From: Clostridia bacterium
GTDB lineage: Bacteria > Bacillota > Clostridia > Christensenellales > CAG-314
DNA length: 64,000 bases
NCBI GenBank assembly: GCA_028703495.1
Contig: JAQVMT010000010.1
Coordinates: 1 to 64,000, forward strand
Direction: 5' to 3'
The notes under the pieces are model-generated. The model was not told the origin of the DNA. It ran no database searches and was given only the letters and a program-made list of their open reading frames with translations. A program made the translations under genes and the position numbers. Each line of letters opens with the position of its first letter. Position 1 is the first letter of the stretch. Below, in pieces: positions 1 to 64,000 of this stretch.

Positions 1-1
1 T

Positions 2-529
2 ATCGTGCATAGATTGGATAAGAATACAAGCGGCTTGATGGTGGTCGCTAAAAATGATGTCGCGCACAGGGCTCTTGCCGAGCAGATTTCGGATAAGCGT
101 TGCTGACGAATATACTATGCTTTGGTGGAGGGCGTAATAAAGGAGGACGAGGGCGTTATCGATCGACCTATCGGCAGGGACAAAAAGGACAGGAAGCTTA
201 TGGCTGTTGACGCCGACGGACGGAAAGCGGTTACGCTCTATAGCGTGGTGCAAAGATTTAGGGCAAATACCTTGGTTCGATTCGAGCTTAAGACGGGAAG
301 AACGCACCAAATCCGAGTGCATAGTAAGCTGATCGGACACCCCGTGGTCGGAGATCCGCAGTACGGCTTCAAGCGACAGCGTTTTAACCTGGCGGGACAG
401 CTGTTACACTCTAAGGAGTTGCATTTTACGCACCCCGTTACGGGTAAAAGTATGGACTTCGATTCGGAATTACCCGACTATTTCAAAAAAGTCTTGGATA
501 CTTTAACGAAAACCGATTTAATCGATTGA
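2..529 (+). pseudogene. RluD-family 23S rRNA pseudouridine synthase, 3' part, with in-frame stop
   Basis: The reading frame enters from the left edge and encodes the conserved RluA/RluD catalytic motif HRLDKNTSG (bases 8-34), whose Asp is the nucleophile. It continues through the family C-terminal motifs KTGRTHQIRVH and GHPVVGDPQYG. The frame is interrupted by TGA at 104-106, in the stretch ISDKRC-stop-RIYYALVEG, and continues in the same frame afterwards, so this is a nonsense change and not a frameshift. The affected position is normally a polar or charged residue. TGA is used as an ordinary stop elsewhere in the window (recN ends in TGA), which argues against recoding. Downstream initiation at TTG 122 could only give a catalytically dead fragment. 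Either this copy is inactivated or there is a sequence error. Such enzymes modify 23S rRNA helix 69 or related sites. Confidence 0.75.
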
Positions 530-554
530 CAGACGGTATTTTGTGTGCTAAAAT
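526..554 (+). promoter_or_regulatory. Sigma-A type promoter for the small membrane protein gene
   Basis: TTGACA at 526-531 and TAAAAT at 549-554 are separated by 17 bp. The -35 box overlaps the TGA stop of the preceding rluD-like gene. The next gene starts at 635. Confidence 0.65.
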
Positions 555-634
555 GACTTAGTTGTTTTGTGGCGTCTTTTTTCGACGGCATAAAATCAAA
601 GGTCGGGTTGCCCGATAATGTAAAGAGGTGAAAT

Positions 635-916
635 ATGCAAAAGGTTATTGAAAGAATTGTATTGATTCTTATATTAATATCGTTGGTTGTCGCCGTATTC
701 GGCATGGTTTTCGACAATTCGGTTGTTACATACGTCGGATTGGTTATTTTGATGGTTGCGGCTGTCGCGTATTCGGCGATTCAGGTTATTGTCTACATCA
801 AGAACACCGATGAAAAGCAGAATGTGCAATTGATGATATTCGCGATTATAACCGTTGTCGTGGCTATCGCCATTCTTTGTTTGGGATTGCTTATGATGAC
901 CGGCAAATTACTATAG
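635..916 (+). CDS. Small three-helix membrane protein of unknown function
   Basis: A 93-residue protein made almost entirely of three hydrophobic segments (about residues 7-27, 31-55 and 66-90), with a short polar loop containing KNTDEKQN between the second and third. The ATG is preceded by AGAGGTG at a good distance. It has its own promoter upstream and an intrinsic terminator downstream, so it appears to be a single-gene transcript. I do not recognise the family and no catalytic residues are apparent. It could be a small accessory or stress membrane protein. Confidence 0.7.
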   Translation: MQKVIERIVLILILISLVVAVFGMVFDNSVVTYVGLVILMVAAVAYSAIQVIVYIKNTDEKQNVQLMIFAIITVVVAIAILCLGLLMMTGKLL

Positions 917-939
917 TACGATTTTTATTATTAATTTAA

Positions 940-960
940 GGGCGGAGTCGCCCTTTTTTT
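940..960 (+). terminator. Intrinsic terminator after the small membrane protein gene
   Basis: Stem GGGCG (940-944) / CGCCC (949-953) with a GAGT loop, followed by a run of seven T. Confidence 0.85.
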
Positions 961-1035
961 ATTCCCTTTTTGCTTTTTTATTTGAGGTAATTGAAAGCAA
1001 GTAGTTTATTAAGGTATTTTTTTTGCGGTCTAAAA

Positions 1036-1041
1036 TATAAT
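1036..1041 (+). promoter_or_regulatory. Possible -10 box just ahead of the start at 1047
   Basis: TATAAT lies only 5 bp upstream of the ATG at 1047, and no Shine-Dalgarno sequence is visible before that ATG. No good -35 box is found 17 bp upstream (AT-rich, no TTGACA). If used, this would give a leaderless or nearly leaderless mRNA. Confidence 0.3.
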
Positions 1042-1046
1042 TTAAC

Positions 1047-1769
1047 ATGAGTAATAATTGCGATGGATTTGTCGATTACAAAAAATCTATTTTCGGTTTT
1101 ACTGTCGCTTGTGCGATAGTGCTTCTTTTTTCACTGATTTCTACGGCAATAGTATATGGAAATGCGCAGGTAAAGGAGCGCAGGCTCGTCTTCGACGGCG
1201 TGGATTATTACCTTGTTTGTGTGAGTGCGGACGGGAAAAGTGAGATTTTTTTCGAGGAAATACGGGCGGTGGGCGGTGCAGGTTATAGGTTTGCATACTG
1301 CGACCAAAGCTATGCCGTGTTGTCCGTTTACGAAAGCGGCGAAAAGGCAGAGAGCGTTGCCGAAAAAGTCGCGGTTTTTAGCCCTTCGACCGCGATAACT
1401 TCATTTGACATAGACACAAAATTGCAATGTGACAAAAAGACCGTTCAGCTGTGCAAGGGGCTGATAATCCAAGCTCAAAAGCTGGCGATCGCTTTGGTTT
1501 CGGCTAACGTAGAATTGGACAAACAACTTATCGATACGGCATACATCGGGACTATATTGGACGAGGGCAAGAAAACAATCGATACCTTGACCGCGCAGTT
1601 TACGGACGATTGCGCGGAAACGCTCGACTTTGCAAGAACGGTCGGTGGCTTAGCTGCGCAAGCGGTACAGCTTTTCGACAAGGACGCCGACAACGCGGTA
1701 TTCAAATACATTTGCGCTTCCTTTGTGTGCGGCGTATATCAGGCGATTTGTGTTCTGTCACAAGTCTAG
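1047..1769 (+). CDS. Membrane-anchored protein, possibly SPOR-like
   Basis: A 240-residue protein with a short cytoplasmic N-terminus, one membrane segment (about residues 15-38) and an outside domain. The segment around residues 70-110 (GGAGY...YAVLSVYESGEKAESVA) has the rhythm of a SPOR domain: a beta strand containing VGGAGY, a second strand with VLSVY, and then a helix rich in A and E. SPOR domains bind denuded glycan strands at division sites. The rest is helical with no recognisable motif. The assignment is by eye and tentative. No ribosome binding site is visible, and a TATAAT box sits directly upstream. Confidence 0.6.
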   Translation: MSNNCDGFVDYKKSIFGFTVACAIVLLFSLISTAIVYGNAQVKERRLVFDGVDYYLVCVSADGKSEIFFEEIRAVGGAGYRFAYCDQSYAVLSVYESGEKAESVAEKVAVFSPSTAITSFDIDTKLQCDKKTVQLCKGLIIQAQKLAIALVSANVELDKQLIDTAYIGTILDEGKKTIDTLTAQFTDDCAETLDFARTVGGLAAQAVQLFDKDADNAVFKYICASFVCGVYQAICVLSQV

Positions 1770-1887
1770 TATGACTGGGTATTTTGTTTGTGCGATTCGC
1801 TTCGGAGTCAAAGAGTAGACAACGATGCGCCCTTATCGGCTTCAAGGTGTTTTAAGGGAGCGTAAGCTTAGCAGGCGAGGGGGAGTT

Positions 1888-2979
1888 ATGGAGTATTCTG
1901 TGGGAATAGTGGGTTTCGGCAACCTCGGGCGCGAGCTTGTGCGCGTTTTTTGCGCGGACGAGAACTGCAAAAGCTGTTTCGTATTTTCGAGAAGGGAGGT
2001 AGTTGACGAGTTTGCGCTCTTTTGCGACCTTTGCGATTCCGTAAGCCTCGGGCGCGATAAGGATACAAACACAAAGGGAAATACTGATTATCAAAAAGCA
2101 GTCGAAGGCGAAGGGAGGACTTCGAGCATGAGCGGCGATAATACTAACAGCAACGGTGCGGTCAATTGCAAAAGCGTCAAGGGAAAAGCGGTTTTATGTA
2201 AAGCTGCCGATATTATGAAATACAAAGGGGAATGCGACTTTTTGGTTTTGGCAGTGGGAAGTCGGAATGAGTTGCAGAAAACTGCGTACGAATTGGGCGC
2301 ACATTTCAACCTAATCGACACCTATGACAACCACGGTGATGCTATCGAGTATGTTTCTCGGCTGAACGAGATATGCAAAGGCAACCTTACATCGGCAATA
2401 TGCTGTTTCGGGTGGGATCCGGGCTTGCTTTCCTTGATGCGGGCGGTAATCGGCGGCGTTATGGACTGCCGCGCTGTTTGTGTGTGGGGGAAAGGTGCGA
2501 GCTTGGGACATACTCAGGCACTCAAGAGCGTGGAGGGCGTGGCGGACGGCTTGCAAATAACTCAACCTAAAAGGTTTATTCGCCGTTTGGTGCGCAGGGG
2601 AAAGACGTCGTCGAGGGAATTGCATAAGCGTATTTGCTATGTTTGCGCAGAAAAAGGCTATGCCAAAAACGAGTTGGCAAGAAAAATCAGAGCAATTCCG
2701 GACTATTATAAGGGTTATGCCACTTCTGTTCGTTTTACCTCGTTGTCGAGTATCGACAGGCGAAAAAACGATACGGCTCACGGCGGTAGAGTATTTGCAG
2801 AGAACAAAGGTATTTGTATGAGCTTTTCGGTGCGCACCTCGTCCAACGCCCGACTTACCGCAAGTTGCGTAAAATTGGCATCGAGCGCACTATTAAAATA
2901 CATAGGCAAGGACTATGGTGCAAAAACCGTATTGGATATTCCCGTGCGCGATTTAAAAGATTGCGAGGGCTGTCTTTAA
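1888..2979 (+). CDS. ddh: meso-Diaminopimelate D-dehydrogenase (Ddh-type)
   Basis: Ddh makes meso-DAP in one step from tetrahydrodipicolinate with NADPH and ammonia, supplying peptidoglycan and lysine. The N-terminal Rossmann motif VGIVGFGNLG is at residues 5-14. Further family signatures follow: a TYDNH segment in place of the usual FDTH, GWDPG, and WGKGASLGHTQALKSVEGV. The protein has 363 residues against about 325 for characterised enzymes. The extra length is a polar low-complexity insertion (about residues 60-105, rich in D, N, T, G, S) in the cofactor domain, not expected to be structured. The start was placed at ATG 1888, preceded by GCGAGGGGG; an in-frame start at 1825 would add a basic non-homologous stretch. 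Confidence in the family is good; activity with the insertion is inferred. Confidence 0.8.
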   Translation: MEYSVGIVGFGNLGRELVRVFCADENCKSCFVFSRREVVDEFALFCDLCDSVSLGRDKDTNTKGNTDYQKAVEGEGRTSSMSGDNTNSNGAVNCKSVKGKAVLCKAADIMKYKGECDFLVLAVGSRNELQKTAYELGAHFNLIDTYDNHGDAIEYVSRLNEICKGNLTSAICCFGWDPGLLSLMRAVIGGVMDCRAVCVWGKGASLGHTQALKSVEGVADGLQITQPKRFIRRLVRRGKTSSRELHKRICYVCAEKGYAKNELARKIRAIPDYYKGYATSVRFTSLSSIDRRKNDTAHGGRVFAENKGICMSFSVRTSSNARLTASCVKLASSALLKYIGKDYGAKTVLDIPVRDLKDCEGCL

Positions 2980-3292
2980 TAATTAAGCGAGCTTCATTCG
3001 GTAGCTTTTGTCTAAGCTTCGAATACTTTAGGATCTGCATTGCCGCAGTGGGCTTTTCATGCAAGTGCCTTTTGTGGTATATAACTTCTAATTATACCTG
3101 ATTACTGAAATACGCTACTAATTGCAGGAGTGGAGTTTGCTTACAATTACTTCACCTGTCATATAATTTCTGCATTAATACTTGCCATACTCATTTATGA
3201 TTAAGGTGCTTCTTATAGCAAGATTTGTCAATTAACTCAATTAACTTTTGCTTTATATGCCCAAGTAATTTTGAATTATAGGACAAAAACTC
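2980..3292 (+). other. Intergenic region without recognisable gene
   Basis: AT-rich sequence between ddh and the rpmE promoter. Only short imperfect hairpins are visible (for example 3125-3162). No tRNA, riboswitch or convincing ORF was found. Confidence 0.5.
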
Positions 3293-3321
3293 TTGACAGC
3301 AGTAATTTTTGCTGATATAAT
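3293..3321 (+). promoter_or_regulatory. Strong sigma-A promoter of rpmE
   Basis: Consensus TTGACA (3293-3298), 17-bp spacer, consensus TATAAT (3316-3321). The ribosomal protein gene starts 45 bp further on. Confidence 0.85.
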
Positions 3322-3365
3322 TGTTCGGTACGTTAGGTGTACAATACGGTAAGGAGAAACGGGAT

Positions 3366-3578
3366 ATGAAAGAAAACATACATCCACAATACTATGAAGT
3401 GACTGTTGTATGCGCATGCGGTGAAACCTTCAAAACAGGCTCCACCAAAAAAGCCGATACAATAAGAGTTGATATTTGTAACAAATGCCACCCCTTCTTC
3501 ACAGGTAAGCAAAAGCTTGTGGATACCGGCGGACGTGTTGACAAATTTAAGAAAAGATACAACATCGAACAAAAATAA
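3366..3578 (+). CDS. rpmE: 50S ribosomal protein L31, zinc-binding type
   Basis: A 70-residue L31. It begins [20 protein letters not shown] and retains the CxC...CxxC ligand set (CAC near residues 16-18, CNKC near 37-40) of the zinc-containing C+ form. It ends in the basic tail [10 protein letters not shown]31 bridges the 50S and 30S subunits. The start ATG 3366 has AAGGAG at 3351-3356; the longer frame from 3321 overlaps the promoter and is not used. The gene stands alone between a consensus promoter and a terminator. Confidence 0.95.
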
Positions 3579-3589
3579 TGAAATAGAAG

Positions 3590-3611
3590 ATCGGCTAAAC
3601 GCCGATTTTTT
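3590..3611 (+). terminator. Intrinsic terminator of rpmE
   Basis: Stem ATCGGC (3590-3595) / GCCGAT (3601-3606) with loop TAAAC, followed by a T-rich run. Confidence 0.85.
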
Positions 3612-3670
3612 ATTTGCCGTTTTAGTTTGTAGCGCAACTAAAAAACATTATAAAAAATATGCAAAAATGA

Positions 3671-3699
3671 TTGCATAAATTCTGTTATTGCTGTATAAT
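3671..3699 (+). promoter_or_regulatory. Promoter of the argR-recN unit
   Basis: TTGCAT (3671-3676), 17-bp spacer, TATAAT (3694-3699). The leader to argR is about 195 nt. It contains short hairpins, such as GGCTATTCGCC around 3788-3798, but no convincing ORF. Confidence 0.65.
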
Positions 3700-3899
3700 A
3701 ATACCAATAATTTTTCATTAAGGTATGCACCCATCGAATTCAAAGGACGGAGCGAACGAGAAGCGATCTGTGATCGGCTTAATAAATGGCTATTCGCCAT
3801 AGAGGAAATACACCGAAAAGGCGTATACGAAAGGGCGTTCGTTTCTTCGCGCATAAAAAATCGGGCATTATCGTTATGAATTGCCGTGGAGGTATGTAA

Positions 3900-4355
3900 A
3901 TGGTATCACGAAGCACTCGCCAATCGAAGATATTGGATATTGTCGTATCCAATGATATTGAAACGCAGGATGAGCTGGTTGCCGAACTGAATAAGTACGG
4001 ATACAGAGTGACTCAAGCCACAATTTCCAGAGATATCAAGGAATTGGGACTGATTAAGGCGTTGAATGAGAACAACAAGTACAAGTACGTTATGGGTAGG
4101 GCATCCGAGTTTAAGATTTCGAACAAGCTTATTAATGTATTCAAAGAGGCTGTTATCGGACTTACTGCTGTTAACAATATGCTTGTTATACGCACCCTTG
4201 AAGGCTGCGGAGAGGCAATCGGAATGGTTATCGACAGAATGAATCCCGTGGAATCCTTGGGCTGTATCTCGGGCGACGACACGGTTTTGATTATTACGAA
4301 AAACAATGAAGAAGTGACCAAGCTTACAGAGAAGCTGGCTAGGATAATCGAATAA
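3900..4355 (+). CDS. argR: Arginine repressor ArgR/AhrC
   Basis: A 151-residue ArgR. The N-terminal winged helix contains the family signature YRVTQATISRDIKELGL, whose SRD sits in the recognition helix. The C-terminal hexamerisation and arginine-binding domain includes the segment GCGEAIGMVIDRM and GCISGDDTVLII, matching the usual pattern with a GDDT loop that contacts arginine. It controls arginine biosynthesis and catabolism genes as an arginine-dependent hexamer. ATG 3900 follows GGAGG with good spacing. recN follows 16 bp later, the classic Firmicutes pairing. Key residues look intact. Confidence 0.95.
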   Translation: MVSRSTRQSKILDIVVSNDIETQDELVAELNKYGYRVTQATISRDIKELGLIKALNENNKYKYVMGRASEFKISNKLINVFKEAVIGLTAVNNMLVIRTLEGCGEAIGMVIDRMNPVESLGCISGDDTVLIITKNNEEVTKLTEKLARIIE

Positions 4356-4371
4356 AAGAGGGCGTTGTAAG

Positions 4372-6054
4372 ATGCTACAAAGGCTTGCAATTAGAAACGT
4401 TGCGCTTATCGACTTTGTCGAGATGGAGTTTTGCCAGGGTTTAAATGTGTTGAGTGGCGAAACGGGATCTGGAAAATCCGTGATTGCCGACGCTATCTGT
4501 TTCGTTTTGGGTGAGCGTGCGGACAAAAGCATGATAAAGCACGGCAAAGACTACTGTCTTGTCGAGGCTTTTTTTTGTGTACAGCCGCATGAAAGAGTCT
4601 GCGACATATTGAAAGAGTTGGATTTATACGAAACCGATGATTTGATTTTGAGCCGCAAATTTACTCAAGGCGGCAAAAGCGAGATTCGTATCAACGGCAG
4701 AGTGGTAACCTTGGCAATTTTACGGGAGATCACCGCGAATTTGGTGGATGTATTCGGTCAGAGCGAGCATCAGTGTTTCTTAAAAAAGGAAGCGCACAAG
4801 GATGCTATCGATGAATTTGCCGAGGATAATTCCGAGCTTGCGGCGTTTGGCGATGCGTTGAAGGAATACAAAAGACTTTTGGGCGAGCTTAAGTCCTTCG
4901 GCGGCAACGACAAAGAGCGCAACCGCAAAATGGAGCTTTTGGAGTACGAAATAAAGGAGATTGAACGCGCTAATTTGGACTCCGAGGAGGAGAAGGAGCT
5001 TATCGCTAAGCGAAGTCGTATGCTCAATGCCGAACGGCTGGCGAACGGATTGGGTTGCGCGGAGAATGCCGTGGGTGAGAACGCGCTTTCTTCGGTTGGA
5101 GAAGCGTTAACCGAATTGCGACCGTTGATTAAATACGATTCGGATTTAGAGGACCTCGACAAGAGGTTGGACTCTGTCAAGTACGAATTGAGGGACATTT
5201 ATGAGAGCTTGGCTCAAATGCGGGCGAGCTGCGATTATTCGCCTGCGGAACTGGAAGCCGTCGAGGAACGGCTGGAGGTATACAAGTCGCTCAAGCGCAA
5301 ATACGGCGATTCGGTCGAGGATATTCTTGTGTATTGGGAGGGCATTGACGCCGAGTACAAGCGTTTGCAAAATGCCTCCGTCGGTATCGCCCGACTTGAG
5401 GAGCAGATAAAAAGCCAAAAACGTGCCGTTTACGACAGGGGAATCGAGCTAAGTCGTTTAAGACAGAGCAAAGCCAAGGAGCTTTCAAGCTTGATAGAGA
5501 GGGAATTGGGCGAGCTGGGTATGAAAAACGCCAAGCTGGAGGCAAGTTTTCTGCCGATCGACCAAGCAGATTTTTTGGAGCGATGTGACGAGAGTGGCTT
5601 GGATGATGTGGAGTTTTTGATGTCCGCGAACCTAGGAGAGCCGTTGAAGCCGTTGATAAAGGTCATAAGCGGCGGAGAAATGAGCAGATTTATGCTTGCC
5701 GTTAAGAATATTACGGCAAAGCTCGAGCGGATCCCGACGATGCTGTTCGATGAAATTGACACGGGCATAAGTGGCAAAATGGCAGAGGTCGTCGCTTGGA
5801 AGTTGTCGAAAATCTCCCGAGATTATCAGTGCTTGGTTATTACCCACCTTGTGCAGCCTATGGCGGTCGCCGACAGGCAATTTGTCATTGAAAAGACCGA
5901 AAAGGACGGAGCTACGCTGACTTCGGTTGCCGCCGTCGAGGGCGAAAGCAGAATTGCCGAACTTGCAAGGGTTTTGGGCGGCGATGCTTTGAATTCTCAA
6001 CCGCTTGCGCGCGAGTTTTTGAAGTGGGGAGAGGAACTGCGTAAAAAAGCTTGA
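4372..6054 (+). CDS. recN: DNA repair protein RecN
   Basis: A 560-residue SMC-like ATPase that acts early in double-strand break repair. Walker A GETGSGKS is at residues 29-36. A central coiled coil spans roughly 160-360. The C-terminal half carries the ABC signature ISGGEMSRFMLAVK, Walker B TMLFDEIDTGISG and the H-loop ITHLVQPMA. Length and motif order match RecN. It follows argR directly and probably shares its promoter. It starts at ATG 4372 with AGAGGG upstream. No defect seen. Confidence 0.95.
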   Translation: MLQRLAIRNVALIDFVEMEFCQGLNVLSGETGSGKSVIADAICFVLGERADKSMIKHGKDYCLVEAFFCVQPHERVCDILKELDLYETDDLILSRKFTQGGKSEIRINGRVVTLAILREITANLVDVFGQSEHQCFLKKEAHKDAIDEFAEDNSELAAFGDALKEYKRLLGELKSFGGNDKERNRKMELLEYEIKEIERANLDSEEEKELIAKRSRMLNAERLANGLGCAENAVGENALSSVGEALTELRPLIKYDSDLEDLDKRLDSVKYELRDIYESLAQMRASCDYSPAELEAVEERLEVYKSLKRKYGDSVEDILVYWEGIDAEYKRLQNASVGIARLEEQIKSQKRAVYDRGIELSRLRQSKAKELSSLIERELGELGMKNAKLEASFLPIDQADFLERCDESGLDDVEFLMSANLGEPLKPLIKVISGGEMSRFMLAVKNITAKLERIPTMLFDEIDTGISGKMAEVVAWKLSKISRDYQCLVITHLVQPMAVADRQFVIEKTEKDGATLTSVAAVEGESRIAELARVLGGDALNSQPLAREFLKWGEELRKKA

Positions 6055-6213
6055 CAAAGGAAGTGAGGTAACGTTATCGATACCATGTGTGTTACATGTT
6101 GGCAAGTGGGGCTGCGCTTGAGGGATAAATTTATATAATTGTGCGGCATTTGTGACTTTACATAGCTTTTATTGAGGAATTTGGCGGTAATTTTCGTTAT
6201 TGCCTACAAACAC

Positions 6214-6242
6214 TTGACAAAATGCTTTTCTTGCATTACAAT
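6214..6242 (+). promoter_or_regulatory. Promoter of the FMN riboswitch-ribU transcript
   Basis: TTGACA (6214-6219), 17-bp spacer, TACAAT (6237-6242). The riboswitch begins almost at the predicted start point. Confidence 0.8.
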
Positions 6243-6405
6243 GCTTGCGTTCCTTGGGGTAAGGTGAAATTCCTTGATCGACAGTGATGGCGCGTTGGCT
6301 GTGGCGACACAATTCAAAGCCGTGCGCGTTAAGTCTGTGAGCGAAAGCTGATTTGGTGAGAATCCAAAACCGACGGTAAAGTCCGGATGAAAAGAGGTTG
6401 CAAGC
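6243..6405 (+). ncRNA. FMN riboswitch (RFN element)
   Basis: The conserved RFN blocks appear in order: GGGGTAAGGTGAAATTCC (6256-6273), a GATCGACAGTGATGG block, a variable arm, TGAGCGAAAGC, GATTTGGTGAGAATCC, then ACCGACGGTAAAGTCCGGATG and the terminal AAGAGG. Helix P1 pairs GCTTGC (6243-6248) with GCAAGC (6400-6405). It lies between a promoter and an intrinsic terminator upstream of the riboflavin transporter gene, the arrangement expected for transcriptional control: FMN bound favours termination. Confidence 0.95.
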
Positions 6406-6410
6406 CGCTT

Positions 6411-6434
6411 TCCGCCCTTGGGCGGATTTTTTTT
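6411..6434 (+). terminator. Riboswitch-controlled terminator
   Basis: Stem TCCGCC (6411-6416) / GGCGGA (6421-6426), then eight T. It lies immediately 3' of the FMN aptamer and before ribU. Confidence 0.9.
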
Positions 6435-6478
6435 GGTTTGAACTGAATTTCTGTCGCGTTCCCAATGTCGAGGTGTAT

Positions 6479-7249
6479 ATGGACGAACAGAATCAAAGCT
6501 GTGTTGCGGAAAGTACACAGAGAAAGCAAGTATCGAAAAACACGGCATTCGGTGCCGATTGCGGTACGGACTGCGTTGAAAAAGGATGCGGTAAGACGAA
6601 AAGCGGGTCTACGTCGAGTAAGAAAACTTTTTGGCTCAAATCGGCGCGTGCGATTGCAAAAGTGGGAATACTAACTGCGATTGCGGTTGTGCTTTATATG
6701 ATACGGATACCGTTGCCGTTTATTTTTCCCGCATTTTTGGAGATGCAAATATCCGAGCTGCCGGCGTTGCTTGCAGGCTTTGCTATGGGACCTGTTGCAG
6801 GTTGCGTAGTTGTCGTGCTTAAAACGCTGTTGAGACTTATAATATTACCGACAACGAGCTTCGGCGTCGGAGAAGTCGGCGATATTGTCATGGGCTGTGT
6901 GTTTGTGGTGGTCTCGTGGGCGGTTTACAGAATTGTGTCAGGCGTGGCTCTTCACGTCAAAACCTCCAAAAAGGGTGCGGTATGGGGACTTATTACGGGT
7001 GCGGTCGCGACTGTTGTCGCCGCATTGTTATTAAATCGGTTCTTATTGATTCCCACCTACACCCGTTTGTATGGATTGGAGGGTGTTTTGGGGCTGTTGC
7101 GTGCAGTTTTTCCCAAAATAACCGAGGAAAACCTCTACGCTTATTACCTGCCGCTGTCGGTACTGCCGTTTAACATAATACGCTGTGCGCTGTCGGCAAC
7201 AATAACGTTTTTCACATATAAGAAACTGAGCCGCCTTTTGCATTGGTAA
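6479..7249 (+). CDS. ribU: ECF transporter riboflavin-binding S component RibU
   Basis: A 256-residue membrane protein, the riboflavin-specific S subunit of an energy-coupling factor transporter. After a polar, Cys/Lys/Ser-rich N-terminal extension of about 55 residues come six hydrophobic segments beginning KVGILTAIAVVLYMIRIPLP. The family's substrate loop near helix 1 (FPAFLEMQISELPALLAGFAMGP in outline) is present, as is the Pro/Asn-rich end (YYLPLSVLPFNIIRCALS). Riboflavin specificity is supported independently by the FMN riboswitch. Start ATG 6479 has GAGGTG just upstream; the in-frame ATG at 6398 lies inside the riboswitch and is not credible. The ECF ATPases and T subunit are not in this window. 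Confidence 0.9.
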   Translation: MDEQNQSCVAESTQRKQVSKNTAFGADCGTDCVEKGCGKTKSGSTSSKKTFWLKSARAIAKVGILTAIAVVLYMIRIPLPFIFPAFLEMQISELPALLAGFAMGPVAGCVVVVLKTLLRLIILPTTSFGVGEVGDIVMGCVFVVVSWAVYRIVSGVALHVKTSKKGAVWGLITGAVATVVAALLLNRFLLIPTYTRLYGLEGVLGLLRAVFPKITEENLYAYYLPLSVLPFNIIRCALSATITFFTYKKLSRLLHW

Positions 7250-7287
7250 ACGGCAATTTGCCGACCTTCGAGTGGGGGGTAATTCGA

Positions 7288-7518
7288 CACGGTTGTCGGA
7301 ATTGACTATACTGTTACAGCATTTGCGGAAGCTTGAAGCCGATATAGGTTTGACTATTTGCACGGTTGTCGGAATTGGCAATTATGTCATTACACTAGCG
7401 ACTGGTTGGAACAGTAGAGGTTTGGTTGGTCGCGTTAATGTCGGAAACTACGAAAAAGTTACGCTTGCGACTTTTGCGCCGATAGAGGTTTGACAGTTTG
7501 CACGGATTTGGAAATTAA
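7288..7518 (+). repeat. Degenerate direct repeats in the ribU-tsaE gap
   Basis: The 17-mer CACGGTTGTCGGAATTG occurs at 7288 and 7361. A block of about 39 bp beginning GCCGATATAGGTTTGAC at 7338 recurs, diverged, at 7478 (offset 140 bp). No ORF or RNA signature explains it. Confidence 0.7.
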
Positions 7519-7545
7519 TTTTCGGATAGGTTGACGGAGCGGAAT

Positions 7546-7974
7546 ATGGAAGTATATTTGACGAAATCCGCAGAGGATACATTTAGGTTGGGCAAGGCTT
7601 TGGCAAAAAAGCTGGAGTCGTCGGACGTCGTTCTTTTGGGCGGCGAGCTAGGCGCGGGCAAGACGGTGTTTACAAAGGGAATTGCCGAGGGATTGGGTGT
7701 ATGCGACCTGATAACAAGTCCTACCTTCGCGCTCCATAACAGTTATTCCGGTAATCTTATTCTCAACCATTTTGATTTTTATCGCATCACCGATGAAAGC
7801 GAGCTTTATGCGGTCGGCTTGGAGGAGTACTTCTTCGGCGGAAGCGTTTGCGTTGTCGAATGGTGGGAAAACGTCAAAGGGCTTTTTAAAGGAAAGCGAT
7901 GTACCTTGGTGCAAATTGAAAAGACCTCCGACAGGGAACGCCTTATTACAATTGACAAGGACTTCGTTTTGTAA
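7546..7974 (+). CDS. tsaE: tRNA threonylcarbamoyladenosine biosynthesis ATPase TsaE
   Basis: A 142-residue P-loop protein that cycles the TsaBD complex during t6A37 modification of ANN-decoding tRNAs. Walker A is GGELGAGKTVFTKG (about residues 32-45). The family segments SPTFALHNSY, HFDFYRI and VEWWEN (the conserved W/EWxE motif) follow in order. ATG 7546 has GGAGCGG upstream; a start at 7531 would give a non-homologous stub. tsaB fused to rimI follows 290 bp later, so the t6A genes are clustered though separated by a repeat-containing gap. Confidence 0.92.
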   Translation: MEVYLTKSAEDTFRLGKALAKKLESSDVVLLGGELGAGKTVFTKGIAEGLGVCDLITSPTFALHNSYSGNLILNHFDFYRITDESELYAVGLEEYFFGGSVCVVEWWENVKGLFKGKRCTLVQIEKTSDRERLITIDKDFVL

Positions 7975-8079
7975 TTTTTAAAGGTATCTCTATTTGGCTT
8001 TTAATTCTAAAGAAGGCGCAGGTAATATTATTGCAAAAGGGATATCCGTAGTTAGGCTCGATTATCGATTCATTTGGAT

Positions 8080-8236
8080 GAGCGGCGCGGTGCTATCCAA
8101 TATCGGAATCCTTCGCTGTTTTCACGTATCGGGATTTTGAGCGGAGGGGATCTCCTATCGGGACTTTGCGCGGCGCGGTGTTTTGTATCGGTTATCCGTT
8201 TATAACGGTCGGTTTCTCGTGTTACCGCTTTGCGCG
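8080..8236 (+). repeat. Short diverged repeats in the tsaE-tsaB gap
   Basis: The word TATCGGGATTTTGAGCGG (8128 region) recurs as TATCGGGACTTTGCGCGG about 30 bp on. GCGGCGCGGTG occurs twice, followed by a third partial copy GCGCGGT. This resembles decayed tandem duplication. Confidence 0.5.
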
Positions 8237-8264
8237 GTATGAGGTTAAATAAAAAGGGGCAACT

Positions 8265-9317
8265 ATGAAATGCTTGGTTATCGATGGAACGCAGGATGAG
8301 TTAGTGGTGGAAGTGATAGCCGACGAACGGATATTCGGCGGCTTTTTCGCGGAGGACCGAAAGGAGCACAGCGAAATAATCGATGTTGCTATCGAAGGCG
8401 TTCTCAAAAGAGCCGAGCTGAACGTTGCGGATTTGGATTGCATAGCCTGTTGTGTGGGCGCGGGATCGTTTACGGGGATTCGCGTGGGAATCGCGACTGT
8501 GTTGGGCTTAAATTTTCCGTACGGTAAAAAGCTGATTTCCTTCAATTCCTTTGAGGTGCTTGCATATAATGATAAAGGATACCGCGACTGTGTGGTTTTC
8601 GGCAAGGGGGCGGTTTTTGCCGCCGAATATGACAAGCTTGACCAATTGAAGCCGCCCGAACAGGTGGATGAGGAATACGTCAACGGCTTGGAGAGCTACT
8701 CATGTTACGGCGAGGGCTTTGACAGGCTGTCGGCGATAGCTTCTGTGGTGCGCGACAAATACGATAAAGGTATGTTTTCTCAAAAGCTATCTCCTATGTA
8801 TCTTCAGCAATCGCAGGCGGAAAAGGAAAGGGAGAGGAAGCTTATGCGGGAGCGCGAACGCGAGCACGTTCTCTGTTCCATCGAGGAGGTTAACCTATCT
8901 GAGGACAACGCAGAGGAGCTTGCCGCGCTAGAACTCAAATGCTTCGGAAAGGAAGCTTGGAGCGAAAGCATGATTCGCGGTGAATTTATGTATTCAAACT
9001 CGGTCGGATTGGCGTACCGCATAGACGGTCGGGCGATTGCATACGGAATTATCGAAACGGTTTTGGATGAGGCGCATATAAGCACCTGCGGAGTAATTCC
9101 CGAATACAGGGGGTTGGGTGTCGGATCCATGCTTGTCGGGACGCTTATCGAAATGGCTCGCGACAACGGAGCCACAGCCGCTTTATTGGAAGTAAAAGCC
9201 GATAATTATGCCGCTATTACGCTCTATAAGAAGCTGGGCTTTCGAAGCTTCGGACTAAGGAAGCATTATTATCCCGACCGCAAGGATGCCTTGTTAATGC
9301 GATGCGCGCTAAAATGA
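8265..9317 (+). CDS. tsaB: TsaB-RimI fusion: t6A biosynthesis protein and GNAT acetyltransferase
   Basis: A two-domain protein of 350 residues. Residues 1 to about 190 are TsaB, an inactive ASKHA-fold partner of TsaD, with the family motif GAGSFTGIRVGIATVLG. A charged helical linker (KERERKLMREREREH) leads to a GNAT domain (about 205-350) like RimI, the S18 alanine N-acetyltransferase, with the acetyl-CoA motif VIPEYRGLGVGSMLVG and the C-terminal LYKKLGFRSFGLRKHYY. tsaB and rimI are normally adjacent genes, and fused forms occur in Clostridia. Start ATG 8265 is preceded by AAGGGG. The stop region (GCGCTAAAATGAGCTTG) is copied several times in the downstream gap. Confidence 0.9.
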   Translation: MKCLVIDGTQDELVVEVIADERIFGGFFAEDRKEHSEIIDVAIEGVLKRAELNVADLDCIACCVGAGSFTGIRVGIATVLGLNFPYGKKLISFNSFEVLAYNDKGYRDCVVFGKGAVFAAEYDKLDQLKPPEQVDEEYVNGLESYSCYGEGFDRLSAIASVVRDKYDKGMFSQKLSPMYLQQSQAEKERERKLMREREREHVLCSIEEVNLSEDNAEELAALELKCFGKEAWSESMIRGEFMYSNSVGLAYRIDGRAIAYGIIETVLDEAHISTCGVIPEYRGLGVGSMLVGTLIEMARDNGATAALLEVKADNYAAITLYKKLGFRSFGLRKHYYPDRKDALLMRCALK

Positions 9318-9525
9318 GCTTGACACTGCAGATGCGTTGTGGGTTGAAGTAAGCATAACTAACAACACATTGCTTATGCGTATGCGCTAAAATGAGCTTG
9401 GCACTTATGCACAAAGGTGCGGTGTACGCCGAAATGAGTTCGCACTGCAGATGCGTTGTAGGTTGAAGTAAGCATAACTAACAACATATTGCTTATGCGT
9501 ATGCTCGCTAAAATAATTTTAGCAC
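9302..9525 (+). repeat. Compound direct repeat derived from the end of tsaB-rimI
   Basis: The last codons and stop of the gene (GCGCTAAAATGAGCTTG) recur around 9385, 9428 (diverged) and 9506 (diverged). A 61-bp block at 9324-9384 recurs at 9443-9503 with two mismatches (offset 119 bp). The whole gap to the next gene is made of these units. Confidence 0.9.
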
Positions 9526-9537
9526 GAGGGTTGTGAT

Positions 9538-10278
9538 ATGAATATAGAAATAAACGGGCTGAAAACCTGTTATACGGAAGAGGATGGCGAACACGTCGTC
9601 CTCTTTTTGCATGGTTGGGGGCAAGACCAAAATTCTCTGCTTTGTTTGCGTAAGGAAATGGCGCGTTTCGGAATTGATTACGGATATCTTGCTTTGGACC
9701 TTTGGGGCTTCGGGCAAAGTCAAACACCGATTGAGGTTTGGGGTGTCGAGGATTACGCCCGCTCGGTGAGCATTTTGACAGATAAGCTGTTTCCCGACAG
9801 AAAGCTTGTTGTTGTCGGTCACAGCTTCGGAGGCAGAGTGGCTGTCTGTTTTGCAGCCGATTATCCGCAGAAGGTTGAAAAGCTGATATTATTGGCTTCC
9901 GCAGGTGTGAAAAATCGCAGTTTTCGTGTAAAAGCAAGGATTTTTCGATACAAATTGCTTAAAAGGTTGTCGCCCGAAAAAGCAAGGATTTTTGCAGAAA
10001 GGAGAGCAAGCGCGGATTACAATGCCGCAAACGGAAGCTTAAAACAAATTCTGGTAAAGACTGTTAACCAAAGCATTTTGCCCTTTGCCGATCGCGTAGT
10101 TGCACCTACATTGCTTGTGTATGGCAAGCAAGACACGCAAACTCCGCCGAAGGTGGGAAAAAGGCTGTCAAAGCACATAAAAAACTCGCACCTGATCCTT
10201 TTGGATAACGCCGATCACTTCGCCTTTGCTTCAAGAGCCGACGTCTTTGCGCAAATCATTGCTTGCTTTTTGGAGTGA
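9538..10278 (+). CDS. Alpha/beta hydrolase
   Basis: A 246-residue alpha/beta hydrolase fold protein with the full triad pattern. The nucleophile elbow is GHSFGG, the acid is Asp in YGKQDTQTP, and the base is His in NADHFAF. The oxyanion segment is LHGWGQD near residue 26. There is no signal peptide, so it should be cytoplasmic. It ends 64 bp before murF, and neighbouring wall-precursor genes suggest co-expression, but the substrate cannot be inferred. ATG 9538 follows GAGGG. Confidence 0.85.
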   Translation: MNIEINGLKTCYTEEDGEHVVLFLHGWGQDQNSLLCLRKEMARFGIDYGYLALDLWGFGQSQTPIEVWGVEDYARSVSILTDKLFPDRKLVVVGHSFGGRVAVCFAADYPQKVEKLILLASAGVKNRSFRVKARIFRYKLLKRLSPEKARIFAERRASADYNAANGSLKQILVKTVNQSILPFADRVVAPTLLVYGKQDTQTPPKVGKRLSKHIKNSHLILLDNADHFAFASRADVFAQIIACFLE

Positions 10279-10342
10279 CAACCATTAACTCGGAACGCGG
10301 TAGGGCGGCTGATCGGCGACCGTATCGCAAAAATGGGGGAAT

Positions 10343-12154
10343 ATGTTATTTGAGAATTTTGCGGTAGGACTGCTCCTTTCGGGTATTGCTATCGTACCTG
10401 CGGTCGTCCGAGTTCTCGGCGCGGCATCGTGCGTATTGTGTTCTCTGTGTTTTTTGCGCTTTTTACAGCACAACGGCTACGGCTTCGGCGGAGTAATCAA
10501 ATCGTTGGCTGCTACGTCCAAATATTTCTTTGTAAGCTATTTGCTTATCGTTGCAGAGCTTGTGCTTCGGGCGGTTTTCAAAGAAAAGAGCATTGCACTT
10601 TTTTCGCTTACGCTTAATGCTTCGGAGCTTATGTCGATATCGGTTTGGCTTGCAGAAGCTGCTTTGTGTACGGTTTTCTTTATTATATATGCAAGGAAAG
10701 AATATCGAAAACGGCTTGTGTTTACAGCCAGAGTGGTGCGGATTTGCGTTTGTGAGGCTCTTGTCGCACTTTGCTTGAGTCTTTTTTCGCCTTCGTTGGC
10801 GTTTTTTGCTATTCCCATTCTTCCGTATTCGGCTGTGGTATTGCTTACCCCCGTCGAGTATGCGATTATGCGGTATTACATAAGAAAGGGAAAGCGCAAA
10901 TTACGTCAAGTAAAGCCCTTCGTAATTGCGGTTACTGGCAGCTATGGCAAGACAAGCGTTAAAAATATGATCGGTGGCGTGCTTTCCGAGAGCTTTCCGA
11001 CCGTCATCTCGCCCGACAGCTTCAACACACCCTCGGGAGTCGCGCTTACTCTAAATCGCCATATGAAGTCTGACACGAGAGTGCTGGTGCTTGAAATGGG
11101 AGCGCGCCGAAAGGGCGATATTGCCGAGCTTTGCAAAATAGCTCCGCCGGATATGGCGATAATTACGGGCGTAACGGCACAGCACCTACAGACGTTCAAA
11201 ACGATTGAGGCTATCGTACAAACCAAAACCGAAGTTTGTCATAATATGAAACGCGGCGGCATAGTATTATTTGACGGCGACAATCCACGGCTTGCGGATC
11301 GGATTGCTGAAATTGAATCGATAAATCCAAAACATGCAATCTTCTTGCCTGTTAAAATATGCGCGTTTGTCGATACGAAAAGCCTGTTTTCCGAGGTTAA
11401 AAGCGATAAGTTCGCCGAAAAACAAGAAATAACAGATGTCGCAAGGACGGTAAAAGTCTGCAATGGAGCGTTTGTTGAGGCTGCCGCCTCTCCCGAAGTG
11501 CGGGAAAGCCCCGATGGATTTACCAGAGAAGTGATACTGAATGTGGACGGCAAACTGCTTAAAGCGGCTCAAGCCCGTTTCAGGAAAAATTTCGATACAA
11601 AAAACCAATCCCGCGAAACACAATCCCCGAAAAAGCAAGTCGAAGCGATGAGGCTAAATCCCAAAATAGTGGGAAAATACGCACAAAATATCGCATTTGC
11701 GGCGGGGGCGGCAAGAATTATGGGGGTTTCGGCTGTCGAGGTTAGCGACAGAATCAACCGTCTGCCGCAGATCCCTCATCGATTAGAGGTATATAGGAAA
11801 AACGACATAATCATTGTCGATGACAGCTACAATGCCAATATCGAGGGAGTGGCTTGCGCCGTTGAGCTTGTAAAGCAGCTGGGGCATCGCCGACACGTTT
11901 TGACCTGCGGTATTGTGGAGCTTGGCAAACGGCAGTACGAGGAAAATTATCGGTTGGGCAGGCTGTTGGGCTTTTGCGATATCGTCACCGTCTTCGGACA
12001 AAATACCGTCGCACTGTCGGCAGGGGCAAGGAGCGTTGGACGATGTAAGGTTATTTCTGTCGGGGATGTATTCGAGGGAGTTAAGAAATTGCGTGACATA
12101 ATGCAAAAGGGCGACGTGCTTCTCTTCCTCAACGACATTCCCGATACCGAATAA
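10343..12154 (+). CDS. murF: MurF-type Mur ligase with N-terminal membrane domain
   Basis: A 603-residue protein. Residues 1 to about 185 form five or six membrane segments. The rest is a Mur ligase: P-loop GSYGKTS at about residues 198-204, central domain with LEMGARRKGDIAELC and ITGVTAQHLQTF, and C-terminal domain with IIVDDSYNANIEG, the MurF substrate signature. MurF adds D-Ala-D-Ala to UDP-MurNAc-tripeptide. ddl, which makes that dipeptide, is immediately downstream, which supports the call. The membrane-anchored form is known in Clostridia but not standard. A polar insertion (about residues 345-435) separates the central and C-terminal domains. ATG 10343 is preceded by GGGGG. Confidence 0.85.
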   Translation: MLFENFAVGLLLSGIAIVPAVVRVLGAASCVLCSLCFLRFLQHNGYGFGGVIKSLAATSKYFFVSYLLIVAELVLRAVFKEKSIALFSLTLNASELMSISVWLAEAALCTVFFIIYARKEYRKRLVFTARVVRICVCEALVALCLSLFSPSLAFFAIPILPYSAVVLLTPVEYAIMRYYIRKGKRKLRQVKPFVIAVTGSYGKTSVKNMIGGVLSESFPTVISPDSFNTPSGVALTLNRHMKSDTRVLVLEMGARRKGDIAELCKIAPPDMAIITGVTAQHLQTFKTIEAIVQTKTEVCHNMKRGGIVLFDGDNPRLADRIAEIESINPKHAIFLPVKICAFVDTKSLFSEVKSDKFAEKQEITDVARTVKVCNGAFVEAAASPEVRESPDGFTREVILNVDGKLLKAAQARFRKNFDTKNQSRETQSPKKQVEAMRLNPKIVGKYAQNIAFAAGAARIMGVSAVEVSDRINRLPQIPHRLEVYRKNDIIIVDDSYNANIEGVACAVELVKQLGHRRHVLTCGIVELGKRQYEENYRLGRLLGFCDIVTVFGQNTVALSAGARSVGRCKVISVGDVFEGVKKLRDIMQKGDVLLFLNDIPDTE

Positions 12155-12239
12155 TGCCGTATACGACAATTCGTCATGGTGAAAAGTCTATCTAACCACA
12201 AATTCTCACGTCTTAGGAAAGCAAGGTTGCCTATATTGA

Positions 12240-12257
12240 GATATTCCCGATACGGAA
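12240..12257 (+). repeat. Short diverged copy of the end of murF
   Basis: GATATTCCCGATACGGAA (12240-12257) matches GACATTCCCGATACCGAA at the end of murF (12134-12151) in 16 of 18 positions, offset 106 bp. Short, so weaker than the other cases. Confidence 0.45.
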
Positions 12258-12289
12258 GCAATAAGAAACGGGAAAGCTTCGGAGGTAAG

Positions 12290-13360
12290 ATGAATATAGC
12301 GGTTATTTACGGAGGAAAAAGTGTCGAACACGACATCAGTATAATCACGGGCAAGCAGGTGGCTTGCGCTCTGTCCAAACACAATGTCGTTGAAATATAC
12401 ATCGACAGGAGGGGCGTTTGGCGGTTGGCGGAGGACATTCAGCCAAGGGATTTTGTCGAGCAACGTACAAACAGATGGAAGGAGGTGCATTTCCGTCCCG
12501 CCTCCGATAGCTTGTATAGGAAAAATCGGAAAGTGTTTCGTTGCGATGCCGCCGTATTGGCTCTGCACGGCGTAAACGGAGAGGACGGAAGCGTTTCGGG
12601 AGTTTTACAGCTTGCCGATATTCCATGCGTTCCCTCGGGAATATGCGCCTGCGCGGTCGCTATGGACAAGGCTGTTTTCAAGGTTTTTCTGGAAGGGCTG
12701 AAGCTGCCGATTTTGCCGTATATTGTCACGAACAGTGGCAGTTCGTACAACGAAGTATGCAATCTCGTGCAAGAAAGTGTACCTTTTCCGTTGATATTAA
12801 AGCCATCGAGGTGCGGAAGCAGCATCGGAATCGAAAAGGTCGAGGACATCGACGAATTGTCGGAAGCCCTGAAAAGAGCGCGGCAGTTCGACGATTGCAC
12901 GGTAATAGAGCATGCCTTGACCGATTTCTTCGAGGTTAACTGCGCCGTTTATGCAGATGACGGAAAGTTTGTAGTCAGCGACTTGGAAAAGCCGATACGA
13001 AGCAGTGATATTTTATCCTTTGCCGACAAGTATGTAAGCGGCGGAAAGTTTAAGAAGAGAGATTTCCCCTTCCATTTTGACAAGGAGGAGGAAGTAAAGC
13101 AGACCGCCGAATTGCTGTATGCTCGTCTAAATGCAGACGGCGTTATGAGAGTGGACTTTATGGTGGACAACGTGAGCGGTATTCCGTATGTATTGGAGGT
13201 CAATTCAATTCCCGGTTCGCTTGCATACTACCTGTTCGGTGCAAACGTCGGCAAGCACGTCGAAAATCTGATCGAGGAAGCTATTGCGCATCATTTGAGA
13301 GAAAAAGCGATCACGAGGACTTTTTCAAGCAATGTCCTTGCGATGCGGGGTAAGAAATAA
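12290..13360 (+). CDS. ddl: D-alanine--D-alanine ligase
   Basis: A 356-residue ATP-grasp ligase joining two D-Ala for the peptidoglycan stem. N-terminal motif VIYGGKSVEHDISIITG, LHGVNGEDGSVSGVL, the ATP-grasp loop segment PSRCGSSIGIEKV, and the C-terminal metal-binding VLEVNSIPGSLAYYLF are all present. Start ATG 12290 has GGAGG nine bases upstream; the longer frame from 12176 includes the diverged murF-end copy and is not credible. The stop overlaps the next gene by one base (TAATGA), indicating translational coupling. Confidence 0.93.
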   Translation: MNIAVIYGGKSVEHDISIITGKQVACALSKHNVVEIYIDRRGVWRLAEDIQPRDFVEQRTNRWKEVHFRPASDSLYRKNRKVFRCDAAVLALHGVNGEDGSVSGVLQLADIPCVPSGICACAVAMDKAVFKVFLEGLKLPILPYIVTNSGSSYNEVCNLVQESVPFPLILKPSRCGSSIGIEKVEDIDELSEALKRARQFDDCTVIEHALTDFFEVNCAVYADDGKFVVSDLEKPIRSSDILSFADKYVSGGKFKKRDFPFHFDKEEEVKQTAELLYARLNADGVMRVDFMVDNVSGIPYVLEVNSIPGSLAYYLFGANVGKHVENLIEEAIAHHLREKAITRTFSSNVLAMRGKK

Positions 13361-14364
13361 TGACCTTTCGGGCAAAAACGGGAATACTGATTTTTGTTGC
13401 GCTGTTGTTGCTTATGCCGATGCTGCTTGCGGACAAACTGTTCGTTCTCACTGAAATAAAGCTTGAAGAACGCGAGTATAAGGGTGTTTTAATAGTTTGG
13501 CACGTCGAAAGCTTTGAGGGAGGAATGGGAAGCCGTATTTCTTGGCTTAAAAGAAAGGGCAACTCCTTCGCCAAAACGAAGAGCGGACTGTTTGTCGAGG
13601 TAATGAAAATGACTGCCGAGCAAACGGTAGACGCGTTGGAAAAGGGTGAACGCTTCGATGTCATTTCCTATCCGCACAGCTTGGGAAAAAAGCTTGCGCC
13701 CTATTTGGCTAAGTACGGCGGAGCGGTAAGCATAAGCAACGCATATGCACAAAGCGGAAAAAGTGCGATGTGCGCAGTGGCGTATATGTGCGGCGGATAT
13801 GCACTGATCGCACGAGAAAGCACGGTTAAGGAGTACGGTGACATTTTAGAGTTGCCATTGCTTTCGGGAGAAATGACCGCCGGCAAAAGTAAAGCTCCTA
13901 TATGCAAGGTCGTGTGGGGGAGCAACGGCAATTCGCCCGAAACAGCGTTTGCCGCACTCGGTTTCACTCAAGAGCAAACCGAATCGGTCGCGCGGACATT
14001 CCCGCCGTACACACAATATCAAGCGTACGCCGAGTTTATCAATGGTCGAACGGTAACCTTGTTGGGAACGCAAAGAGATCTAAGCCGCATAACCAATCGT
14101 CAAAAGCAAGGCTTCGAGGCGGTCGAGTATTTGTTTGTCGGAGGTTATACCGACTTGGTGCAGTACGTTTCGGTCTGTGCCGACACGGATATGGAGGAAA
14201 TATCCCAAAGCTTTATTGAATACCTCACGTCCGTATCCGTTCAAAGCTCGCTTGTTTCCATAGAGATGTATAACGTGTGCGGATTGGAAATCTATACCGC
14301 CGCGCCCTACACGGAGATGGAGAAAGCCCTTAACGGCAACATATTTGTTCCCGAAGTGTTTTGA
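13360..14364 (+). CDS. Membrane-anchored solute-binding-like protein of unknown role
   Basis: A 334-residue protein with an N-terminal signal anchor (about residues 7-25) and no lipobox. The remainder resembles the type 2 periplasmic binding fold of ABC sugar-binding proteins: an opening strand LIVWHVESFEGG, GSRISWLKRK, then KMTAEQTVDALEKGERFDVISYPHSLGKKL, where the binding proteins have their first-lobe loop. It overlaps ddl by one base, so it belongs to the wall operon, far from any permease. No transporter partner is present here. It could sense or hold a wall precursor or sugar; this is inference only. Confidence 0.7.
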   Translation: MTFRAKTGILIFVALLLLMPMLLADKLFVLTEIKLEEREYKGVLIVWHVESFEGGMGSRISWLKRKGNSFAKTKSGLFVEVMKMTAEQTVDALEKGERFDVISYPHSLGKKLAPYLAKYGGAVSISNAYAQSGKSAMCAVAYMCGGYALIARESTVKEYGDILELPLLSGEMTAGKSKAPICKVVWGSNGNSPETAFAALGFTQEQTESVARTFPPYTQYQAYAEFINGRTVTLLGTQRDLSRITNRQKQGFEAVEYLFVGGYTDLVQYVSVCADTDMEEISQSFIEYLTSVSVQSSLVSIEMYNVCGLEIYTAAPYTEMEKALNGNIFVPEVF

Positions 14365-14469
14365 CGGTAAAAGCCCTTGAAGTAATATGTTATTGGCAAG
14401 GCTTTATGGGCTTTTCGGCGACAAATTGGTGTCTGCGGCATAAAAATGCAAACTGAAATGCAAAAACAC

Positions 14470-14498
14470 TTGTAATTAAAGTCAATTTGATGTATGAT
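14470..14498 (+). promoter_or_regulatory. Possible promoter of murB
   Basis: TTGTAA (14470-14475), 17-bp spacer, TATGAT (14493-14498), ending 11 bp before the GTG start. Confidence 0.45.
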
Positions 14499-14509
14499 AG
14501 GAGTAATAG

Positions 14510-15397
14510 GTGAAATTTGAGCGTTTGCTGTTCGATATTGACGGAGTTAAGGTAAATAAGGACGTGAGCTTCGGCTCGATAACCACAATGGGAGTGGGAG
14601 GAAAGGCGGCTTACGTTGTCCAGCCTTGTTGCACGGAAGCTTTGGAAAAGGTTATGCGATTGTGCGATGCGCAGGGTGTGAGGAGGAAGGCTTTCGGAGC
14701 GGGTTCCAATATTATCGCACCCGACAATGGCTACGAGGGAGTAATAATCCTGTTCGGAAGGTTTATGTCGAATATCGAAGGCGACAAAAGCCGTGTTGTT
14801 TGTCAAAGCGGAGCCAAGCTCTCTATGCTTGCGAAGTATTCCGAGGTCTATTCCTTGGGCGGAGGGGAATTTTTGAGTTGCATTCCCGGGACCGTCGGCG
14901 GAGGAACGGTTTCCAACGCAGGATGCTTCGGCGGAGAGTGTTCGCAGATAATCCGACGTGTATTTTTGACCGACGGCAATCGAAGAACGGATATGACGGC
15001 TGAGGAGCTGGGGTTTGGATACCGATCCTGCGATTTGCCCGAAGGATACGTTATTTACGCTGTTGAGTACAGGTTCGAAAGGGCTTACTACGATGTCGGC
15101 GAACGGATACGGCGTATGAAGGAAGTCAAGGCAAAAACTCAACCTGTCAATACTCGTTGTGCGGGGAGCGTCTTTAAGAGGACGGGAGAATATATTCCCG
15201 CAAAGCGAATCGATGAATTGGGGCTTAAAGGACTTTGCGTCAACGGAGCCGCAGTCAGCTACAGGCATGCGGGCTTTATTGTCAACGACGGGACTGCGAC
15301 CCAAAAGGACATCGTCGAGCTTATCGAGCTGATAAGAGAGGAGGTCCGCAAGCAGGACGGAAGGGAATTGACGTTGGAGGTTGAATTGCTCGGATAA
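14510..15397 (+). CDS. murB: UDP-N-acetylenolpyruvoylglucosamine reductase
   Basis: A 295-residue FAD enzyme that reduces enolpyruvyl-UDP-GlcNAc to UDP-MurNAc. FAD-binding motifs GAGSNIIAPD and CIPGTVGGGTVSNAGCFGG are present. The proton-donor serine lies in CAGSVFKR and the C-terminal glutamate region is LEVELLG. It is the short type II MurB of Firmicutes. The start is GTG 14510 with AGGAG at 14499-14503. A PHP hydrolase gene follows within a few bases to tens of bases. Confidence 0.95.
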   Translation: MKFERLLFDIDGVKVNKDVSFGSITTMGVGGKAAYVVQPCCTEALEKVMRLCDAQGVRRKAFGAGSNIIAPDNGYEGVIILFGRFMSNIEGDKSRVVCQSGAKLSMLAKYSEVYSLGGGEFLSCIPGTVGGGTVSNAGCFGGECSQIIRRVFLTDGNRRTDMTAEELGFGYRSCDLPEGYVIYAVEYRFERAYYDVGERIRRMKEVKAKTQPVNTRCAGSVFKRTGEYIPAKRIDELGLKGLCVNGAAVSYRHAGFIVNDGTATQKDIVELIELIREEVRKQDGRELTLEVELLG

Positions 15398-15487
15398 ATT
15401 ACTATGATACGGAATGCATTGACAAGAGCGTTGAGTTTTGATCCGAGAGGTCTTATGTTTCACCCAAAAGATAAAGCGGGTAGATTT

Positions 15488-16240
15488 ATGGTAAAACAGG
15501 AAGAAATCGTTGCGGATTTGCATACGCATACGAGATATAGCCATGGAAAGGGTTTGATCTTCGATAATGTGGAGCAAGCAAAGAAGATCGGGCTTATGCA
15601 AATCGGAATAAGCGACCACGGAGTCAAGCATATGTTATTCGGCTTGAGAAAGTGGAAGGTCAAAGAAGCTCGGGATATTGTCGACAGATTAAACGGCGAC
15701 GGTATCGAGGTTCTTTTCGGCGTTGAGGCGAATATTCTCGACAGCAAAGGCAATTTGGACAGCGTCGGGAAGTATTCGGATTATTTCGATTATGTAATTG
15801 CGGGCTATCATAAGGCATCCTTGCCATCCAATCCGGCAGAATTCTTCAGGTGGAATATGTCCGCTATCTGTATGGGCAACAGCCGTAAGAATTCCGACAG
15901 GGTAAGACGGCATACAAAGGCTTATATCGAGGCAATTAAAAGCGGACGTGTCAATATTATCAGCCACCCCAATCTGGATATGAGCATCGATGTGATAGAG
16001 GTCGGCAAAGCCGCAAGGGATTACGGCGTGCTTATGGAGCTCAACGGAAAAAGAGTAATGATGTCGGATGACGACATTTGTGAGCTGGTAAACCTCAACG
16101 TCAATTTTATTTTAAGCTCCGATGCCCACAGCGTGCGCAGAGTTGGCGACTTTTCCGTCCCGCTCGCCGTCGTAAACAGATTGAATATACCCGCAAGACT
16201 TATCGCAAACACACATATTTTGAATTTCAAGAAACGCTAG
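15488..16240 (+). CDS. PHP-domain phosphoesterase
   Basis: A PHP metal-dependent hydrolase, YcdX-like. The first metal motif is DLHTHTRYSHG near the N-terminus, then ISDHG, GVEANI, HPNLD and the final SSDAH, giving the His/Asp ligand set. Substrate unknown; relatives hydrolyse phosphate esters. Three in-frame starts exist. 15404 has no SD; 15455 has GAGAGG but at a short distance; 15488 gives the family-typical short lead before DLHTHT and was chosen with moderate certainty. In many Firmicutes the genes after murB are rapZ, yvcK and whiA; here this gene and the Mrr-like gene stand in that place. Confidence 0.85.
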   Translation: MVKQEEIVADLHTHTRYSHGKGLIFDNVEQAKKIGLMQIGISDHGVKHMLFGLRKWKVKEARDIVDRLNGDGIEVLFGVEANILDSKGNLDSVGKYSDYFDYVIAGYHKASLPSNPAEFFRWNMSAICMGNSRKNSDRVRRHTKAYIEAIKSGRVNIISHPNLDMSIDVIEVGKAARDYGVLMELNGKRVMMSDDDICELVNLNVNFILSSDAHSVRRVGDFSVPLAVVNRLNIPARLIANTHILNFKKR

Positions 16241-16259
16241 TCCCTTGGACAATGCGTAG

Positions 16260-16296
16260 CTTTTGCGTTCCCCTTTGTCGGGAACAACCGCAAAAG
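16260..16296. other. Long hairpin between the PHP and Mrr-fusion genes
   Basis: Outer arms CTTTTGCG (16260-16267) and CGCAAAAG (16289-16296) and inner arms TTCCC (16268-16272) and GGGAA (16280-16284) form an extended stem with a small CAAC-type bulge. No U-tract follows directly, so it is not a simple terminator. Confidence 0.5.
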
Positions 16297-16343
16297 ACGT
16301 TTTCGCATAGCTTAAATATGCGTCGAATCCAAATCGGAGTTGT

Positions 16344-19199
16344 ATGGTAAATAATAATGAGATAATTAATAATGAAACGGCTGCGCCCGAGGACGTGAAA
16401 AAGAACTCGAACGCAAAAGCCGAAAGCAAGCCAAAGCGCACAAGCAAGCCTCATAAGGGGGCAAATAACGAAGGCAAGGTCGTCGCGGCTTATGCGGAGC
16501 CGAAAACAGCCGCCACAAATACGTCCGACAAGAAACCGCCCGAGAAAGCGGAAGAAGTAGGTGCGGCTTATGCGGAGCTGAAAAAAACCGATAATACAGG
16601 AGAGACTGATGCGAAAGCAAAAAGCGCAAGGAAGAAGTCGGCAAAAAAGCCCCTTCCCGACAAGGCACCGCGCGATAAGGCATCGCCCGAAAAAGCCGTA
16701 ACATCGGATGTCGCCCTTTCTGCGGGTAGAGTGCCTGCAATCGAGAAGCCAAATACCGCAAAAGCGAATGTCGAAGTAAAGGAAGTAAATGCTTCGACCG
16801 CAAAAGTAACGGATGTAAAGGCAGAAGCCGTCGCAAAGTCGACTGCCGTAAACTCAAACGTTAAAGAAGTCAAAGCCTCGACAGCAAAAGTAACGGACGT
16901 AAAAGTAGAAGCCGTCGCAAAGTCGACTGACATAAAAAAGGAAGGCAATGAAACCCGAAATGAAGTTAAAGCCGTAACAGAAACCAAAGTAAATGAAGCC
17001 AAAACCCAAACTGCCGCAAAGAAGGCGACGGGCAAGAGGAAAAAGACTTCAGTAAATTCTGCGACAGCGGCAAATGGCGACAAAAACGTCGATGTCTCGA
17101 AATCCGATATAAAAACGGAAACTAAGGCGGGGGCGGAAACCAATGCCGCAAACAACGATAAAAAAACGCCCAATAAGCCGATCGACACTACCGAAAAGCT
17201 TGCAGAAGCTGCGACAGACAGCCAAGCTAAAAAAGAAGAAATAAAACCAAAACCTGCGAAAGAGGAAGCTGCTAAATCGAAAGAAATAAATACCGATTCA
17301 AAGTCGCGGAATTCGACAAATAAATACTTTAAGAAGAATACCGAAGCAGTAAAGTTGAACGTTGCCGAAGCCAAGACAGTTGAGCAAAACGCGAAGGCTA
17401 ACGCAGTAAACACGAAAAACGTTGCCGAAGCCAAGACAGTTGAGCAAAACGCGAAGGCTACCGTCGAAACCACGATAACAAGTGCGGAGGATGCAAATCG
17501 GCAGACCGATGCCCAAAAAATAGCAGGCGCGGAGAAACAAAGAGAAACCGAGCCAAGCAGAAGAAAAAAACAGGCAAAGAAAAACGGACGACAGGGAAAG
17601 CCCGAGCCGATAAAGACCGATTCGGATAAAGCCGATAAACTGATAGGCAACGCCAAGGCATCCGAACCGCAAGCATCGACAATCGATAAAAAGCCGACCT
17701 ATAAGCCTTTTTTTATACGCAAGACCCTTGCGCCGTTTCCGTTGGAAAGATCCAATTTTGCTTTACCAAAGCTTAAGCCGCAAAGGCTTGCGGTAAGGAA
17801 AAAGCCGATAATCAAGCCTATCGCGGTCGAAGCAAAGCCGATATCGGCAAAGCCTACGCCCGTTAAGCCGACTCAAACGGCAAATCAAAGAAACGCGCAA
17901 AAGACAGCCAAAAATCGTCCCGATCAAAACGCAAGCGGTGCGAGATCTGTTCTAACCCTCGACAAAAACGGCGATAAGTCGAATGCAAACGGCAACACAT
18001 CAAAACCCAATGCCCAAAACAGCGCAGGCAAAGGGACTTCCGATAACGCAAAGCCCAATGCCAATCAATCCAATGCAGGCAGGAAACCCAACGCCAACGA
18101 CAACGGAGATAAAGCCGAAGCCAAAGCTGCAAACTCTGCTGAAGGCAAACTCAATCCCAAAGCCAACGGGGCGAGCAAGCCGAATGACCGAGTTAACGGA
18201 AATGCTAACAAAACTGCGAAAGCCGACCTAAGCGGCGTTCAGGCTTCGAATGCAACCGATACCGATGACATTATCGGCAAAGCCGCTTTGCAGGGCGTTA
18301 CCATTCCTAGGTTTGCCGCCGCCGACGGAAGCCTTACAAAGCTGCAAATCAATCAATTACTGGTTGCGTTGTTTGACATAAGATCCAAGTGGGACAGGCG
18401 TGAGCTGTTGAATATTTGCGTTAAGCATTACGGCTTGACCGAGGAGCAACTAAAGGACAGGGGAAGCGAGAGTGTATCTACGCGATACAAAAGCCTTACG
18501 GGATCGCTCATCAACGAGAAGATCAATCTGGCACAGATTGCCGTTGACGAGGATGAGGCACTGGAAAAGCGCGCGGAATTCGTTTACGGTCAAGCCAAGT
18601 CCAAGTACGGCAAATATCCGAACACTCCGATCGGCAACCATTTCTTCCAAGCCGACAATATGTTCAAGAAGTACACCGCGGGTGAAATATCGCTCAAGGT
18701 CTATTTAAACAAGCTTGAGCGAATGTATATGCAGGCGATAAACATTTTGGGCAGTGAGTTTATGGAGGTTTTGGGCTTGATGCTTGTAAAGAGCAGATAC
18801 GGCAAGTGCGTTATCAAGGACGAGGTTACGGGCGGTCCCAACGATAACGGTATCGACGGCATAGTGCAAATCGAAGACCCCTTGGGAATTAAGGAAACCG
18901 TATTGATTCAGGCAAAAACGCGTAAAAAGATCGAAGCAAGCGTTACGGTAACCGAATTGCGCTGTTTTGTGGGTGTTATGAGCGCGTACGGTGCGACAAA
19001 GGGCGTTATGGTTACCAATGCCACCATTCACCAAGAGGGAAGAAGATTTGCCGCAAAGGTCAAAAACCTCTCGCTTATGGATGCCAAGAAGGTGTTTGCA
19101 TATGCCTTGGAGCACGAGGTAGGAATCGTTTACGAAAACAACGTTCCCAAGCTCGACGAAAAGCTGTTCATCAAAAACGATACGCGAATCGATGTGTAA
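16344..19199 (+). CDS. Mrr-type restriction endonuclease domain fused to a giant disordered Ala/Lys-rich N-terminus
   Basis: A 951-residue protein. Residues 1 to about 640 are low complexity (A, K, T, E, N), highly charged and without predicted fold, containing internal tandem repeats. Residues about 660-740 look like a winged-helix Mrr_N domain (QINQLLVALFDIRSKWDRRE). Residues about 800-951 are an Mrr-like PD-(D/E)xK nuclease: GSEFMEVLGLMLVK, then Asp838 in NGIDGI, Gln856 and Lys858 in IQAKTR, then the family helix FVGVMSAYGATKGVMVTNA. Mrr enzymes cleave modified or foreign DNA. The gene lies between a wall/PHP unit and whiA with no methyltransferase nearby, so a classic restriction role is uncertain. 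A DNA-tethering or nucleoid function of the basic tail is speculation. ATG 16344; weak SD. Confidence 0.8.
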   Translation: MVNNNEIINNETAAPEDVKKNSNAKAESKPKRTSKPHKGANNEGKVVAAYAEPKTAATNTSDKKPPEKAEEVGAAYAELKKTDNTGETDAKAKSARKKSAKKPLPDKAPRDKASPEKAVTSDVALSAGRVPAIEKPNTAKANVEVKEVNASTAKVTDVKAEAVAKSTAVNSNVKEVKASTAKVTDVKVEAVAKSTDIKKEGNETRNEVKAVTETKVNEAKTQTAAKKATGKRKKTSVNSATAANGDKNVDVSKSDIKTETKAGAETNAANNDKKTPNKPIDTTEKLAEAATDSQAKKEEIKPKPAKEEAAKSKEINTDSKSRNSTNKYFKKNTEAVKLNVAEAKTVEQNAKANAVNTKNVAEAKTVEQNAKATVETTITSAEDANRQTDAQKIAGAEKQRETEPSRRKKQAKKNGRQGKPEPIKTDSDKADKLIGNAKASEPQASTIDKKPTYKPFFIRKTLAPFPLERSNFALPKLKPQRLAVRKKPIIKPIAVEAKPISAKPTPVKPTQTANQRNAQKTAKNRPDQNASGARSVLTLDKNGDKSNANGNTSKPNAQNSAGKGTSDNAKPNANQSNAGRKPNANDNGDKAEAKAANSAEGKLNPKANGASKPNDRVNGNANKTAKADLSGVQASNATDTDDIIGKAALQGVTIPRFAAADGSLTKLQINQLLVALFDIRSKWDRRELLNICVKHYGLTEEQLKDRGSESVSTRYKSLTGSLINEKINLAQIAVDEDEALEKRAEFVYGQAKSKYGKYPNTPIGNHFFQADNMFKKYTAGEISLKVYLNKLERMYMQAINILGSEFMEVLGLMLVKSRYGKCVIKDEVTGGPNDNGIDGIVQIEDPLGIKETVLIQAKTRKKIEASVTVTELRCFVGVMSAYGATKGVMVTNATIHQEGRRFAAKVKNLSLMDAKKVFAYALEHEVGIVYENNVPKLDEKLFIKNDTRIDV
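16776..16929 (+). repeat. 84-bp in-frame tandem repeat in the Mrr fusion
   Basis: About 70 bp at 16776-16845 recurs at 16860-16929 (offset 84 bp = 28 codons), both encoding EV-ASTAKVTDVK-EAVAKST type sequence. Confidence 0.85.
17358..17460 (+). repeat. 60-bp in-frame tandem repeat in the Mrr fusion
   Basis: 43 bp at 17358-17400 are identical to 17418-17460 (period 60 bp = 20 codons), encoding NVAEAKTVEQNAKA twice. Confidence 0.95.
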
Positions 19200-19261
19200 T
19201 GCAATGGAAAACCCGTTCTATGGTTCCCTATAAATGACGTGCGGACAGCACAATAAGTATT

Positions 19262-20206
19262 ATGAAGCCGACCTTTTGTAAAATCATTAAAGAGGAAATA
19301 ATCAAAAACGAGAAGCCCAAGCCTTGTTGTGTGGACGCTTTTTTGGCTGCCGCAGTTTATTCTGTGGGTGCGATAAGCATCGAAAACGGAATTGCAACCA
19401 CCGAGCTTAGGCTCAATCCGCAGCTTGTCGCTTTTACAAAGGAATTACTGGACAAAAAGCGCATCGAATATCGGTTTATTGATGGCAAAAAGCCTTGCTT
19501 TGTGCTGGAAAACTGTGAAAAGCTGTTGAGAGAGCTTGAGGTTGCCGGCGACTATAACGGCTATATGGATTTGGTGGAAGGAATCGGCGAAAAATACAAA
19601 AACAATGAGTGCTGTGCGCGGAGTTTGCTCAAGGGGCTGTTCATTTACGGTGGCTCCGTGAAAATCCCGTACATAAGCGAGTTGGACAGCCAGGTCAAGG
19701 GCGGTTATCACCTTGAAATCGTGACAGGAAGTCTTTTTTTGGCTTTGGACGCACAGGAGCTTTTTGCCGAATTCGGATTCGATGCCAAAACGCGCAGCAG
19801 AAGCGGAACGCAATTGCTTTACTTTAAAAGCTCGGACGAAATAGGCGACATTTTGATCTTTTTCGGAGCTACGAGAGGAATGCTCGATTTGGAAAATTCT
19901 CGAATACTCAGATCTATGAGAGCTAATGTAAACCGCCAAAGCAATTGCGTAAATGCAAACATAACAAGAGCGGTGGAAGCCTCACAAGAACAGATTATCG
20001 CCATAAATTGCATAATTAAGGCAGGAAAGCTCAACGAATTTGACGAAACCAGCCAAAAATTAGCACAAACCAGGCTTGAAAATCCCGAGGCTACGCTTGA
20101 CGAGCTTGTGGAGCTGATGAATAAAGTGCTATCCAAAAGCGCGATTTACCACCGACTGAAACGGATCATTCAAAAAGTCGACGAAATCGATGCTTCTAAT
20201 ACCTAA
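19262..20206 (+). CDS. whiA: WhiA-family DNA-binding protein
   Basis: A 314-residue WhiA, a homing-endonuclease-derived (LAGLIDADG-like) N-terminal domain with a C-terminal HTH. It links cell division and chromosome segregation in Firmicutes. Recognisable segments: LLKGLFIYGGSV, the conserved NRQSNCVNANITRAVEAS, and the HTH stretch ATLDELVELMNKVLSKSAIYHRLKRI. The endonuclease catalytic acids are generally lost in this family. No good SD before ATG 19262, although the initial sequence fits the family. It lies 62 bp downstream of the Mrr fusion gene. Confidence 0.92.
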   Translation: MKPTFCKIIKEEIIKNEKPKPCCVDAFLAAAVYSVGAISIENGIATTELRLNPQLVAFTKELLDKKRIEYRFIDGKKPCFVLENCEKLLRELEVAGDYNGYMDLVEGIGEKYKNNECCARSLLKGLFIYGGSVKIPYISELDSQVKGGYHLEIVTGSLFLALDAQELFAEFGFDAKTRSRSGTQLLYFKSSDEIGDILIFFGATRGMLDLENSRILRSMRANVNRQSNCVNANITRAVEASQEQIIAINCIIKAGKLNEFDETSQKLAQTRLENPEATLDELVELMNKVLSKSAIYHRLKRIIQKVDEIDASNT

Positions 20207-20270
20207 TAAACGCAGAAAGCCTAGTTCTATAAAAACGGGCAAAAACCGTGCGACAAGGGCAAAGAAAGCA

Positions 20271-20426
20271 TAATTTACGATTGCGCTTAACACAAAAGCA
20301 ATTAATACTACGAACAAAGACAGCATGCGGTAAAAATGGAAGAAAACGTAATGAACGATTGCGCTTAACACAAAAGCAATCACTAGTACGAACAAAGGCA
20401 ACAAGCGGTAAAAATGGAAGAAAAAA
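20271..20426 (+). repeat. 78-bp direct repeat duplicating the start of the deacylase gene
   Basis: Block 20271-20348 recurs at 20349-20426 with about ten mismatches. The second copy contains the real start ATGGAAGAAAA (20414). The first contains the same start context at 20336 but reads only MEENVMNDCA before a stop, so it is a decoy start or tiny upstream ORF. Confidence 0.9.
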
Positions 20427-20917
20427 TTATTAAGGTTTGTAAATTTCTTGACGAAAACAATCTTGAATATGTGTTGATAAGGCACGAAGCGGTGGTTACC
20501 TGCGAGCAGTCGCGAGAGGTCATAAACACACCCGACTGTTGTGCTTGCAAGAATCTTTTTGTGACGGACAGACGTGCAAAGCGACTTTATTTGATTGTTT
20601 TGAAGAGCGAGAAGCAGGCGGATTTGAAATTTATCGCGCAGTCGGTGGGAGCAGGTCGGTTGGAGTTTTGCACCGATGAAGAGCTTCACTCGTATCTAGG
20701 TGTAATCAGAGGAGCCGTGTCGCCTCTTGCGCTTATCGATGACAAGAACAAAATTCGATTGGTTGTGGACGTTGACGTCCTCAACGCCGAAAAAGTCCGC
20801 TTTCACCCGATGGACAACACGGCGACGGTGATTTTGACCAAGCAAAGCTTCGAAAGCTACCTCAAAGCAATTAAAAAATATGTAATGAGGCTTAATACCG
20901 CCGACAACGTGTATTAA
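20414..20917 (+). CDS. YbaK/ProXp-ala-type aminoacyl-tRNA deacylase
   Basis: A 167-residue trans-editing enzyme that clears mischarged tRNA, most likely Ala-tRNA(Pro) by resemblance to PrdX/ProXp-ala. Motifs: KNLFVTDRRAKRLYLIVLK, the substrate pocket segment ADLKFIAQSVGAGRLEF, RGAVSPLALIDDKN and the late FHPMDNTATVIL. The free-standing length fits. The start at 20414 has only a weak GCGGT upstream and its 5' end is duplicated just upstream. Substrate choice between Cys, Ala and Ser cannot be decided from sequence alone. Confidence 0.85.
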   Translation: MEEKIIKVCKFLDENNLEYVLIRHEAVVTCEQSREVINTPDCCACKNLFVTDRRAKRLYLIVLKSEKQADLKFIAQSVGAGRLEFCTDEELHSYLGVIRGAVSPLALIDDKNKIRLVVDVDVLNAEKVRFHPMDNTATVILTKQSFESYLKAIKKYVMRLNTADNVY

Positions 20918-20924
20918 CAGAAAT

Positions 20925-21040
20925 GCCGCAAAAAAGTTTCAGAGTATGCGCAAACGGTTTTACTAGTGGATAAACCGCAAAGTTGCTGCGTAAGCGCAAA
21001 CGGATTTACTTGCGGACAGACCGCGAAAGTAGGTTAAATA
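20925..21040 (+). repeat. Diverged ~49-bp repeats after the deacylase gene
   Basis: GCCGCAAAAAAGTTTC... at 20925 and ACCGCAAAGTTGCTGC... at 20974 begin parallel blocks, both containing GCGCAAACGG-TTTAC. A third partial copy ACCGCGAAAGT begins near 21020. Confidence 0.65.
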
Positions 21041-21190
21041 GTGCTCCCGATTGCAAAAACGAAGCGGTGAATTACGATTCGGTCGGTCTGAATAGATAAT
21101 AAAAACACGCATATTATTATTAATTTGTTCGCGAAATATGTAGATTAATATGCAAATACGCAATTAATATAAGCAAAGGAAACGTATCGA

Positions 21191-21943
21191 ATGCAAGACA
21201 AAAGCGATAAAAAGAGGTTTGATTTTAAAGCGGAGGCGAAGAAATTTTTCAAGAAGCTCAATGCCTTCGACATAATCGTTTACTGCTCGGGATTAGCGTT
21301 GCTTGCGGTAATGAGGATTTTTTTCGATGCGGCGTGGCTTAGTGTGGTCTCGGTGCTTTTTTCGCTTACAGGCGGAATATTTAACTCTAAGCGTTACAGA
21401 ATTCACAATTTGCTTTCGACTACGTCCGCTTTGTTTTACGTCTACATTTGCTTTGACGGAAAGCTTTACGGCGAGGCAATACTGTACCTATGCGTAATTG
21501 TTCCTCTTTACATCGCAGGATTTGTCAATTGGAACAAAAACCGCACTCAAAAGCTTATCGATGAGGTTTACCACATAAAGCCCAAAGCTTTGTTAATACT
21601 TGCGGGCATTTGTCTTGTAACCGTATTGGGTTACGGAAGCATTTTGAAGTATTTATTAAATGCGAATCAGCCGTTTATGACCGCACTAAGCTCGTCGCTT
21701 TGCGTTTGTGCGGTATATTTGACCAGCAAACGCTATTTGGAGCAGTGGTATTGTTGGCTGATATGCAATGCGGTTTTGTTGGCGGTTTGGTTGACTGCGA
21801 TAATCCGCGACGGCAACACAAGCGGCTATTCCCTGTTGGTGCAAAACTGCATTTTCATAGCTATAAACATCAACGGACTGATAACGTGGAAGAAGCTTGA
21901 AAAGTACCTGTTGATGGAATTTTCCGAGGAGTACAAGCAATAG
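21191..21943 (+). CDS. pnuC: PnuC-family vitamin (nicotinamide riboside) transporter
   Basis: A 250-residue membrane protein with a polar N-terminus and seven hydrophobic segments. The motif EQWYCWLICN in a late helix corresponds to the W-x-x-W/N-type substrate motif of PnuC, a facilitated-diffusion transporter of nicotinamide riboside (relatives carry thiamine or riboflavin). AAAGGAAA precedes ATG 21191. Its neighbour encodes a nucleosidase, compatible with purine/NAD salvage but not proof. No NadR-like kinase is in the window. Confidence 0.85.
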   Translation: MQDKSDKKRFDFKAEAKKFFKKLNAFDIIVYCSGLALLAVMRIFFDAAWLSVVSVLFSLTGGIFNSKRYRIHNLLSTTSALFYVYICFDGKLYGEAILYLCVIVPLYIAGFVNWNKNRTQKLIDEVYHIKPKALLILAGICLVTVLGYGSILKYLLNANQPFMTALSSSLCVCAVYLTSKRYLEQWYCWLICNAVLLAVWLTAIIRDGNTSGYSLLVQNCIFIAININGLITWKKLEKYLLMEFSEEYKQ

Positions 21944-22064
21944 CGCGAACGTAGCAGGTTTAAATTCATGCGGCAAAACTCGGTCAATCGGGAGTAAAGA
22001 AAACAAAGGCGCATTGGACAATTGACAAAACCGAATTCAGTGCGAAACATTAAAAAGAGGGAAA

Positions 22065-22778
22065 ATGATAAAGTTAGGGGCGGTTATCGCAGTAAAAAGC
22101 GAATTGGAAGGCATTTTCGGTAATATAATCGCGCAAGCGAATGTAATTACCGTGGGTTCGTTTACGGTTTACGAAATATTGAGAAAAAACCTTGCGGTGT
22201 ACGTTGTAAATTCGGGGTATGGTGAGATTGCCGCGGCGAGGGCTGCGCAGTTTATGGTCGATCGTATGGACGTGGATTTACTGTACAACACGGGGCTTTG
22301 CGGCAAATTGCACAAGGGCTACGCAATGTATCAACCGGTTGCGGTTAAATCTGTTGTGCATTACGATATAGACACCTCTGCAATAGACAATTGCGAGGAT
22401 TGCCGATATTTAAAGTATCCCGACTGTTTCATTCCCGTGCCCGAAAAGGCAGTGGATTTTGCGGCAAAAGCGTTGAATTTGGATAAGGCAGTTTGCATGT
22501 CCGGCGATAAGTTCATAACCGACCTTTCCACAAAGGAATACTTTACAAAACGCTTTGGCGGAGATATATGCGAAATGGAAGCAGCAGGTCTATTGCTGAC
22601 GGCAAACGCTAATTCGATTCCGCTGATAATGATTAAGTGCGTATCCGACGGTGAAGCGGACGGCGAAGCCGCTAAGGAATACTTCGGGGCAAAAAAGGGC
22701 GTCCACTCAATACTCGAAGGCTTAACACTCAAACTTTTCGACGCGCTCGAACAGAACGAAGCGGAGTTCCTTAAATAG
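22065..22778 (+). CDS. 5'-Methylthioadenosine/S-adenosylhomocysteine nucleosidase-like protein
   Basis: A 237-residue PNP/UDP-family nucleoside hydrolase. The order of motifs is as in Pfs/MTAN: VNSGYGEIAAARAAQ, LLYNTGLCGKL, SGDKFI and the ribose/adenine site ICEMEAAG followed by IPLIMIKCVSDG, where Glu and the later Asp are catalytic. It would split MTA or SAH to adenine plus thioribose sugars, recycling SAM by-products. The first strand GAVIAVKSELEG differs from the usual GAMxxE, so substrate range is uncertain. AGAGGG precedes the ATG. Confidence 0.82.
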   Translation: MIKLGAVIAVKSELEGIFGNIIAQANVITVGSFTVYEILRKNLAVYVVNSGYGEIAAARAAQFMVDRMDVDLLYNTGLCGKLHKGYAMYQPVAVKSVVHYDIDTSAIDNCEDCRYLKYPDCFIPVPEKAVDFAAKALNLDKAVCMSGDKFITDLSTKEYFTKRFGGDICEMEAAGLLLTANANSIPLIMIKCVSDGEADGEAAKEYFGAKKGVHSILEGLTLKLFDALEQNEAEFLK

Positions 22779-22819
22779 TCCGAATGTATTCGATAATGCG
22801 ATAAATATCCAAGTTAATG

Positions 22820-22866
22820 CTTTTCGACGCGCTCGAACAGAATAAAGCGCAGTCCCTTTGACAGTC
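22820..22866 (+). repeat. Diverged copy of the end of the nucleosidase gene
   Basis: 47 bp beginning CTTTTCGACGCGCTCGAACA at 22820 match the gene end at 22734-22780 in about 40 positions (offset 86 bp). The stop codon TAG has become CAG in the copy. Confidence 0.85.
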
Positions 22867-22907
22867 GTGCAAAGAGGAAATTAGCATAAGTGGCTATATT
22901 AGAGATT

Positions 22908-23846
22908 CTAATAACGCACGACGACTTCAACAGGGACTTTGATGTGCTTTTGCTCGGGGGGAATACGCTCCAGCCACTGCAGCATAGTATAGCCGACTAT
23001 GGAGCCCCAATGTGTACGGTCCGCGCTTGCGGTGATGTACTTCTTTCCCGATGTCATAATGCCGTCGAAGCCTGTTACGGTAACCGAATGTGCGGTTTCG
23101 GTGCCTATGTGAAGTCCGTCAATAACACCCCAAGCCATTTCGTCGTTGGCACAGACTATGGCATCGGGCAAGGACGTAAGTCCGAGCAAATACCTCGATG
23201 CGTTGACTCCTCCGTCATATGTGAAATCGCTTTGCAAGCTGATGATATTCTTCTTCGCGATGTGCCTGTCGGTTAACACATCCGAAAACCCCGAGAAACG
23301 GTCCTGACTTTCGTAGGAGCCTTGCGGACCATTAACAAAGGCAAAGTTTTTTGCACCCTTATCTAGCAGCATTTCGGTAATTTTGTACAGTCCTTTATAA
23401 TTGTCTAGGGTTATGCTCGCGGTGTCCGATATCTCCACATCTCTGTCCATAAAAACGATAGGAATACGCCGTTGTGCCACTCTTTCCACTTCCTTATCCT
23501 CGACCTCGGAGTTTAGAATTATTAACCCGTCCACCCATTTAAGGCGGCTTACGTCCTTACCAATGTATATCAAAAGCTCACAATTACCGAAGTTAAGGAC
23601 CTTTTTCAATGCGGAGACGATTTGCGGATATATTTCGCCGCCGATCGAGTTCAGGCATAACACGATTTGCCTAAAATATCCGCTTTCCTTTCGCCTTCCG
23701 CTTTTGCCGGTGTAGCCCATCTGTTCTGCAATGGATATGACCTTTCTGCGCGTTTCGTCGGGAATCCTTATGTCGTTATTGAGGGAGTAAGATACCGTCG
23801 AAACCGCCACGCCCGCCGCTTTTGCTATGTCTTTTAAAGTTACCAT
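22908..23846 (-). CDS. LacI-family transcriptional repressor of the glycan locus
   Basis: A 312-residue LacI/GalR regulator. The N-terminal HTH reads TLKDIAKAAGVAVSTVSYSL with hinge RRKVISIAEQMGY. The effector domain has the expected IVFMDRD, FAFVNGPQ, PDAIVCANDEMAWGV and VTGFDG segments. It is divergent from the GH94 phosphorylase gene, so it very likely controls the downstream cluster and releases DNA on binding an oligosaccharide. ATG complement at 23846 with AAAGGAAAA upstream. Its own promoter and a 21-bp inverted repeat lie in the divergent region. The effector sugar is unknown. Confidence 0.92.
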   Translation of the reverse strand: MVTLKDIAKAAGVAVSTVSYSLNNDIRIPDETRRKVISIAEQMGYTGKSGRRKESGYFRQIVLCLNSIGGEIYPQIVSALKKVLNFGNCELLIYIGKDVSRLKWVDGLIILNSEVEDKEVERVAQRRIPIVFMDRDVEISDTASITLDNYKGLYKITEMLLDKGAKNFAFVNGPQGSYESQDRFSGFSDVLTDRHIAKKNIISLQSDFTYDGGVNASRYLLGLTSLPDAIVCANDEMAWGVIDGLHIGTETAHSVTVTGFDGIMTSGKKYITASADRTHWGSIVGYTMLQWLERIPPEQKHIKVPVEVVVRY

Positions 23847-23896
23847 AACTTGTTTTCCTTTTGTTTTTATTTGTTATTGCCGTAAGGTATTGCGTA

Positions 23897-23917
23897 TTTT
23901 ACCATAAAGCGGTAAAA
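23897..23917. promoter_or_regulatory. Candidate operator: 7-bp perfect inverted repeat in the lacI leader
   Basis: TTTTACC (23897-23903) ATAAAGC GGTAAAA (23911-23917). It lies about 50 bp upstream of the repressor start and just downstream of its predicted transcription start, suitable for autoregulatory roadblock. Assignment is by symmetry and position only. Confidence 0.5.
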
Positions 23918-23934
23918 AATTAACCCGATAACGC

Positions 23935-23963
23935 AGTATAAAGGTTTTCTTCGAAAAAGTCAA
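23935..23963 (-). promoter_or_regulatory. Promoter of the lacI-family gene
   Basis: Read on the minus strand: TTGACT (23963-23958), 17-bp spacer, TATACT (23940-23935). Confidence 0.75.
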
Positions 23964-23995
23964 TCGAAATTCAATAATTTCAATAAGAATAGCTA

Positions 23996-24024
23996 TTGAC
24001 AAGGGTCAAATTATGAATTATACT
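23996..24024 (+). promoter_or_regulatory. Promoter of the GH94-led glycan cluster
   Basis: TTGACA (23996-24001), 17-bp spacer, TATACT (24019-24024). The -35 box is the left arm of TTGAC-AAGG-GTCAA (23996-24009), and a perfect inverted repeat GAAATT-CAAT-AATTTC lies at 23966-23981. Both are possible repressor contacts. The leader to GH94 is about 240 nt. Confidence 0.8.
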
Positions 24025-24269
24025 TATAACGAGTGGAAAAGCAAAACTGTATTTATAATGATTTAATATGCAAGAAATATTCGTATAGGCATTTTGGCGG
24101 TTGCGGTTGCGAAGCAGAAAAGTTTATCGAATTTTATTGAAATAGCAATTTCCGCTTCTAATTACATATAATCATCGGCTGGCTTTGTGAAGGGGCGGTT
24201 TAAATTCTTCGATGGAATATTTGTAATTTGATGCGGATTAGTATTAGTAGTTTTAAAAAGGAAGAGTGT

Positions 24270-26636
24270 ATGGCTAAGTTAAGGGGAAAGTACGGATATT
24301 TTACTGACGACGGTCGCGAATACGTTATTACAAACGGGCGCACGCCCAAGCCGTGGATAAACGTAATAAGCAATGGGGATTATTCCTTGCTTATTTCGCA
24401 GACGGGCGGCGGGTATTCCTTTCGCAACAATGCCGAGCAGAATCGGTTGACGAGAAGCTTTCAGGATTTAGTAAAGGACAACTGGGGCAAGTATTTTTAC
24501 ATAAGGGACACAAAAAGCGGCGAATATTTCACTTCAACGCTGTTGCCCTTGGGCAGCGAGGTCGAAAGGTACGAGGTGCGCCACGGCATCGGCTATACTG
24601 TATTTGGCGGCAGATGTCTTGATGTAAACTACAAAATGACTATATTTGTCAGTGCGGACAAGCCGATGGAGTTTGTCGAGCTGGAGCTGTTTGCCGACAC
24701 CGACAGAGAGTTGGATGTCACCGGCTATTTCGAGTGGGCGCCGGGCTTGGCATACGACAATCACAGGGAGTTTCAGAAGCTGTTTTGTGACGTGGAGTTC
24801 GACGAGGGGGTGAATTCTATGCTCATAAACAAGTGTATTTGGGGATTTCCCGACGAGAAGGGCAGGCACAGCAACGACGATTGGGACTTTACGGGATTTT
24901 TTGCGTGCAGTGAGAAGATTGCAAGCTTTGACTGCGACAAGGAGAGCTTTTTGGGTATGTACGGCGATGAGAAGTCGCCCAAAGGTATGAAATCCGATAA
25001 TCTCGGAAATTCAAAGGGACGTTACTGCGATCCCGTCGGTTGTGTAAGAACGCCGATAAAGCTTGTCGGCGGACAGGTCAAGAGGTTGGTTTTTGGAATC
25101 GGAATGGCGCAAAAGGGAAAGGAGAGCCTTTTGGATTTTGTAAAGTGCGTCACGGTGGAAAATGCCAAAAAGGAATTGAAAGCGGTCGAAGCTTTTTGGG
25201 AGAATCTGATTATGAACGAAAGGTGCGCCACGCCCGATTTTTCTTTCGATGTAATGACCAATTACTGGACGAAGTATCAGGCTATTTCCTGTCGGCTTTG
25301 GGCGAGGAGCGCGTACTATCAGGTATCGGGCGGCATCGGGTTTAGAGATCAGCTGCAGGACAGCTTGGTCATGCTGGAGAATCGTCCGCAAATGACGAGG
25401 AAGCAGCTGTTGCTCCACGCGAGTAAGCAGTTTAACAAGGGCGATGTTATGCACTGGTGGATTCCCATACACCCGTGGGGACCGAGGACAAATTGCTCGG
25501 ACGATCTGCTTTGGCTGCCGTTCGTGTGTTACAGATACGTTGTGGAAACCGACGATTGGAGCATAATGGACGAAATCGTACCCTTTACCGACGGAGGAGA
25601 GCCTCAAAGTATGTACGAACACTGCGTGCGTGCGATAAAATTGAGTTTGGAACGGATGAGCGTGCGCGGCATTTCCCTTATGGGCGACCACGACTGGAAC
25701 GATGGCTTGAATTGTGTGGGCAACCAAATGAAGGGCGAAAGCTTTTGGGTACACGAATTCTTATACAAGATAATGGGCGAATTTGCCTATATAAGCAATA
25801 AACGCGGAGATGCGGCTTTTGTCGGGTTGTTGGAGAGCAAGCGGAGGGAGTTTAAGAAGACTTTCGACGACTGCGCTTGGGACGGAGAGTGGTTCTTGAT
25901 GGCTACCAACGACAAGGGCGATGTGTTGGGAACCAAGGACAATAAAGAGGGCAGAATTTTCCTCAATCCGCAGACTTGGGCGGTTATTTCCGGCATAGCC
26001 GACAGCGATAAGGCAGATATGGCTATGCAAAGCGTAAGCAAGCATCTGCTGAAAAAGCACGGAGCGTTGCTTTTATCTCCGGAGTACAGATCGCCCAATC
26101 CCGACATCGGTTATATTACAAGATACGCTCCCGGTTTGAGAGAAAACGGCGGCGTATACACTCACGCGGCGACTTGGGCTGTGTGGGCTTACGCGCTTTT
26201 AAAAGACGGAGAGAAAGCATTTGAGGCGTACAAAGCCATTTGTCCTCCCGCCAACTTCGAGGAAGCGGACAGATTCGTGTCCGAGCCCTACGTTTTGCCG
26301 GGCAATTCCGACGGACCAATTTCGCCATACTTCGGACGAGGCGGTTGGAGCTGGTACACGGGCGCGGCTCAATGGTTGCACGGCGTTGGCGTCCATTGGA
26401 TTTTGGGCGTTCGCGCAACCGAGGAAGGCTTGTTGATCGATCCTCTTATTCCCGATAACTGGAAGGGCTTTACCTATTCAAGGACGTACAGGGGCGCGAA
26501 AATCAATATTAAGGTCGAAAGAGGCGACGGCGATGCTCCGTTTATGTGCGTAAACGGCGAAAGGATACAAGGGAACGTCCTAAAAGCCGTCCAAAGCGGC
26601 AAAACCTACGACATTTCGGTCATGCTTGAGCGGTAG
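24270..26636 (+). CDS. GH94 glycoside phosphorylase
   Basis: A 788-residue inverting beta-glucoside phosphorylase that would use inorganic phosphate to yield glucose 1-phosphate. The N-terminal beta-sandwich (GRTPKPWINVISNGDYSLL), linker helices and (alpha/alpha)6 barrel are in family order. The catalytic acid is Asp475 in GDHDWNDGLN, and the phosphate-site region carries GIGFRDQLQD and RTNCSDDLLWLPF. The GDVMHWWIP and DWNDG context resembles chitobiose phosphorylase and the NdvB-type phosphorylase domain more than classic cellobiose phosphorylase. No signal peptide, so cytoplasmic. Start ATG 24270 with AAGGAAGAG. It heads the cluster with two GH144 genes, suggesting beta-1,2-gluco-oligosaccharides, but linkage is inferred. 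Confidence 0.9.
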   Translation: MAKLRGKYGYFTDDGREYVITNGRTPKPWINVISNGDYSLLISQTGGGYSFRNNAEQNRLTRSFQDLVKDNWGKYFYIRDTKSGEYFTSTLLPLGSEVERYEVRHGIGYTVFGGRCLDVNYKMTIFVSADKPMEFVELELFADTDRELDVTGYFEWAPGLAYDNHREFQKLFCDVEFDEGVNSMLINKCIWGFPDEKGRHSNDDWDFTGFFACSEKIASFDCDKESFLGMYGDEKSPKGMKSDNLGNSKGRYCDPVGCVRTPIKLVGGQVKRLVFGIGMAQKGKESLLDFVKCVTVENAKKELKAVEAFWENLIMNERCATPDFSFDVMTNYWTKYQAISCRLWARSAYYQVSGGIGFRDQLQDSLVMLENRPQMTRKQLLLHASKQFNKGDVMHWWIPIHPWGPRTNCSDDLLWLPFVCYRYVVETDDWSIMDEIVPFTDGGEPQSMYEHCVRAIKLSLERMSVRGISLMGDHDWNDGLNCVGNQMKGESFWVHEFLYKIMGEFAYISNKRGDAAFVGLLESKRREFKKTFDDCAWDGEWFLMATNDKGDVLGTKDNKEGRIFLNPQTWAVISGIADSDKADMAMQSVSKHLLKKHGALLLSPEYRSPNPDIGYITRYAPGLRENGGVYTHAATWAVWAYALLKDGEKAFEAYKAICPPANFEEADRFVSEPYVLPGNSDGPISPYFGRGGWSWYTGAAQWLHGVGVHWILGVRATEEGLLIDPLIPDNWKGFTYSRTYRGAKINIKVERGDGDAPFMCVNGERIQGNVLKAVQSGKTYDISVMLER

Positions 26637-26670
26637 GATTTTGATTTTCGGGATAAAGGCGAGTGCAGAA

Positions 26671-26719
26671 CGTCCAAAGCGGCAAAACCTACGACATTTC
26701 GGCCACGCTTGAGCGGTTA
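26671..26719 (+). repeat. Copy of the end of the GH94 gene
   Basis: 49 bp beginning CGTCCAAAGCGGCAAAACCT match 26588-26636 with four mismatches (offset 83 bp). The TAG stop has become TTA. The rest of the gap 26720-26928 shows no gene. Confidence 0.92.
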
Positions 26720-26928
26720 ATTCGACATACAAAATGGAGAAATAGAAAGGTCATAAATGCAGCTCCATTACGTTGATGGCGCAAAACACCGAACGAAAGC
26801 GACTATGAATTGATTAATACGCAACGGGACGATGCCGAATAATCCGAACATAGGTCCAAAATGAAGCGGCTAAAGCGGCTTAAAACGAAATTATTGCAAA
26901 TATGTGAAAAATATAAAGGAGTTTAATT

Positions 26929-28296
26929 ATGAAAAAGTTGATTATTGCGGTAATGCTGTTACTGGCTTTGACGATTGTATGCGCCTGCGGAGATGATGAG
27001 GTTGTACCCGAAACCTACGATTTGGTGTATGCGACGTGGAATTTGGGAACGGAGGAAGGCAACAATATCGAACGAAGAATGATTGCCGCGTTCGAGGAAA
27101 AGTACGATGTGAAGATCAAGATCGAGGACAGCATTAGCCTTTCGGCATACGATGATTCCATTGTGGGACTGGCTGTAAAGGGCAATATGCCCGATGTGTT
27201 TATGCTATCCAACATAAATTTCGGATTAAGCAACAAATATCTTGCGGACATAAGCGATTTGGTAGGTGCGGACAAAGAGTGGAGCAATATCCCCTCACCC
27301 GTGGAAAGTGCTGTTCACTACAAAAGCGGCATCTACGCAATACCCTTTGCAATTCATATGATGGGATACTTTGTAAACGTCGATCTATGCGAGGATTACA
27401 ACACCGATATATTGGAAGTGTCGCCCGATTATAACGAGTTTTATGAGGTCGTGAAGAGCTTTGCCGGCTACAGAAACGAAGGCGTTATCGGATTGAGCCA
27501 TGAAAATACGATATTGGAGTGGTACGCCGCATCGATCAACCAAAATATGGGTTGGTTTACCTGGGACGGAGAAAAGTACAATCTCAATTCGGATGAATTC
27601 AAGGAGGCTATGGCAAAGACTAGGGAGATGTATACGAACAGATACACCTTCGACAGCTTGGATTCCGAGGAAAGGCTTGCGCTGTATAACGGAATCGACA
27701 ATTATGTGGATTTGTGGAACATGGGAAAGCTTGCCATTCGTTGGGGCGAAAGCTACGCCATTCCCGATATGCTCAAAAACGTCAACGGCGCGTTCGACAT
27801 TAAGTTTATTGGTGTTCCCGGCGGCAGAGTGCCTATTGTGGGCGACTATGTGGGAATCAGTACTACCTGTCAAAACAGAGAGCTTGCGTACAAGTTCTCC
27901 AAGTGGATGTCGTTTAGCGAGGAGGGTATCAGAGCACGACTTTCTCTCGATACCGACAACGTTGAATTTAACACGCTTCCTATGACCACCAATGAGGAGC
28001 TTATCGCGCTGTATTTCAACAAAAACAACGCGGTGGACGGCTTGAAGGAAGCTTATCTGGCTATGAATAACGGCATTGTCGAGGGCGTTAAGGTGGTTCC
28101 CGGATACACGAGAAGCCGTTGGACGGCGGACACGGGCGTGGCTGTAGGCGAGCTTGCCACAACCAACGTCGGCGAGCTTATCGACCAATGCTGGAGAGGA
28201 AGCCTCTCATATGCGGACTACGCGGCACAGCTCAATAACCTTGCCAATTTGCAGTATGCCAATGCCGTCAAAAAGTATCAGGAGCTTTATAATTAA
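26929..28296 (+). CDS. ABC sugar-transporter substrate-binding lipoprotein
   Basis: A 455-residue type 1 extracellular solute-binding protein. The signal peptide MKKLIIAVMLLLALTIVCAC ends in a lipobox-like VCA-C (Cys20). The mature protein opens with YDLVYATWNLGTEEGNNIE and continues with the typical family elements: MPDVFMLS, SGIYAIPFAIHMMGYFVNVDL, and a late GDYVGISTTCQNRELAYKFSKWMS. It should bind oligosaccharides at the outer membrane face and deliver them to one of the downstream permease pairs. AAAGGAG precedes ATG 26929. Ligand inferred from the neighbouring GH94 and GH144 genes. Confidence 0.9.
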   Translation: MKKLIIAVMLLLALTIVCACGDDEVVPETYDLVYATWNLGTEEGNNIERRMIAAFEEKYDVKIKIEDSISLSAYDDSIVGLAVKGNMPDVFMLSNINFGLSNKYLADISDLVGADKEWSNIPSPVESAVHYKSGIYAIPFAIHMMGYFVNVDLCEDYNTDILEVSPDYNEFYEVVKSFAGYRNEGVIGLSHENTILEWYAASINQNMGWFTWDGEKYNLNSDEFKEAMAKTREMYTNRYTFDSLDSEERLALYNGIDNYVDLWNMGKLAIRWGESYAIPDMLKNVNGAFDIKFIGVPGGRVPIVGDYVGISTTCQNRELAYKFSKWMSFSEEGIRARLSLDTDNVEFNTLPMTTNEELIALYFNKNNAVDGLKEAYLAMNNGIVEGVKVVPGYTRSRWTADTGVAVGELATTNVGELIDQCWRGSLSYADYAAQLNNLANLQYANAVKKYQELYN

Positions 28297-28440
28297 AGAA
28301 TTTTGCGAGCCTTTTATTCGGCTTGCATTAGCCTATGTATGGTTGATGCAAGTCGAATAGCGGCGGGGTAGAGCGGCTATGTTTTTATCGGAAAAGTGCC
28401 GCAAAAAATATGATTCCAAGCGCAAAGCGAGGTATAAATA

Positions 28441-31272
28441 ATGCGGATTGCGTGGAGCAGAAAACTTATCGTATGGTTGTCGGTTGCCGTTGCGGTGATT
28501 ATCGTAACGGTGGCTTTGCTTGTCGCAAAAGACGACGCTGTATACGATTTTTCGGCTCAAAGAACGCTTTTCGAACAGGAATACGAGTCCGAGCAGGATG
28601 TTTTTATTTCACTTTCGACCGAAGGTACGACACTCACACAGGGGCAGAGCGCGTTTTACACATTCGAATCGGATAAACAGACCGTGCTTAATATCGCCGT
28701 CAGGTACACGATCTTGCACAACGGCTATCATACGAGCGAGTTTGAAATATACGTCAACGGCGAATGTAAATGCGAATGTACGCTGGATGCGCTTTGGCAG
28801 AGTGAAACAAACGAATATGTGGTGGACGGCTACGGCAACGAAATTCTACCGTCACAGATTGTATATGGTGATAGTGTATATGCCAAGCTGGCGGACAAGG
28901 GCGGCAAAAGCGCGGCTTTTTGTCTTTTCCCGTTTGCCGAGGGCGAAAACAGCGTGGAATTTCGGCAGATTGCAGGCGGAAGCATTTCCCTAGACGCAGT
29001 TTACATCGTAAGCACCGAAAAATACTATTCCTATGAGGAATATATCGAAAGCGTTCCCAACAGCGTTCCCGAGGCTCAAGCCATCGAGGTCGAGGCAGAG
29101 TTTTACGCGACCAAAAACGATACGATGATTGTACCGCAAAGCTCTGCTGACGTCAACGTAACGCCCTATGACACATATTCGAGTGTGCTTAATACTCTCG
29201 GAAACATTTCCGAGGGAATGCAGACGGTAAACTACGAGCTTGAGGTTAAAAAGAGCGGTATTTATCAAATCGCGTTAAACTACCGCGTGGACAATCCCAA
29301 CCGAACCACGTTTTTGACCGTGCGAATGGACGGAGATATACCCTTCGGAGAGCTTTTGCATTATCCTTTGGTTCCGACTTCCTCCTTCGAGATGCACGCT
29401 TTGGGCGCGGATGAGGAGGTATTTGCCTTCTATTTGAGTCAAGGCAGTCACACGATAAGCCTTACCGTGGACGGAAGCATGATGAGTACGCAGCTCCAAA
29501 GCATCAACGGCGTAATCCAAACGCTAAACGACATATATCTTAACCTAAAGCGAATCGCAGGATCTGCCGATGCCAACAGAGAGTGGGACGAGAGTGATTT
29601 TCCCGGTACCATCGAGGCGTTAAACGCCTGTCTTTCCGAGTTGGTCGAGGTTAAAAAGAGTGTCAAGCAGATAAACGGATCCGACGTCAACTTCCAAGCC
29701 GTGATCTACATCGAGGCGGCGCAAAAGGCAATCGAAGGGCTTTTGGAAGCTCCGCTGACAATTCCCAACAAATATGCCAAGATAAGCGAGGGGAGCGGAT
29801 CTATCGTTCAAACCTTGGCAAACGCCATATTGGATATGAATTCCACTCCGATTGCGTTGGACAAGATCGTCGTCGCGCCCTACGGCAGTGAAACAGATCT
29901 GGTTCTGCATGGGGGCTTTTATAGGTTTTGGGAGGGTACGAAGAAGTTCTTCCGCAGCTTCGTTACCGACTATTCCACAATAAGCGACGGTGAAAACGTA
30001 ATCGACGTTTGGGTGGCAAGATCGCGTCAGTACGTCGAGATTATGCAGCAGATGGCGGACGAAAGCGGATTTTTCGAGAGTACGGGCTATAAGGTCAATT
30101 TCAGTATCCTCGCCGACGAGGGCAAGCTGATTTTGAGCAATGCCGCCGACATAAGCCCCGATGCCGTTATGGGTATATCCAGTTGGTTGCCCTACGAAAT
30201 GGGTATTCGGGGACTTACCTGCGATTTGACGGGGTTTTCGGATTACGGTGAAGTGCTTGACAGGTTCAGCGAGGGAGCGTTGCTTTCGCTTATTGCCGAT
30301 GGTATAGGGTTGGGACTGCCCGAAACGCAGGATTTCTACCTTTTGTATTACCGAAAGGACATTATGGATACCTACGGCTTTTCACTGCCCGATACTTGGA
30401 CGGACGTTATAGCTATTCTCCCCACCCTGCAAAGATACGGGTTGAATTTCTACATACCGTTAAGCTCCAACACGTCGAGCAAATCCATTATGACGACCGC
30501 ACCGTTTATCTACCAATTCGGCGGCGATTTGTTCGCGGCGGACGGAGTGAGCACGCTTATCGACAGCGAAAACAGTATAAACGCCATTAAGTTTATGACC
30601 GAGCTGTATACGCTCTACGGACTACCCCAACAAATAAGCAACTTTTTCGACTCCTTCCGAAACGGCAGCTTGCCGATGGGTATTTCCACCTTTGACACCT
30701 ACATAAGACTTATGACGGGTGCGCCCGAAATAAGCGGAAAGTGGGGCGTTGCCGTCGTTCCCGGCGTTGCAAACGGGGACGGAACGGTCGAACGCTGGCA
30801 AATGGGAAGCAGTAGCTCGGTCGTGCTTATGGACGGCGGAGAGGAGCTTAATTCCGTCGGTTGGGAGCTTTTGAAGTGGTGGACAAGCGCGGACGTCCAA
30901 ACCGAGTTTATGAACAAGATGCTAAGCACCTACGGCAAGGCTTATATATGGAACAGTGCGAACCTTGAAGCGTTTTCCAATTCGGCATCGTTTACTCAAC
31001 AGCAGCTCGACATCGTTTTGGCGCAGTGGGAGTGGCTCCGCGAAATACCGCGCGTACCCGGCTGGTATATGGTGGAAAGGGAGCTAAGCAACGCTTGGAA
31101 CAGTATCGTTATCGACGGTAAGAACACGCGCGCGGTCATTGAGGACGCGGCTACTAGGGTTAACAAGGAGCTTACGAGAAAGCTTACCGAGTTCGGCTAC
31201 ATCGAAAACGGCATTGTCGTTAGGAAATACACGGTCACGACGTTTGAGGAGGTCGCAAAATGGAAGAAATAA
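28441..31272 (+). CDS. Membrane-tethered fusion of carbohydrate-binding-like modules and an ABC solute-binding domain
   Basis: A 943-residue protein anchored by one N-terminal membrane helix (about residues 9-30; no lipobox). Residues about 60-190 and 215-365 look like two beta-sandwich, CBM-like modules ([24 protein letters not shown]). Residues about 375-450 are helical. From about residue 515 a solute-binding fold begins ([20 protein letters not shown]), with [21 protein letters not shown] and [13 protein letters not shown], and runs to the end. It appears to be a second binding protein, permanently attached to the membrane. The gene overlaps the next permease gene by 13 bp, implying coupled translation. 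Exact role unknown. Confidence 0.85.
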
Positions 31273-32453
31273 GTATCACACGCGCGACCACCGTCAACGA
31301 CAAGAGTGTAAGGGGCGGTATTACTGCGACAAACGCCGCGAACACAGCCAACACGAACACAGCCAACGCGAACGATAAAGGAGCGAACTCGAATTTGCGT
31401 AAGCCGAGTGTTACCGAGAACGTAAAGAGCGCCACCAACGCGACTGCGGATTTGTACGAAGAAAGTGAGGATTTGTGCGCGGAAAACCAAACAAGGCACG
31501 TCGAAGCTTCTCGGTCGATTACGACAAATGGATTTTGGCGGCGGTCGGGTAGAAAACGGTTTGGATCGTACGGAAGGGAGGGCAAGCTGTCCTCTTATCT
31601 ATTGATTTTGCCCTATGTGCTGTGCTTTTTCCTATTCATCGTGCTTCCGATAATTATCGCCGTGTTGTTGAGCTTTACCGACTTCGACGGAATAAGCACG
31701 CCCGGAATTGTGGGATTATCCAATTACATCACGCTGTTTACCGAGGACGAAGTCTTTATGAAGTATGTTTTGGTAAACACGCTGAAATTCGCGCTTATCG
31801 CAGGTCCTGTGGGATATTTCCTATCCTTTATTTTGGCGTGGATGCTTGCACAGATACCCAAGCTGCCGAGGACAATTCTCGCGCTTTTGCTGTATTCGCC
31901 CACGCTGACGGCGGGAGTTGCCATGCAGGTGGTGTGGACGGCGGTATTTTCCGGCGATCCCAACGGCTATTTGAACGCATTACTGTTGAAAATGGGCGTA
32001 ATCAGTGAAGCCGTGCAGTGGCTGCAAAGCGCGGACCACCTAATGCCGATAATGATTTTGGTTACGGTGTGGTCAAGTATGGGCGTTGGCTTTTTGGCAA
32101 TGCTGGCGGGTATTTTGAATATAGATCCGCAGCTTTACGAGGCCGCCTATATGGACGGAATGAAGAATCGCTTTCAAGAGATTACCAAGGTAACAATTCC
32201 GAGTATCAAGCCGCAGATGCTTTTCGGCGCGGTAATGGCGGTAGTCGGCACCTTCCAAGCAGGCGCGATTGGCGTACAGCTTTCGGGGAGCAATCCCACG
32301 CCCAACTACGCAGGACAGCTTATGCTTAACCACATCGAGGATTACGGCTACATAAGGTACGAAATGGGCTACGCAGCCGCGATTTCTGTCGTGCTACTGC
32401 TGTTTATCTACCTTATAAGCAAGGTCGTTTGGCGCATACTCGGCAAGGACTAG
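31260..32453 (+). CDS. ABC sugar permease, MalF type (pair 1)
   Basis: A 397-residue binding-protein-dependent permease. The first ~105 residues are a low-complexity cytoplasmic extension (Thr/Ala/Asn-rich, including [16 protein letters not shown]), unusual for the family. Six membrane helices follow, beginning [15 protein letters not shown]. The EAA loop that docks the ATPase reads [20 protein letters not shown]. The start ATG 31260 is inside the end of the preceding tethered binding protein gene. Partner of the permease at 32855 despite the 400-bp repeat region between them. Confidence 0.92.
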
Positions 32454-32622
32454 CGCGTAACGTAAAATATTTGGTGACACGGCAAGACTGATTAATGCGT
32501 AGTTGCATAAATATGCGTTATAGGAATTGACTTCCGATTCCGTAAATTGGCAAGCGGTTTTCTTGAATTGAAGCAAATCGGTATAGCTTGCGCTATTTGA
32601 ACAGTATTCGAAAAATTAAACG

Positions 32623-32850
32623 GAAAAGAACGCAAATACGGAATAGAATGCAAATAAAATTAGCTAAGTAAAGAGCATGAAGCATTACAAGGGAGAGAAC
32701 GCAATTAATCCATCAAGTATAGAGTGCAAAACGTTGGCTAAGTAAAGAACGCAAATAAGGTTGGCTAAGTAAAGAACGCAATAAAAGTTAGCTAAGTAAA
32801 GACCAAGAAGCATTACAAGAAAGAGAACGCGAAGGGCGTTAGAAAGGGAA
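32623..32850 (+). repeat. Tandem repeat array between the two permease genes
   Basis: The unit GCTAAGTAAAGAACGCAA, with a total period of 27 bp, starts at 32663, 32737, 32764 and 32791. A longer block AAGCATTACAAG-GAGAGAACGC occurs at 32680 and 32808 (offset 128 bp). Partial units precede it from about 32623. No ORF or known RNA. The region 32454-32622 shows nothing recognisable. Confidence 0.85.
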
Positions 32851-32854
32851 GAAA

Positions 32855-33727
32855 GTGAGCAAATTCGAGGGCAAAAAGATTAATCCGAAGCGGTTTCACA
32901 TAAGCCAACTGAAGTTTTATGTGTTGCTTTTGCCGCTTGCGATAATAATGGTGTTGCCGATAATCTATCTTTTTTCGACCGCCTTCAAGCCCGCGGAGGA
33001 GTTGTATAAGTTTCCGCCGTCGTTTTTCGTGGTGAATCCGACATGGAACAACTTTAAGTCGCTGTTCGAGCTTATGTCGGGAACGGATGTGCCGGCGTCG
33101 CGTTATCTGTTCAACTCAATATTAATAACAGTGTTGACCGTGGTAATAAGCGTGGCTTTGAGCCTTTCGACGGGTTATGTGTTAAGCAAGAAGAACTTTC
33201 GCGGTAAGAAACTGCTTTTGGAGATTAACACGCTTGCTATGATGTTCGTGCCGATTGCCGTTACCATTCCGAGGTTTATACTTATCGTGAATTTGGGGCT
33301 GGTAGACAGATTTATCAGCAATATTTTGCCGATTGTAACCATGCCGGTAGGGCTGTTTTTGATAAAGCAGTTTATCGACCAAACGCCTGACGCTCTTATC
33401 GAAGCGGCAAAAATGGACGGAGCAACCGAGTTAGGTGTGCTTTTCAGGGTAATTTTCCCGATGGTAAAGCCTGCGATTGCAACCGTTGCGATTTTGAGCT
33501 TTCAATCGGCGTGGGGAAACGTCGAAGCCTCGGTATATTACCTCAACAATGAAAGCTTGAAGTCCTTTGCGTACTACGTTCAAACCTTTTCGTCGGCAAA
33601 CACCTCGACCATTGCCATGGGCGTTACCGCCGCAAGCGCGCTCATTATGTTTTTACCCAACCTCATCATATTTATCGTAATGCAAAGTCGGGTAATGGAC
33701 ACTATGGCATACAGCGGAATCAAGTAA
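32855..33727 (+). CDS. ABC sugar permease, MalG type (pair 1)
   Basis: A 290-residue permease with six membrane helices, beginning FYVLLLPLAIIMVLPIIYLF, and the ATPase-docking EAA loop EAAKMDGATELGVLFRVIFP. The start is GTG 32855, preceded by the purine-rich AGAAAGGGAAGAAA. It should pair with the MalF-type subunit at 31260. Length and topology are normal. Confidence 0.92.
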   Translation: MSKFEGKKINPKRFHISQLKFYVLLLPLAIIMVLPIIYLFSTAFKPAEELYKFPPSFFVVNPTWNNFKSLFELMSGTDVPASRYLFNSILITVLTVVISVALSLSTGYVLSKKNFRGKKLLLEINTLAMMFVPIAVTIPRFILIVNLGLVDRFISNILPIVTMPVGLFLIKQFIDQTPDALIEAAKMDGATELGVLFRVIFPMVKPAIATVAILSFQSAWGNVEASVYYLNNESLKSFAYYVQTFSSANTSTIAMGVTAASALIMFLPNLIIFIVMQSRVMDTMAYSGIK

Positions 33728-33900
33728 GTCGCAAGGGCTTAAACGAAAGTACTAAAACACGTGTGGATCTACCAGCAAGAGCGTATGCGGCAAACAATAA
33801 CGAAAAGATCACAAAAGGAGCCGAACGGAAAACATATTCGGAAAGTTGCATAGTCCGAGATGAGCGGGAATCGACCTATAACGTCGAAAGAGTAGGAAAA

Positions 33901-35949
33901 ATGAGCAGAAAAATCGCGGTTGTGATAGTGTGTTTGATTACATTCGCCGTGCTTGCCGTCAACGCGGGCGCGGAATCCGCGTACGCCTATTCAGCTCCGT
34001 ATATGACTTGGACGAGCGGTCCCGAGGGCGATGAGGTCGCCACGCAGACGGCTTACATTCCGTCGGTGAAAATTGCCGTAACTACTGCAGAAAGCTCGGT
34101 CGGAGCGCTCAAAAACCCAGAGGATATGTGCATCAACGGCGATACGTTGTTTATCGCCGACACGGGCAACAAGCGAATTGCGGTGTTTATCGATTATGCG
34201 TTTGCTTTCGATTTCGGCGCGGATGTGCTGAACGCTCCGACTGGAATTGCCGCCGACGGCGATTATATCTACGTTGCGGACAAGGGAAACGCAAAGGTCT
34301 ATGTTTTCCAATCCTTATATGCGGAAGGAGTGCTTTCCGATTACGCGCTTGTACGTGAAATCGGCAAGCCCGACAGCGTTTTGGTGGGTGCGACCACGCC
34401 CTTTGTGCCGCTTAAAATCACGGCTAACGGCAAAAGTATTTATATTGTCAGCGAGGGCTGTGTGAACGGACTTATGCAGCTAAGCGTTGAAGGCGATTTC
34501 ATCGGTTACACGGGCGCAAATCAAACGCAAACCACCTTCAGACAGGTCATACAGAGGCTATTTTACTCAAAGGAGCAACGGAATACCTTTTTGGCGACTC
34601 CAAGAAGTCCCACTTTTGTAACAAGCAATTCCGTAGGCTTACTTTACACGGTTACAACGGGAGCTTCGACCGAATCCATACGTAAGCTCAATACCTTAGG
34701 CAATGCGGTTTTGAGTCCTTCGCTCAACCGAGAGAAAACGGTCGCGCTTTGTGTGGACGAAGCCGACAATATGTACGGAGTAACCGACGACGGAATCGTA
34801 ACCGTATACGACAGCTACGGCGATGCTCTGTTTTGGTTCGGCGGCAGGGATAACCTCGAACGCTTCGGAACGCTGAAAAACCCCACCGCTATTGCAGTAT
34901 ACGGCGGCAACGTTATCGTACTCGACAAGGAATACGGCTTTGCGGTAGTATATGCGCGGACGGATTTTGCCGAGCTGGTGTTCGATGCGGTCGCATATTA
35001 TAAGGACGGACTTTACATCGAGGGCGAACAGAGCTGGCAAAACGTTTTGGAGGCAAACAGCTTTTTTATACTTTCCTACAACGCGCTTGCAAAGGCGAAT
35101 ATGAAAAGAGGGGAGTACGCTCTTGCGTTGGAGCAGTTCGAGAAGGCGGAAAACAAGGACGGCTACTCTGAAGCCTATTGGCAGGTAAGAAACGATTGGT
35201 TGAGAAATTATCTGGGAATTGCCATAATTATCGTACTTGCGGTCGCTGCCGCAAGCATTGCGGTCAAGGTCGTGGATAAGCACAAGTATCCTCTGCTCAA
35301 TCCCCTGCGAAAGGTCAAAGCCGCGGTTTTGGGCATCTCGGTCTTTGAACAACTAAACCACCTAGAAAGGTTTTTGACCCACCCGACGGTCGCCGTCTAC
35401 GAGATCAAGTACCACAATAAGGGAAGCGTGCTTTCTGCCGCTTTGCTCTACGTTTGGTACATCGTGTTGCAGGTTTTGAGCGTGGTTGTAAAGGGCTTTT
35501 TGTTCTCCGACGTTTCGTTTTATACCCAAAGCGCGTTACGCATTGTGCTTTCAACGTTACCATTGCTGCTCATTGTGGTGTGCAACTACTTTGTAAGCAC
35601 AGTTTCGGACGGAGAGGGCAAGCTTAAGCACTGTTTCATTGTGTTTGCCTACTCGCTTGCGCCATACCTCATCTTTGCGTTGCCGCTGTTTGTGCTAAGC
35701 AACGTGATAACCTATAACGAGTCGGTGATTTACAACGGCTTGAACTTCATAATTATCGGCTGGACGGCGATCACGATGTTTTTGTCGATTATGGAGCTGC
35801 ACGACTACACGTTTTGGGGAACGGTGAAGAATATATTGCTTACGACCTTCGCTCTGCTGATGCTCGCGCTGTTTTTGATAATCCTAAGACTTCTGTTTAT
35901 GCAGATGTTTAACTACTTTGCCGAGCTGATACGAGAGATTGTAATTTAA
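33901..35949 (+). CDS. Secreted/membrane NHL beta-propeller-TPR-Yip1 protein
   Basis: A 682-residue protein with a signal peptide (MSRKIAVVIVCLITFAVLAV; cleavage near AESAYA). Residues about 65-365 carry NHL-type blade repeats (LKNPEDMCINGDTLFIADTG, APTGIAADGDYIYVADKG, LKNPTAIAVYGGNVIVLD). Residues about 383-437 are TPR-like (ALAKANMKRGEYALALEQFEKAE). One membrane helix is at about 438-458, then a Yip1-like domain with about five helices (480-682). The propeller should face outside. It sits between the two permease pairs, so a role in transporter assembly or sensing is plausible but unproven. Start ATG 33901 after GTAGGAAAA; the upstream frame from 33763 lacks homology. Confidence 0.82.
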   Translation: MSRKIAVVIVCLITFAVLAVNAGAESAYAYSAPYMTWTSGPEGDEVATQTAYIPSVKIAVTTAESSVGALKNPEDMCINGDTLFIADTGNKRIAVFIDYAFAFDFGADVLNAPTGIAADGDYIYVADKGNAKVYVFQSLYAEGVLSDYALVREIGKPDSVLVGATTPFVPLKITANGKSIYIVSEGCVNGLMQLSVEGDFIGYTGANQTQTTFRQVIQRLFYSKEQRNTFLATPRSPTFVTSNSVGLLYTVTTGASTESIRKLNTLGNAVLSPSLNREKTVALCVDEADNMYGVTDDGIVTVYDSYGDALFWFGGRDNLERFGTLKNPTAIAVYGGNVIVLDKEYGFAVVYARTDFAELVFDAVAYYKDGLYIEGEQSWQNVLEANSFFILSYNALAKANMKRGEYALALEQFEKAENKDGYSEAYWQVRNDWLRNYLGIAIIIVLAVAAASIAVKVVDKHKYPLLNPLRKVKAAVLGISVFEQLNHLERFLTHPTVAVYEIKYHNKGSVLSAALLYVWYIVLQVLSVVVKGFLFSDVSFYTQSALRIVLSTLPLLLIVVCNYFVSTVSDGEGKLKHCFIVFAYSLAPYLIFALPLFVLSNVITYNESVIYNGLNFIIIGWTAITMFLSIMELHDYTFWGTVKNILLTTFALLMLALFLIILRLLFMQMFNYFAELIREIVI

Positions 35950-36028
35950 CGAAAGGACGAAAGAGTTGTTAAGCTTTATACTGCGGATAATACCGAAAAC
36001 TAGAGGAAGCGAACAAGAAAAGCAGAAG

Positions 36029-36072
36029 CCGATACGAGAGATAGAATATTAACGGAAGGGCGAAAGAGTCGC
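36029..36072 (+). repeat. Diverged copy of the end of the NHL-Yip1 gene
   Basis: 44 bp at 36029-36072 (GCCGATACGAGAGATAGAAT...) match the gene end at 35926-35969 in about 36 positions, offset 103 bp. The copy includes the trailing CGAAAGAGT. Confidence 0.8.
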
Positions 36073-36088
36073 AAGAAAAAGAGGCATC

Positions 36089-38206
36089 ATGAAAAAGCTT
36101 TGGTGTGTGTTGATAATAACCGTGTTGGTTGCAGTCGTATGCGCGGCGGCGAGCGGTTTTGCGCACGCCGAACGTTCGAGACTAAACGGCACGGGCGGGA
36201 GTACGGTGCTCGAAGCCGACGGGTATTCCGTGGTTGTGGACAATTCGAACTTGAATTTCGTCTACACCGACAAAAGCGGCAAGGTATTTTACTCGGGCAG
36301 ACGTGTAAGCGAGGACGATGGCTTGAACAACATTTGGGGAAGCAAGGTGACAGATGCGGTGAGCGTTGGCTACAGAAACCTCAAAAACGGCTCGGTGAGC
36401 GAGCGTGCGATGACAAGCTTAGACAGCGAAATCGTGGTTGAAAAGCAAACGTCGGGATTTTCTGCGAGGGTGGAGCTTTACGACATCGGCATAGGCTTTA
36501 CGCTTGAGGTCGATTTCGGTGGCGGTTGCGTGCGGGTCGGAATTAAGGGAGATAGCATAGAGGAATGGGAGGACGGCTACCGTTTGATGTACATGAACGT
36601 CTATCCGTTTTTAAACGCAAGCTTTTCGGACACGGACGGTTATATCTTCGTTCCGGACGGAAGCGGGGCGATTATCGACACGGGTAAGGCGACCGATGCC
36701 GCGGCTCGATTTTCACAGAGGGTATACGGAAGTGATGCCGGAGTGAACGCCTACACGCTTAATTCGGGAATGTATGCCGCGGAAACGTTGAGTTTGCCGA
36801 TTTTCGGAATTGCCGCCGAGGATAAAGCCGTGTTTACCGTTATCGATTCGGGCGCGGAATATGCCTCGATCAACGCAAGCGTACATCCGATAACCATCGA
36901 TTACAACTATGTATGTGCAAGCTTTATCTACCGCGAGGAATACACGAAGTACTATGAAAGCTCGGTTACGGGCAAAAGCTATGTAAGCTATAACGAGCAG
37001 AGGTACAATTACGACGTAGGGATGACTATGTATCTGCTTACGGGTGAAGTAGGCACAGACGATATGGCGACCACCTATCGGGAACATCTTAGCAACCGTC
37101 AAATGCTGCAAAGGAAGGCTTTCGACTTTGACTTGCGGTTGCGTTTTCTGATGGCTGAAAACAAGAGCGGACTTTTCGGCAATCAAACGGTAACGATGAC
37201 TACCGCGGCGCAGGTTGAAGAAATTGTCGCTCAAATCGGCGGAGCTACGCTTGTGAGCGTTTACGGCTACACCAAGGGCGGAGTCAGCGGCTCCTATCCG
37301 TCGCATTTTCCCTTTGAAAGCAATACGGGCGGCAAGAGCGGCTACAAGAGCTTGAGCACGTTTTTAAGTACGAGTTCCTCGGCTTTGTCCCTTACGACCG
37401 ACTATGCTTTGAGCGTAGACGGCGGCAATTTGCCAAAAAAGTACCGTTCGATGTCTATTGCCGAGCAATATATACGTGTTTTGGAACGCGACACGCGCGC
37501 CCAAGCCTATCTTTCAACCTTCGGACGAGTTGAGAGCAGTTTTGCCGATGAACGTGAGTACTTTGACGATTGCGGCATAGATGCGGCTGACTTTGATTAT
37601 CTGGGCAGTTATTTAAGCTCGGAATACGTCAACGAGGTCTACACGCGAACCCAATTGAAGCAAAGGCAGCAAGCCTTCTTTGCTAATACGGGGTTAACAA
37701 ATTACGTCGAAAAGCCCTTCGACTATCTGTTGGCGTACACGGACGGCTATTACAACACGCCGATGAACAACAGCCTTTACGTCATCGAAACCGAGTCGGT
37801 GCCATTTTTACAAATGACGTTGAGCGGATACCTTCCGATGTACTCCGCGCCCTTCAATCTCTACAGCAGCGGCAGAAGCGACGTTTTGCGGTTGATCGAC
37901 TACAACGTTTACCCGTCGTTTACGCTGACGGCGGAGGATAGTATCGAGCTGTACGGAACGCAAAGCTCCTACCTGTTCTCCTCCAAGTATGAACTGCTTG
38001 CCCAAACCATAGACGAGGTATACGCCGAAGTCGGTGCCATACTCAACCGTGTAAAGGGAGCGTATGTGATCGATCGGACGGAGATTTGCGAGGGAGTATT
38101 TGTAACGAGCTACTCCAACGGCGTGTGCATTGCCGTCAATTATTCGAACAACACCGTAAGTTTTGACCAAACGAGCGTTGGCGCACAGTCTGCGGTATTG
38201 TTGTAA
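36089..38206 (+). CDS. Secreted DUF5696-like protein of the glycan locus
   Basis: A 705-residue protein with a clear signal peptide (LWCVLIITVLVAVVCAAASG, cleavage near AHA). No C-terminal anchor. The N-terminal half is beta-rich (GYSVVVDNSNLNFVYTDKSG) and contains the phrase FVPDGSGAIID, which I associate with DUF5696 proteins found beside carbohydrate ABC transporters in Firmicutes. The C-terminal half looks alpha/beta, with acidic residues in DFDYLGSYLSSEY and YTDGYYNTPMNN. It may be a glycoside hydrolase-like or glycan-binding protein; no catalytic residues can be assigned safely. AGAGGC precedes ATG 36089. The upstream gap holds a copy of the previous gene's end, and the downstream gap a copy of its own. 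Confidence 0.7.
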   Translation: MKKLWCVLIITVLVAVVCAAASGFAHAERSRLNGTGGSTVLEADGYSVVVDNSNLNFVYTDKSGKVFYSGRRVSEDDGLNNIWGSKVTDAVSVGYRNLKNGSVSERAMTSLDSEIVVEKQTSGFSARVELYDIGIGFTLEVDFGGGCVRVGIKGDSIEEWEDGYRLMYMNVYPFLNASFSDTDGYIFVPDGSGAIIDTGKATDAAARFSQRVYGSDAGVNAYTLNSGMYAAETLSLPIFGIAAEDKAVFTVIDSGAEYASINASVHPITIDYNYVCASFIYREEYTKYYESSVTGKSYVSYNEQRYNYDVGMTMYLLTGEVGTDDMATTYREHLSNRQMLQRKAFDFDLRLRFLMAENKSGLFGNQTVTMTTAAQVEEIVAQIGGATLVSVYGYTKGGVSGSYPSHFPFESNTGGKSGYKSLSTFLSTSSSALSLTTDYALSVDGGNLPKKYRSMSIAEQYIRVLERDTRAQAYLSTFGRVESSFADEREYFDDCGIDAADFDYLGSYLSSEYVNEVYTRTQLKQRQQAFFANTGLTNYVEKPFDYLLAYTDGYYNTPMNNSLYVIETESVPFLQMTLSGYLPMYSAPFNLYSSGRSDVLRLIDYNVYPSFTLTAEDSIELYGTQSSYLFSSKYELLAQTIDEVYAEVGAILNRVKGAYVIDRTEICEGVFVTSYSNGVCIAVNYSNNTVSFDQTSVGAQSAVLL

Positions 38207-38237
38207 TGAAATAGCTTGAGAGGAACAGTGCGATTTT

Positions 38238-38302
38238 CCGTCAATTATTCGAACAACACCGTAAGTTTTGACCAAACGAGCGTTGGCGCACAGTCTGCGG
38301 TA
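38238..38302 (+). repeat. Perfect 65-bp copy of the end of the DUF5696-like gene
   Basis: 38238-38302 is identical over 65 bp to 38133-38197, offset 105 bp. The copy is in non-coding sequence just after the stop of the original. Confidence 0.97.
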
Positions 38303-38463
38303 ATCTTGCCATAGATGTGTAATGAAAGCAGACAGCGTGAACAAAGCGGCAGTACTGACTTGGTTATTGAAGATATAAAGACTTACGAAAACCTTAAATC
38401 GAATTACAACAAGGGCACAAAGAAAGGACAAGGTTGCAAGAAAGGTTGCAATAGGATAAGAGT

Positions 38464-39342
38464 ATGAAAAAGCAAAATACCATAAGAATAAGATCGGATG
38501 CCAGGAACGGTTTATTATTCTGCCTGCCTTGGATTGTGGGCTTTTTGGCTTTGTCGCTTTATCCTATAATTATGAGCGTGGTTTACAGCTTCAGTGATGT
38601 TACGGTGGAAACCGACGGAATCAAAATTGAGCCCTATGGTTGGGGCAATTTCACCTACGCATTGGTAAACGACAGTGCGTTCGTTACGGCATTGAAGGAT
38701 TATGCGATCAAAATCGTGCTTTATGTGCCGGTAATTACCGTGGTTTCGCTGATTATCGCGCTTCTTTTAAACAGCAAGGTCAAGGGCAAGGGCTTTTTCA
38801 GGACTTTGTTTTTCCTGCCCGTAATTATCACGAGCGGACCCGTCATCTCCATATTTATCGATAAGGGAGTCGCCGAGTTTTCGGGCATAGCTACGCTTAT
38901 CGACTTCGAGGCATTATCGGCTACGGTGCCGCAGTTTTTGGTGAGTGCGTTGAAGTTTTTGACATCGGAATTTATCATGATTTTGTGGTTTTGCGGAATC
39001 CAAATTTTGGTATTTATGACAGGATTGAACAAGCTTGACAAGAGCATGTATGAGGCTGCGGCGATCGACGGCGCAAGCAAGTGGGAGGCTTTTTGGAAGC
39101 TGACCTTGCCGTCAATTAACCCGTTTATCGTGATTAACGTCGTCTTTACGATAATTATGCAGTCTATGTTCTCACTCAACCCCGTCATTTCCAAAATTCA
39201 GGCGGATATGAACGCCTCGGGTGAGGGCGCGGGCTACGGCTACTCCTCGGCGATGAGTTGGATTTACTTCTTGGTGCTTGTGGTGTTGCTGGTTGTGTTC
39301 GTGCTGATTTTCAAGAAGAAGGAAAGGAGGCGCGTAAGATGA
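38464..39342 (+). CDS. ABC sugar permease, MalF type (pair 2)
   Basis: A 292-residue permease with six helices, beginning LLFCLPWIVGFLALSLYPIIMS, and EAA loop EAAAIDGASKWEAFWKLTLP. Unlike the first MalF-type subunit it has no long N-terminal extension. The stop overlaps the next permease gene by four bases (ATGA), so the two are translationally coupled. ATG 38464 follows AGGATAAG. Confidence 0.92.
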   Translation: MKKQNTIRIRSDARNGLLFCLPWIVGFLALSLYPIIMSVVYSFSDVTVETDGIKIEPYGWGNFTYALVNDSAFVTALKDYAIKIVLYVPVITVVSLIIALLLNSKVKGKGFFRTLFFLPVIITSGPVISIFIDKGVAEFSGIATLIDFEALSATVPQFLVSALKFLTSEFIMILWFCGIQILVFMTGLNKLDKSMYEAAAIDGASKWEAFWKLTLPSINPFIVINVVFTIIMQSMFSLNPVISKIQADMNASGEGAGYGYSSAMSWIYFLVLVVLLVVFVLIFKKKERRRVR

Positions 39343-40616
39343 AAAAGAAACGCATAAATTCAGCACCGTCCTCCGATGATAAAATAGTACGTGATAAAGA
39401 TAAGTTGGAAAATGTTACCGCATTTCCCTCCGACACAAACTCCGAGAGTTTAGAAAACATCGTCGCATTACCCTCCGACATAGCTTCCGAAGAATTAGAA
39501 AGCAACTCGCAAAACACATCGTATGCGCCCAATGCCGAGTATATATTTTCGACGAATGCCGAGAAGTCTATATGGTTTGCCAAAAAGAAGGTTACGAAGC
39601 CTTCGGACGCACTCGAAATAGCCCCCGAAAACATGGAAAGCAACTCGCAAAACACATCGTATGCGCCGATACCTACGGATTTGGATACGAAAAAGCGTTT
39701 TGGGAAGGAGCGTATCAGGCTTGCCTTATTGGGCTACGGCGGAAAAAGAGGGCTAATAAGCACGGTTGTGATATACGCAATGCTGATTCTTTTCGGGTTC
39801 GTGTATGTTTATCCGTTGCTGTATATGTTGGCGTATTCGTTTATGGATGCATCCGATGTGGTAAATCCGTTGGTAAACTTCTTTCCGTCTAGCTTGTATT
39901 GGCAAAACTATTCCGAAGCGGCGCAGACCTTAAATTTTTGGAGCTCGTTGGGGCAGTCGATGTTGGTTGCGATCCTGCCCTCGATTGCACAGACGGTGGC
40001 GACAATGCTTGTTGCTTACGGACTTTCGAGGTTTAGATTCAGGGGAAGAAAGCTTATTATCGGGCTTGTCGTGCTTGCGTTCATTGTACCGCAGCAAATT
40101 ACGATGTTTCCGCAGCTGTTGATATTCAAAAAACTGCACATACTCGACAGCTTGCTAAGCTTTATTGTGCCGGCGGCTTTGGGACAGGGCATAAAAAGCA
40201 CGATATTCATACTGATTTTCTTCCAATTCTTCAACACTATCCCGAAATCGGTGGAGGAAGCGGCGAAAATCGACGGAGCGGGCGCGTTTAAGATATTCGT
40301 CAAAATCGGAATCCCCGCCGCCCTGCCTGCCATACTGCTTTGCTTTTTGTTGAGCGTGGTTTGGTACTACAACGAAACTGTATTGAGCGCGATCTACTTC
40401 GGAGGCGAATACACAACGCTCCCTCTGCAGCTAGAACGCTTTCAGGCTACCTACGAAAGCATTTTCGGTACGGCAAGCACGACTGGAAAATCGGCGAACG
40501 AAGCCATCTATATGGCGGGAACCTTGCTTTCTATACTGCCGCTTATCGTAATTTATGCCTTTACTCAACGGTTTTTCGTCGAGGGCATCGACAAAGCCGG
40601 AATTACCGGCGAATAG
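39339..40616 (+). CDS. ABC sugar permease, MalG type (pair 2), with long repetitive N-terminus
   Basis: A 425-residue permease. Residues 1 to about 130 are a polar, repetitive cytoplasmic extension in which NSQNTSYAP occurs twice and ALPSD/FPSD segments alternate. From about residue 136 come six helices starting TVVIYAMLILFGFVYVYPL. The EAA loop is EEAAKIDGAGAFKIFVKIGI. Start ATG 39339 has GGAGG upstream and overlaps the preceding stop; the frame from 39258 is inside the previous gene and is not used. MalG proteins are normally about 280-300 residues, so the tail is an addition, apparently grown by in-frame duplication. Confidence 0.9.
   Translation: MKKKRINSAPSSDDKIVRDKDKLENVTAFPSDTNSESLENIVALPSDIASEELESNSQNTSYAPNAEYIFSTNAEKSIWFAKKKVTKPSDALEIAPENMESNSQNTSYAPIPTDLDTKKRFGKERIRLALLGYGGKRGLISTVVIYAMLILFGFVYVYPLLYMLAYSFMDASDVVNPLVNFFPSSLYWQNYSEAAQTLNFWSSLGQSMLVAILPSIAQTVATMLVAYGLSRFRFRGRKLIIGLVVLAFIVPQQITMFPQLLIFKKLHILDSLLSFIVPAALGQGIKSTIFILIFFQFFNTIPKSVEEAAKIDGAGAFKIFVKIGIPAALPAILLCFLLSVVWYYNETVLSAIYFGGEYTTLPLQLERFQATYESIFGTASTTGKSANEAIYMAGTLLSILPLIVIYAFTQRFFVEGIDKAGITGE
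39498..39667 (+). repeat. In-frame direct repeat in the MalG-type permease N-terminus
   Basis: 32 bp at 39498-39529 are identical to 39636-39667 (offset 138 bp = 46 codons). A shorter, diverged period occurs around 39410-39500. Confidence 0.9.
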
Positions 40617-40646
40617 AATATAACAAGCATTGTGATTTGTGCAAGG

Positions 40647-40688
40647 TTTCGTCGAGGGCAGCGACAAAGTCGGAATTACCGGCGAATA
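40647..40688 (+). repeat. Copy of the end of the MalG-type permease gene
   Basis: 42 bp at 40647-40688 match 40574-40615 with two mismatches, offset 73 bp, stop included (TAG in the gene, TAA in the copy). Confidence 0.93.
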
Positions 40689-40778
40689 AATCAACCTACA
40701 ATGCGATATGGCAACGAATGATGGGGATATCGTGTGCCGCCCTGCCTTGGTCGGTACGTTTGTGAACACCCCTTTGAG

Positions 40779-40857
40779 CAAGGTAACACCTGATGAAGAG
40801 AGCTTAGGCGTTCGGGTACATCGACTGTGTAGGCTCCCTTCAATCAAGGTGACACCT
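40779..40857. repeat. Paired AGGTnACACCT elements 66 bp apart
   Basis: CAAGGTAACACCT (40779-40791) and CAAGGTGACACCT (40845-40857) are near identical, each with internal symmetry AGGT-ACCT. They lie in the 302-bp gap before the first GH144 gene. They may belong to a dispersed repeat family. Confidence 0.6.
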
Positions 40858-40918
40858 TTCCGACTGACGTGCGACTTTTTCCCAAGTAATATTGTGAACG
40901 GAGGATAATGTATATAAT

Positions 40919-42226
40919 ATGAGATCCAAAAACAAGTTAATTATTATCGTTGCGGCGTTTATGACCGCGTTATTGGCGTTGACCGCCTGCGCTCCGCAAA
41001 TCGATTACACCGAAAATATCGATAAGGAAGTCAAGGGTTGTTTCGATTTCTTTTGGCAACAGGCAAATTCCGACCTCACGTCCGACGGCTACGGCATTAT
41101 CGCCGACAGATTTCCCACACGCTCAAGCGATTTCGGCTCGATTGCCTCGATCGGATTTGGATTGAGTGCGATAGTTATCGGCGTCGAGCGTGGCTATATA
41201 ACTCAAGCCGAGGGCGAAGAAAGGGTATTAAACACCTTGAAAAACTTGGTTTCTCTGCAAACTAACGAGCATAGCGCGGTTTACGGAATGTTCTACCACT
41301 TTTTGGACATGGACAGCGGAACGCGTTACGGAAGCTGTGAGGTATCCACTATCGATACGGCTCTGCTTATAGCAGGCGCATTACACGCAGGCGAATTTTT
41401 CGGCGGAGAGGTCAAAGAACAAGCCGAAGCTCTCTACTCCAACGTGAATTGGAAGGCGTTCGAGGTCGTCAAGGGAAGCAAAACCTATATAAGTATGGGC
41501 TACAACAACGGCGCGGTGCTTTCGGGCTGTTGGGACTGGTACGCCGAACAGCTGATACTTTACGTTTTGGGAGCGGGAACGCCCGTCGCGGAATACAGAA
41601 TCAGCCGCGATGCATATTACGACTTCACACGCAACTACGGAAGCTATGGTGAGCAGCGGTTTATTTTCTCCTATTTCGGATCGCTGTTCACCTATCAGTA
41701 TTCGCAAGCGTGGGTGGATTTTCGCGGATACACCGACGAGGAGGGCGTGAATTGGTATGACAATTCAGTGAGCGCGAGCAAAGCGGCTTACGAATACGCG
41801 CAAGACTACGCCGACAGGTACGATACGTTTTCGGAGTCGGCTTGGGGCTTGACCGCCTGCGATTCGCCCGACGGTTACAGCGGCTTTTTGGGTTCGAGTC
41901 CGAGAGGCTGGCAGCCCGACAGTGCGTACTACGAAATTATGGGAACGGTCGCACCCTCCGCGGCTTTGGGCAGCGTAGTATTTACGCCCGAGCAAAGCTT
42001 GCGCGCATTGGCAAACTATCAGTCGATTAAGCCGCTAAACAGCAGATACGGTCTATTCGATTCGTACAATTTGGACAAAAACTGGTACGCAAGCGATGTA
42101 ATAGGAATCGACAAGGGCGTTTCGATGCTGATGCTGCACAACTACCAAACCGAGGGCGTTTGGAACTCGTTTATGAAAAACGAATATGTCCTCAACGGGT
42201 TGGCGTTCTTGGGCATATCCAGATAA
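40919..42226 (+). CDS. GH144-family beta-glucanase, surface lipoprotein
   Basis: A 435-residue protein with signal peptide and lipobox LTAC (Cys24), so anchored outside the cell. The rest is the (alpha/alpha)6 Glycoamylase-type fold of GH144: EVKGCFDFFWQQAN, IASIGFGLSAIVIGVERGYI, CEVSTIDTALLIAGAL, SYFGSLFTYQYSQAWVDFRG and SAWGLTACDSPDGYSG in order. Characterised GH144 members are endo- or exo-acting beta-1,2-glucanases, so it may release sophoro-oligosaccharides for import. GGAGG precedes the ATG at 40919. Linkage specificity is inferred from the family. Confidence 0.88.
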   Translation: MRSKNKLIIIVAAFMTALLALTACAPQIDYTENIDKEVKGCFDFFWQQANSDLTSDGYGIIADRFPTRSSDFGSIASIGFGLSAIVIGVERGYITQAEGEERVLNTLKNLVSLQTNEHSAVYGMFYHFLDMDSGTRYGSCEVSTIDTALLIAGALHAGEFFGGEVKEQAEALYSNVNWKAFEVVKGSKTYISMGYNNGAVLSGCWDWYAEQLILYVLGAGTPVAEYRISRDAYYDFTRNYGSYGEQRFIFSYFGSLFTYQYSQAWVDFRGYTDEEGVNWYDNSVSASKAAYEYAQDYADRYDTFSESAWGLTACDSPDGYSGFLGSSPRGWQPDSAYYEIMGTVAPSAALGSVVFTPEQSLRALANYQSIKPLNSRYGLFDSYNLDKNWYASDVIGIDKGVSMLMLHNYQTEGVWNSFMKNEYVLNGLAFLGISR

Positions 42227-42247
42227 GCTCGGTTTTACCGTTTGAAG

Positions 42248-42476
42248 CGACAGTTACAGATGAAAACATAGAAAGAAAGCGACATTTCCCGAAGTTAAAC
42301 AGAGAACTGAAGTGACAGTCACAGAAGTTAAACAGAGAACGGAAGTGACAGTTACCGAAGTTAAACAGAGAACGGAAGTGACAGTTACAGAAGTTAATCA
42401 GAGAACGAAAGTGACAGTTACCGAAGGAGTGCAAAAAACCGAAGGAGTGCAAAAAACCGAAGGCGTAGAAAAAATG
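42248..42476 (+). repeat. 33-bp tandem array followed by an 18-bp array spanning the second GH144 start
   Basis: GAAGTTAAACAGAGAAC starts at 42291, 42324, 42357 and (diverged) 42390, an exact 33-bp period, with decayed units upstream from 42248. From 42423 an 18-bp unit GAAGGAGTGCAAAAAACC follows, at 42423, 42441 and 42459. The third copy, GAAGGCGTAGAAAAAATG, ends with the ATG of the next gene, so the Shine-Dalgarno-like GAAGGAG is present in triplicate. Confidence 0.92.
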
Positions 42477-43685
42477 GAAGTAAAGGATAAAGCAAAACCG
42501 ATGTGTTGCGAGCAGTATTATAATGAGCTTAAAGGATGCGTGGATTTTTTCGTCAATGAGTGCGAAAGGAGTGAGAGCGCGTTCGGGCTTATGCGCGACA
42601 GGTATCCATCCAACGGGCATATTTGTTCGATTGCTGCGACGGGATTCGGGCTGTGTGCCTTCGTTGTGGGAGCGGAATTCGGCTACATCGACAGAGGTGT
42701 TGCCGAGGAATGCGCGGCGGAAACCCTTAAAACGCTTATAAGCTTGGAGCGCGGCGACGGGTTTTTCTACCACTTTTACCACACAAAGAGCAAGGAAAGG
42801 CTTTTTAAGTGCGAATTGAGTACGATCGACACGGCTTTGCTGATTGCGGGTGCGTTGACCGCGGGTGAATACTTCGGCGGAAAATGCAAGGAAACGGCAC
42901 AAAAACTCTACGACGAGGTTAGATGGAACGTCTTTTGCGATGAGGAGCGGCTTTGGCTTAGAATGAGCCGCTACGACAACGGCTTTTCGGGGCAGTGGGA
43001 CGTCTATGGAGAACAGCTTTTGCTCTACGTATTGGGAGCGGCAAGCATGAATCCGATCGATGAGAAGTATTACTACGCGTTCAAGCGGTTGAAAGGCTGT
43101 TACGGCGGTTATGAGTTTTTTTATAGCTGGTTCGGCTCGCTGTTTACGCATCAATATTCGCACGCATTTGTAGATTTTCGTGGAATTGTAGACAAAAACG
43201 GCACCGATTGGTTCAAAAACTCGGTGATTGCGACACTTGCAAACAGGCAGTTTTGCCTCGATAACGCGAAAACATACAGAGGATTTTCGCAAAACAGTTG
43301 GGGACTGACCGCTTGCGACGATATAAACGGCTATCAAGGACGTATGGGAGCCGAGCCGAGCGGCAACAACAACATCGAAAACGTAGTTGACGGTACAATT
43401 CCGCCCTCGGGCGCGTTGAGTTCAATGTGCTTTACACCGTCTTTGAGCCTTGCCGCATTACAACACTACTACTCAATCGAGGGGTTGACGGGCAAATACG
43501 GACTCTATGAGGCGTTCAACGCCGATAAGCGTTGGATTGGGAAAGAATACATCGGAATCGACAAGGGCATCGTTATGGTGATGATGGCGAATATGCTGCG
43601 CGGCACTGTTTGGAACAGCTTTATGCGCTCAAAAATCGTGATAAAGGGCTTGGCTAATTTAGGTTTTACAAGGGCAAAAGTCTGA
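42474..43685 (+). CDS. GH144-family protein without signal peptide (cytoplasmic paralogue)
   Basis: A 403-residue paralogue of the preceding GH144, retaining CVDFFVNECERSESAFGLMRDR, IAATGFGLCAFVVGAEFGYI, CELSTIDTALLIAGAL, SWFGSLFTHQYSHAFVDFRG and SWGLTACDDINGYQG. No signal peptide or lipobox is present, so it should act inside the cell, perhaps trimming imported oligosaccharides before phosphorolysis by the GH94 enzyme. The start was set at ATG 42474 with GAAGG upstream. The open frame extends back to GTG 42312 through the 33-bp repeats (TEVTVTEVKQR), and a translated repeat extension cannot be excluded. Homology starts at about residue 10 of the chosen protein. Confidence 0.82.
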   Translation: MEVKDKAKPMCCEQYYNELKGCVDFFVNECERSESAFGLMRDRYPSNGHICSIAATGFGLCAFVVGAEFGYIDRGVAEECAAETLKTLISLERGDGFFYHFYHTKSKERLFKCELSTIDTALLIAGALTAGEYFGGKCKETAQKLYDEVRWNVFCDEERLWLRMSRYDNGFSGQWDVYGEQLLLYVLGAASMNPIDEKYYYAFKRLKGCYGGYEFFYSWFGSLFTHQYSHAFVDFRGIVDKNGTDWFKNSVIATLANRQFCLDNAKTYRGFSQNSWGLTACDDINGYQGRMGAEPSGNNNIENVVDGTIPPSGALSSMCFTPSLSLAALQHYYSIEGLTGKYGLYEAFNADKRWIGKEYIGIDKGIVMVMMANMLRGTVWNSFMRSKIVIKGLANLGFTRAKV

Positions 43686-43776
43686 AATATGAAGCATGAA
43701 TTGCAGGGTAAAAACGAAATCGCAAGCTTTATTATTGGCAAACATATTTCACGCGGAAGAAAGAACGGAGGATACA

Positions 43777-44886
43777 ATGGCAAGTATTTCACTTAGACAT
43801 ATTAAAAAGGTCTATGCGAACAAGGTGTGCGCAGTAGACGACTTTAATTTGGAGATACACGACAAGGAGTTTGTGGTTTTTGTCGGACCGTCGGGTTGCG
43901 GCAAGACTACTACCTTGCGAATGATTGCCGGATTGGAGGAGATCACCGAGGGTGAGCTTTACATAGACGACAGATTGGTCAATAACGTGGAGCCAAAAGA
44001 CAGAGATATTGCGATGGTTTTCCAAAATTATGCGTTGTATCCGTATATGACGGTGTTCGAAAATATGAGCTTTGGCTTGAAATTGCGCAAAATACCCAAG
44101 AGGGAGATTGAGCAGAAGGTCTTAAAGGTTGCCAAGACGTTAGGTTTGACCGAATATTTGGACAGAAAGCCGAAGGAGCTTTCGGGAGGGCAGCGTCAAA
44201 GAGTCGCGCTTGGCAGAGCTATTGTCCGCGAACCCAAGGTATTTTTGCTGGACGAGCCCTTGAGCAATCTCGATGCCAAAATGAGAACGCAAATGCGGAC
44301 GGAGATAATCAAGCTGCACAAGGATCTGGAAACGACCTTTGTATACGTTACGCATGATCAAACCGAAGCGATGACTATGGGCAGCCGCATTGTGGTAATG
44401 AACAACGGGCTTATGCAACAGGTGGATACGCCCGAAAACCTTTACGATTATCCCGTCAACAAATTCGTCGCGGGCTTTATCGGATCACCTCAAATGAATT
44501 TGATGGACGTAGTGCTTGAAACCGAGGACGACAGGATCTTTGCCGTATTCGGAAATCACAGGTTGGCAATCGATGCCGCTGTCATCAAAAGAATGAAGGT
44601 CGAGGAGGTCAACAAACGGCAGTTTGTTATGGGAATACGTTCCGAGGACATAAGCCTTGACGACGAATATGGAGGCGAGAAGGTCAAGGTTGCAGTAAAG
44701 GTACAGGAAAAGCTGGGAAACGAAATACTTGTTTACTGCGATCTTGCAGGAAAGGACGGCGATTTGGCTATCCGCGCAAAGCCGCGAACCAAAGTCGTTT
44801 TAGACGAGGAAGCCGTGGCGTACTTCGATATGAAGCGAATCCATTTGTTTGACTACGAAACGGGCGAGAGTATACTTAAAAGATAG
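43777..44886 (+). CDS. Sugar ABC transporter ATPase, MsmK/UgpC type
   Basis: A 369-residue ATPase. Walker A is [10 protein letters not shown], the Q-loop lies in [13 protein letters not shown], the signature is [14 protein letters not shown], Walker B is [13 protein letters not shown], the H-switch is [13 protein letters not shown]-terminal OB-type domain (about 240-369) is typical of ATPases that serve CUT1 sugar importers. It is the only ATPase gene in the locus, while two permease pairs are present, so it may energise both. ATG 43777 has GGAGG upstream; the frame from 43696 adds non-homologous residues. Confidence 0.95.
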
Positions 44887-44915
44887 CACTTTCATTATCA
44901 ATCGAACGCGAAAAA

Positions 44916-44985
44916 GGCGTACTTCGATATGAAGCGAATCCATCTGTTTGACTACGAAACGGGCGAGAGTATTTTGAAAAGATAA
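44916..44985 (+). repeat. Copy of the end of the ATPase gene, differing only at silent positions
   Basis: The 69 bp at 44916-44984 align to 44817-44885 with four mismatches (offset 99 bp). Read in the gene's frame, every difference is synonymous: Leu TTG/CTG, Ile ATA/ATT, Leu CTT/TTG. The stop differs as TAG/TAA. Confidence 0.95.
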
Positions 44986-45063
44986 GCTCTTGCTCCTTGG
45001 TATAAAATTGTTCCTCATACGTTGGATAAATCCAAAGTAAATAAATAAAGGAAGGTAAAAAGA

Positions 45064-46803
45064 ATGAAAAAAAGACTGTTAGTATTAGCACTGACGCTAC
45101 TTGCGCTGGCGATGTTCCTGGTTGCCTGCGTGGAAACCAAGCCGAATCCCGAAACGACAACGATTGACTTGGCTGAATATTGGGCAGGAAACGAAAACGA
45201 GGATATCTACACACTCGAGGTTGTATCCGACGGATTAAAGGTGTCTTTTAACAAGGGCGCAAGCACATATCCATATGTTAAGAGAAATCTGTTGATCGAG
45301 GACGCCGAAGTTCTTAAGACTATGAAAACGCTTGTAATGAAGCTGAAGACCGACAATGCGGCAGGGCTTGCCATGCTTGTAAAAATCGAATTCAGTGGCG
45401 AAAATGCTGCAAAAGAGGCTAAGTTCTCTATAACGGGCGAATATGCCTGCTATGAGTGGGATTTAAGCACCTTCCCGTTGGATCAGGCTGTTGTGCTTTA
45501 CTTCTTCGTGGATCCCGGTGTGGAAGGTACGGTAGGTTCGTTCTGTATTGCAGACATCTATTTAACTGAAGATGCAATCAATGAGGAGCATAACATTGAC
45601 AAGACCGAGCCCGTAACCACTCTTTGGCACGACAGCGGCGACGGTGTTTACACGGTTACCGAAGCAAACGACATAAGCACTATTGCCTACAACAAGGGAA
45701 TCTATGAGTGGGCTTATGTAAAAACGGCAACTCCCGAAAGCTATAACGAGCAATCCAAGACCTTCAATATCACCGTAAAGGGCGAAGAGGGAAAGCAGAT
45801 TTTGGTTAAGGTATTCGATCATTACGAGTTTGAGAAGTGGGTAACCTTCACGGGTGAGGTTCAAACGGTGGAAATCGATTTGACCAAGGCTACGGGGACC
45901 TACGACACGGCAAAGGGCGTTTTGATATTTGCCGAACCTGGCACGAAGGATGTAAGCGGAACGTTTGAAATTGATTCCTTCGGATTTTCCGATAATGCAA
46001 TCGTGACCGAGCTTAATCTGAATATGGTGTGGACAGACGGACCCGACGGAGTTTACACGGTAACCCAGGAAGAAGACGGAACAAAGCTTGCTTATGATAA
46101 GGGCGAGTTCGGTTGGGCGTATGCCAAGGGCGATTACGTATTGTCGAGCGCGTTGGATTTGACAGGCTTCAATTCGATTAGGTTCACAATCAAGGGTACC
46201 GCGGATAAAACGGTTATCTTTAAGGCATTTGACTACTATAAGCTTGAAAAGACGGTTACTTTGACAGAAGAATGGGTAACCTACTATATCAATCTCAAGG
46301 AAGTTGAAGGCGTTGATGCCACAAAATCGTTTATTCTGTTTGCACAAGCGGATACAACCAACGTAAGCGGTGAGGTTTGGGTAAAAGACGTTATCGTCAG
46401 CAAGGATGCGGTTCCCGAGGTTGTAACAACGACTTGGAAGGACAGCGGTGATAATGCTTACACAATAACCGAAAACGAAGGTGTTACGACTGTTGAATAC
46501 GACAAGAAGAATTTCTCGTGGGCATACATAGCAGCGGCAACTCCCGACACATACACCGCAAACTGCACAAAGCTGACGATCACCTTAAAGGGTGAGGCGG
46601 GCAAAACGGTATTGGTTAAGGTTTTCGATCACTATGAGTTTGAGGTTACGGTAACCTTTACGGGCGAAGCGCAGACCATCGAAATCGATTTAACAAAGGC
46701 AACGGCTACATACGATTCGACAAAGGGCATTTTGATCTTTGCAGAAGCCGGAACCGAGAATGTAACAGGTACATTCGAAATCCACGGCTTTATATTCGAA
46801 TAA
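45064..46803 (+). CDS. Lipoprotein with four repeated beta-sandwich domains
   Basis: A 579-residue protein with signal peptide and lipobox VAC (Cys22). After a short linker come four homologous modules of about 125-140 residues (roughly 33-170, 185-315, 320-450 and 455-579). Each contains a shared pattern: opening W-D-GD-YT, a strand with FDHYEFE or FDYYKLE, VTFTGE-QTVEIDLTKATGTYD and GVLIFAEPGT. They resemble CBM-like jelly-roll domains. Modules 2 and 4 are most alike. A surface glycan-binding or bridging role for the beta-glucan system is likely but not shown; no catalytic motif. AAGGAAGG precedes the ATG. It is the last gene of the cluster. Confidence 0.8.
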   Translation: MKKRLLVLALTLLALAMFLVACVETKPNPETTTIDLAEYWAGNENEDIYTLEVVSDGLKVSFNKGASTYPYVKRNLLIEDAEVLKTMKTLVMKLKTDNAAGLAMLVKIEFSGENAAKEAKFSITGEYACYEWDLSTFPLDQAVVLYFFVDPGVEGTVGSFCIADIYLTEDAINEEHNIDKTEPVTTLWHDSGDGVYTVTEANDISTIAYNKGIYEWAYVKTATPESYNEQSKTFNITVKGEEGKQILVKVFDHYEFEKWVTFTGEVQTVEIDLTKATGTYDTAKGVLIFAEPGTKDVSGTFEIDSFGFSDNAIVTELNLNMVWTDGPDGVYTVTQEEDGTKLAYDKGEFGWAYAKGDYVLSSALDLTGFNSIRFTIKGTADKTVIFKAFDYYKLEKTVTLTEEWVTYYINLKEVEGVDATKSFILFAQADTTNVSGEVWVKDVIVSKDAVPEVVTTTWKDSGDNAYTITENEGVTTVEYDKKNFSWAYIAAATPDTYTANCTKLTITLKGEAGKTVLVKVFDHYEFEVTVTFTGEAQTIEIDLTKATATYDSTKGILIFAEAGTENVTGTFEIHGFIFE

Positions 46804-46893
46804 GCCTTTTCGACGGATTGTGCGATATAAGCGATACTATTAAGTAAAGCATAGCTTTCGCTTAATCCCTAGCAAGGCGGTTCAAGCTATATC

Positions 46894-46932
46894 AAAAACG
46901 GTGGGAATGCGATTTAGTATCTCACCGTTTTT
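46894..46932 (+). terminator. Terminator closing the glycan cluster
   Basis: Ten-bp stem AAAAACGGTG (46894-46903) / CACCGTTTTT (46923-46932), the T-run being part of the right arm. Confidence 0.85.
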
Positions 46933-47122
46933 CCGTGCTGATTTTGAGGTTGAACGCACAACAATTACTTGATTACTTATATGGTTTACCTAGGCGTTTT
47001 TTATTGCTTAGATTCATATAAAGGCACGCATAACAGCGCTGAGTAAAACATATTTCAGAATCTATCCTTTTTCTATATTGTCAAAATATTCAATTTTGAA
47101 GCTACTTAGTATTTGATTTTGC

Positions 47123-47151
47123 TTTACATTTGGTGAAAATAATTGTATAAT
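47123..47151 (+). promoter_or_regulatory. Promoter of ileS
   Basis: TTTACA (47123-47128), 17-bp spacer, TATAAT (47146-47151). The leader to ATG 47203 is only about 45 nt, too short for a T-box. The preceding 46933-47122 is AT-rich with nothing recognisable. Confidence 0.75.
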
Positions 47152-47202
47152 AATATGTAACGCTGATAATTGATGCGGTTTTGGTGCCGTATCGGAGGTT
47201 TT

Positions 47203-50200
47203 ATGTATAAAAAAGTATCTGCCAACTTGAATTTCGTTTCAAGGGAATTGGAAACAATAGATTTTTGGAAAAAGAACAAGGTATTCGAAAAAACCTGCAC
47301 GGTTAACGCCTCGTCTCCCGACAAGGTGTTCACTTTTTTCGACGGTCCGCCAACGGCTAACGGAAAACCGCACATCGGTCACGTATTAACAAGAGCGATG
47401 AAGGACGTCATTCCGCGCTATAAAATAATGAAGGGCTTTAACGTGCTTAGAAAAGCTGGTTGGGACACGCATGGCCTTCCCGTGGAAATCGAAGTGGAAA
47501 AGACGCTTCACCTCGACGGCAAACAGGACATCGAGAAGTACGGAATCGAGCCGTTCATCAAGCAATGTAAACAATCCGTGTGGAAATACAAGGGCGAATG
47601 GGAGCGCATGAGCGAACGTGTAGGCTACTGGGTGGATATGGAGGATCCGTATATCACCTACGACAACCGCTACATCGAATCGGTTTGGTGGTCGCTCAAA
47701 AAGGTATTTGAAAAAGGCTTGCTCTATCAGGGATACAAGATTGTGCCCTACTGTCCGCGTTGCGGTACCGCACTCTCCTCTCACGAGGTAGCTCAGGGCT
47801 ACAAGGACGTGAAGGAAAAGTCAATCTTTGTTAAATTCAGACTTGTCGGTCAATCCGACGTATATTTCTTGGCGTGGACGACTACGCCTTGGACGTTGCC
47901 GTCAAACGTTGCTCTTTGTATGAACGCAGACGAGGACTATACCAAAATAAAGGTAAAAGAGGAGTACTATATCCTTGCCGATGCTCTCGTTTCGTCGCTG
48001 TTTGAGGAAGGAAGCTACACTAAAATCGATACAAAGAAGGGGAGTGAATATGAATACACGCCGTATGAAAGGCTGTTCGACTGCTACAAGGGCGGAGATA
48101 AGGCTTTTTACATCACAAACGACTCATATGTAACGCTTACCGACGGCACGGGAATCGTACACATCGCGCCTGCTTTCGGCGAGGACGATGCCAACGTCGG
48201 CAGAGAATACAAACTACCTTTTGTTCAGGCAGTGGACACTGCGGGAAAATTTACCGCGGATGCCGCCGAGCTGGTCGGAATGTTCTGCAAGGATGCCGAT
48301 CCGAAAATAATCGGTATGCTTGCCGACAAGGGATTACTTTTCAAACAGAAAATGTATGAGCATAGCTATCCTTTCTGTTGGCGTTGCGACTCTCCTTTGC
48401 TTTACTACGCAAGAAAGAGTTGGTTTATAAAGATGACCGCCGTCAAGGATGAGGTATTAAAGGCAAATAACAGCGTTAACTGGATTCCCGAAAGCATCGG
48501 AACGGGCAGAATGGGTAACTTCATCGAAAACCTCATTGATTGGGGCATTTCGCGTGAAAGGTACTGGGGTACTCCGTTGCCGATATGGATTTGCGACAAA
48601 TGCAAAAAAATACACGTTGTAGGCTCGAAGGAGGAGCTTTGCGCTCTTTCCGGTTGCGATAAGGATATCGAGTTGCACCGTCCTTATATCGATGAAATAA
48701 GTTGGAAGTGCGAATGCGGCGGCACAATGGTAAGAACGCCCGAGGTGCTGGATTGTTGGTACGACAGCGGCAGTATGCCCTTTGCCCAACATCACTATCC
48801 TTTTGAAAATAAAGAGGTTTTCGAAAGGAATTTCCCTGCACAGTATATCAGCGAAGCCGTCGATCAAACAAGAGGCTGGTTTTATACCTTACTTTCCATT
48901 TCGACATTGTTGTTCGACAAATCGCCCTTTGAAAACTGCATAGTTTTGGGTCACGTCAACGACAAGGACGGAATAAAGATGAGCAAGCACAAGGGCAACG
49001 TCGTCGATCCGTGGAGTGCGTTGGATAAACAGGGGGCGGACGCCGTAAGGTGGTATTTCTATACCACGTCGAATCCGTGGTTGCCTTCGCGTTTTTCGCT
49101 GGATGCAGTAAGCGAGGGACAACGCCGCTTTATGGGAACGCTTTGGAATACCTACGCGTTTTTCGTGCTTTACGCCGACATCGACAAATTCAATCCTTCC
49201 GCATATGATATGACTAACAGAGAGTACTCTGTTATGGATAAATGGATTTTGAGTAAGCTCAATACACTTGTTAAGCGCGTCGACGGCAGTCTTGCCGCAT
49301 ACGACATCACCGATGCCGCAAGGAGCATTGAGGAGTTTACCGATATTTTAAGCAACTGGTACGTCCGCCGTTCGAGAGAGCGTTACTGGGGCAAGGATAT
49401 GGATGAGGACAAAATTTGCGCGTACTCCACGCTTTACACCGTGCTTGTTACGTTATCCAAGCTTTGCGCTCCCTTTGTTCCCTTCGTTTCGGAGCAGATC
49501 TACGGCAATCTGGTTACGCCCTTCTTCAAGGACGCGCCTATTTCCGTTCATCTATGCCGTTTTCCCGAGTGCAACGAGAAGTTCATCGATGCCGAGTTGG
49601 AAAGGACTATGGACAATTTGCTGGACGTCGTTGTTCTGGGAAGAAGTGCGAGAAACGTCAGCAATATCAAGAACCGTCAGCCCTTGGCAAGAATGTACGT
49701 CGCTACTCATAATTTTGGGGAGTTCGATGAAGAGTTTACCGAGATCATTAAGAATGAGCTTAATGTAAAGGAAGTTTGCTTTGTAAGCGATTCAACCGAT
49801 TTTATCAGTTATGAGCTTAAGCCGCAGCTTAAAACTCTCGGTCCCAAGTATGGCAAGATGCTTAATGCCATAAGACAGCATCTTTCCGTTTGCAATGCCG
49901 ACGAGGTTGTCAAAATCGTCAAGAGCGGCAAAAAGTACGAGTTTATCGTAGATCAAACCGAAATTGCTTTGGATTTGGACGATTTGTTAATAAGCACCGT
50001 CCAAAAGGAGGGCTATGTCGCCGCCTCGGATAAGGGAATAAGTGTCGTCCTCGACGCCAATGTCACCGAGGAGCTGTTCTATGAGGGCATTATGCGCGAA
50101 TTCGTCAGCAAGGTCCAAACAATGAGAAAGGAAGCGGACTTTTCGGTTACCGACCACATCGAGGTCTTTTTCCAAGGCACGGCTAAGGTCGAAAAAACTG

Positions 50201-50334
50201 TAGCCCTTTACCTTGACGGAATAAAGTCGGATACGCTTGCCGATATAATTATCGATGGTGCAAAGGATAACGCCTACACCAAGGAATGGGAGCTTAACGG
50301 AGAAAACGCCGTCATTTCCGTGGTAAAGAAATAA
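47203..50334 (+). CDS. ileS: Isoleucyl-tRNA synthetase (IleS2-like)
   Basis: A 1043-residue class I synthetase charging tRNA(Ile). The HIGH motif is at residues 57-60 (NGKPHIGH), the editing domain includes LAWTTTPWTLPSN, and the KMSKS loop is KMSKHKGN near 592-596. The segments GWDTHGLPVEIEVEKTL and LDCWYDSGSMPFAQHHYP, with length near 1040, resemble the archaeal/eukaryotic-like IleS2 type, which tends to be less sensitive to mupirocin; this is knowledge of the family, not tested. ATG 47203 has CGGAGG upstream. The 3' end plus about 60 bp beyond it is duplicated downstream. Confidence 0.93.
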   Translation: MYKKVSANLNFVSRELETIDFWKKNKVFEKTCTVNASSPDKVFTFFDGPPTANGKPHIGHVLTRAMKDVIPRYKIMKGFNVLRKAGWDTHGLPVEIEVEKTLHLDGKQDIEKYGIEPFIKQCKQSVWKYKGEWERMSERVGYWVDMEDPYITYDNRYIESVWWSLKKVFEKGLLYQGYKIVPYCPRCGTALSSHEVAQGYKDVKEKSIFVKFRLVGQSDVYFLAWTTTPWTLPSNVALCMNADEDYTKIKVKEEYYILADALVSSLFEEGSYTKIDTKKGSEYEYTPYERLFDCYKGGDKAFYITNDSYVTLTDGTGIVHIAPAFGEDDANVGREYKLPFVQAVDTAGKFTADAAELVGMFCKDADPKIIGMLADKGLLFKQKMYEHSYPFCWRCDSPLLYYARKSWFIKMTAVKDEVLKANNSVNWIPESIGTGRMGNFIENLIDWGISRERYWGTPLPIWICDKCKKIHVVGSKEELCALSGCDKDIELHRPYIDEISWKCECGGTMVRTPEVLDCWYDSGSMPFAQHHYPFENKEVFERNFPAQYISEAVDQTRGWFYTLLSISTLLFDKSPFENCIVLGHVNDKDGIKMSKHKGNVVDPWSALDKQGADAVRWYFYTTSNPWLPSRFSLDAVSEGQRRFMGTLWNTYAFFVLYADIDKFNPSAYDMTNREYSVMDKWILSKLNTLVKRVDGSLAAYDITDAARSIEEFTDILSNWYVRRSRERYWGKDMDEDKICAYSTLYTVLVTLSKLCAPFVPFVSEQIYGNLVTPFFKDAPISVHLCRFPECNEKFIDAELERTMDNLLDVVVLGRSARNVSNIKNRQPLARMYVATHNFGEFDEEFTEIIKNELNVKEVCFVSDSTDFISYELKPQLKTLGPKYGKMLNAIRQHLSVCNADEVVKIVKSGKKYEFIVDQTEIALDLDDLLISTVQKEGYVAASDKGISVVLDANVTEELFYEGIMREFVSKVQTMRKEADFSVTDHIEVFFQGTAKVEKTVALYLDGIKSDTLADIIIDGAKDNAYTKEWELNGENAVISVVKK

Positions 50335-50478
50335 CGTTAGTTATGGCGCAAGCCTGTGCGTTTATACAATAATGACAGATGTGATACATTGTATCCGTTT
50401 CGTGGTAAAGAAATAACGCGATTTTGGCGCAAAGCTATGCGCTTAAATAAATATGACAGATATGGCACGTCGTATCCG
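50319..50478 (+). repeat. Tandem duplication covering the ileS stop and 3' flank
   Basis: Unit 50319-50397 (CGTGGTAAAGAAATAACG...GTATCCG) recurs at 50401-50478, offset 82 bp, about 80% identical with one indel. Here the copy extends well past the stop codon into the flank. Confidence 0.9.
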
Positions 50479-50678
50479 TCACGTGCTCTTTATGGCTGTT
50501 ATTGCCATGCCCCACTACGATGCAGTCGTGCGTAAAATATTTTTTTACGCGCTTTTATTGCGGCATTGCCGCTAATAGAAAAGATTGTCCTTATCCCTTT
50601 GTTGTAATAAAGGGTAACGGGTAGTTTTTGCTTGCATAAATTCTATTGACATAAGTCAATTATTACTTGGAGGAAAAA
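50479..50678. other. Leader of the aminopeptidase gene with hairpins and a palindrome
   Basis: Small stems such as GCGGC-ATT-GCCGC (near 50561-50573) are visible. TTGAC-ATAA-GTCAA lies at 50646-50659, the same arrangement as TTGAC-AAGG-GTCAA at 23996. No matching -10 box lies at the right distance, so its role is open. Confidence 0.4.
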
Positions 50679-51911
50679 ATGATAGCACAACAAACGCTCG
50701 AGGAATACGCGAAAATCGCCCTCGAAGTAGGAGTAAACCTGCAGAAAAATCAGATTCTCATATTGACTTGTCCAATCGAAGGTGCGGATTTGGCGCGCGA
50801 AGTCGTCAAGCACGCATACGAAATGGGCGCAAAAAAGGTTACGATCAAATGGAGCGACGACTTTATCAATCGTACGGCTATGGAAAACGAAAGCTTGGAA
50901 ACATTGCAGGAGGTTCCACAGTATACTATCGAACAGTGTAAGTACGAGGTCGACAACAAGGTCGCATTTTTGTTCATAACCGGCGCAAAACCTTCTCTTT
51001 ACGCAGGTATTGATACCAACAAGATAAAAGTATCCAATATGGCGAGAATGAAGGCATTGCATTTTTGGGGAGAATCTCGCTCGACGAACTACTGCAGATG
51101 GACGATTATCAGCTATCCTACTGTAGGCTGGGCAAAGGAAATGTTTCCCGACGACGATGATCAAACGGCAGTTAAAAAGCTTTGGGCAGGTATAGAGAAA
51201 GCTATGCGTCTGGATCAGCCTAACCCTACGGAAGCTTGGATAAAGCACATCGCGCTGTTGCAAAAACGTTCGGAATTTTTAAATGAGAATTCATTTGATT
51301 ACATTCATTTATTGAGCAAGAACGGAACCGACCTTAAAGTCGGACTTGCAAACGGTCACATCTGGAATGCCGCGGGCGAAACCGATCAGGACGGATTGCC
51401 GTTTACCGCGAATATGCCTACGGAGGAAATATTCACCGCTCCGCACAAGCACAACGTTAACGGAATTGTGTACTCGGCTATGCCCTTGTGCCTACACGGA
51501 ACAATTGTGGACGATTTCTCTCTGACCTTCAAGGACGGCAAAATTGTGGATTTCACCGCCGAAAAGGGTTACGAAACACTTAAAAATGCAATCGAAACCG
51601 ATGAGGGAAGCCACCATTTAGGCGAAATCGCTCTTATCGGTAAGAATTCGGCTATCTGTTCTCAACACATTTTGTTCTATAATACGTTGTTCGACGAAAA
51701 CGCTTCCTGTCATCTCGCATTCGGAAACGGCTATCCCACGACAGTTAAAGACGGTGTCAATATGGACGAGGAACAGAAGGATGCAAACGGCTTGAACAGC
51801 AGCTTGACGCATATCGACTTTATGATCGGAACGTCAGACATCGATATCTTCGGCGTAAAAGCCAACGGCGAAAAAATACGTCTGTTTGCCGATGGTGAGT
51901 GGATTATCTGA
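50679..51911 (+). CDS. M29-family aminopeptidase (AmpS-like)
   Basis: A 410-residue cytoplasmic metallopeptidase of the thermophilic-aminopeptidase family, removing N-terminal residues from peptides. Family features in order: LILTCPIEGADLAREVVKHAYEMGAKKV, NMPTEEIFTAPHKHNVNG (metal-ligand Glu), the segment TDEGSHHLGEIALIG, HILFYNTLFDENASCHLAFG with His/Glu-region ligands, and THIDFMIGTSDIDIFG near the end. ATG 50679 follows TTGGAGG. It is a single gene bounded by the ileS repeat and an intrinsic terminator. Confidence 0.92.
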   Translation: MIAQQTLEEYAKIALEVGVNLQKNQILILTCPIEGADLAREVVKHAYEMGAKKVTIKWSDDFINRTAMENESLETLQEVPQYTIEQCKYEVDNKVAFLFITGAKPSLYAGIDTNKIKVSNMARMKALHFWGESRSTNYCRWTIISYPTVGWAKEMFPDDDDQTAVKKLWAGIEKAMRLDQPNPTEAWIKHIALLQKRSEFLNENSFDYIHLLSKNGTDLKVGLANGHIWNAAGETDQDGLPFTANMPTEEIFTAPHKHNVNGIVYSAMPLCLHGTIVDDFSLTFKDGKIVDFTAEKGYETLKNAIETDEGSHHLGEIALIGKNSAICSQHILFYNTLFDENASCHLAFGNGYPTTVKDGVNMDEEQKDANGLNSSLTHIDFMIGTSDIDIFGVKANGEKIRLFADGEWII

Positions 51912-51941
51912 TTAATTTCGCTTGAGCGTTTGATGCACAAT

Positions 51942-51967
51942 AAAGCCTGCCATTCACGACAGGCTTT
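51942..51967 (+). terminator. Terminator of the aminopeptidase gene
   Basis: Eight-bp stem AAAGCCTG (51942-51949) / CAGGCTTT (51960-51967), followed by a T-rich tract including seven T in a row around 51980. The remaining sequence to 52251 shows nothing recognisable. Confidence 0.8.
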
Positions 51968-52251
51968 GTTGTGTTACTTTTTTTGTGCTTTGTTGATTGA
52001 GACAGGCTGTGTTTTATGCAATAAATATATTGTTGCTAATAATTCTAAGATATATCCGCATCTAATTAAACAATTCATCGACGTTTTTCAATTATTCTAA
52101 TTGACCATCTATTTCGTAAATTAATGGACCCGATTTTTAAAGCATCTGCAGCCTTGCTATCGAAGACAACTGCATCTATTCAATAATTAATCGGATCCAA
52201 TATTTACAACTATGCGCACGTAGATTTTTGTTCAAGATATCATTTGTTGTG

Positions 52252-54342
52252 CTATTGCTTCTTATTCTTTTGCAGCTTTTCTGCGATTGACTTGGGTACC
52301 TCGCAATACTTATCGAATTCCATCGAGAAATTACCTCTGCCTTGAGATATGCTTCTCAAGGTTGTGGCATAGCCGAAAAGCTCGCTCAACGGGGCGGTAG
52401 CTTCCACAATCATTACGCCGTTGCGAAGCTCACTGCCCAAAATATTACCTCTGCGACCGGTGATGCTTGACATAACGTCGCCCAAATACTCATCGGGTAC
52501 GGTGACTTCCACCTTCATCAACGGTTCAAGAAGGTAGGGATCGCACTTTTTCATTGTTTCCTTGAAAGCCATCGATCCGGCGACCTTAAAAGCCATTTCG
52601 TTGCTGTCCACCTCGTGGGTGCTTCCGTCGAAAAGCACGGCTCTAAAGTCCACTGTCTCAAAGCCGGCAAGTACGCCGTTTCGCGAAGCCTCACGTATTC
52701 CGTCATTGACCGGCTCGATAAGCTCCTTGGGAATGACACCGCCGACGATTTCGCTGACGAATTCGTATCCCTTGCCCGATTCCAAGGGCTCCATGCGGAT
52801 TTTAACGTGTCCGTACTGACCTTTGCCGCCCGACTGTTTGATGTACTTGCCTTCGCCCTCGGCAGATTTGCGGATAGTTTCCTTGTAGGAAACCTGCGGC
52901 TTGCCGATATCCGCTTCCACGCGGAATTCGCGAAGAAGTCTGTCAACGATGATATCAAGGTGCAACTCACCCATACCTGCGATTATCGTTTGACCTGTTT
53001 CCGAATCGGTGTAGGTTTTAAACGTCGGATCCTCCTCGGCGAGTTTAATCAAAGCGGTGAGCATTTTCTCTTGACCTCTTTGGGTGCGAGGTTCAATTGC
53101 GACTCTGATAACGGGTTCAGGGAAGTCAATACTATCCAACAATATCGGAGTATCCTCATCGCAGAGTGTGTCGCCCGTTTGCGTTAAGCGCAAGCCGACG
53201 ACGGCGACGATCTCTCCCGAATAGCTTTCCTCGATTTCCTCTCTGTGTGCGGCGTGCATTTGAAGGATACGCGCGATACGCTCTTTCTTGTCCTTAGATG
53301 AGTTGTAAACGTAGCTGCCGCTTTTGAGGGTTCCGCTGTAAATCCTGACGTAGGTAAGCTTGCCGACGTATGGATCCGAAACGATTTTGAATGCGAGTCC
53401 GCAAAAAGGCTCGTTATCATCGGTCTTTCTTTCAATGCCGATCGAGCTGTCGTGAACGTCGAAGCCTGTAACGTGTTCAACATCCACCGGCGAGGGCAAA
53501 TAATCGGTAATGCCGTCCAAAAGCTGTTGTATACCCTTGTTTCTGTATGCGGTGCCGCAAAAAACAGGGTTGCACTTAAGGGCGATTGTCGCTTTTCTCA
53601 AGCCCGATTTTATTTCCTCGACGGAAATGTCCTCTCCCCCGAAGTATTTCTCCATAACGACATCGTCCGATTCGGCGGCACATTCGATAAGTGCCGTTCG
53701 GCAAAGCTCAACCTCGTCGACCATATCTTCGGGGACGCGATCAACCGTAAACTTAGTTATATCATCATTGTCATAGTAGTAAGCTCGGCGTTCGATAACG
53801 TCAATAATACCACGGAAGGAATCTGCCTGTCCGATAGGCAATTGCACGGGTAAAGCATTGCTTTTTAGGCGTGCGCGCATCATATCCAGGACGTTGTGGA
53901 AGTTAGCGCCGTTAATATCCATTTTATTGATAAAAGCGATACGCGGAACGTTGTACTTGTTTGCCTGATGCCAAACGGTTTCACTTTGAGGCTCCACGCC
54001 TCCCTTTGCGCAAAAAACAGCCACCGCACCGTCGAGTACGCGAAGGCATCTTTCGACCTCAACCATAAAGTCTACGTGACCAGGCGTGTCGATAAGGTTG
54101 ATTCGGTAATCTTGACCGTGATTTTCCCAGTTTACAGTGGTGGCTGCGCTTGCGATAGTAATACCGCGCTCCTGCTCCTGAACCATTGAGTCCATAACGG
54201 CGTTGCCGTCGTGAACCTCGCCCAGCTTCCTCGTTTTTCCCGTAAAGAACAGTATGCGTTCGCTGGTAGTTGTTTTTCCTGCGTCTATGTGCGCCATAAT
54301 TCCAATATTGCGCACGAAAGGCAATGCGTATTTTCTAGGCAT
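52252..54342 (-). CDS. fusA: Elongation factor G
   Basis: A 696-residue translational GTPase for ribosomal translocation. G1 AHIDAGKTT is at residues 17-25, G2/effector [17 protein letters not shown]3 DTPGHVDF, G4 NKMD. Domains II-V follow with the expected [18 protein letters not shown] and [10 protein letters not shown]. Start complement 54342 (MPRKYALPF) has GAGGT upstream; an in-frame extension to 54465 lies beyond and is non-homologous. It is not next to rpsL, rpsG or tuf, and the switch region [19 protein letters not shown] is somewhat unlike the main EF-G, so it could be a second EF-G copy. Confidence 0.92.
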
Positions 54343-54477
54343 TCTTTTTACCTCGTTTTGTAGAATCCGTTTTTCGGTAACGATATTATAATCGTAGCGG
54401 TTTTCGTATAAAATAAATCCAGCGACAATATCATTTATATAATGGACAAATTGCATGAATTTCATTAAGTACGATAC

Positions 54478-54506
54478 ATTATATTGATATTTTTACTTTT
54501 CGTCAA
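54478..54506 (-). promoter_or_regulatory. Promoter of fusA
   Basis: Read on the minus strand: TTGACG (54506-54501), 17-bp spacer, TATAAT (54483-54478). The leader to the ATG is about 130 nt. Confidence 0.8.
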
Positions 54507-54731
54507 CCTTTTTAAGGGCGTTTTCGGTTATTTTAACGTCCAAACGACTAATAAACAGTCAAGCGTTAAAATAGCAGTTTGCTTCCAAGCTAGCAAATAT
54601 ATGCGGAGTCGAGTAAAATACCGATTCTCTTAATACTATCCTACTGCAATCGATCATATAATACTTACGAACATATGATATTACGGGCTTTGCAAAATCG
54701 TTCGGATATTGTCAACATATAGTACTACTTC

Positions 54732-54875
54732 TACTTACTTATTAAATAATGCCGACGGTTGTGATATCCTCGTTGATAAAATGTCGGCACTACTTTTGCG
54801 GCGATATCCTCGTTTGGATTAAGCAAGTAATACTTTTACTTACTTATTAAAAGATGCCGACGGCTGTGATATTCT
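54732..54875 (+). repeat. 105-bp-offset direct repeat in the fusA-murI divergent gap
   Basis: 39 bp at 54732-54770 (TACTTACTTATTAAATAATG...) recur at 54837-54875 with four mismatches. A third partial unit GCGATATCCTCGTTTGGATT lies between them. The rest of the gap 54507-54977 shows no gene. Confidence 0.85.
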
Positions 54876-54977
54876 AGCAAAGAATAGCTAGTATTTTAAA
54901 GTCTTGCATACTAGTAAAATCAGTGATATTACAAAGCAAGTCAATAACGTAAATTTGTTTATAAGGAAAGGAACAAC

Positions 54978-55901
54978 TTGAAAGTTATAGTATATGACAG
55001 CGGAATAGGCGGATTGAGCGTGCTTTCCGCGCTTTTGAAAAAGACCTGTCAAACAAAGTTTATGTATCTTTTCGACAGCGGAGGAATGCCTTACGGAAGT
55101 AAATCGCCCGAAAGCCTGACCGAGCGGGCGGTTAACGCTTTGGAGTATGCCGACAACGCCTTTCATGCGGATATGGCAGTTATTGCCTGCAACACGCTTA
55201 CCGCAAACTGCATCGACGTACTAAGAAAGCTGTTTTCCTTCCGTATAATCGGAATAGAGCCGCCTATCAAGCAGCTTGCCCACATAACGAAGCCTCTGTT
55301 GCTTGCCACGCCACAGACAGTGAACGCGCCGCGAATTAAGGAGCGGTTCGAAAAATACGGATATGTCGGTCTTTCTCTGCCCGATTTGGCGCAGATGATC
55401 GAGAACGAGCTTAAACACGGTCAGCCAAAAGACGACATACATAATAGCTTGTGCATTGCAGGAGCAAGCCAAAGCAAAAATCATTGCTGCAATAGAAAAA
55501 TCGGTTATTCCCTAATCGATAAAAATGGCAGACATCGCATTTCCTCATACGTCCGTCAAGCTTTTTGCAAAAGCGACGTTTTCAAGGAGTACGGTTCAAC
55601 GGAGGAGGTTAAAGGCTTAGCCATAGGTTGCACTCACTATTCGTTGGCAGCCGATGCGATAAGTTCTGTCTTTCCTAAAGCCGTAACCGCAGACGGAGCA
55701 GTAGCAGTTGCAAGCTACGCTGCACAGGAAATCGCTAAATCCAATGTGAGCATAAACACGGACCTTCACGCAAAGCCGCGAAAGAATAGCTTGAGCTTCG
55801 GTAATACCGTACAATTTTGCGATTTTGCGCAGAATAAGAAGCTTATCCACACCTATGCAGATATCCTCGACAAACTTAGGCAGCAACAAATACTCATCTA
55901 A
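54978..55901 (+). CDS. murI: Glutamate racemase
   Basis: A 307-residue cofactor-independent racemase giving D-glutamate for peptidoglycan. It opens VIVYDSGIGGLSVLSAL, has PYGSKSPE, the first catalytic Cys at residue 70 in ACNTLTAN, and the second in IGCTHY. It is longer than the usual 265 residues because of a polar, Asn/Lys/Cys-rich insertion at about 155-195 (NHCCNRKIGYS region). The start is TTG 54978, with AAGGAAAGGAAC upstream. Upstream TTGCAT and TATTAC with a 17-bp spacer is a weak promoter candidate. Confidence 0.9.
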   Translation: MKVIVYDSGIGGLSVLSALLKKTCQTKFMYLFDSGGMPYGSKSPESLTERAVNALEYADNAFHADMAVIACNTLTANCIDVLRKLFSFRIIGIEPPIKQLAHITKPLLLATPQTVNAPRIKERFEKYGYVGLSLPDLAQMIENELKHGQPKDDIHNSLCIAGASQSKNHCCNRKIGYSLIDKNGRHRISSYVRQAFCKSDVFKEYGSTEEVKGLAIGCTHYSLAADAISSVFPKAVTADGAVAVASYAAQEIAKSNVSINTDLHAKPRKNSLSFGNTVQFCDFAQNKKLIHTYADILDKLRQQQILI

Positions 55902-56073
55902 TCGGCAGGGCAGAGGATAAACTTTTTTGAATTTATGGTTTGTTTTCATTGTTGGGGCGAGGCAAAAGTCGACTATGTCCGCTTTTCGGATTATCATCTT
56001 ATTGTTTATTGCCGTGTTCTTCTTTTTTAAATGCTATTTCAAGAAAATCACTCAAAATAACGCGCGCAAACAC

Positions 56074-56120
56074 TTGACATATAAATTACTTATGGTATAA
56101 TAATAGTGATAGTTACTATT
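56074..56120 (+). promoter_or_regulatory. Promoter and candidate Fur/PerR operator of the regulator gene
   Basis: TTGACA (56074-56079), 16-bp spacer, TATAAT (56096-56101). Directly after it lies AATAGT-GATAGTT-ACTATT (56102-56120), a perfect 6-bp inverted repeat over the likely start point, suitable for autorepression. The long leader 56121-56278 and the sequence 55902-56073 hold no recognisable gene. Confidence 0.65.
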
Positions 56121-56278
56121 TTCGAAACATTAATTAGTATACAGAAGAAATCAAAGTATAGTACGTTTTTTATCGATGATAATACGATTGAAATAGACGG
56201 TTTGTTTGCGCTTGAAGCTATGTGTAAATTATTTATCGACAAACGGCTGGGCGGTTATAAACGAAAACGAGTGGTATT

Positions 56279-56656
56279 ATGGGATATTCAAAGCAAAGGG
56301 AGTTGGTCAAAGCTATTGTGGCGAGCAGTTGCGCTCACCCTTCGGCGACCGACATATATTTGGAGGCAAGGAAGACTATACCCGACATAAGCTTGGGAAC
56401 GGTATACAGGAATCTATCCTTACTTAGTCAAAGCGGTGAGATCTTGAGGATTCCCGTGGACAAGGGTGACAGATTCGACAAAACGACCTGTTGCCACGCG
56501 CATTTTTGCTGTGTCAAATGCGGAAGGGTGTTCGATGTTCCTACAGACGGAATGGCGGCTCTAGCCGATCGCATATGCGACCACGGACATGATGTAAAAC
56601 GCACCACCTTGCTTTTCGAAGGGGTATGCAAATCGTGTGCGAAGTCTGATGAATAG
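56279..56656 (+). CDS. Fur-family metalloregulator (PerR-like)
   Basis: A 125-residue Fur-type repressor. The winged helix includes HPSATDIYLEARKTIPDISLGTVYRNLSLL. The dimer domain has CCHAHFCCVKCGRVFDVP, giving the HxHF-type metal site and the first CxxC; the second CxxC is in GVCKSCAK. These Cys pairs bind structural zinc. The neighbouring superoxide reductase gene suggests a peroxide or iron sensor like PerR, though Fur or Zur cannot be excluded. ATG 56279 has no clear SD. The gene end is partly copied downstream. Confidence 0.88.
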   Translation: MGYSKQRELVKAIVASSCAHPSATDIYLEARKTIPDISLGTVYRNLSLLSQSGEILRIPVDKGDRFDKTTCCHAHFCCVKCGRVFDVPTDGMAALADRICDHGHDVKRTTLLFEGVCKSCAKSDE

Positions 56657-56710
56657 TGCAGACACGAGGTTAAACCTTGCTGTATTTCTTTTTTAGGGAA
56701 GGCATATATA

Positions 56711-56749
56711 GTGCGAAGTCTGATGAACAGTGCCGGCACGTAGTCAAAC
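56711..56749 (+). repeat. Diverged copy of the end of the Fur-family gene
   Basis: 39 bp at 56711-56749 (GTGCGAAGTCTGATGAACAG...) match 56637-56675 in about 33 positions, offset 74 bp. Confidence 0.85.
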
Positions 56750-56801
56750 TAAGCTTTTAAACTTATGAAGAAAGGCAAATCGTTTATAAAGAGGGTTTTG
56801 T

Positions 56802-56859
56802 ATGGCAGAGCATACAAAAAGAGGTACACAATAGGCAAAATGCCGCCAAAAGGGGCGGC
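56802..56859 (+). other. Possible leader peptide and hairpin before the superoxide reductase gene
   Basis: ATG at 56802 opens a 10-codon frame (MAEHTKRGTQ, stop at 56832-56834) after AGAGGG. It is followed by a stem GCCGCC (56842-56847) / GGCGGC (56854-56859). The function, if any, is unknown. Confidence 0.3.
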
Positions 56860-56889
56860 TATGTAATAAATAAAAGTGAGGTATAAAAA

Positions 56890-57276
56890 ATGGAAAAATG
56901 CAAGAATAAGTTTTTTATCTGCAAACACTGCGGAAATTTAGTAGGACTAATTGAGGAATCGGGCGTGCCGATGGTATGCTGCGGCGAAAAAATGACAGAG
57001 TTGGTTGCAAACACAACCGAAGCAGCTGTAGAAAAGCATGTTCCGGTAGTAACCGTGGACGGAAATACGGTTAAGGTAGCTGTGGGAAGTGTGGCGCACC
57101 CAATGATTGCCGCTCACTACATAAAGTGGGTATATCTTATGACGGATAAGGGCGGACAACGCAAATGCTTAAAGCCCGATATGGCTCCCGAGGTAAGCTT
57201 TGCCCTTTGCGATGAGAAGCCCTTGGCGGTTTATGCGTACTGCAATCTGCACGGACTTTGGATGGTCGAGCTGTAA
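56890..57276 (+). CDS. dfx: Desulfoferrodoxin (2Fe superoxide reductase)
   Basis: A 128-residue superoxide reductase, reducing superoxide to peroxide in the cytoplasm of anaerobes. The N-terminal desulforedoxin domain has Cys11, Cys14, Cys30 and Cys31 for the rubredoxin-like iron. The catalytic domain has EKH (Glu48, His50), the VAHPMIAAHYIKW histidines and the C-terminal YCNLHGLW, supplying the Cys and last His ligand of the active iron. All ligands are intact. GAGGT precedes ATG 56890. Downstream of a Fur-family regulator and followed by a strong terminator. Confidence 0.95.
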   Translation: MEKCKNKFFICKHCGNLVGLIEESGVPMVCCGEKMTELVANTTEAAVEKHVPVVTVDGNTVKVAVGSVAHPMIAAHYIKWVYLMTDKGGQRKCLKPDMAPEVSFALCDEKPLAVYAYCNLHGLWMVEL

Positions 57277-57291
57277 AGGAAAAAATCCGTT

Positions 57292-57334
57292 AAAAGCCAA
57301 AGTAAGTTTCACAGTGGAACTTACTTTGGCTTTT
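57292..57334 (+). terminator. Strong intrinsic terminator after dfx
   Basis: A perfect 17-bp stem, 57292-57308 paired with 57318-57334 (arms begin AAAAGCCAAAG and end CTTTGGCTTTT), loop of nine bases. It can work in both directions. Confidence 0.95.
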
Positions 57335-57395
57335 AACTTAATCTTGTTTGCAATCTACACTAAGGAAAAATCTACTTTTACATTAAAGATTTTAA

Positions 57396-57424
57396 TTGTC
57401 ATTTCATAGGGTTTAGTGTATAAT
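57396..57424 (+). promoter_or_regulatory. Promoter of the M50 protease-scpA unit
   Basis: TTGTCA (57396-57401), 17-bp spacer, TATAAT (57419-57424). GGAGG and ATG 57444 follow closely. Confidence 0.75.
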
Positions 57425-57443
57425 AATTGATGGAGGTAATCTG

Positions 57444-58238
57444 ATGATTTTTGAATTTTTCCGTTACCCGGTCGATATGTTGTACGAGGTTTTCAATAAA
57501 ACTGCTAGCGATACAATCGGTATGAATTATTACTATCAAACCGTATCGAATCTGTCCGATGGTTTTTTATCGGCATTAGCGTTTGTATGCGCCATATTGT
57601 GTGCGTTGGTTTTGCATGAAATATCGCACGGATTTGTCGCCTATAAGTGCGGTGATGATACTGCAAAGAGAATGGGAAGACTATCGCTCAACCCGTTGAA
57701 GCATTTGGATCCGATTGGAACGCTTTGCATGGTGTTTGTCGGTTTCGGTTGGGCAAAGCCGGTGCCCATAAATCCCGTTCGTTTTGACAACTACACCAAG
57801 GGCTTGCGTCTGGTTTCGGTTGCGGGAGTCACGATGAACTTTATTTTGTCGTTCTTGTCTACGGGATTTTTCTTTTTGGTGAGATTAATCGTGAGTAGCA
57901 TTACACTGACTCAAGGCTCGGTGCTATACTATCTGCTATACTTTTTATACATTTTCTTCAAATTCGGTGCGATACTAAACCTATTTTTGATGTTTTTCAA
58001 CCTGCTTCCGATATATCCTTTGGACGGTTATCGTTTATTGGAAACATTTTTCAGAGTTGACAACAAATTCTTGCTGTTTTTACGCAAGTACGGTATGTAT
58101 ATTTTAATTGGCTTTGTTGCTTTGGGATATATTTCAAGCTTTATAGGAGTCAACCTGAACGTTATCTCGATTGCGCTAAACTGGGCGGCGAATCTCGTAA
58201 TCAAGGTCTTTTCCCTGTTTTGGGGATTGATTTTTTAG
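57444..58238 (+). CDS. Site-2 protease family (M50) membrane metalloprotease
   Basis: A 264-residue membrane protease of the compact YwhC type, lacking a PDZ domain. The zinc motif HEISH lies in LVLHEISHGFVAYKCGDD, and the third ligand motif is NLLPIYPLDGYRLLE. About six hydrophobic segments. Genes of this type often precede scpA-scpB in Firmicutes, as here, but their substrates are mostly unknown. ATG 57444 is preceded by TGGAGG. Confidence 0.92.
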   Translation: MIFEFFRYPVDMLYEVFNKTASDTIGMNYYYQTVSNLSDGFLSALAFVCAILCALVLHEISHGFVAYKCGDDTAKRMGRLSLNPLKHLDPIGTLCMVFVGFGWAKPVPINPVRFDNYTKGLRLVSVAGVTMNFILSFLSTGFFFLVRLIVSSITLTQGSVLYYLLYFLYIFFKFGAILNLFLMFFNLLPIYPLDGYRLLETFFRVDNKFLLFLRKYGMYILIGFVALGYISSFIGVNLNVISIALNWAANLVIKVFSLFWGLIF

Positions 58239-58282
58239 CTAAGCGATTCATTTGATCGATTGAGCATTTGGGGGATACGTAT

Positions 58283-59056
58283 ATGAACGACATCGGATAT
58301 TCCGTGAGCGCGGATAGCGGGAAAGCTTTTAATTTACATCTAAACAATTTCGAAGGACCTTTGGATATGCTTTTATATATGGTCAAAGAGGCAAAGATCG
58401 AAATTGTGGACATCTTTGTATCGGGTATAACCGACGAATTCCTGCGTTATATGAGCGACATCGAGGATTTGGACGTTGACAGCGCAAGCGAATATATGGC
58501 GATGACCGCAACTCTTTTGGAGATAAAGTCCAAAGCACTGTTGCCCGTTACAGAGGAGCCGACTGATGAAGAGGATCCCGAAAGGGAATTAATTCGCCGT
58601 TTGGAAGAGTATAAGCTTATGAAGGAAGCTTCAGAGAAGCTGAAGAAAATCGAGAACGTAGCCTCGCTCTACAAACACTCCTCCGTGAAGGTGGAGCCGA
58701 GATTTTCGGCTAAGGATTTCACTCTTGAGAGCCTTGTCGAGGCGTTTGCGAGGGTTATGCAGAAATATCAAATCGACAAGCTTGTAAAAACTCAACCGAA
58801 GGAAATCAGAAAGGACGTTTTTACCGTCGAGCAAAAGGTGGTTTTTTTGCAAAACAAGCTTCGGACTCACAAAAGGCTCTCATTTTTCGAGCTGTTCGAG
58901 GATGACTGCGATGTTGGAGAAGTTGTGGTGACTTTTTCCGCGCTGTTGCAGCTTATGAAACAAAACTTTGTGCTTGTCAAGCAAAATAAATGCTATGGGG
59001 ACATTTCTATCGCCCAGAATCCCAAATACAAGCCGAATAACGCAGACGTAGTTTAG
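58283..59056 (+). CDS. scpA: Segregation and condensation protein A
   Basis: A 257-residue kleisin that links SMC heads in the condensin complex for chromosome organisation. The N-terminal signature is FNLHLNNFEGPLDMLLYMVKEAKIEI. A helical, acidic middle (LEIKSKALLPVTEEPTDEED) and the C-terminal winged helix (SFFELFEDDCDVGEVVVTFSALLQL) follow. Start ATG 58283 follows GGGGGAT; the TTG at 58268 is an alternative. 44 bp separate it from the M50 gene. Confidence 0.94.
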   Translation: MNDIGYSVSADSGKAFNLHLNNFEGPLDMLLYMVKEAKIEIVDIFVSGITDEFLRYMSDIEDLDVDSASEYMAMTATLLEIKSKALLPVTEEPTDEEDPERELIRRLEEYKLMKEASEKLKKIENVASLYKHSSVKVEPRFSAKDFTLESLVEAFARVMQKYQIDKLVKTQPKEIRKDVFTVEQKVVFLQNKLRTHKRLSFFELFEDDCDVGEVVVTFSALLQLMKQNFVLVKQNKCYGDISIAQNPKYKPNNADVV

Positions 59057-59200
59057 CGAGGTCGAACCACCGATATATCAAATAAAGTTAAAACATATTT
59101 GGATTGGCTTTCGTTCGCGCCTTGCCGTCAAAAGCAATGTGAGGACGAATAAACGCAACGGGTGATAAGCTGACCTTTACTCGTTGCAAGGATAAAGGAG

Positions 59201-59220
59201 AATCACACGAAAATGTGATT
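59201..59220 (+). promoter_or_regulatory. Hairpin and start-stop codon pair between the SD and the scpB start
   Basis: AAGGAG (59195-59200) is followed at once by AATCACA-CGAAAA-TGTGATT (59201-59220), a 7-bp hairpin. The first ATG after the SD (59213) is directly followed by TGA. The scpB ATG is 12 bp after the hairpin, without its own SD, so folding would bring the SD near the true start. Confidence 0.55.
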
Positions 59221-59231
59221 TATCGGAAAAC

Positions 59232-60164
59232 ATGGATAGTATTACAATCGCCGGTATTATGGAAAGCATACTCTTTGCCAACGGTGATGCCGTTGACATC
59301 GACTACATAAATGAAAAGCTGCTAATCGCTGCGCCCGATGAAGCCGCGCTTGCTATTTTGCGTGCAAAGTATTCGGGGAATAGCGGGATTTTACTGATGG
59401 AATTTAACGGCAAGCTGCAGTTTTGCACGAACCCTCTGTATATCAAGGAGGTATCCGATGTGCTCAATCCGATAAGGGAGAAGGAGCTTACGAACACTGT
59501 CTTGGAAACCTTGGCGATAATTGCGTACAAGCAACCGATAACGCGCACGGAAATCGAGGAGATTCGTGGCGTGGACTGTACTTACGGCGTGCAAACCCTG
59601 TCAAAGCTTGAATTGATCGAGGTTGTGGGAAGAAAAGATGCCATAGGCAAGCCTTTGCTTTTGGGGACGACCGATACGTTTCTAAAGAGGTTTTCTCTCA
59701 AAAATGTGGACTGCCTACCCGACTATGACAGAGTTATGCAAATTCTTGCCGAGAAGCAACTCAACAGCATCGACTCCGACCTATTCAATATCCACGGCAG
59801 CGGTGAAGCTGCCGAAATCGCCATCGATGAGTCAATTAATTACGATCGGGAAGGGAACATCGACAGGCTTGAGGATGAAAAAGCAAGCGACTCGGAGGCT
59901 TCTGCAAAGGGCTATTCTGTAAGCGGCGAAGAAGGCGAAGTATCAAATTCCGACGATAGTGAAAATAGTATTGCGGAAAGTCTTGGCGACGAGATAAAGG
60001 AAGGCAATGCGAAGGGAAATAACGCAATCGAGGATGCTAATGCAGATAATTGTGTTGATAAAAATATAGCTGTCGACGAACACAAAAACAATGAAGAAAT
60101 GAGTTTTGAGGAGGATATCCCCGACTTTTTGAAGGGCGAGGATATAACGCATATCGGCGGATAA
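59232..60164 (+). CDS. scpB: Segregation and condensation protein B with long acidic tail
   Basis: A 310-residue ScpB, partner of ScpA and SMC. The tandem winged-helix core (about 1-185) has IMESILFANGDAVDIDYI, ETLAIIAYKQPITRTEIEEIRGVDC and the late LLGTTDTFLKRFSL. Typical ScpB ends near 190 residues. Here about 120 more follow, acidic and Asn/Ser/Glu-rich with no fold, ending DIPDFLKGEDITHIGG. The short motif at the very end may be an interaction peptide. Initiation context is unusual (see the adjacent hairpin). Confidence 0.93.
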   Translation: MDSITIAGIMESILFANGDAVDIDYINEKLLIAAPDEAALAILRAKYSGNSGILLMEFNGKLQFCTNPLYIKEVSDVLNPIREKELTNTVLETLAIIAYKQPITRTEIEEIRGVDCTYGVQTLSKLELIEVVGRKDAIGKPLLLGTTDTFLKRFSLKNVDCLPDYDRVMQILAEKQLNSIDSDLFNIHGSGEAAEIAIDESINYDREGNIDRLEDEKASDSEASAKGYSVSGEEGEVSNSDDSENSIAESLGDEIKEGNAKGNNAIEDANADNCVDKNIAVDEHKNNEEMSFEEDIPDFLKGEDITHIGG

Positions 60165-60267
60165 ACGTATCCATTCTTATTCCATGCTTATTTATATTTT
60201 GCTACCGTCAAGTAAATGAAGCAAAAATTACCTATCCGTTTCTATTGCCGTAGGGGTATCGAAAAAA

Positions 60268-60289
60268 GACATAACGCATATCTGAGGAA
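60268..60289 (+). repeat. Short diverged copy of the end of scpB
   Basis: GACATAACGCATATCTGAGGAA at 60268 matches GATATAACGCATATCGGCGGAT at 60141 in 18 of 22 positions, offset 127 bp. Confidence 0.5.
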
Positions 60290-60300
60290 TGGAATATTGC

Positions 60301-61020
60301 TCACATTTCGGTTTCAATTACTCTTTTGACCGAAAACACATCGAAATCGGGATTAAGCGCGGTGCAAACCGTTGTTGGCGGAAGCTCCGAATGTTCGATG
60401 CGATAAATCCTTTGTTCAAGGATTTTCTTGTCGTATATTTCAAACATTCGGTAAAACGGCGTGGCTACGCCGTATTTTTTTGACAAGCCGAAGTCGATCG
60501 GTCGCAGTTCGAAGCTGTCAAGTGGTTTTTTTAAACCCTTTCCCGTATATTTTGCATAGCTTTCCTTTGCCGTCCAAAAATACACCGCCGAGGCAGGTGT
60601 TTGGCTGATGTAAGTCTTCTCGTTCTGACAAAAATACCTATTTGCGACCTTAAAAATTCTATCCGAGTCAAATTCCGAATCGATACCGACCTCCGCCGAC
60701 GAAAGCGCGATGCAAGCGATGTTTTCGGTGTGAGTGATGCTGCAAAAAATATCTTGTTTGTTTTTATTGATTGAGAGTGAACGTTCGTTGTCGGGAGTCT
60801 TTACCAACCATTTTCCCGATACGTTATGCAGAGTGCAGTCGGAATGTTCCGAAACACGGAGCGCGTACATAAGCAATGCGCCCGCTGTTGCACTTTGCTT
60901 GCGCTTTTGCGTGTCGTTGCAGCCAAGAACATACTCTCGGCGTTCGGAAGGTAGGCTGTCGATGAGACTTTGCGTATCGAAATCATCGATATTTGCGAAA
61001 TAAACGCTCAAAAAGCTCAT
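60301..61020 (-). CDS. 4'-Phosphopantetheinyl transferase, Sfp type
   Basis: A 239-residue transferase that loads phosphopantetheine from CoA onto carrier proteins. The magnesium/CoA motifs are VGIDSEFDSDRI and FWTAKESYAKYTGKGL, with the N-terminal KRKQSATAGALLMYAL and the KPDN-like ITHTENIACIALSS. Sfp types can activate NRPS/PKS or fatty-acid carrier proteins; none is in this window. The start overlaps the stop of the upstream dehydrogenase gene by four bases (ATGA). Confidence 0.9.
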   Translation of the reverse strand: MSFLSVYFANIDDFDTQSLIDSLPSERREYVLGCNDTQKRKQSATAGALLMYALRVSEHSDCTLHNVSGKWLVKTPDNERSLSINKNKQDIFCSITHTENIACIALSSAEVGIDSEFDSDRIFKVANRYFCQNEKTYISQTPASAVYFWTAKESYAKYTGKGLKKPLDSFELRPIDFGLSKKYGVATPFYRMFEIYDKKILEQRIYRIEHSELPPTTVCTALNPDFDVFSVKRVIETEM

Positions 61021-61985
61021 TGATCGCGCTCCCGAGGGTTGTTAACCACGTTAATAGGGTGTCCGTCAAAATAATTTTTCAAATTATTAGCAACTAGCTC
61101 GATGAGCTTTTGTCGGGTTTTGATACCCGTCCAAGCGACGTGAGGCGTAATAAAGCAGTTTTTGGCTGTCAAAAGCGGATTCGCGGCATCGGCGGGTTCT
61201 TTTACCAGCACGTCGAGATATGCGGCTGATACAATTCCGTTGTTAAGAGCGTCAGCCAACTCCCGTTCGTTGACAAGTCCGCCGCGCGAGGTATTGATAA
61301 TTACGGCGGAAGGCTTCATTTGCGACAAGGACTCCTTGTTGACAAGGTTAGCCGTTTGTTCGGAAAAAGGCGCGTGCAAGCTCAAAAAGTCCGACTGCTC
61401 GAACAGCCGATTGCGATTGACGAGCTCGAACGGGCAGTCTTTTGGTTGCGTTCTCGTGCATACAATCACTCGCATATCGAATGCGGAAGCGAGTTTTGCC
61501 ATGCGTTTTCCGATATTTCCGTAACCGAAAATGCCCAAGGTCAAACCGTTAAGCTCGAAAAAGGGGTAGTCAAAGCTCGTCAGGGAGGAAGTGAGATTCC
61601 ATTTGCCCTCTTTGACGGCTTGAATGTATTGTCTTACGGAATTGGCATGATTAAGAATAAGTGCCATCGCATGTTGACTTACGCAATCGGTAGAGTAGTT
61701 TGGAACGTTGCAGACGGCTATGCCGTACTTGTCTGCATCGGCGATATTTACGATATTAAAGCCCGTCGCAAACAACCCGACGTATTTTAGACGCGGACAC
61801 CGCATAAATATCTCGGCGTTCATTTTTGCGCGGTTGCACAAAACAGCATCGGCATCGGCGCAAGCATCGATAATTTCCGTTTGACTTAATTCATCAAAAT
61901 AACGCACCTCGCCCAAGGCATCGATACTTTTATAATCCAAATCGCCTTTTGTGATTGTGCATTTATCGAGAAGTACAATTTTCAT
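61017..61985 (-). CDS. D-2-hydroxyacid dehydrogenase
   Basis: A 322-residue NAD-dependent enzyme of the glycerate/phosphoglycerate dehydrogenase family. The dinucleotide motif is GLTLGIFGYGNIGKRMAKLA. The catalytic Arg is in INTSRGGLVNE, Glu in the following LDVLVKEPAD and His in ITPHVAW. It interconverts a 2-keto acid and D-2-hydroxy acid, perhaps hydroxypyruvate and glycerate; the exact substrate is not clear. Start chosen at complement 61985 (MKIVLLDKC), fitting the family; upstream in-frame starts exist (61997, 62096) with no better SD. Confidence 0.88.
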   Translation of the reverse strand: MKIVLLDKCTITKGDLDYKSIDALGEVRYFDELSQTEIIDACADADAVLCNRAKMNAEIFMRCPRLKYVGLFATGFNIVNIADADKYGIAVCNVPNYSTDCVSQHAMALILNHANSVRQYIQAVKEGKWNLTSSLTSFDYPFFELNGLTLGIFGYGNIGKRMAKLASAFDMRVIVCTRTQPKDCPFELVNRNRLFEQSDFLSLHAPFSEQTANLVNKESLSQMKPSAVIINTSRGGLVNERELADALNNGIVSAAYLDVLVKEPADAANPLLTAKNCFITPHVAWTGIKTRQKLIELVANNLKNYFDGHPINVVNNPRERDQ

Positions 61986-62069
61986 TTTTTTATCCATATG
62001 CAAAACAGTATTAAACAGCTCCATTTTTTCGACATACAGTATTAAGGCTTGTTGCATGCCGCCGAAGCA

Positions 62070-62109
62070 ACACCGCGCAAGCGTGTAAATATGCACATCT
62101 GCGCGGTGT
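62070..62109. terminator. Possible terminator hairpin downstream of the TldE-like gene
   Basis: Nine-bp arms ACACCGCGC (62070-62078) and GCGCGGTGT (62101-62109) with a 22-base loop. No U-tract on the minus strand, so it may only protect the 3' end or stop polymerase partly. Confidence 0.4.
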
Positions 62110-62125
62110 TTGGTGTGAATTTCGA

Positions 62126-63379
62126 TTATTTATCTATAACGACATCTACGTTAACGAAAATAGGTTGCGTGTTCTTTGAATTGATTAACGGGCTTGTATC
62201 TCCTATTCCGACAAGGTCTTTTCCGAAGATATCGATAATATTGCCGCTAAAGGTCAACTGCGGAAGCCTTCCTACTACCTTACCGTTTTCTACCAAATAG
62301 GAGAGCATTACCGGGCAGGCAATATCGCCCTGTGGCGTGCTGTCCGCGCCGCTTACGATTTGAACCCATATAAACCTGTCGAGCGGCTTTGCGGCGGCTA
62401 CGGTATATTGAGATTTTACGATTAGCTGATCGTAGATGATTTCGCTCACGGGGGTGTCATCATACGGAGCTGCCGCGCAATGGGTGTTTTGCAAGCCAAA
62501 CTCCTCGGCAAGCTTTTTATTTGTGATAAGTCCGGTCAAAACGCCGTCCTTAATCAAGTAATCCACGTTGTTTTCCGAGATCGAGCCCTCGTCGTCGAAA
62601 ATGGATCGCTCGCTTATTATGGTTCTGTCGCAATATACAGACAATCCGTCGGCAAATACCTTTTGACCGAGTTTTCCCTTTAAAATCGAGTTGCCTTGCG
62701 CATAGGAACGTGCCTGCAGGTGCTGATCCAAAAATGTTCCGAACATTTCGGCAGTCTCGTACATTATCGTGTACTTTCCGTCGGGCAGGGTTGCCTGCTT
62801 GTAGTAATTATCGCAAATCATATGCATATTGTCGATAACCGTCTGTTCCTCTTCCGCGCCGAATTTATCGGTAAAAACGTCGTAATGGAAAACGTCCATA
62901 ATGTTTGCGGAGGATACTTCCTTTGCACATAGAGCCACATTAAACGCGCAATAATCCGATTTCAAGGTTGTATTGCGTGAGTTAGTGTAGGTTTTGTCGG
63001 ATACAATCAACTCCATTTGACTGGCGGATATAATGAAAGTGGGAAATTCCTTCTTCAAACGTTCGGTGAGCTTAACCGAAGTTTCTAAAACCTTATCCGC
63101 GGGAAGCACATTGTTATGCTTTCTGACATCCGCTTGGACGTTTTCGGTGAGGCAACAGGGATACTCGATTCCCAGTCGGAGCGCGGCATTTGCCTTGTCG
63201 GTAAGCTCCTTTTCGCTCGTCTTGCCGACAGCTCCGCCTATTCCGATTAAGCCGTCCTTGTATACTCTCACCGTAGATTCGGTCTTTTGACGCTTTCTTA
63301 GCGATTGCACCTCGTTGCCCGCAATGGCGGCGGAGTAAGACTCTCTGTTTTTAACTATATATTCTTTTAATTCTTCCAT
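62126..63379 (-). CDS. TldE/PmbA-family metallopeptidase subunit
   Basis: A 417-residue member of the TldD/PmbA family. TldD and TldE form a heteromeric protease that degrades unstructured peptides and matures some modified peptides. Family segments: VRVYKDGLIGIGGAVGKTSE near the N-terminus, NSRNTTLKSDY, DGLSVYCDRTI, and RFIWVQIVSGADSTPQGDIACPV near the end. There is no HExxxH zinc motif, as expected for the TldE-like partner. Start complement 63379 has GAGGTTAAT upstream. The TldD-like gene lies 30 bp upstream in the same orientation. Confidence 0.88.
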   Translation of the reverse strand: MEELKEYIVKNRESYSAAIAGNEVQSLRKRQKTESTVRVYKDGLIGIGGAVGKTSEKELTDKANAALRLGIEYPCCLTENVQADVRKHNNVLPADKVLETSVKLTERLKKEFPTFIISASQMELIVSDKTYTNSRNTTLKSDYCAFNVALCAKEVSSANIMDVFHYDVFTDKFGAEEEQTVIDNMHMICDNYYKQATLPDGKYTIMYETAEMFGTFLDQHLQARSYAQGNSILKGKLGQKVFADGLSVYCDRTIISERSIFDDEGSISENNVDYLIKDGVLTGLITNKKLAEEFGLQNTHCAAAPYDDTPVSEIIYDQLIVKSQYTVAAAKPLDRFIWVQIVSGADSTPQGDIACPVMLSYLVENGKVVGRLPQLTFSGNIIDIFGKDLVGIGDTSPLINSKNTQPIFVNVDVVIDK

Positions 63380-63409
63380 ATTAACCTCTTATGATAAGCC
63401 TTGAACGCT

Positions 63410-64000
63410 TTAGCTTACGCGCATTTTGCCGATTCGGATATAGGGACCGCCCATTGACACAGGCAAGGGGAATTGCTCGTTTTTACCGCAACCTCCGAAG
63501 AATGAGTCGTCGCTTTTAACAAAGGATGTCGCCCCCTCAATCAGTCCCAAGGTTTCAAATACGTTACCCGTAATAACCGATATTCTGACAGGTCTGCCTA
63601 ACTTGCCATCCACAATCTCGTAGGCAGTGTTGGGAGCAATAGTAAAAGTGCTCATTCCCGATCCGTGATTATAATCGAAAATGAAATATCCTTTCTTGAT
63701 AGGCTTGATCAGCTCGTCAAAGGTAAGATCTCCTACGCCCACCATAGTACCCGTCATTCTCACGATAGGTTCGAATTCGCAGCTTACCGCACGCGCATTG
63801 CCCGTCAATTCCTCGTCTAGAAGCGATGCCGTCGTTGCGTTATGCAGTCGTCCGCACAAAATGCCGTCCTTTATAAGATAGGTTTTTTTGGTTTTGGTTC
63901 CCTCATCGTCATATGGACAATATCCGCTTCCCAACTCATTGCCACCATCGTATATGGAAAGAGTGGACGAGCCTACTTTACTTCCGATAGCCCATTCCTT
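63410..64000 (-). CDS. TldD-family metallopeptidase, C-terminal part (cut by window end)
   Basis: The open frame runs in from the right edge and encodes the C-terminal ~196 residues of a TldD-like protein. It reads GYCPYDDEGTKTKKTYLIKDGILCGRLHN, then the family segment TGNARAVSCEFEPIVRMTGTMV, ENG-equivalent AYEIVDGKLGRPVR and a CGK-EQFPLPVS-GGPYIRI ending. The zinc motif HExxGH lies upstream, outside the window. It pairs with the TldE-like gene 30 bp downstream. Confidence 0.85.
   Translation of the reverse strand, partial: KEWAIGSKVGSSTLSIYDGGNELGSGYCPYDDEGTKTKKTYLIKDGILCGRLHNATTASLLDEELTGNARAVSCEFEPIVRMTGTMVGVGDLTFDELIKPIKKGYFIFDYNHGSGMSTFTIAPNTAYEIVDGKLGRPVRISVITGNVFETLGLIEGATSFVKSDDSFFGGCGKNEQFPLPVSMGGPYIRIGKMRVS

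Follow-up and report, generated by a model that had tools for sequence, protein, structure and literature searches.

The gene at positions 16344-19199 of the window, a 64,000-nt stretch of the genome of a Clostridia bacterium (contig JAQVMT010000010.1, positions 1 to 64,000), encodes a predicted endonuclease in which a 640-residue tail, predicted to be disordered, precedes a winged helix and an Mrr-type PD-QxK nuclease domain. Restriction nucleases are normally patchy in distribution, mobile and compact; this one is of an ordinary catalytic kind but of unusual architecture. On balance we consider it probable that the protein is a solitary restriction-type endonuclease which was added between the genes for a PHP-domain phosphoesterase and WhiA, which is probably modification-dependent, and whose tail would govern its localisation or assembly. 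The features of the locus are summarised in Table 1.

Table 1. Features of the nuclease gene and its flanks in the window
Feature	Position	Strand	Basis
murB, flank, conserved synteny	14510..15397	+	domain search, synteny
PHP-domain phosphoesterase, flank, adjoins whiA in 12/20 relatives	15404..16240	+	domain search, synteny
GGAG, ribosome-binding-site-like, 4 nt 5' of ATG	16336..16339	+	sequence
CDS, 951 aa, disordered tail-winged helix-Mrr (PD-QxK) nuclease	16344..19199	+	ATG start
Tail, residues 1-640, Lys/Ala/Asn/Thr/Glu-rich polyampholyte, predicted disordered	16344..18263	+	composition, frame test
84-nt in-frame tandem duplication, 1.9 copies, 86%	16777..16936	+	repeat search
60-nt in-frame tandem duplication, 2.0 copies, 91%	17358..17475	+	repeat search
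Residues 441-520, where the tail is most basic and least polar; candidate interaction segment	17664..17903	+	composition
Winged-helix domain, residues ~666-742	18339..18569	+	predicted fold; remote Mrr_N similarity
Helical linker, residues ~762-802, ahead of nuclease	18627..18749	+	predicted structure
Mrr catalytic domain PF04471, residues 803-917	18750..19094	+	Pfam
Asp838, catalytic	18855..18857	+	invariant in homolog alignments
Gln856, catalytic (QxK)	18909..18911	+	invariant in homolog alignments
Lys858, catalytic (QxK)	18915..18917	+	at least 90% of aligned homologs
whiA, flank	19262..20206	+	domain search, synteny

Domains and active site of the nuclease

A preliminary description of this DNA had placed an Mrr catalytic domain at the C-terminus, and a Pfam search bore this out: Mrr_cat (PF04471) matched the product with an E-value of 2e-17 and 63.8 bits against a curated cut-off of 21, and a weaker second match was to NA-iREase1. 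The PADLOC type IV mREase model also matched the product (E 4e-15). The three catalytic residues that had been named lie exactly at the positions given for them and are conserved as listed in Table 1, the position of Lys858 being occupied by Arg in genomes G109 and G204. The winged helix expected ahead of the nuclease was recovered as well. The AlphaFold model of the C-terminal 313 residues, based on 21 aligned sequences, has a pLDDT of 90 (78 in an earlier model of the C-terminal part based on 4 sequences) and consists of a winged helix, itself with a pLDDT of about 90, a helical linker and a nuclease fold. For both models the top solved structures found by Foldseek were MspJI and AspBHI (E 3e-6 to 4e-5, probability 1.00), and the best-aligned chains span 164-175 columns, which corresponds roughly to the length of the nuclease part.

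The winged helix and the tail had no match in Pfam, and the Mrr_N model (PF14338) gave no HMM match at this gene. Comparison of the winged helix with Mrr_N by hhalign gave a probability of 82% over 81 columns, a remote similarity. Its assignment to HARE-HTH was rejected, PF05066 being without a match in the source genome up to E 1, and a PDB sequence search with the C-terminal 313 residues matched nothing. An internal start that would yield a tail-less protein was also rejected, since only TTG codons (residues 649, 676, 689 and 698) were available and none had a convincing ribosome-binding site. A search for a separate promoter of the gene gave a single weak hit close to whiA, and chance alone would have produced more. 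In the nuclease part 23 of the 30 Lys codons are AAG (p 0.009 against the neighbours) and the tail resembles the neighbours; this is a weak signal, one among several tests, and we did not accept that the nuclease part has foreign codon usage.

Winged-helix endonucleases have been reported to read adenine methylation (PMC11037411), and Mrr is a type IV enzyme made up of a winged helix and a PD-QxK domain whose oligomeric state switches its activity (PMC12707154). Because these functions are known for Mrr and the winged-helix methylation readers, the winged helix of the window enzyme would by analogy recognise DNA, and its Mrr domain would cut it by PD-QxK chemistry. EcoKMrr, a type IV enzyme, likewise has an N-terminal winged helix and an Mrr PD-QxK domain and is encoded by a single gene without a methyltransferase of its own, as the window enzyme appears to be, but EcoKMrr is a compact two-domain enzyme with no disordered tail, and the window winged helix escapes its PF14338 profile. 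The MspJI and AspBHI family, which supplies the best solved-structure matches, has the Mrr-type catalytic domain in common with the window protein, whereas its SRA-like 5mC reader is replaced there by the winged helix. FcyTI and Psp4BI are fusions of a winged helix and a nuclease that are rarely found near a methyltransferase, like the window enzyme; their winged helix reads Gm6ATC (PMC11037411).

Genomic context and the methyltransferase partner of relatives

The gene lies directly before whiA, as had been described. Twenty genomes of the same family were sampled; their gene order is murB-PHP-whiA (12) or murB-whiA (8), with no nuclease in between, and the SBP gene upstream is conserved too, apart from two short contigs that do not extend to it; in the window the distance from the PHP gene to whiA is 3.0 kb. 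Since the murB-(PHP)-whiA order is intact without the nuclease in all 20 relatives, we take the gene for an addition found in this genome alone within the family genomes compared, namely those with the 20 syntenic loci and 40 other family genomes, none of them from another species of its genus (g1). Among the 40, the nuclease part matched only G033, weakly (E 1e-11) and at a different locus. The contrast drawn earlier with rapZ and yvcK as the usual genes at this place does not apply, because in this family either the PHP gene or nothing sits between murB and whiA. No flanking repeats of 8 nt or more were found as insertion scars. An origin from a prophage or plasmid was rejected, as the matches in phage and plasmid collections were all distant (23-37% identity) and a separate search of viral contigs gave two, likewise distant, that cover the catalytic end.

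Among the 14 neighbours tested (8.3-28.3 kb) there is no defence gene, in agreement with the preliminary description, and no methyltransferase linked to the nuclease. Elsewhere in the source genome, contig C44 carries a defence cluster (L050:3114-10862) with two C5 methyltransferases, an AAA protein, McrC and a canonical Mrr composed of Mrr_N and Mrr_cat; the window gene is thus an additional Mrr-type gene, and its relationship to this one is distant.

In a search of the whole order, homologs at E<=1e-12 were found in 38 of the 396 genomes. In the tree, the window gene groups on a long branch with genera g34 and g72 and genomes G390 and G106 (support 97/98), and none of these clade mates has a long disordered region. 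In all three g34 genomes (G063, G127 and G778) the nuclease gene adjoins a gene for an Eco57I-type adenine methyltransferase, overlapping its end by 11 nt in G063 and G127 (L128:5720-8837 and L043:7714-10813) and lying just behind it in G778. By their arrangement, these two genes look like a restriction-modification pair with an Mrr-type nuclease. The g34 enzymes are close relatives of the window enzyme (about 35-40% identity) but are tail-less and paired with a methyltransferase, whereas the window gene is neither.

These observations raise the alternative that the window gene is the orphaned restriction half of a former pair which has lost its Eco57I-like methyltransferase and whose nuclease is restrained by the tail or another factor. 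The pairing in three of three g34 genomes, the membership of g34 in the clade of the window gene and the absence of any homolog of the g34 partner from a search of the source genome are what this alternative would lead one to expect. We nevertheless regard it as unlikely: the partner was not found in the other genera tested either (g72, g69, g124 and more), which makes a solitary nuclease the common state, and an intact active site would be lethal unless regulated. As the source genome has no methyltransferase of the kind used by the nearest relatives, a solitary enzyme would most likely spare host DNA either by needing a modification or DNA state that is absent from the host, in the manner of type IV enzymes, or by being held inactive. 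Of the roles put forward in the preliminary description, that of a solitary nuclease is the better one. That description had also looked to close relatives for absence of the fusion together with loss of the catalytic residues; the fusion is indeed absent from relatives, but the catalytic residues are not lost and are kept in the homologs.

Composition and origin of the tail

The N-terminal Ala/Lys/Glu-rich disordered region described earlier was confirmed over residues 1-640. It contains 17% Lys, 16% Ala, 10% Asn, 9% Thr and 7.5% Glu, is 33% charged and 13% hydrophobic with 9 aromatic residues, and has a net charge of +48 (+0.075 per residue); within it, residues 441-520 have a net charge of +0.175 per residue and 16% Pro. 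Its 640 codons contain no stop. The other two forward frames have 33 and 41, and 2000 simulated sequences of equal dinucleotide content average 25, with never fewer than 11; because of this difference we concluded that the frame of the tail is kept open by selection. An ORF of 362 aa on the minus strand over the tail (16568-17656) was taken as a by-product of composition.

The repeat copies were also compared with each other. In the compared part of the 84-nt repeat there are 7 synonymous and 4 non-synonymous differences (pS 0.37, pN 0.07; binomial p 0.009), and in the 60-nt repeat, with 1 synonymous and 5 non-synonymous differences, the synonymous excess is absent; selective constraint on the tail is thus suggested, not proven, by these counts. 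The preliminary description had the tail still growing by in-frame repeats. The 84-nt and 60-nt units are indeed in frame, but this wording goes too far: identity between copies is only 80-91%, and duplications of this sort occur throughout the genome.

This last point could be seen from the density of tandem arrays, which is 9.5 per 100 kb in the source genome (305 kb) and 0.66 in family relatives (301 kb), a density about 14 times that of the relatives per base, with most of the arrays outside called ORFs. Statements on the whole source genome are based on searches together with about 305 kb of sampled stretches. The in-frame repeats of the tail reflect this genome-wide habit of tandem duplication. 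Other arrays in the window, mostly of 2-3 copies, lie at 20262-20424, 20933-21030, 32728-32802, 42244-42426 and 50319-50479. The gene at 42312-43685 encodes a glycoamylase-family protein (PF10091) whose N-terminus consists of 33-nt in-frame repeats (VTVTEVKQRTE), and that at 39258-40616 a permease-like protein with a low-complexity N-terminal extension of about 130 residues and a repeated SNSQNTSYAP motif. At 8265-9317 there is, by eye, an apparent fusion of a TsaB-like domain to a RimI-like acetyltransferase, with a charged QAEKERERKLMRERERE linker.

The tail might accordingly be a near-neutral by-product, the N-terminus of an acquired nuclease having been lengthened by duplication and drift, which would be compatible with a working nuclease. 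We judge this to be rather unlikely, though it would fit a genome with so many tandem arrays and with a second N-terminal repeat array in the window gene at 42312. Duplication alone would not explain the absence of stops from 640 codons or the repeated evolution of a similar composition within this enzyme family. Moreover, only one other of the 226 ORFs sampled from the source genome (~305 kb) has a disordered run of at least 60 residues, and this one resembles by eye the coiled coil of RNase Y, so that no other stretch in the 305 kb is comparably disordered.

For the solitary endonuclease that we prefer, the tail would be a later, lineage-specific polyampholyte that was built through the tandem-duplication habit and whose frame was maintained. 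It would most likely tune solubility, self-association or DNA dwell time rather than specificity, and we conjecture that it serves as a tether or as an aid to solubility or self-association. Like the disordered regions of the cousins described below, with a net charge of 0.01-0.10 per residue, the tail is a near-neutral polyampholyte, and this shared composition speaks against the tail being a simple DNA clamp of the histone-like type. The AT-hook core RGR is absent from residues 1-640. Rho of Bacteroides thetaiotaomicron is also a nucleic-acid enzyme with a lineage-specific disordered insert (PMC13269538, PMC10284900), but it is an unrelated enzyme, and phase separation, shown for Rho, would be conjecture for the window protein.

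Repeated gain of disorder and the recO-linked cousins

On the tree of the nuclease family, no fewer than four changes are needed to account for the disordered stretches of 90 or more residues. A single clade of all the sequences with such a stretch was rejected (p-AU 1e-4, to be read with the caveat of long branches), and the change in genus g69 has independent support from synteny: the nuclease of G262 has a disordered N-terminus of 110 residues, and those of G109 and G204 at the same locus do not (L124:9268-10623 against L130:7610-8635 and L129:974-1999), a tail having been either gained or lost inside this genus. The disordered stretches thus appear to have arisen independently about four times. 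In genus g44 (L123:8613-10022 and L134:7939-9147) the layout is, by eye, winged helix-disordered-winged helix-Mrr.

In genus g124 a protein with the layout winged helix-disordered-Mrr, mostly of 450-860 aa, is present in 55 of 57 species and in all 12 high-quality genomes (example loci L120:8491-9984, L119:6304-8298 and L181:7678-10164). The gene recO lies directly upstream in all 15 loci that the contig reaches (14 from g124 and 1 from its sister genus g371), and era precedes recO in all 14 loci extending that far, the order being yqfD-phoH-HD protein-ybeY-era-recO-[nuclease]-PPDK-like gene. Of the 17 cousin proteins read, one of which ends at a contig edge, 10 have AT-hook-like motifs such as KKRGRKP in up to 5 copies, and 10 have the motif DMSFLFG/DMTLLFG. 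The g124 protein resembles the window protein in its winged helix, its long Lys/Glu/Ala/Pro disordered region and an Mrr domain with D, Q and K intact (in the three aligned); it differs in that the disordered region lies between winged helix and nuclease and carries AT-hook-like motifs, and in that the gene is core and syntenic.

The cousins suggest a further explanation for the window gene, namely that it encodes a domesticated chromosome-associated nuclease acting in repair, recombination or the nucleoid, with the tail tethering it to DNA or protein or driving condensates. The g124 gene after recO, with its frequent AT-hook-like and recurring DMSFLFG motifs, and the roughly fourfold origin of long disordered stretches would fit such a role. 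For the window gene we find it quite improbable: this copy is absent from all the sampled family relatives, its tail comes first in the domain order, has a weak net charge and contains no AT-hook. For the same reasons, including its absence from the 20 syntenic loci, the conserved housekeeping or nucleoid role proposed earlier is not supported here. It is a serious hypothesis for g124, whose recO-linked nuclease is possibly a domesticated one. A broader version, which we hold to be unlikely, is that winged helix-Mrr nucleases repeatedly left the restriction arms race and gained long disordered polyampholyte regions for their organisation on the host chromosome, the core gene after recO in g124 being the end state and the window gene an independent instance.

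Against our own preferred reading, that of a solitary restriction-type endonuclease, stands the fact that two further genera of the order have homologs as core genes, which is unusual for restriction enzymes; one of them is g72, where all 10 genomes examined have the homolog, which adjoins degV at the locus read. A literature search of limited scope found no description of repeated disorder gain or of a recO-linked core nuclease, and the apparently domesticated g124 cousins are a more interesting lead than the window gene itself. A nuclease family that gains disorder and has a syntenic core form behind recO offers a way to ask how disorder affects a potentially lethal nuclease and whether domestication can turn such enzymes to chromosome maintenance.
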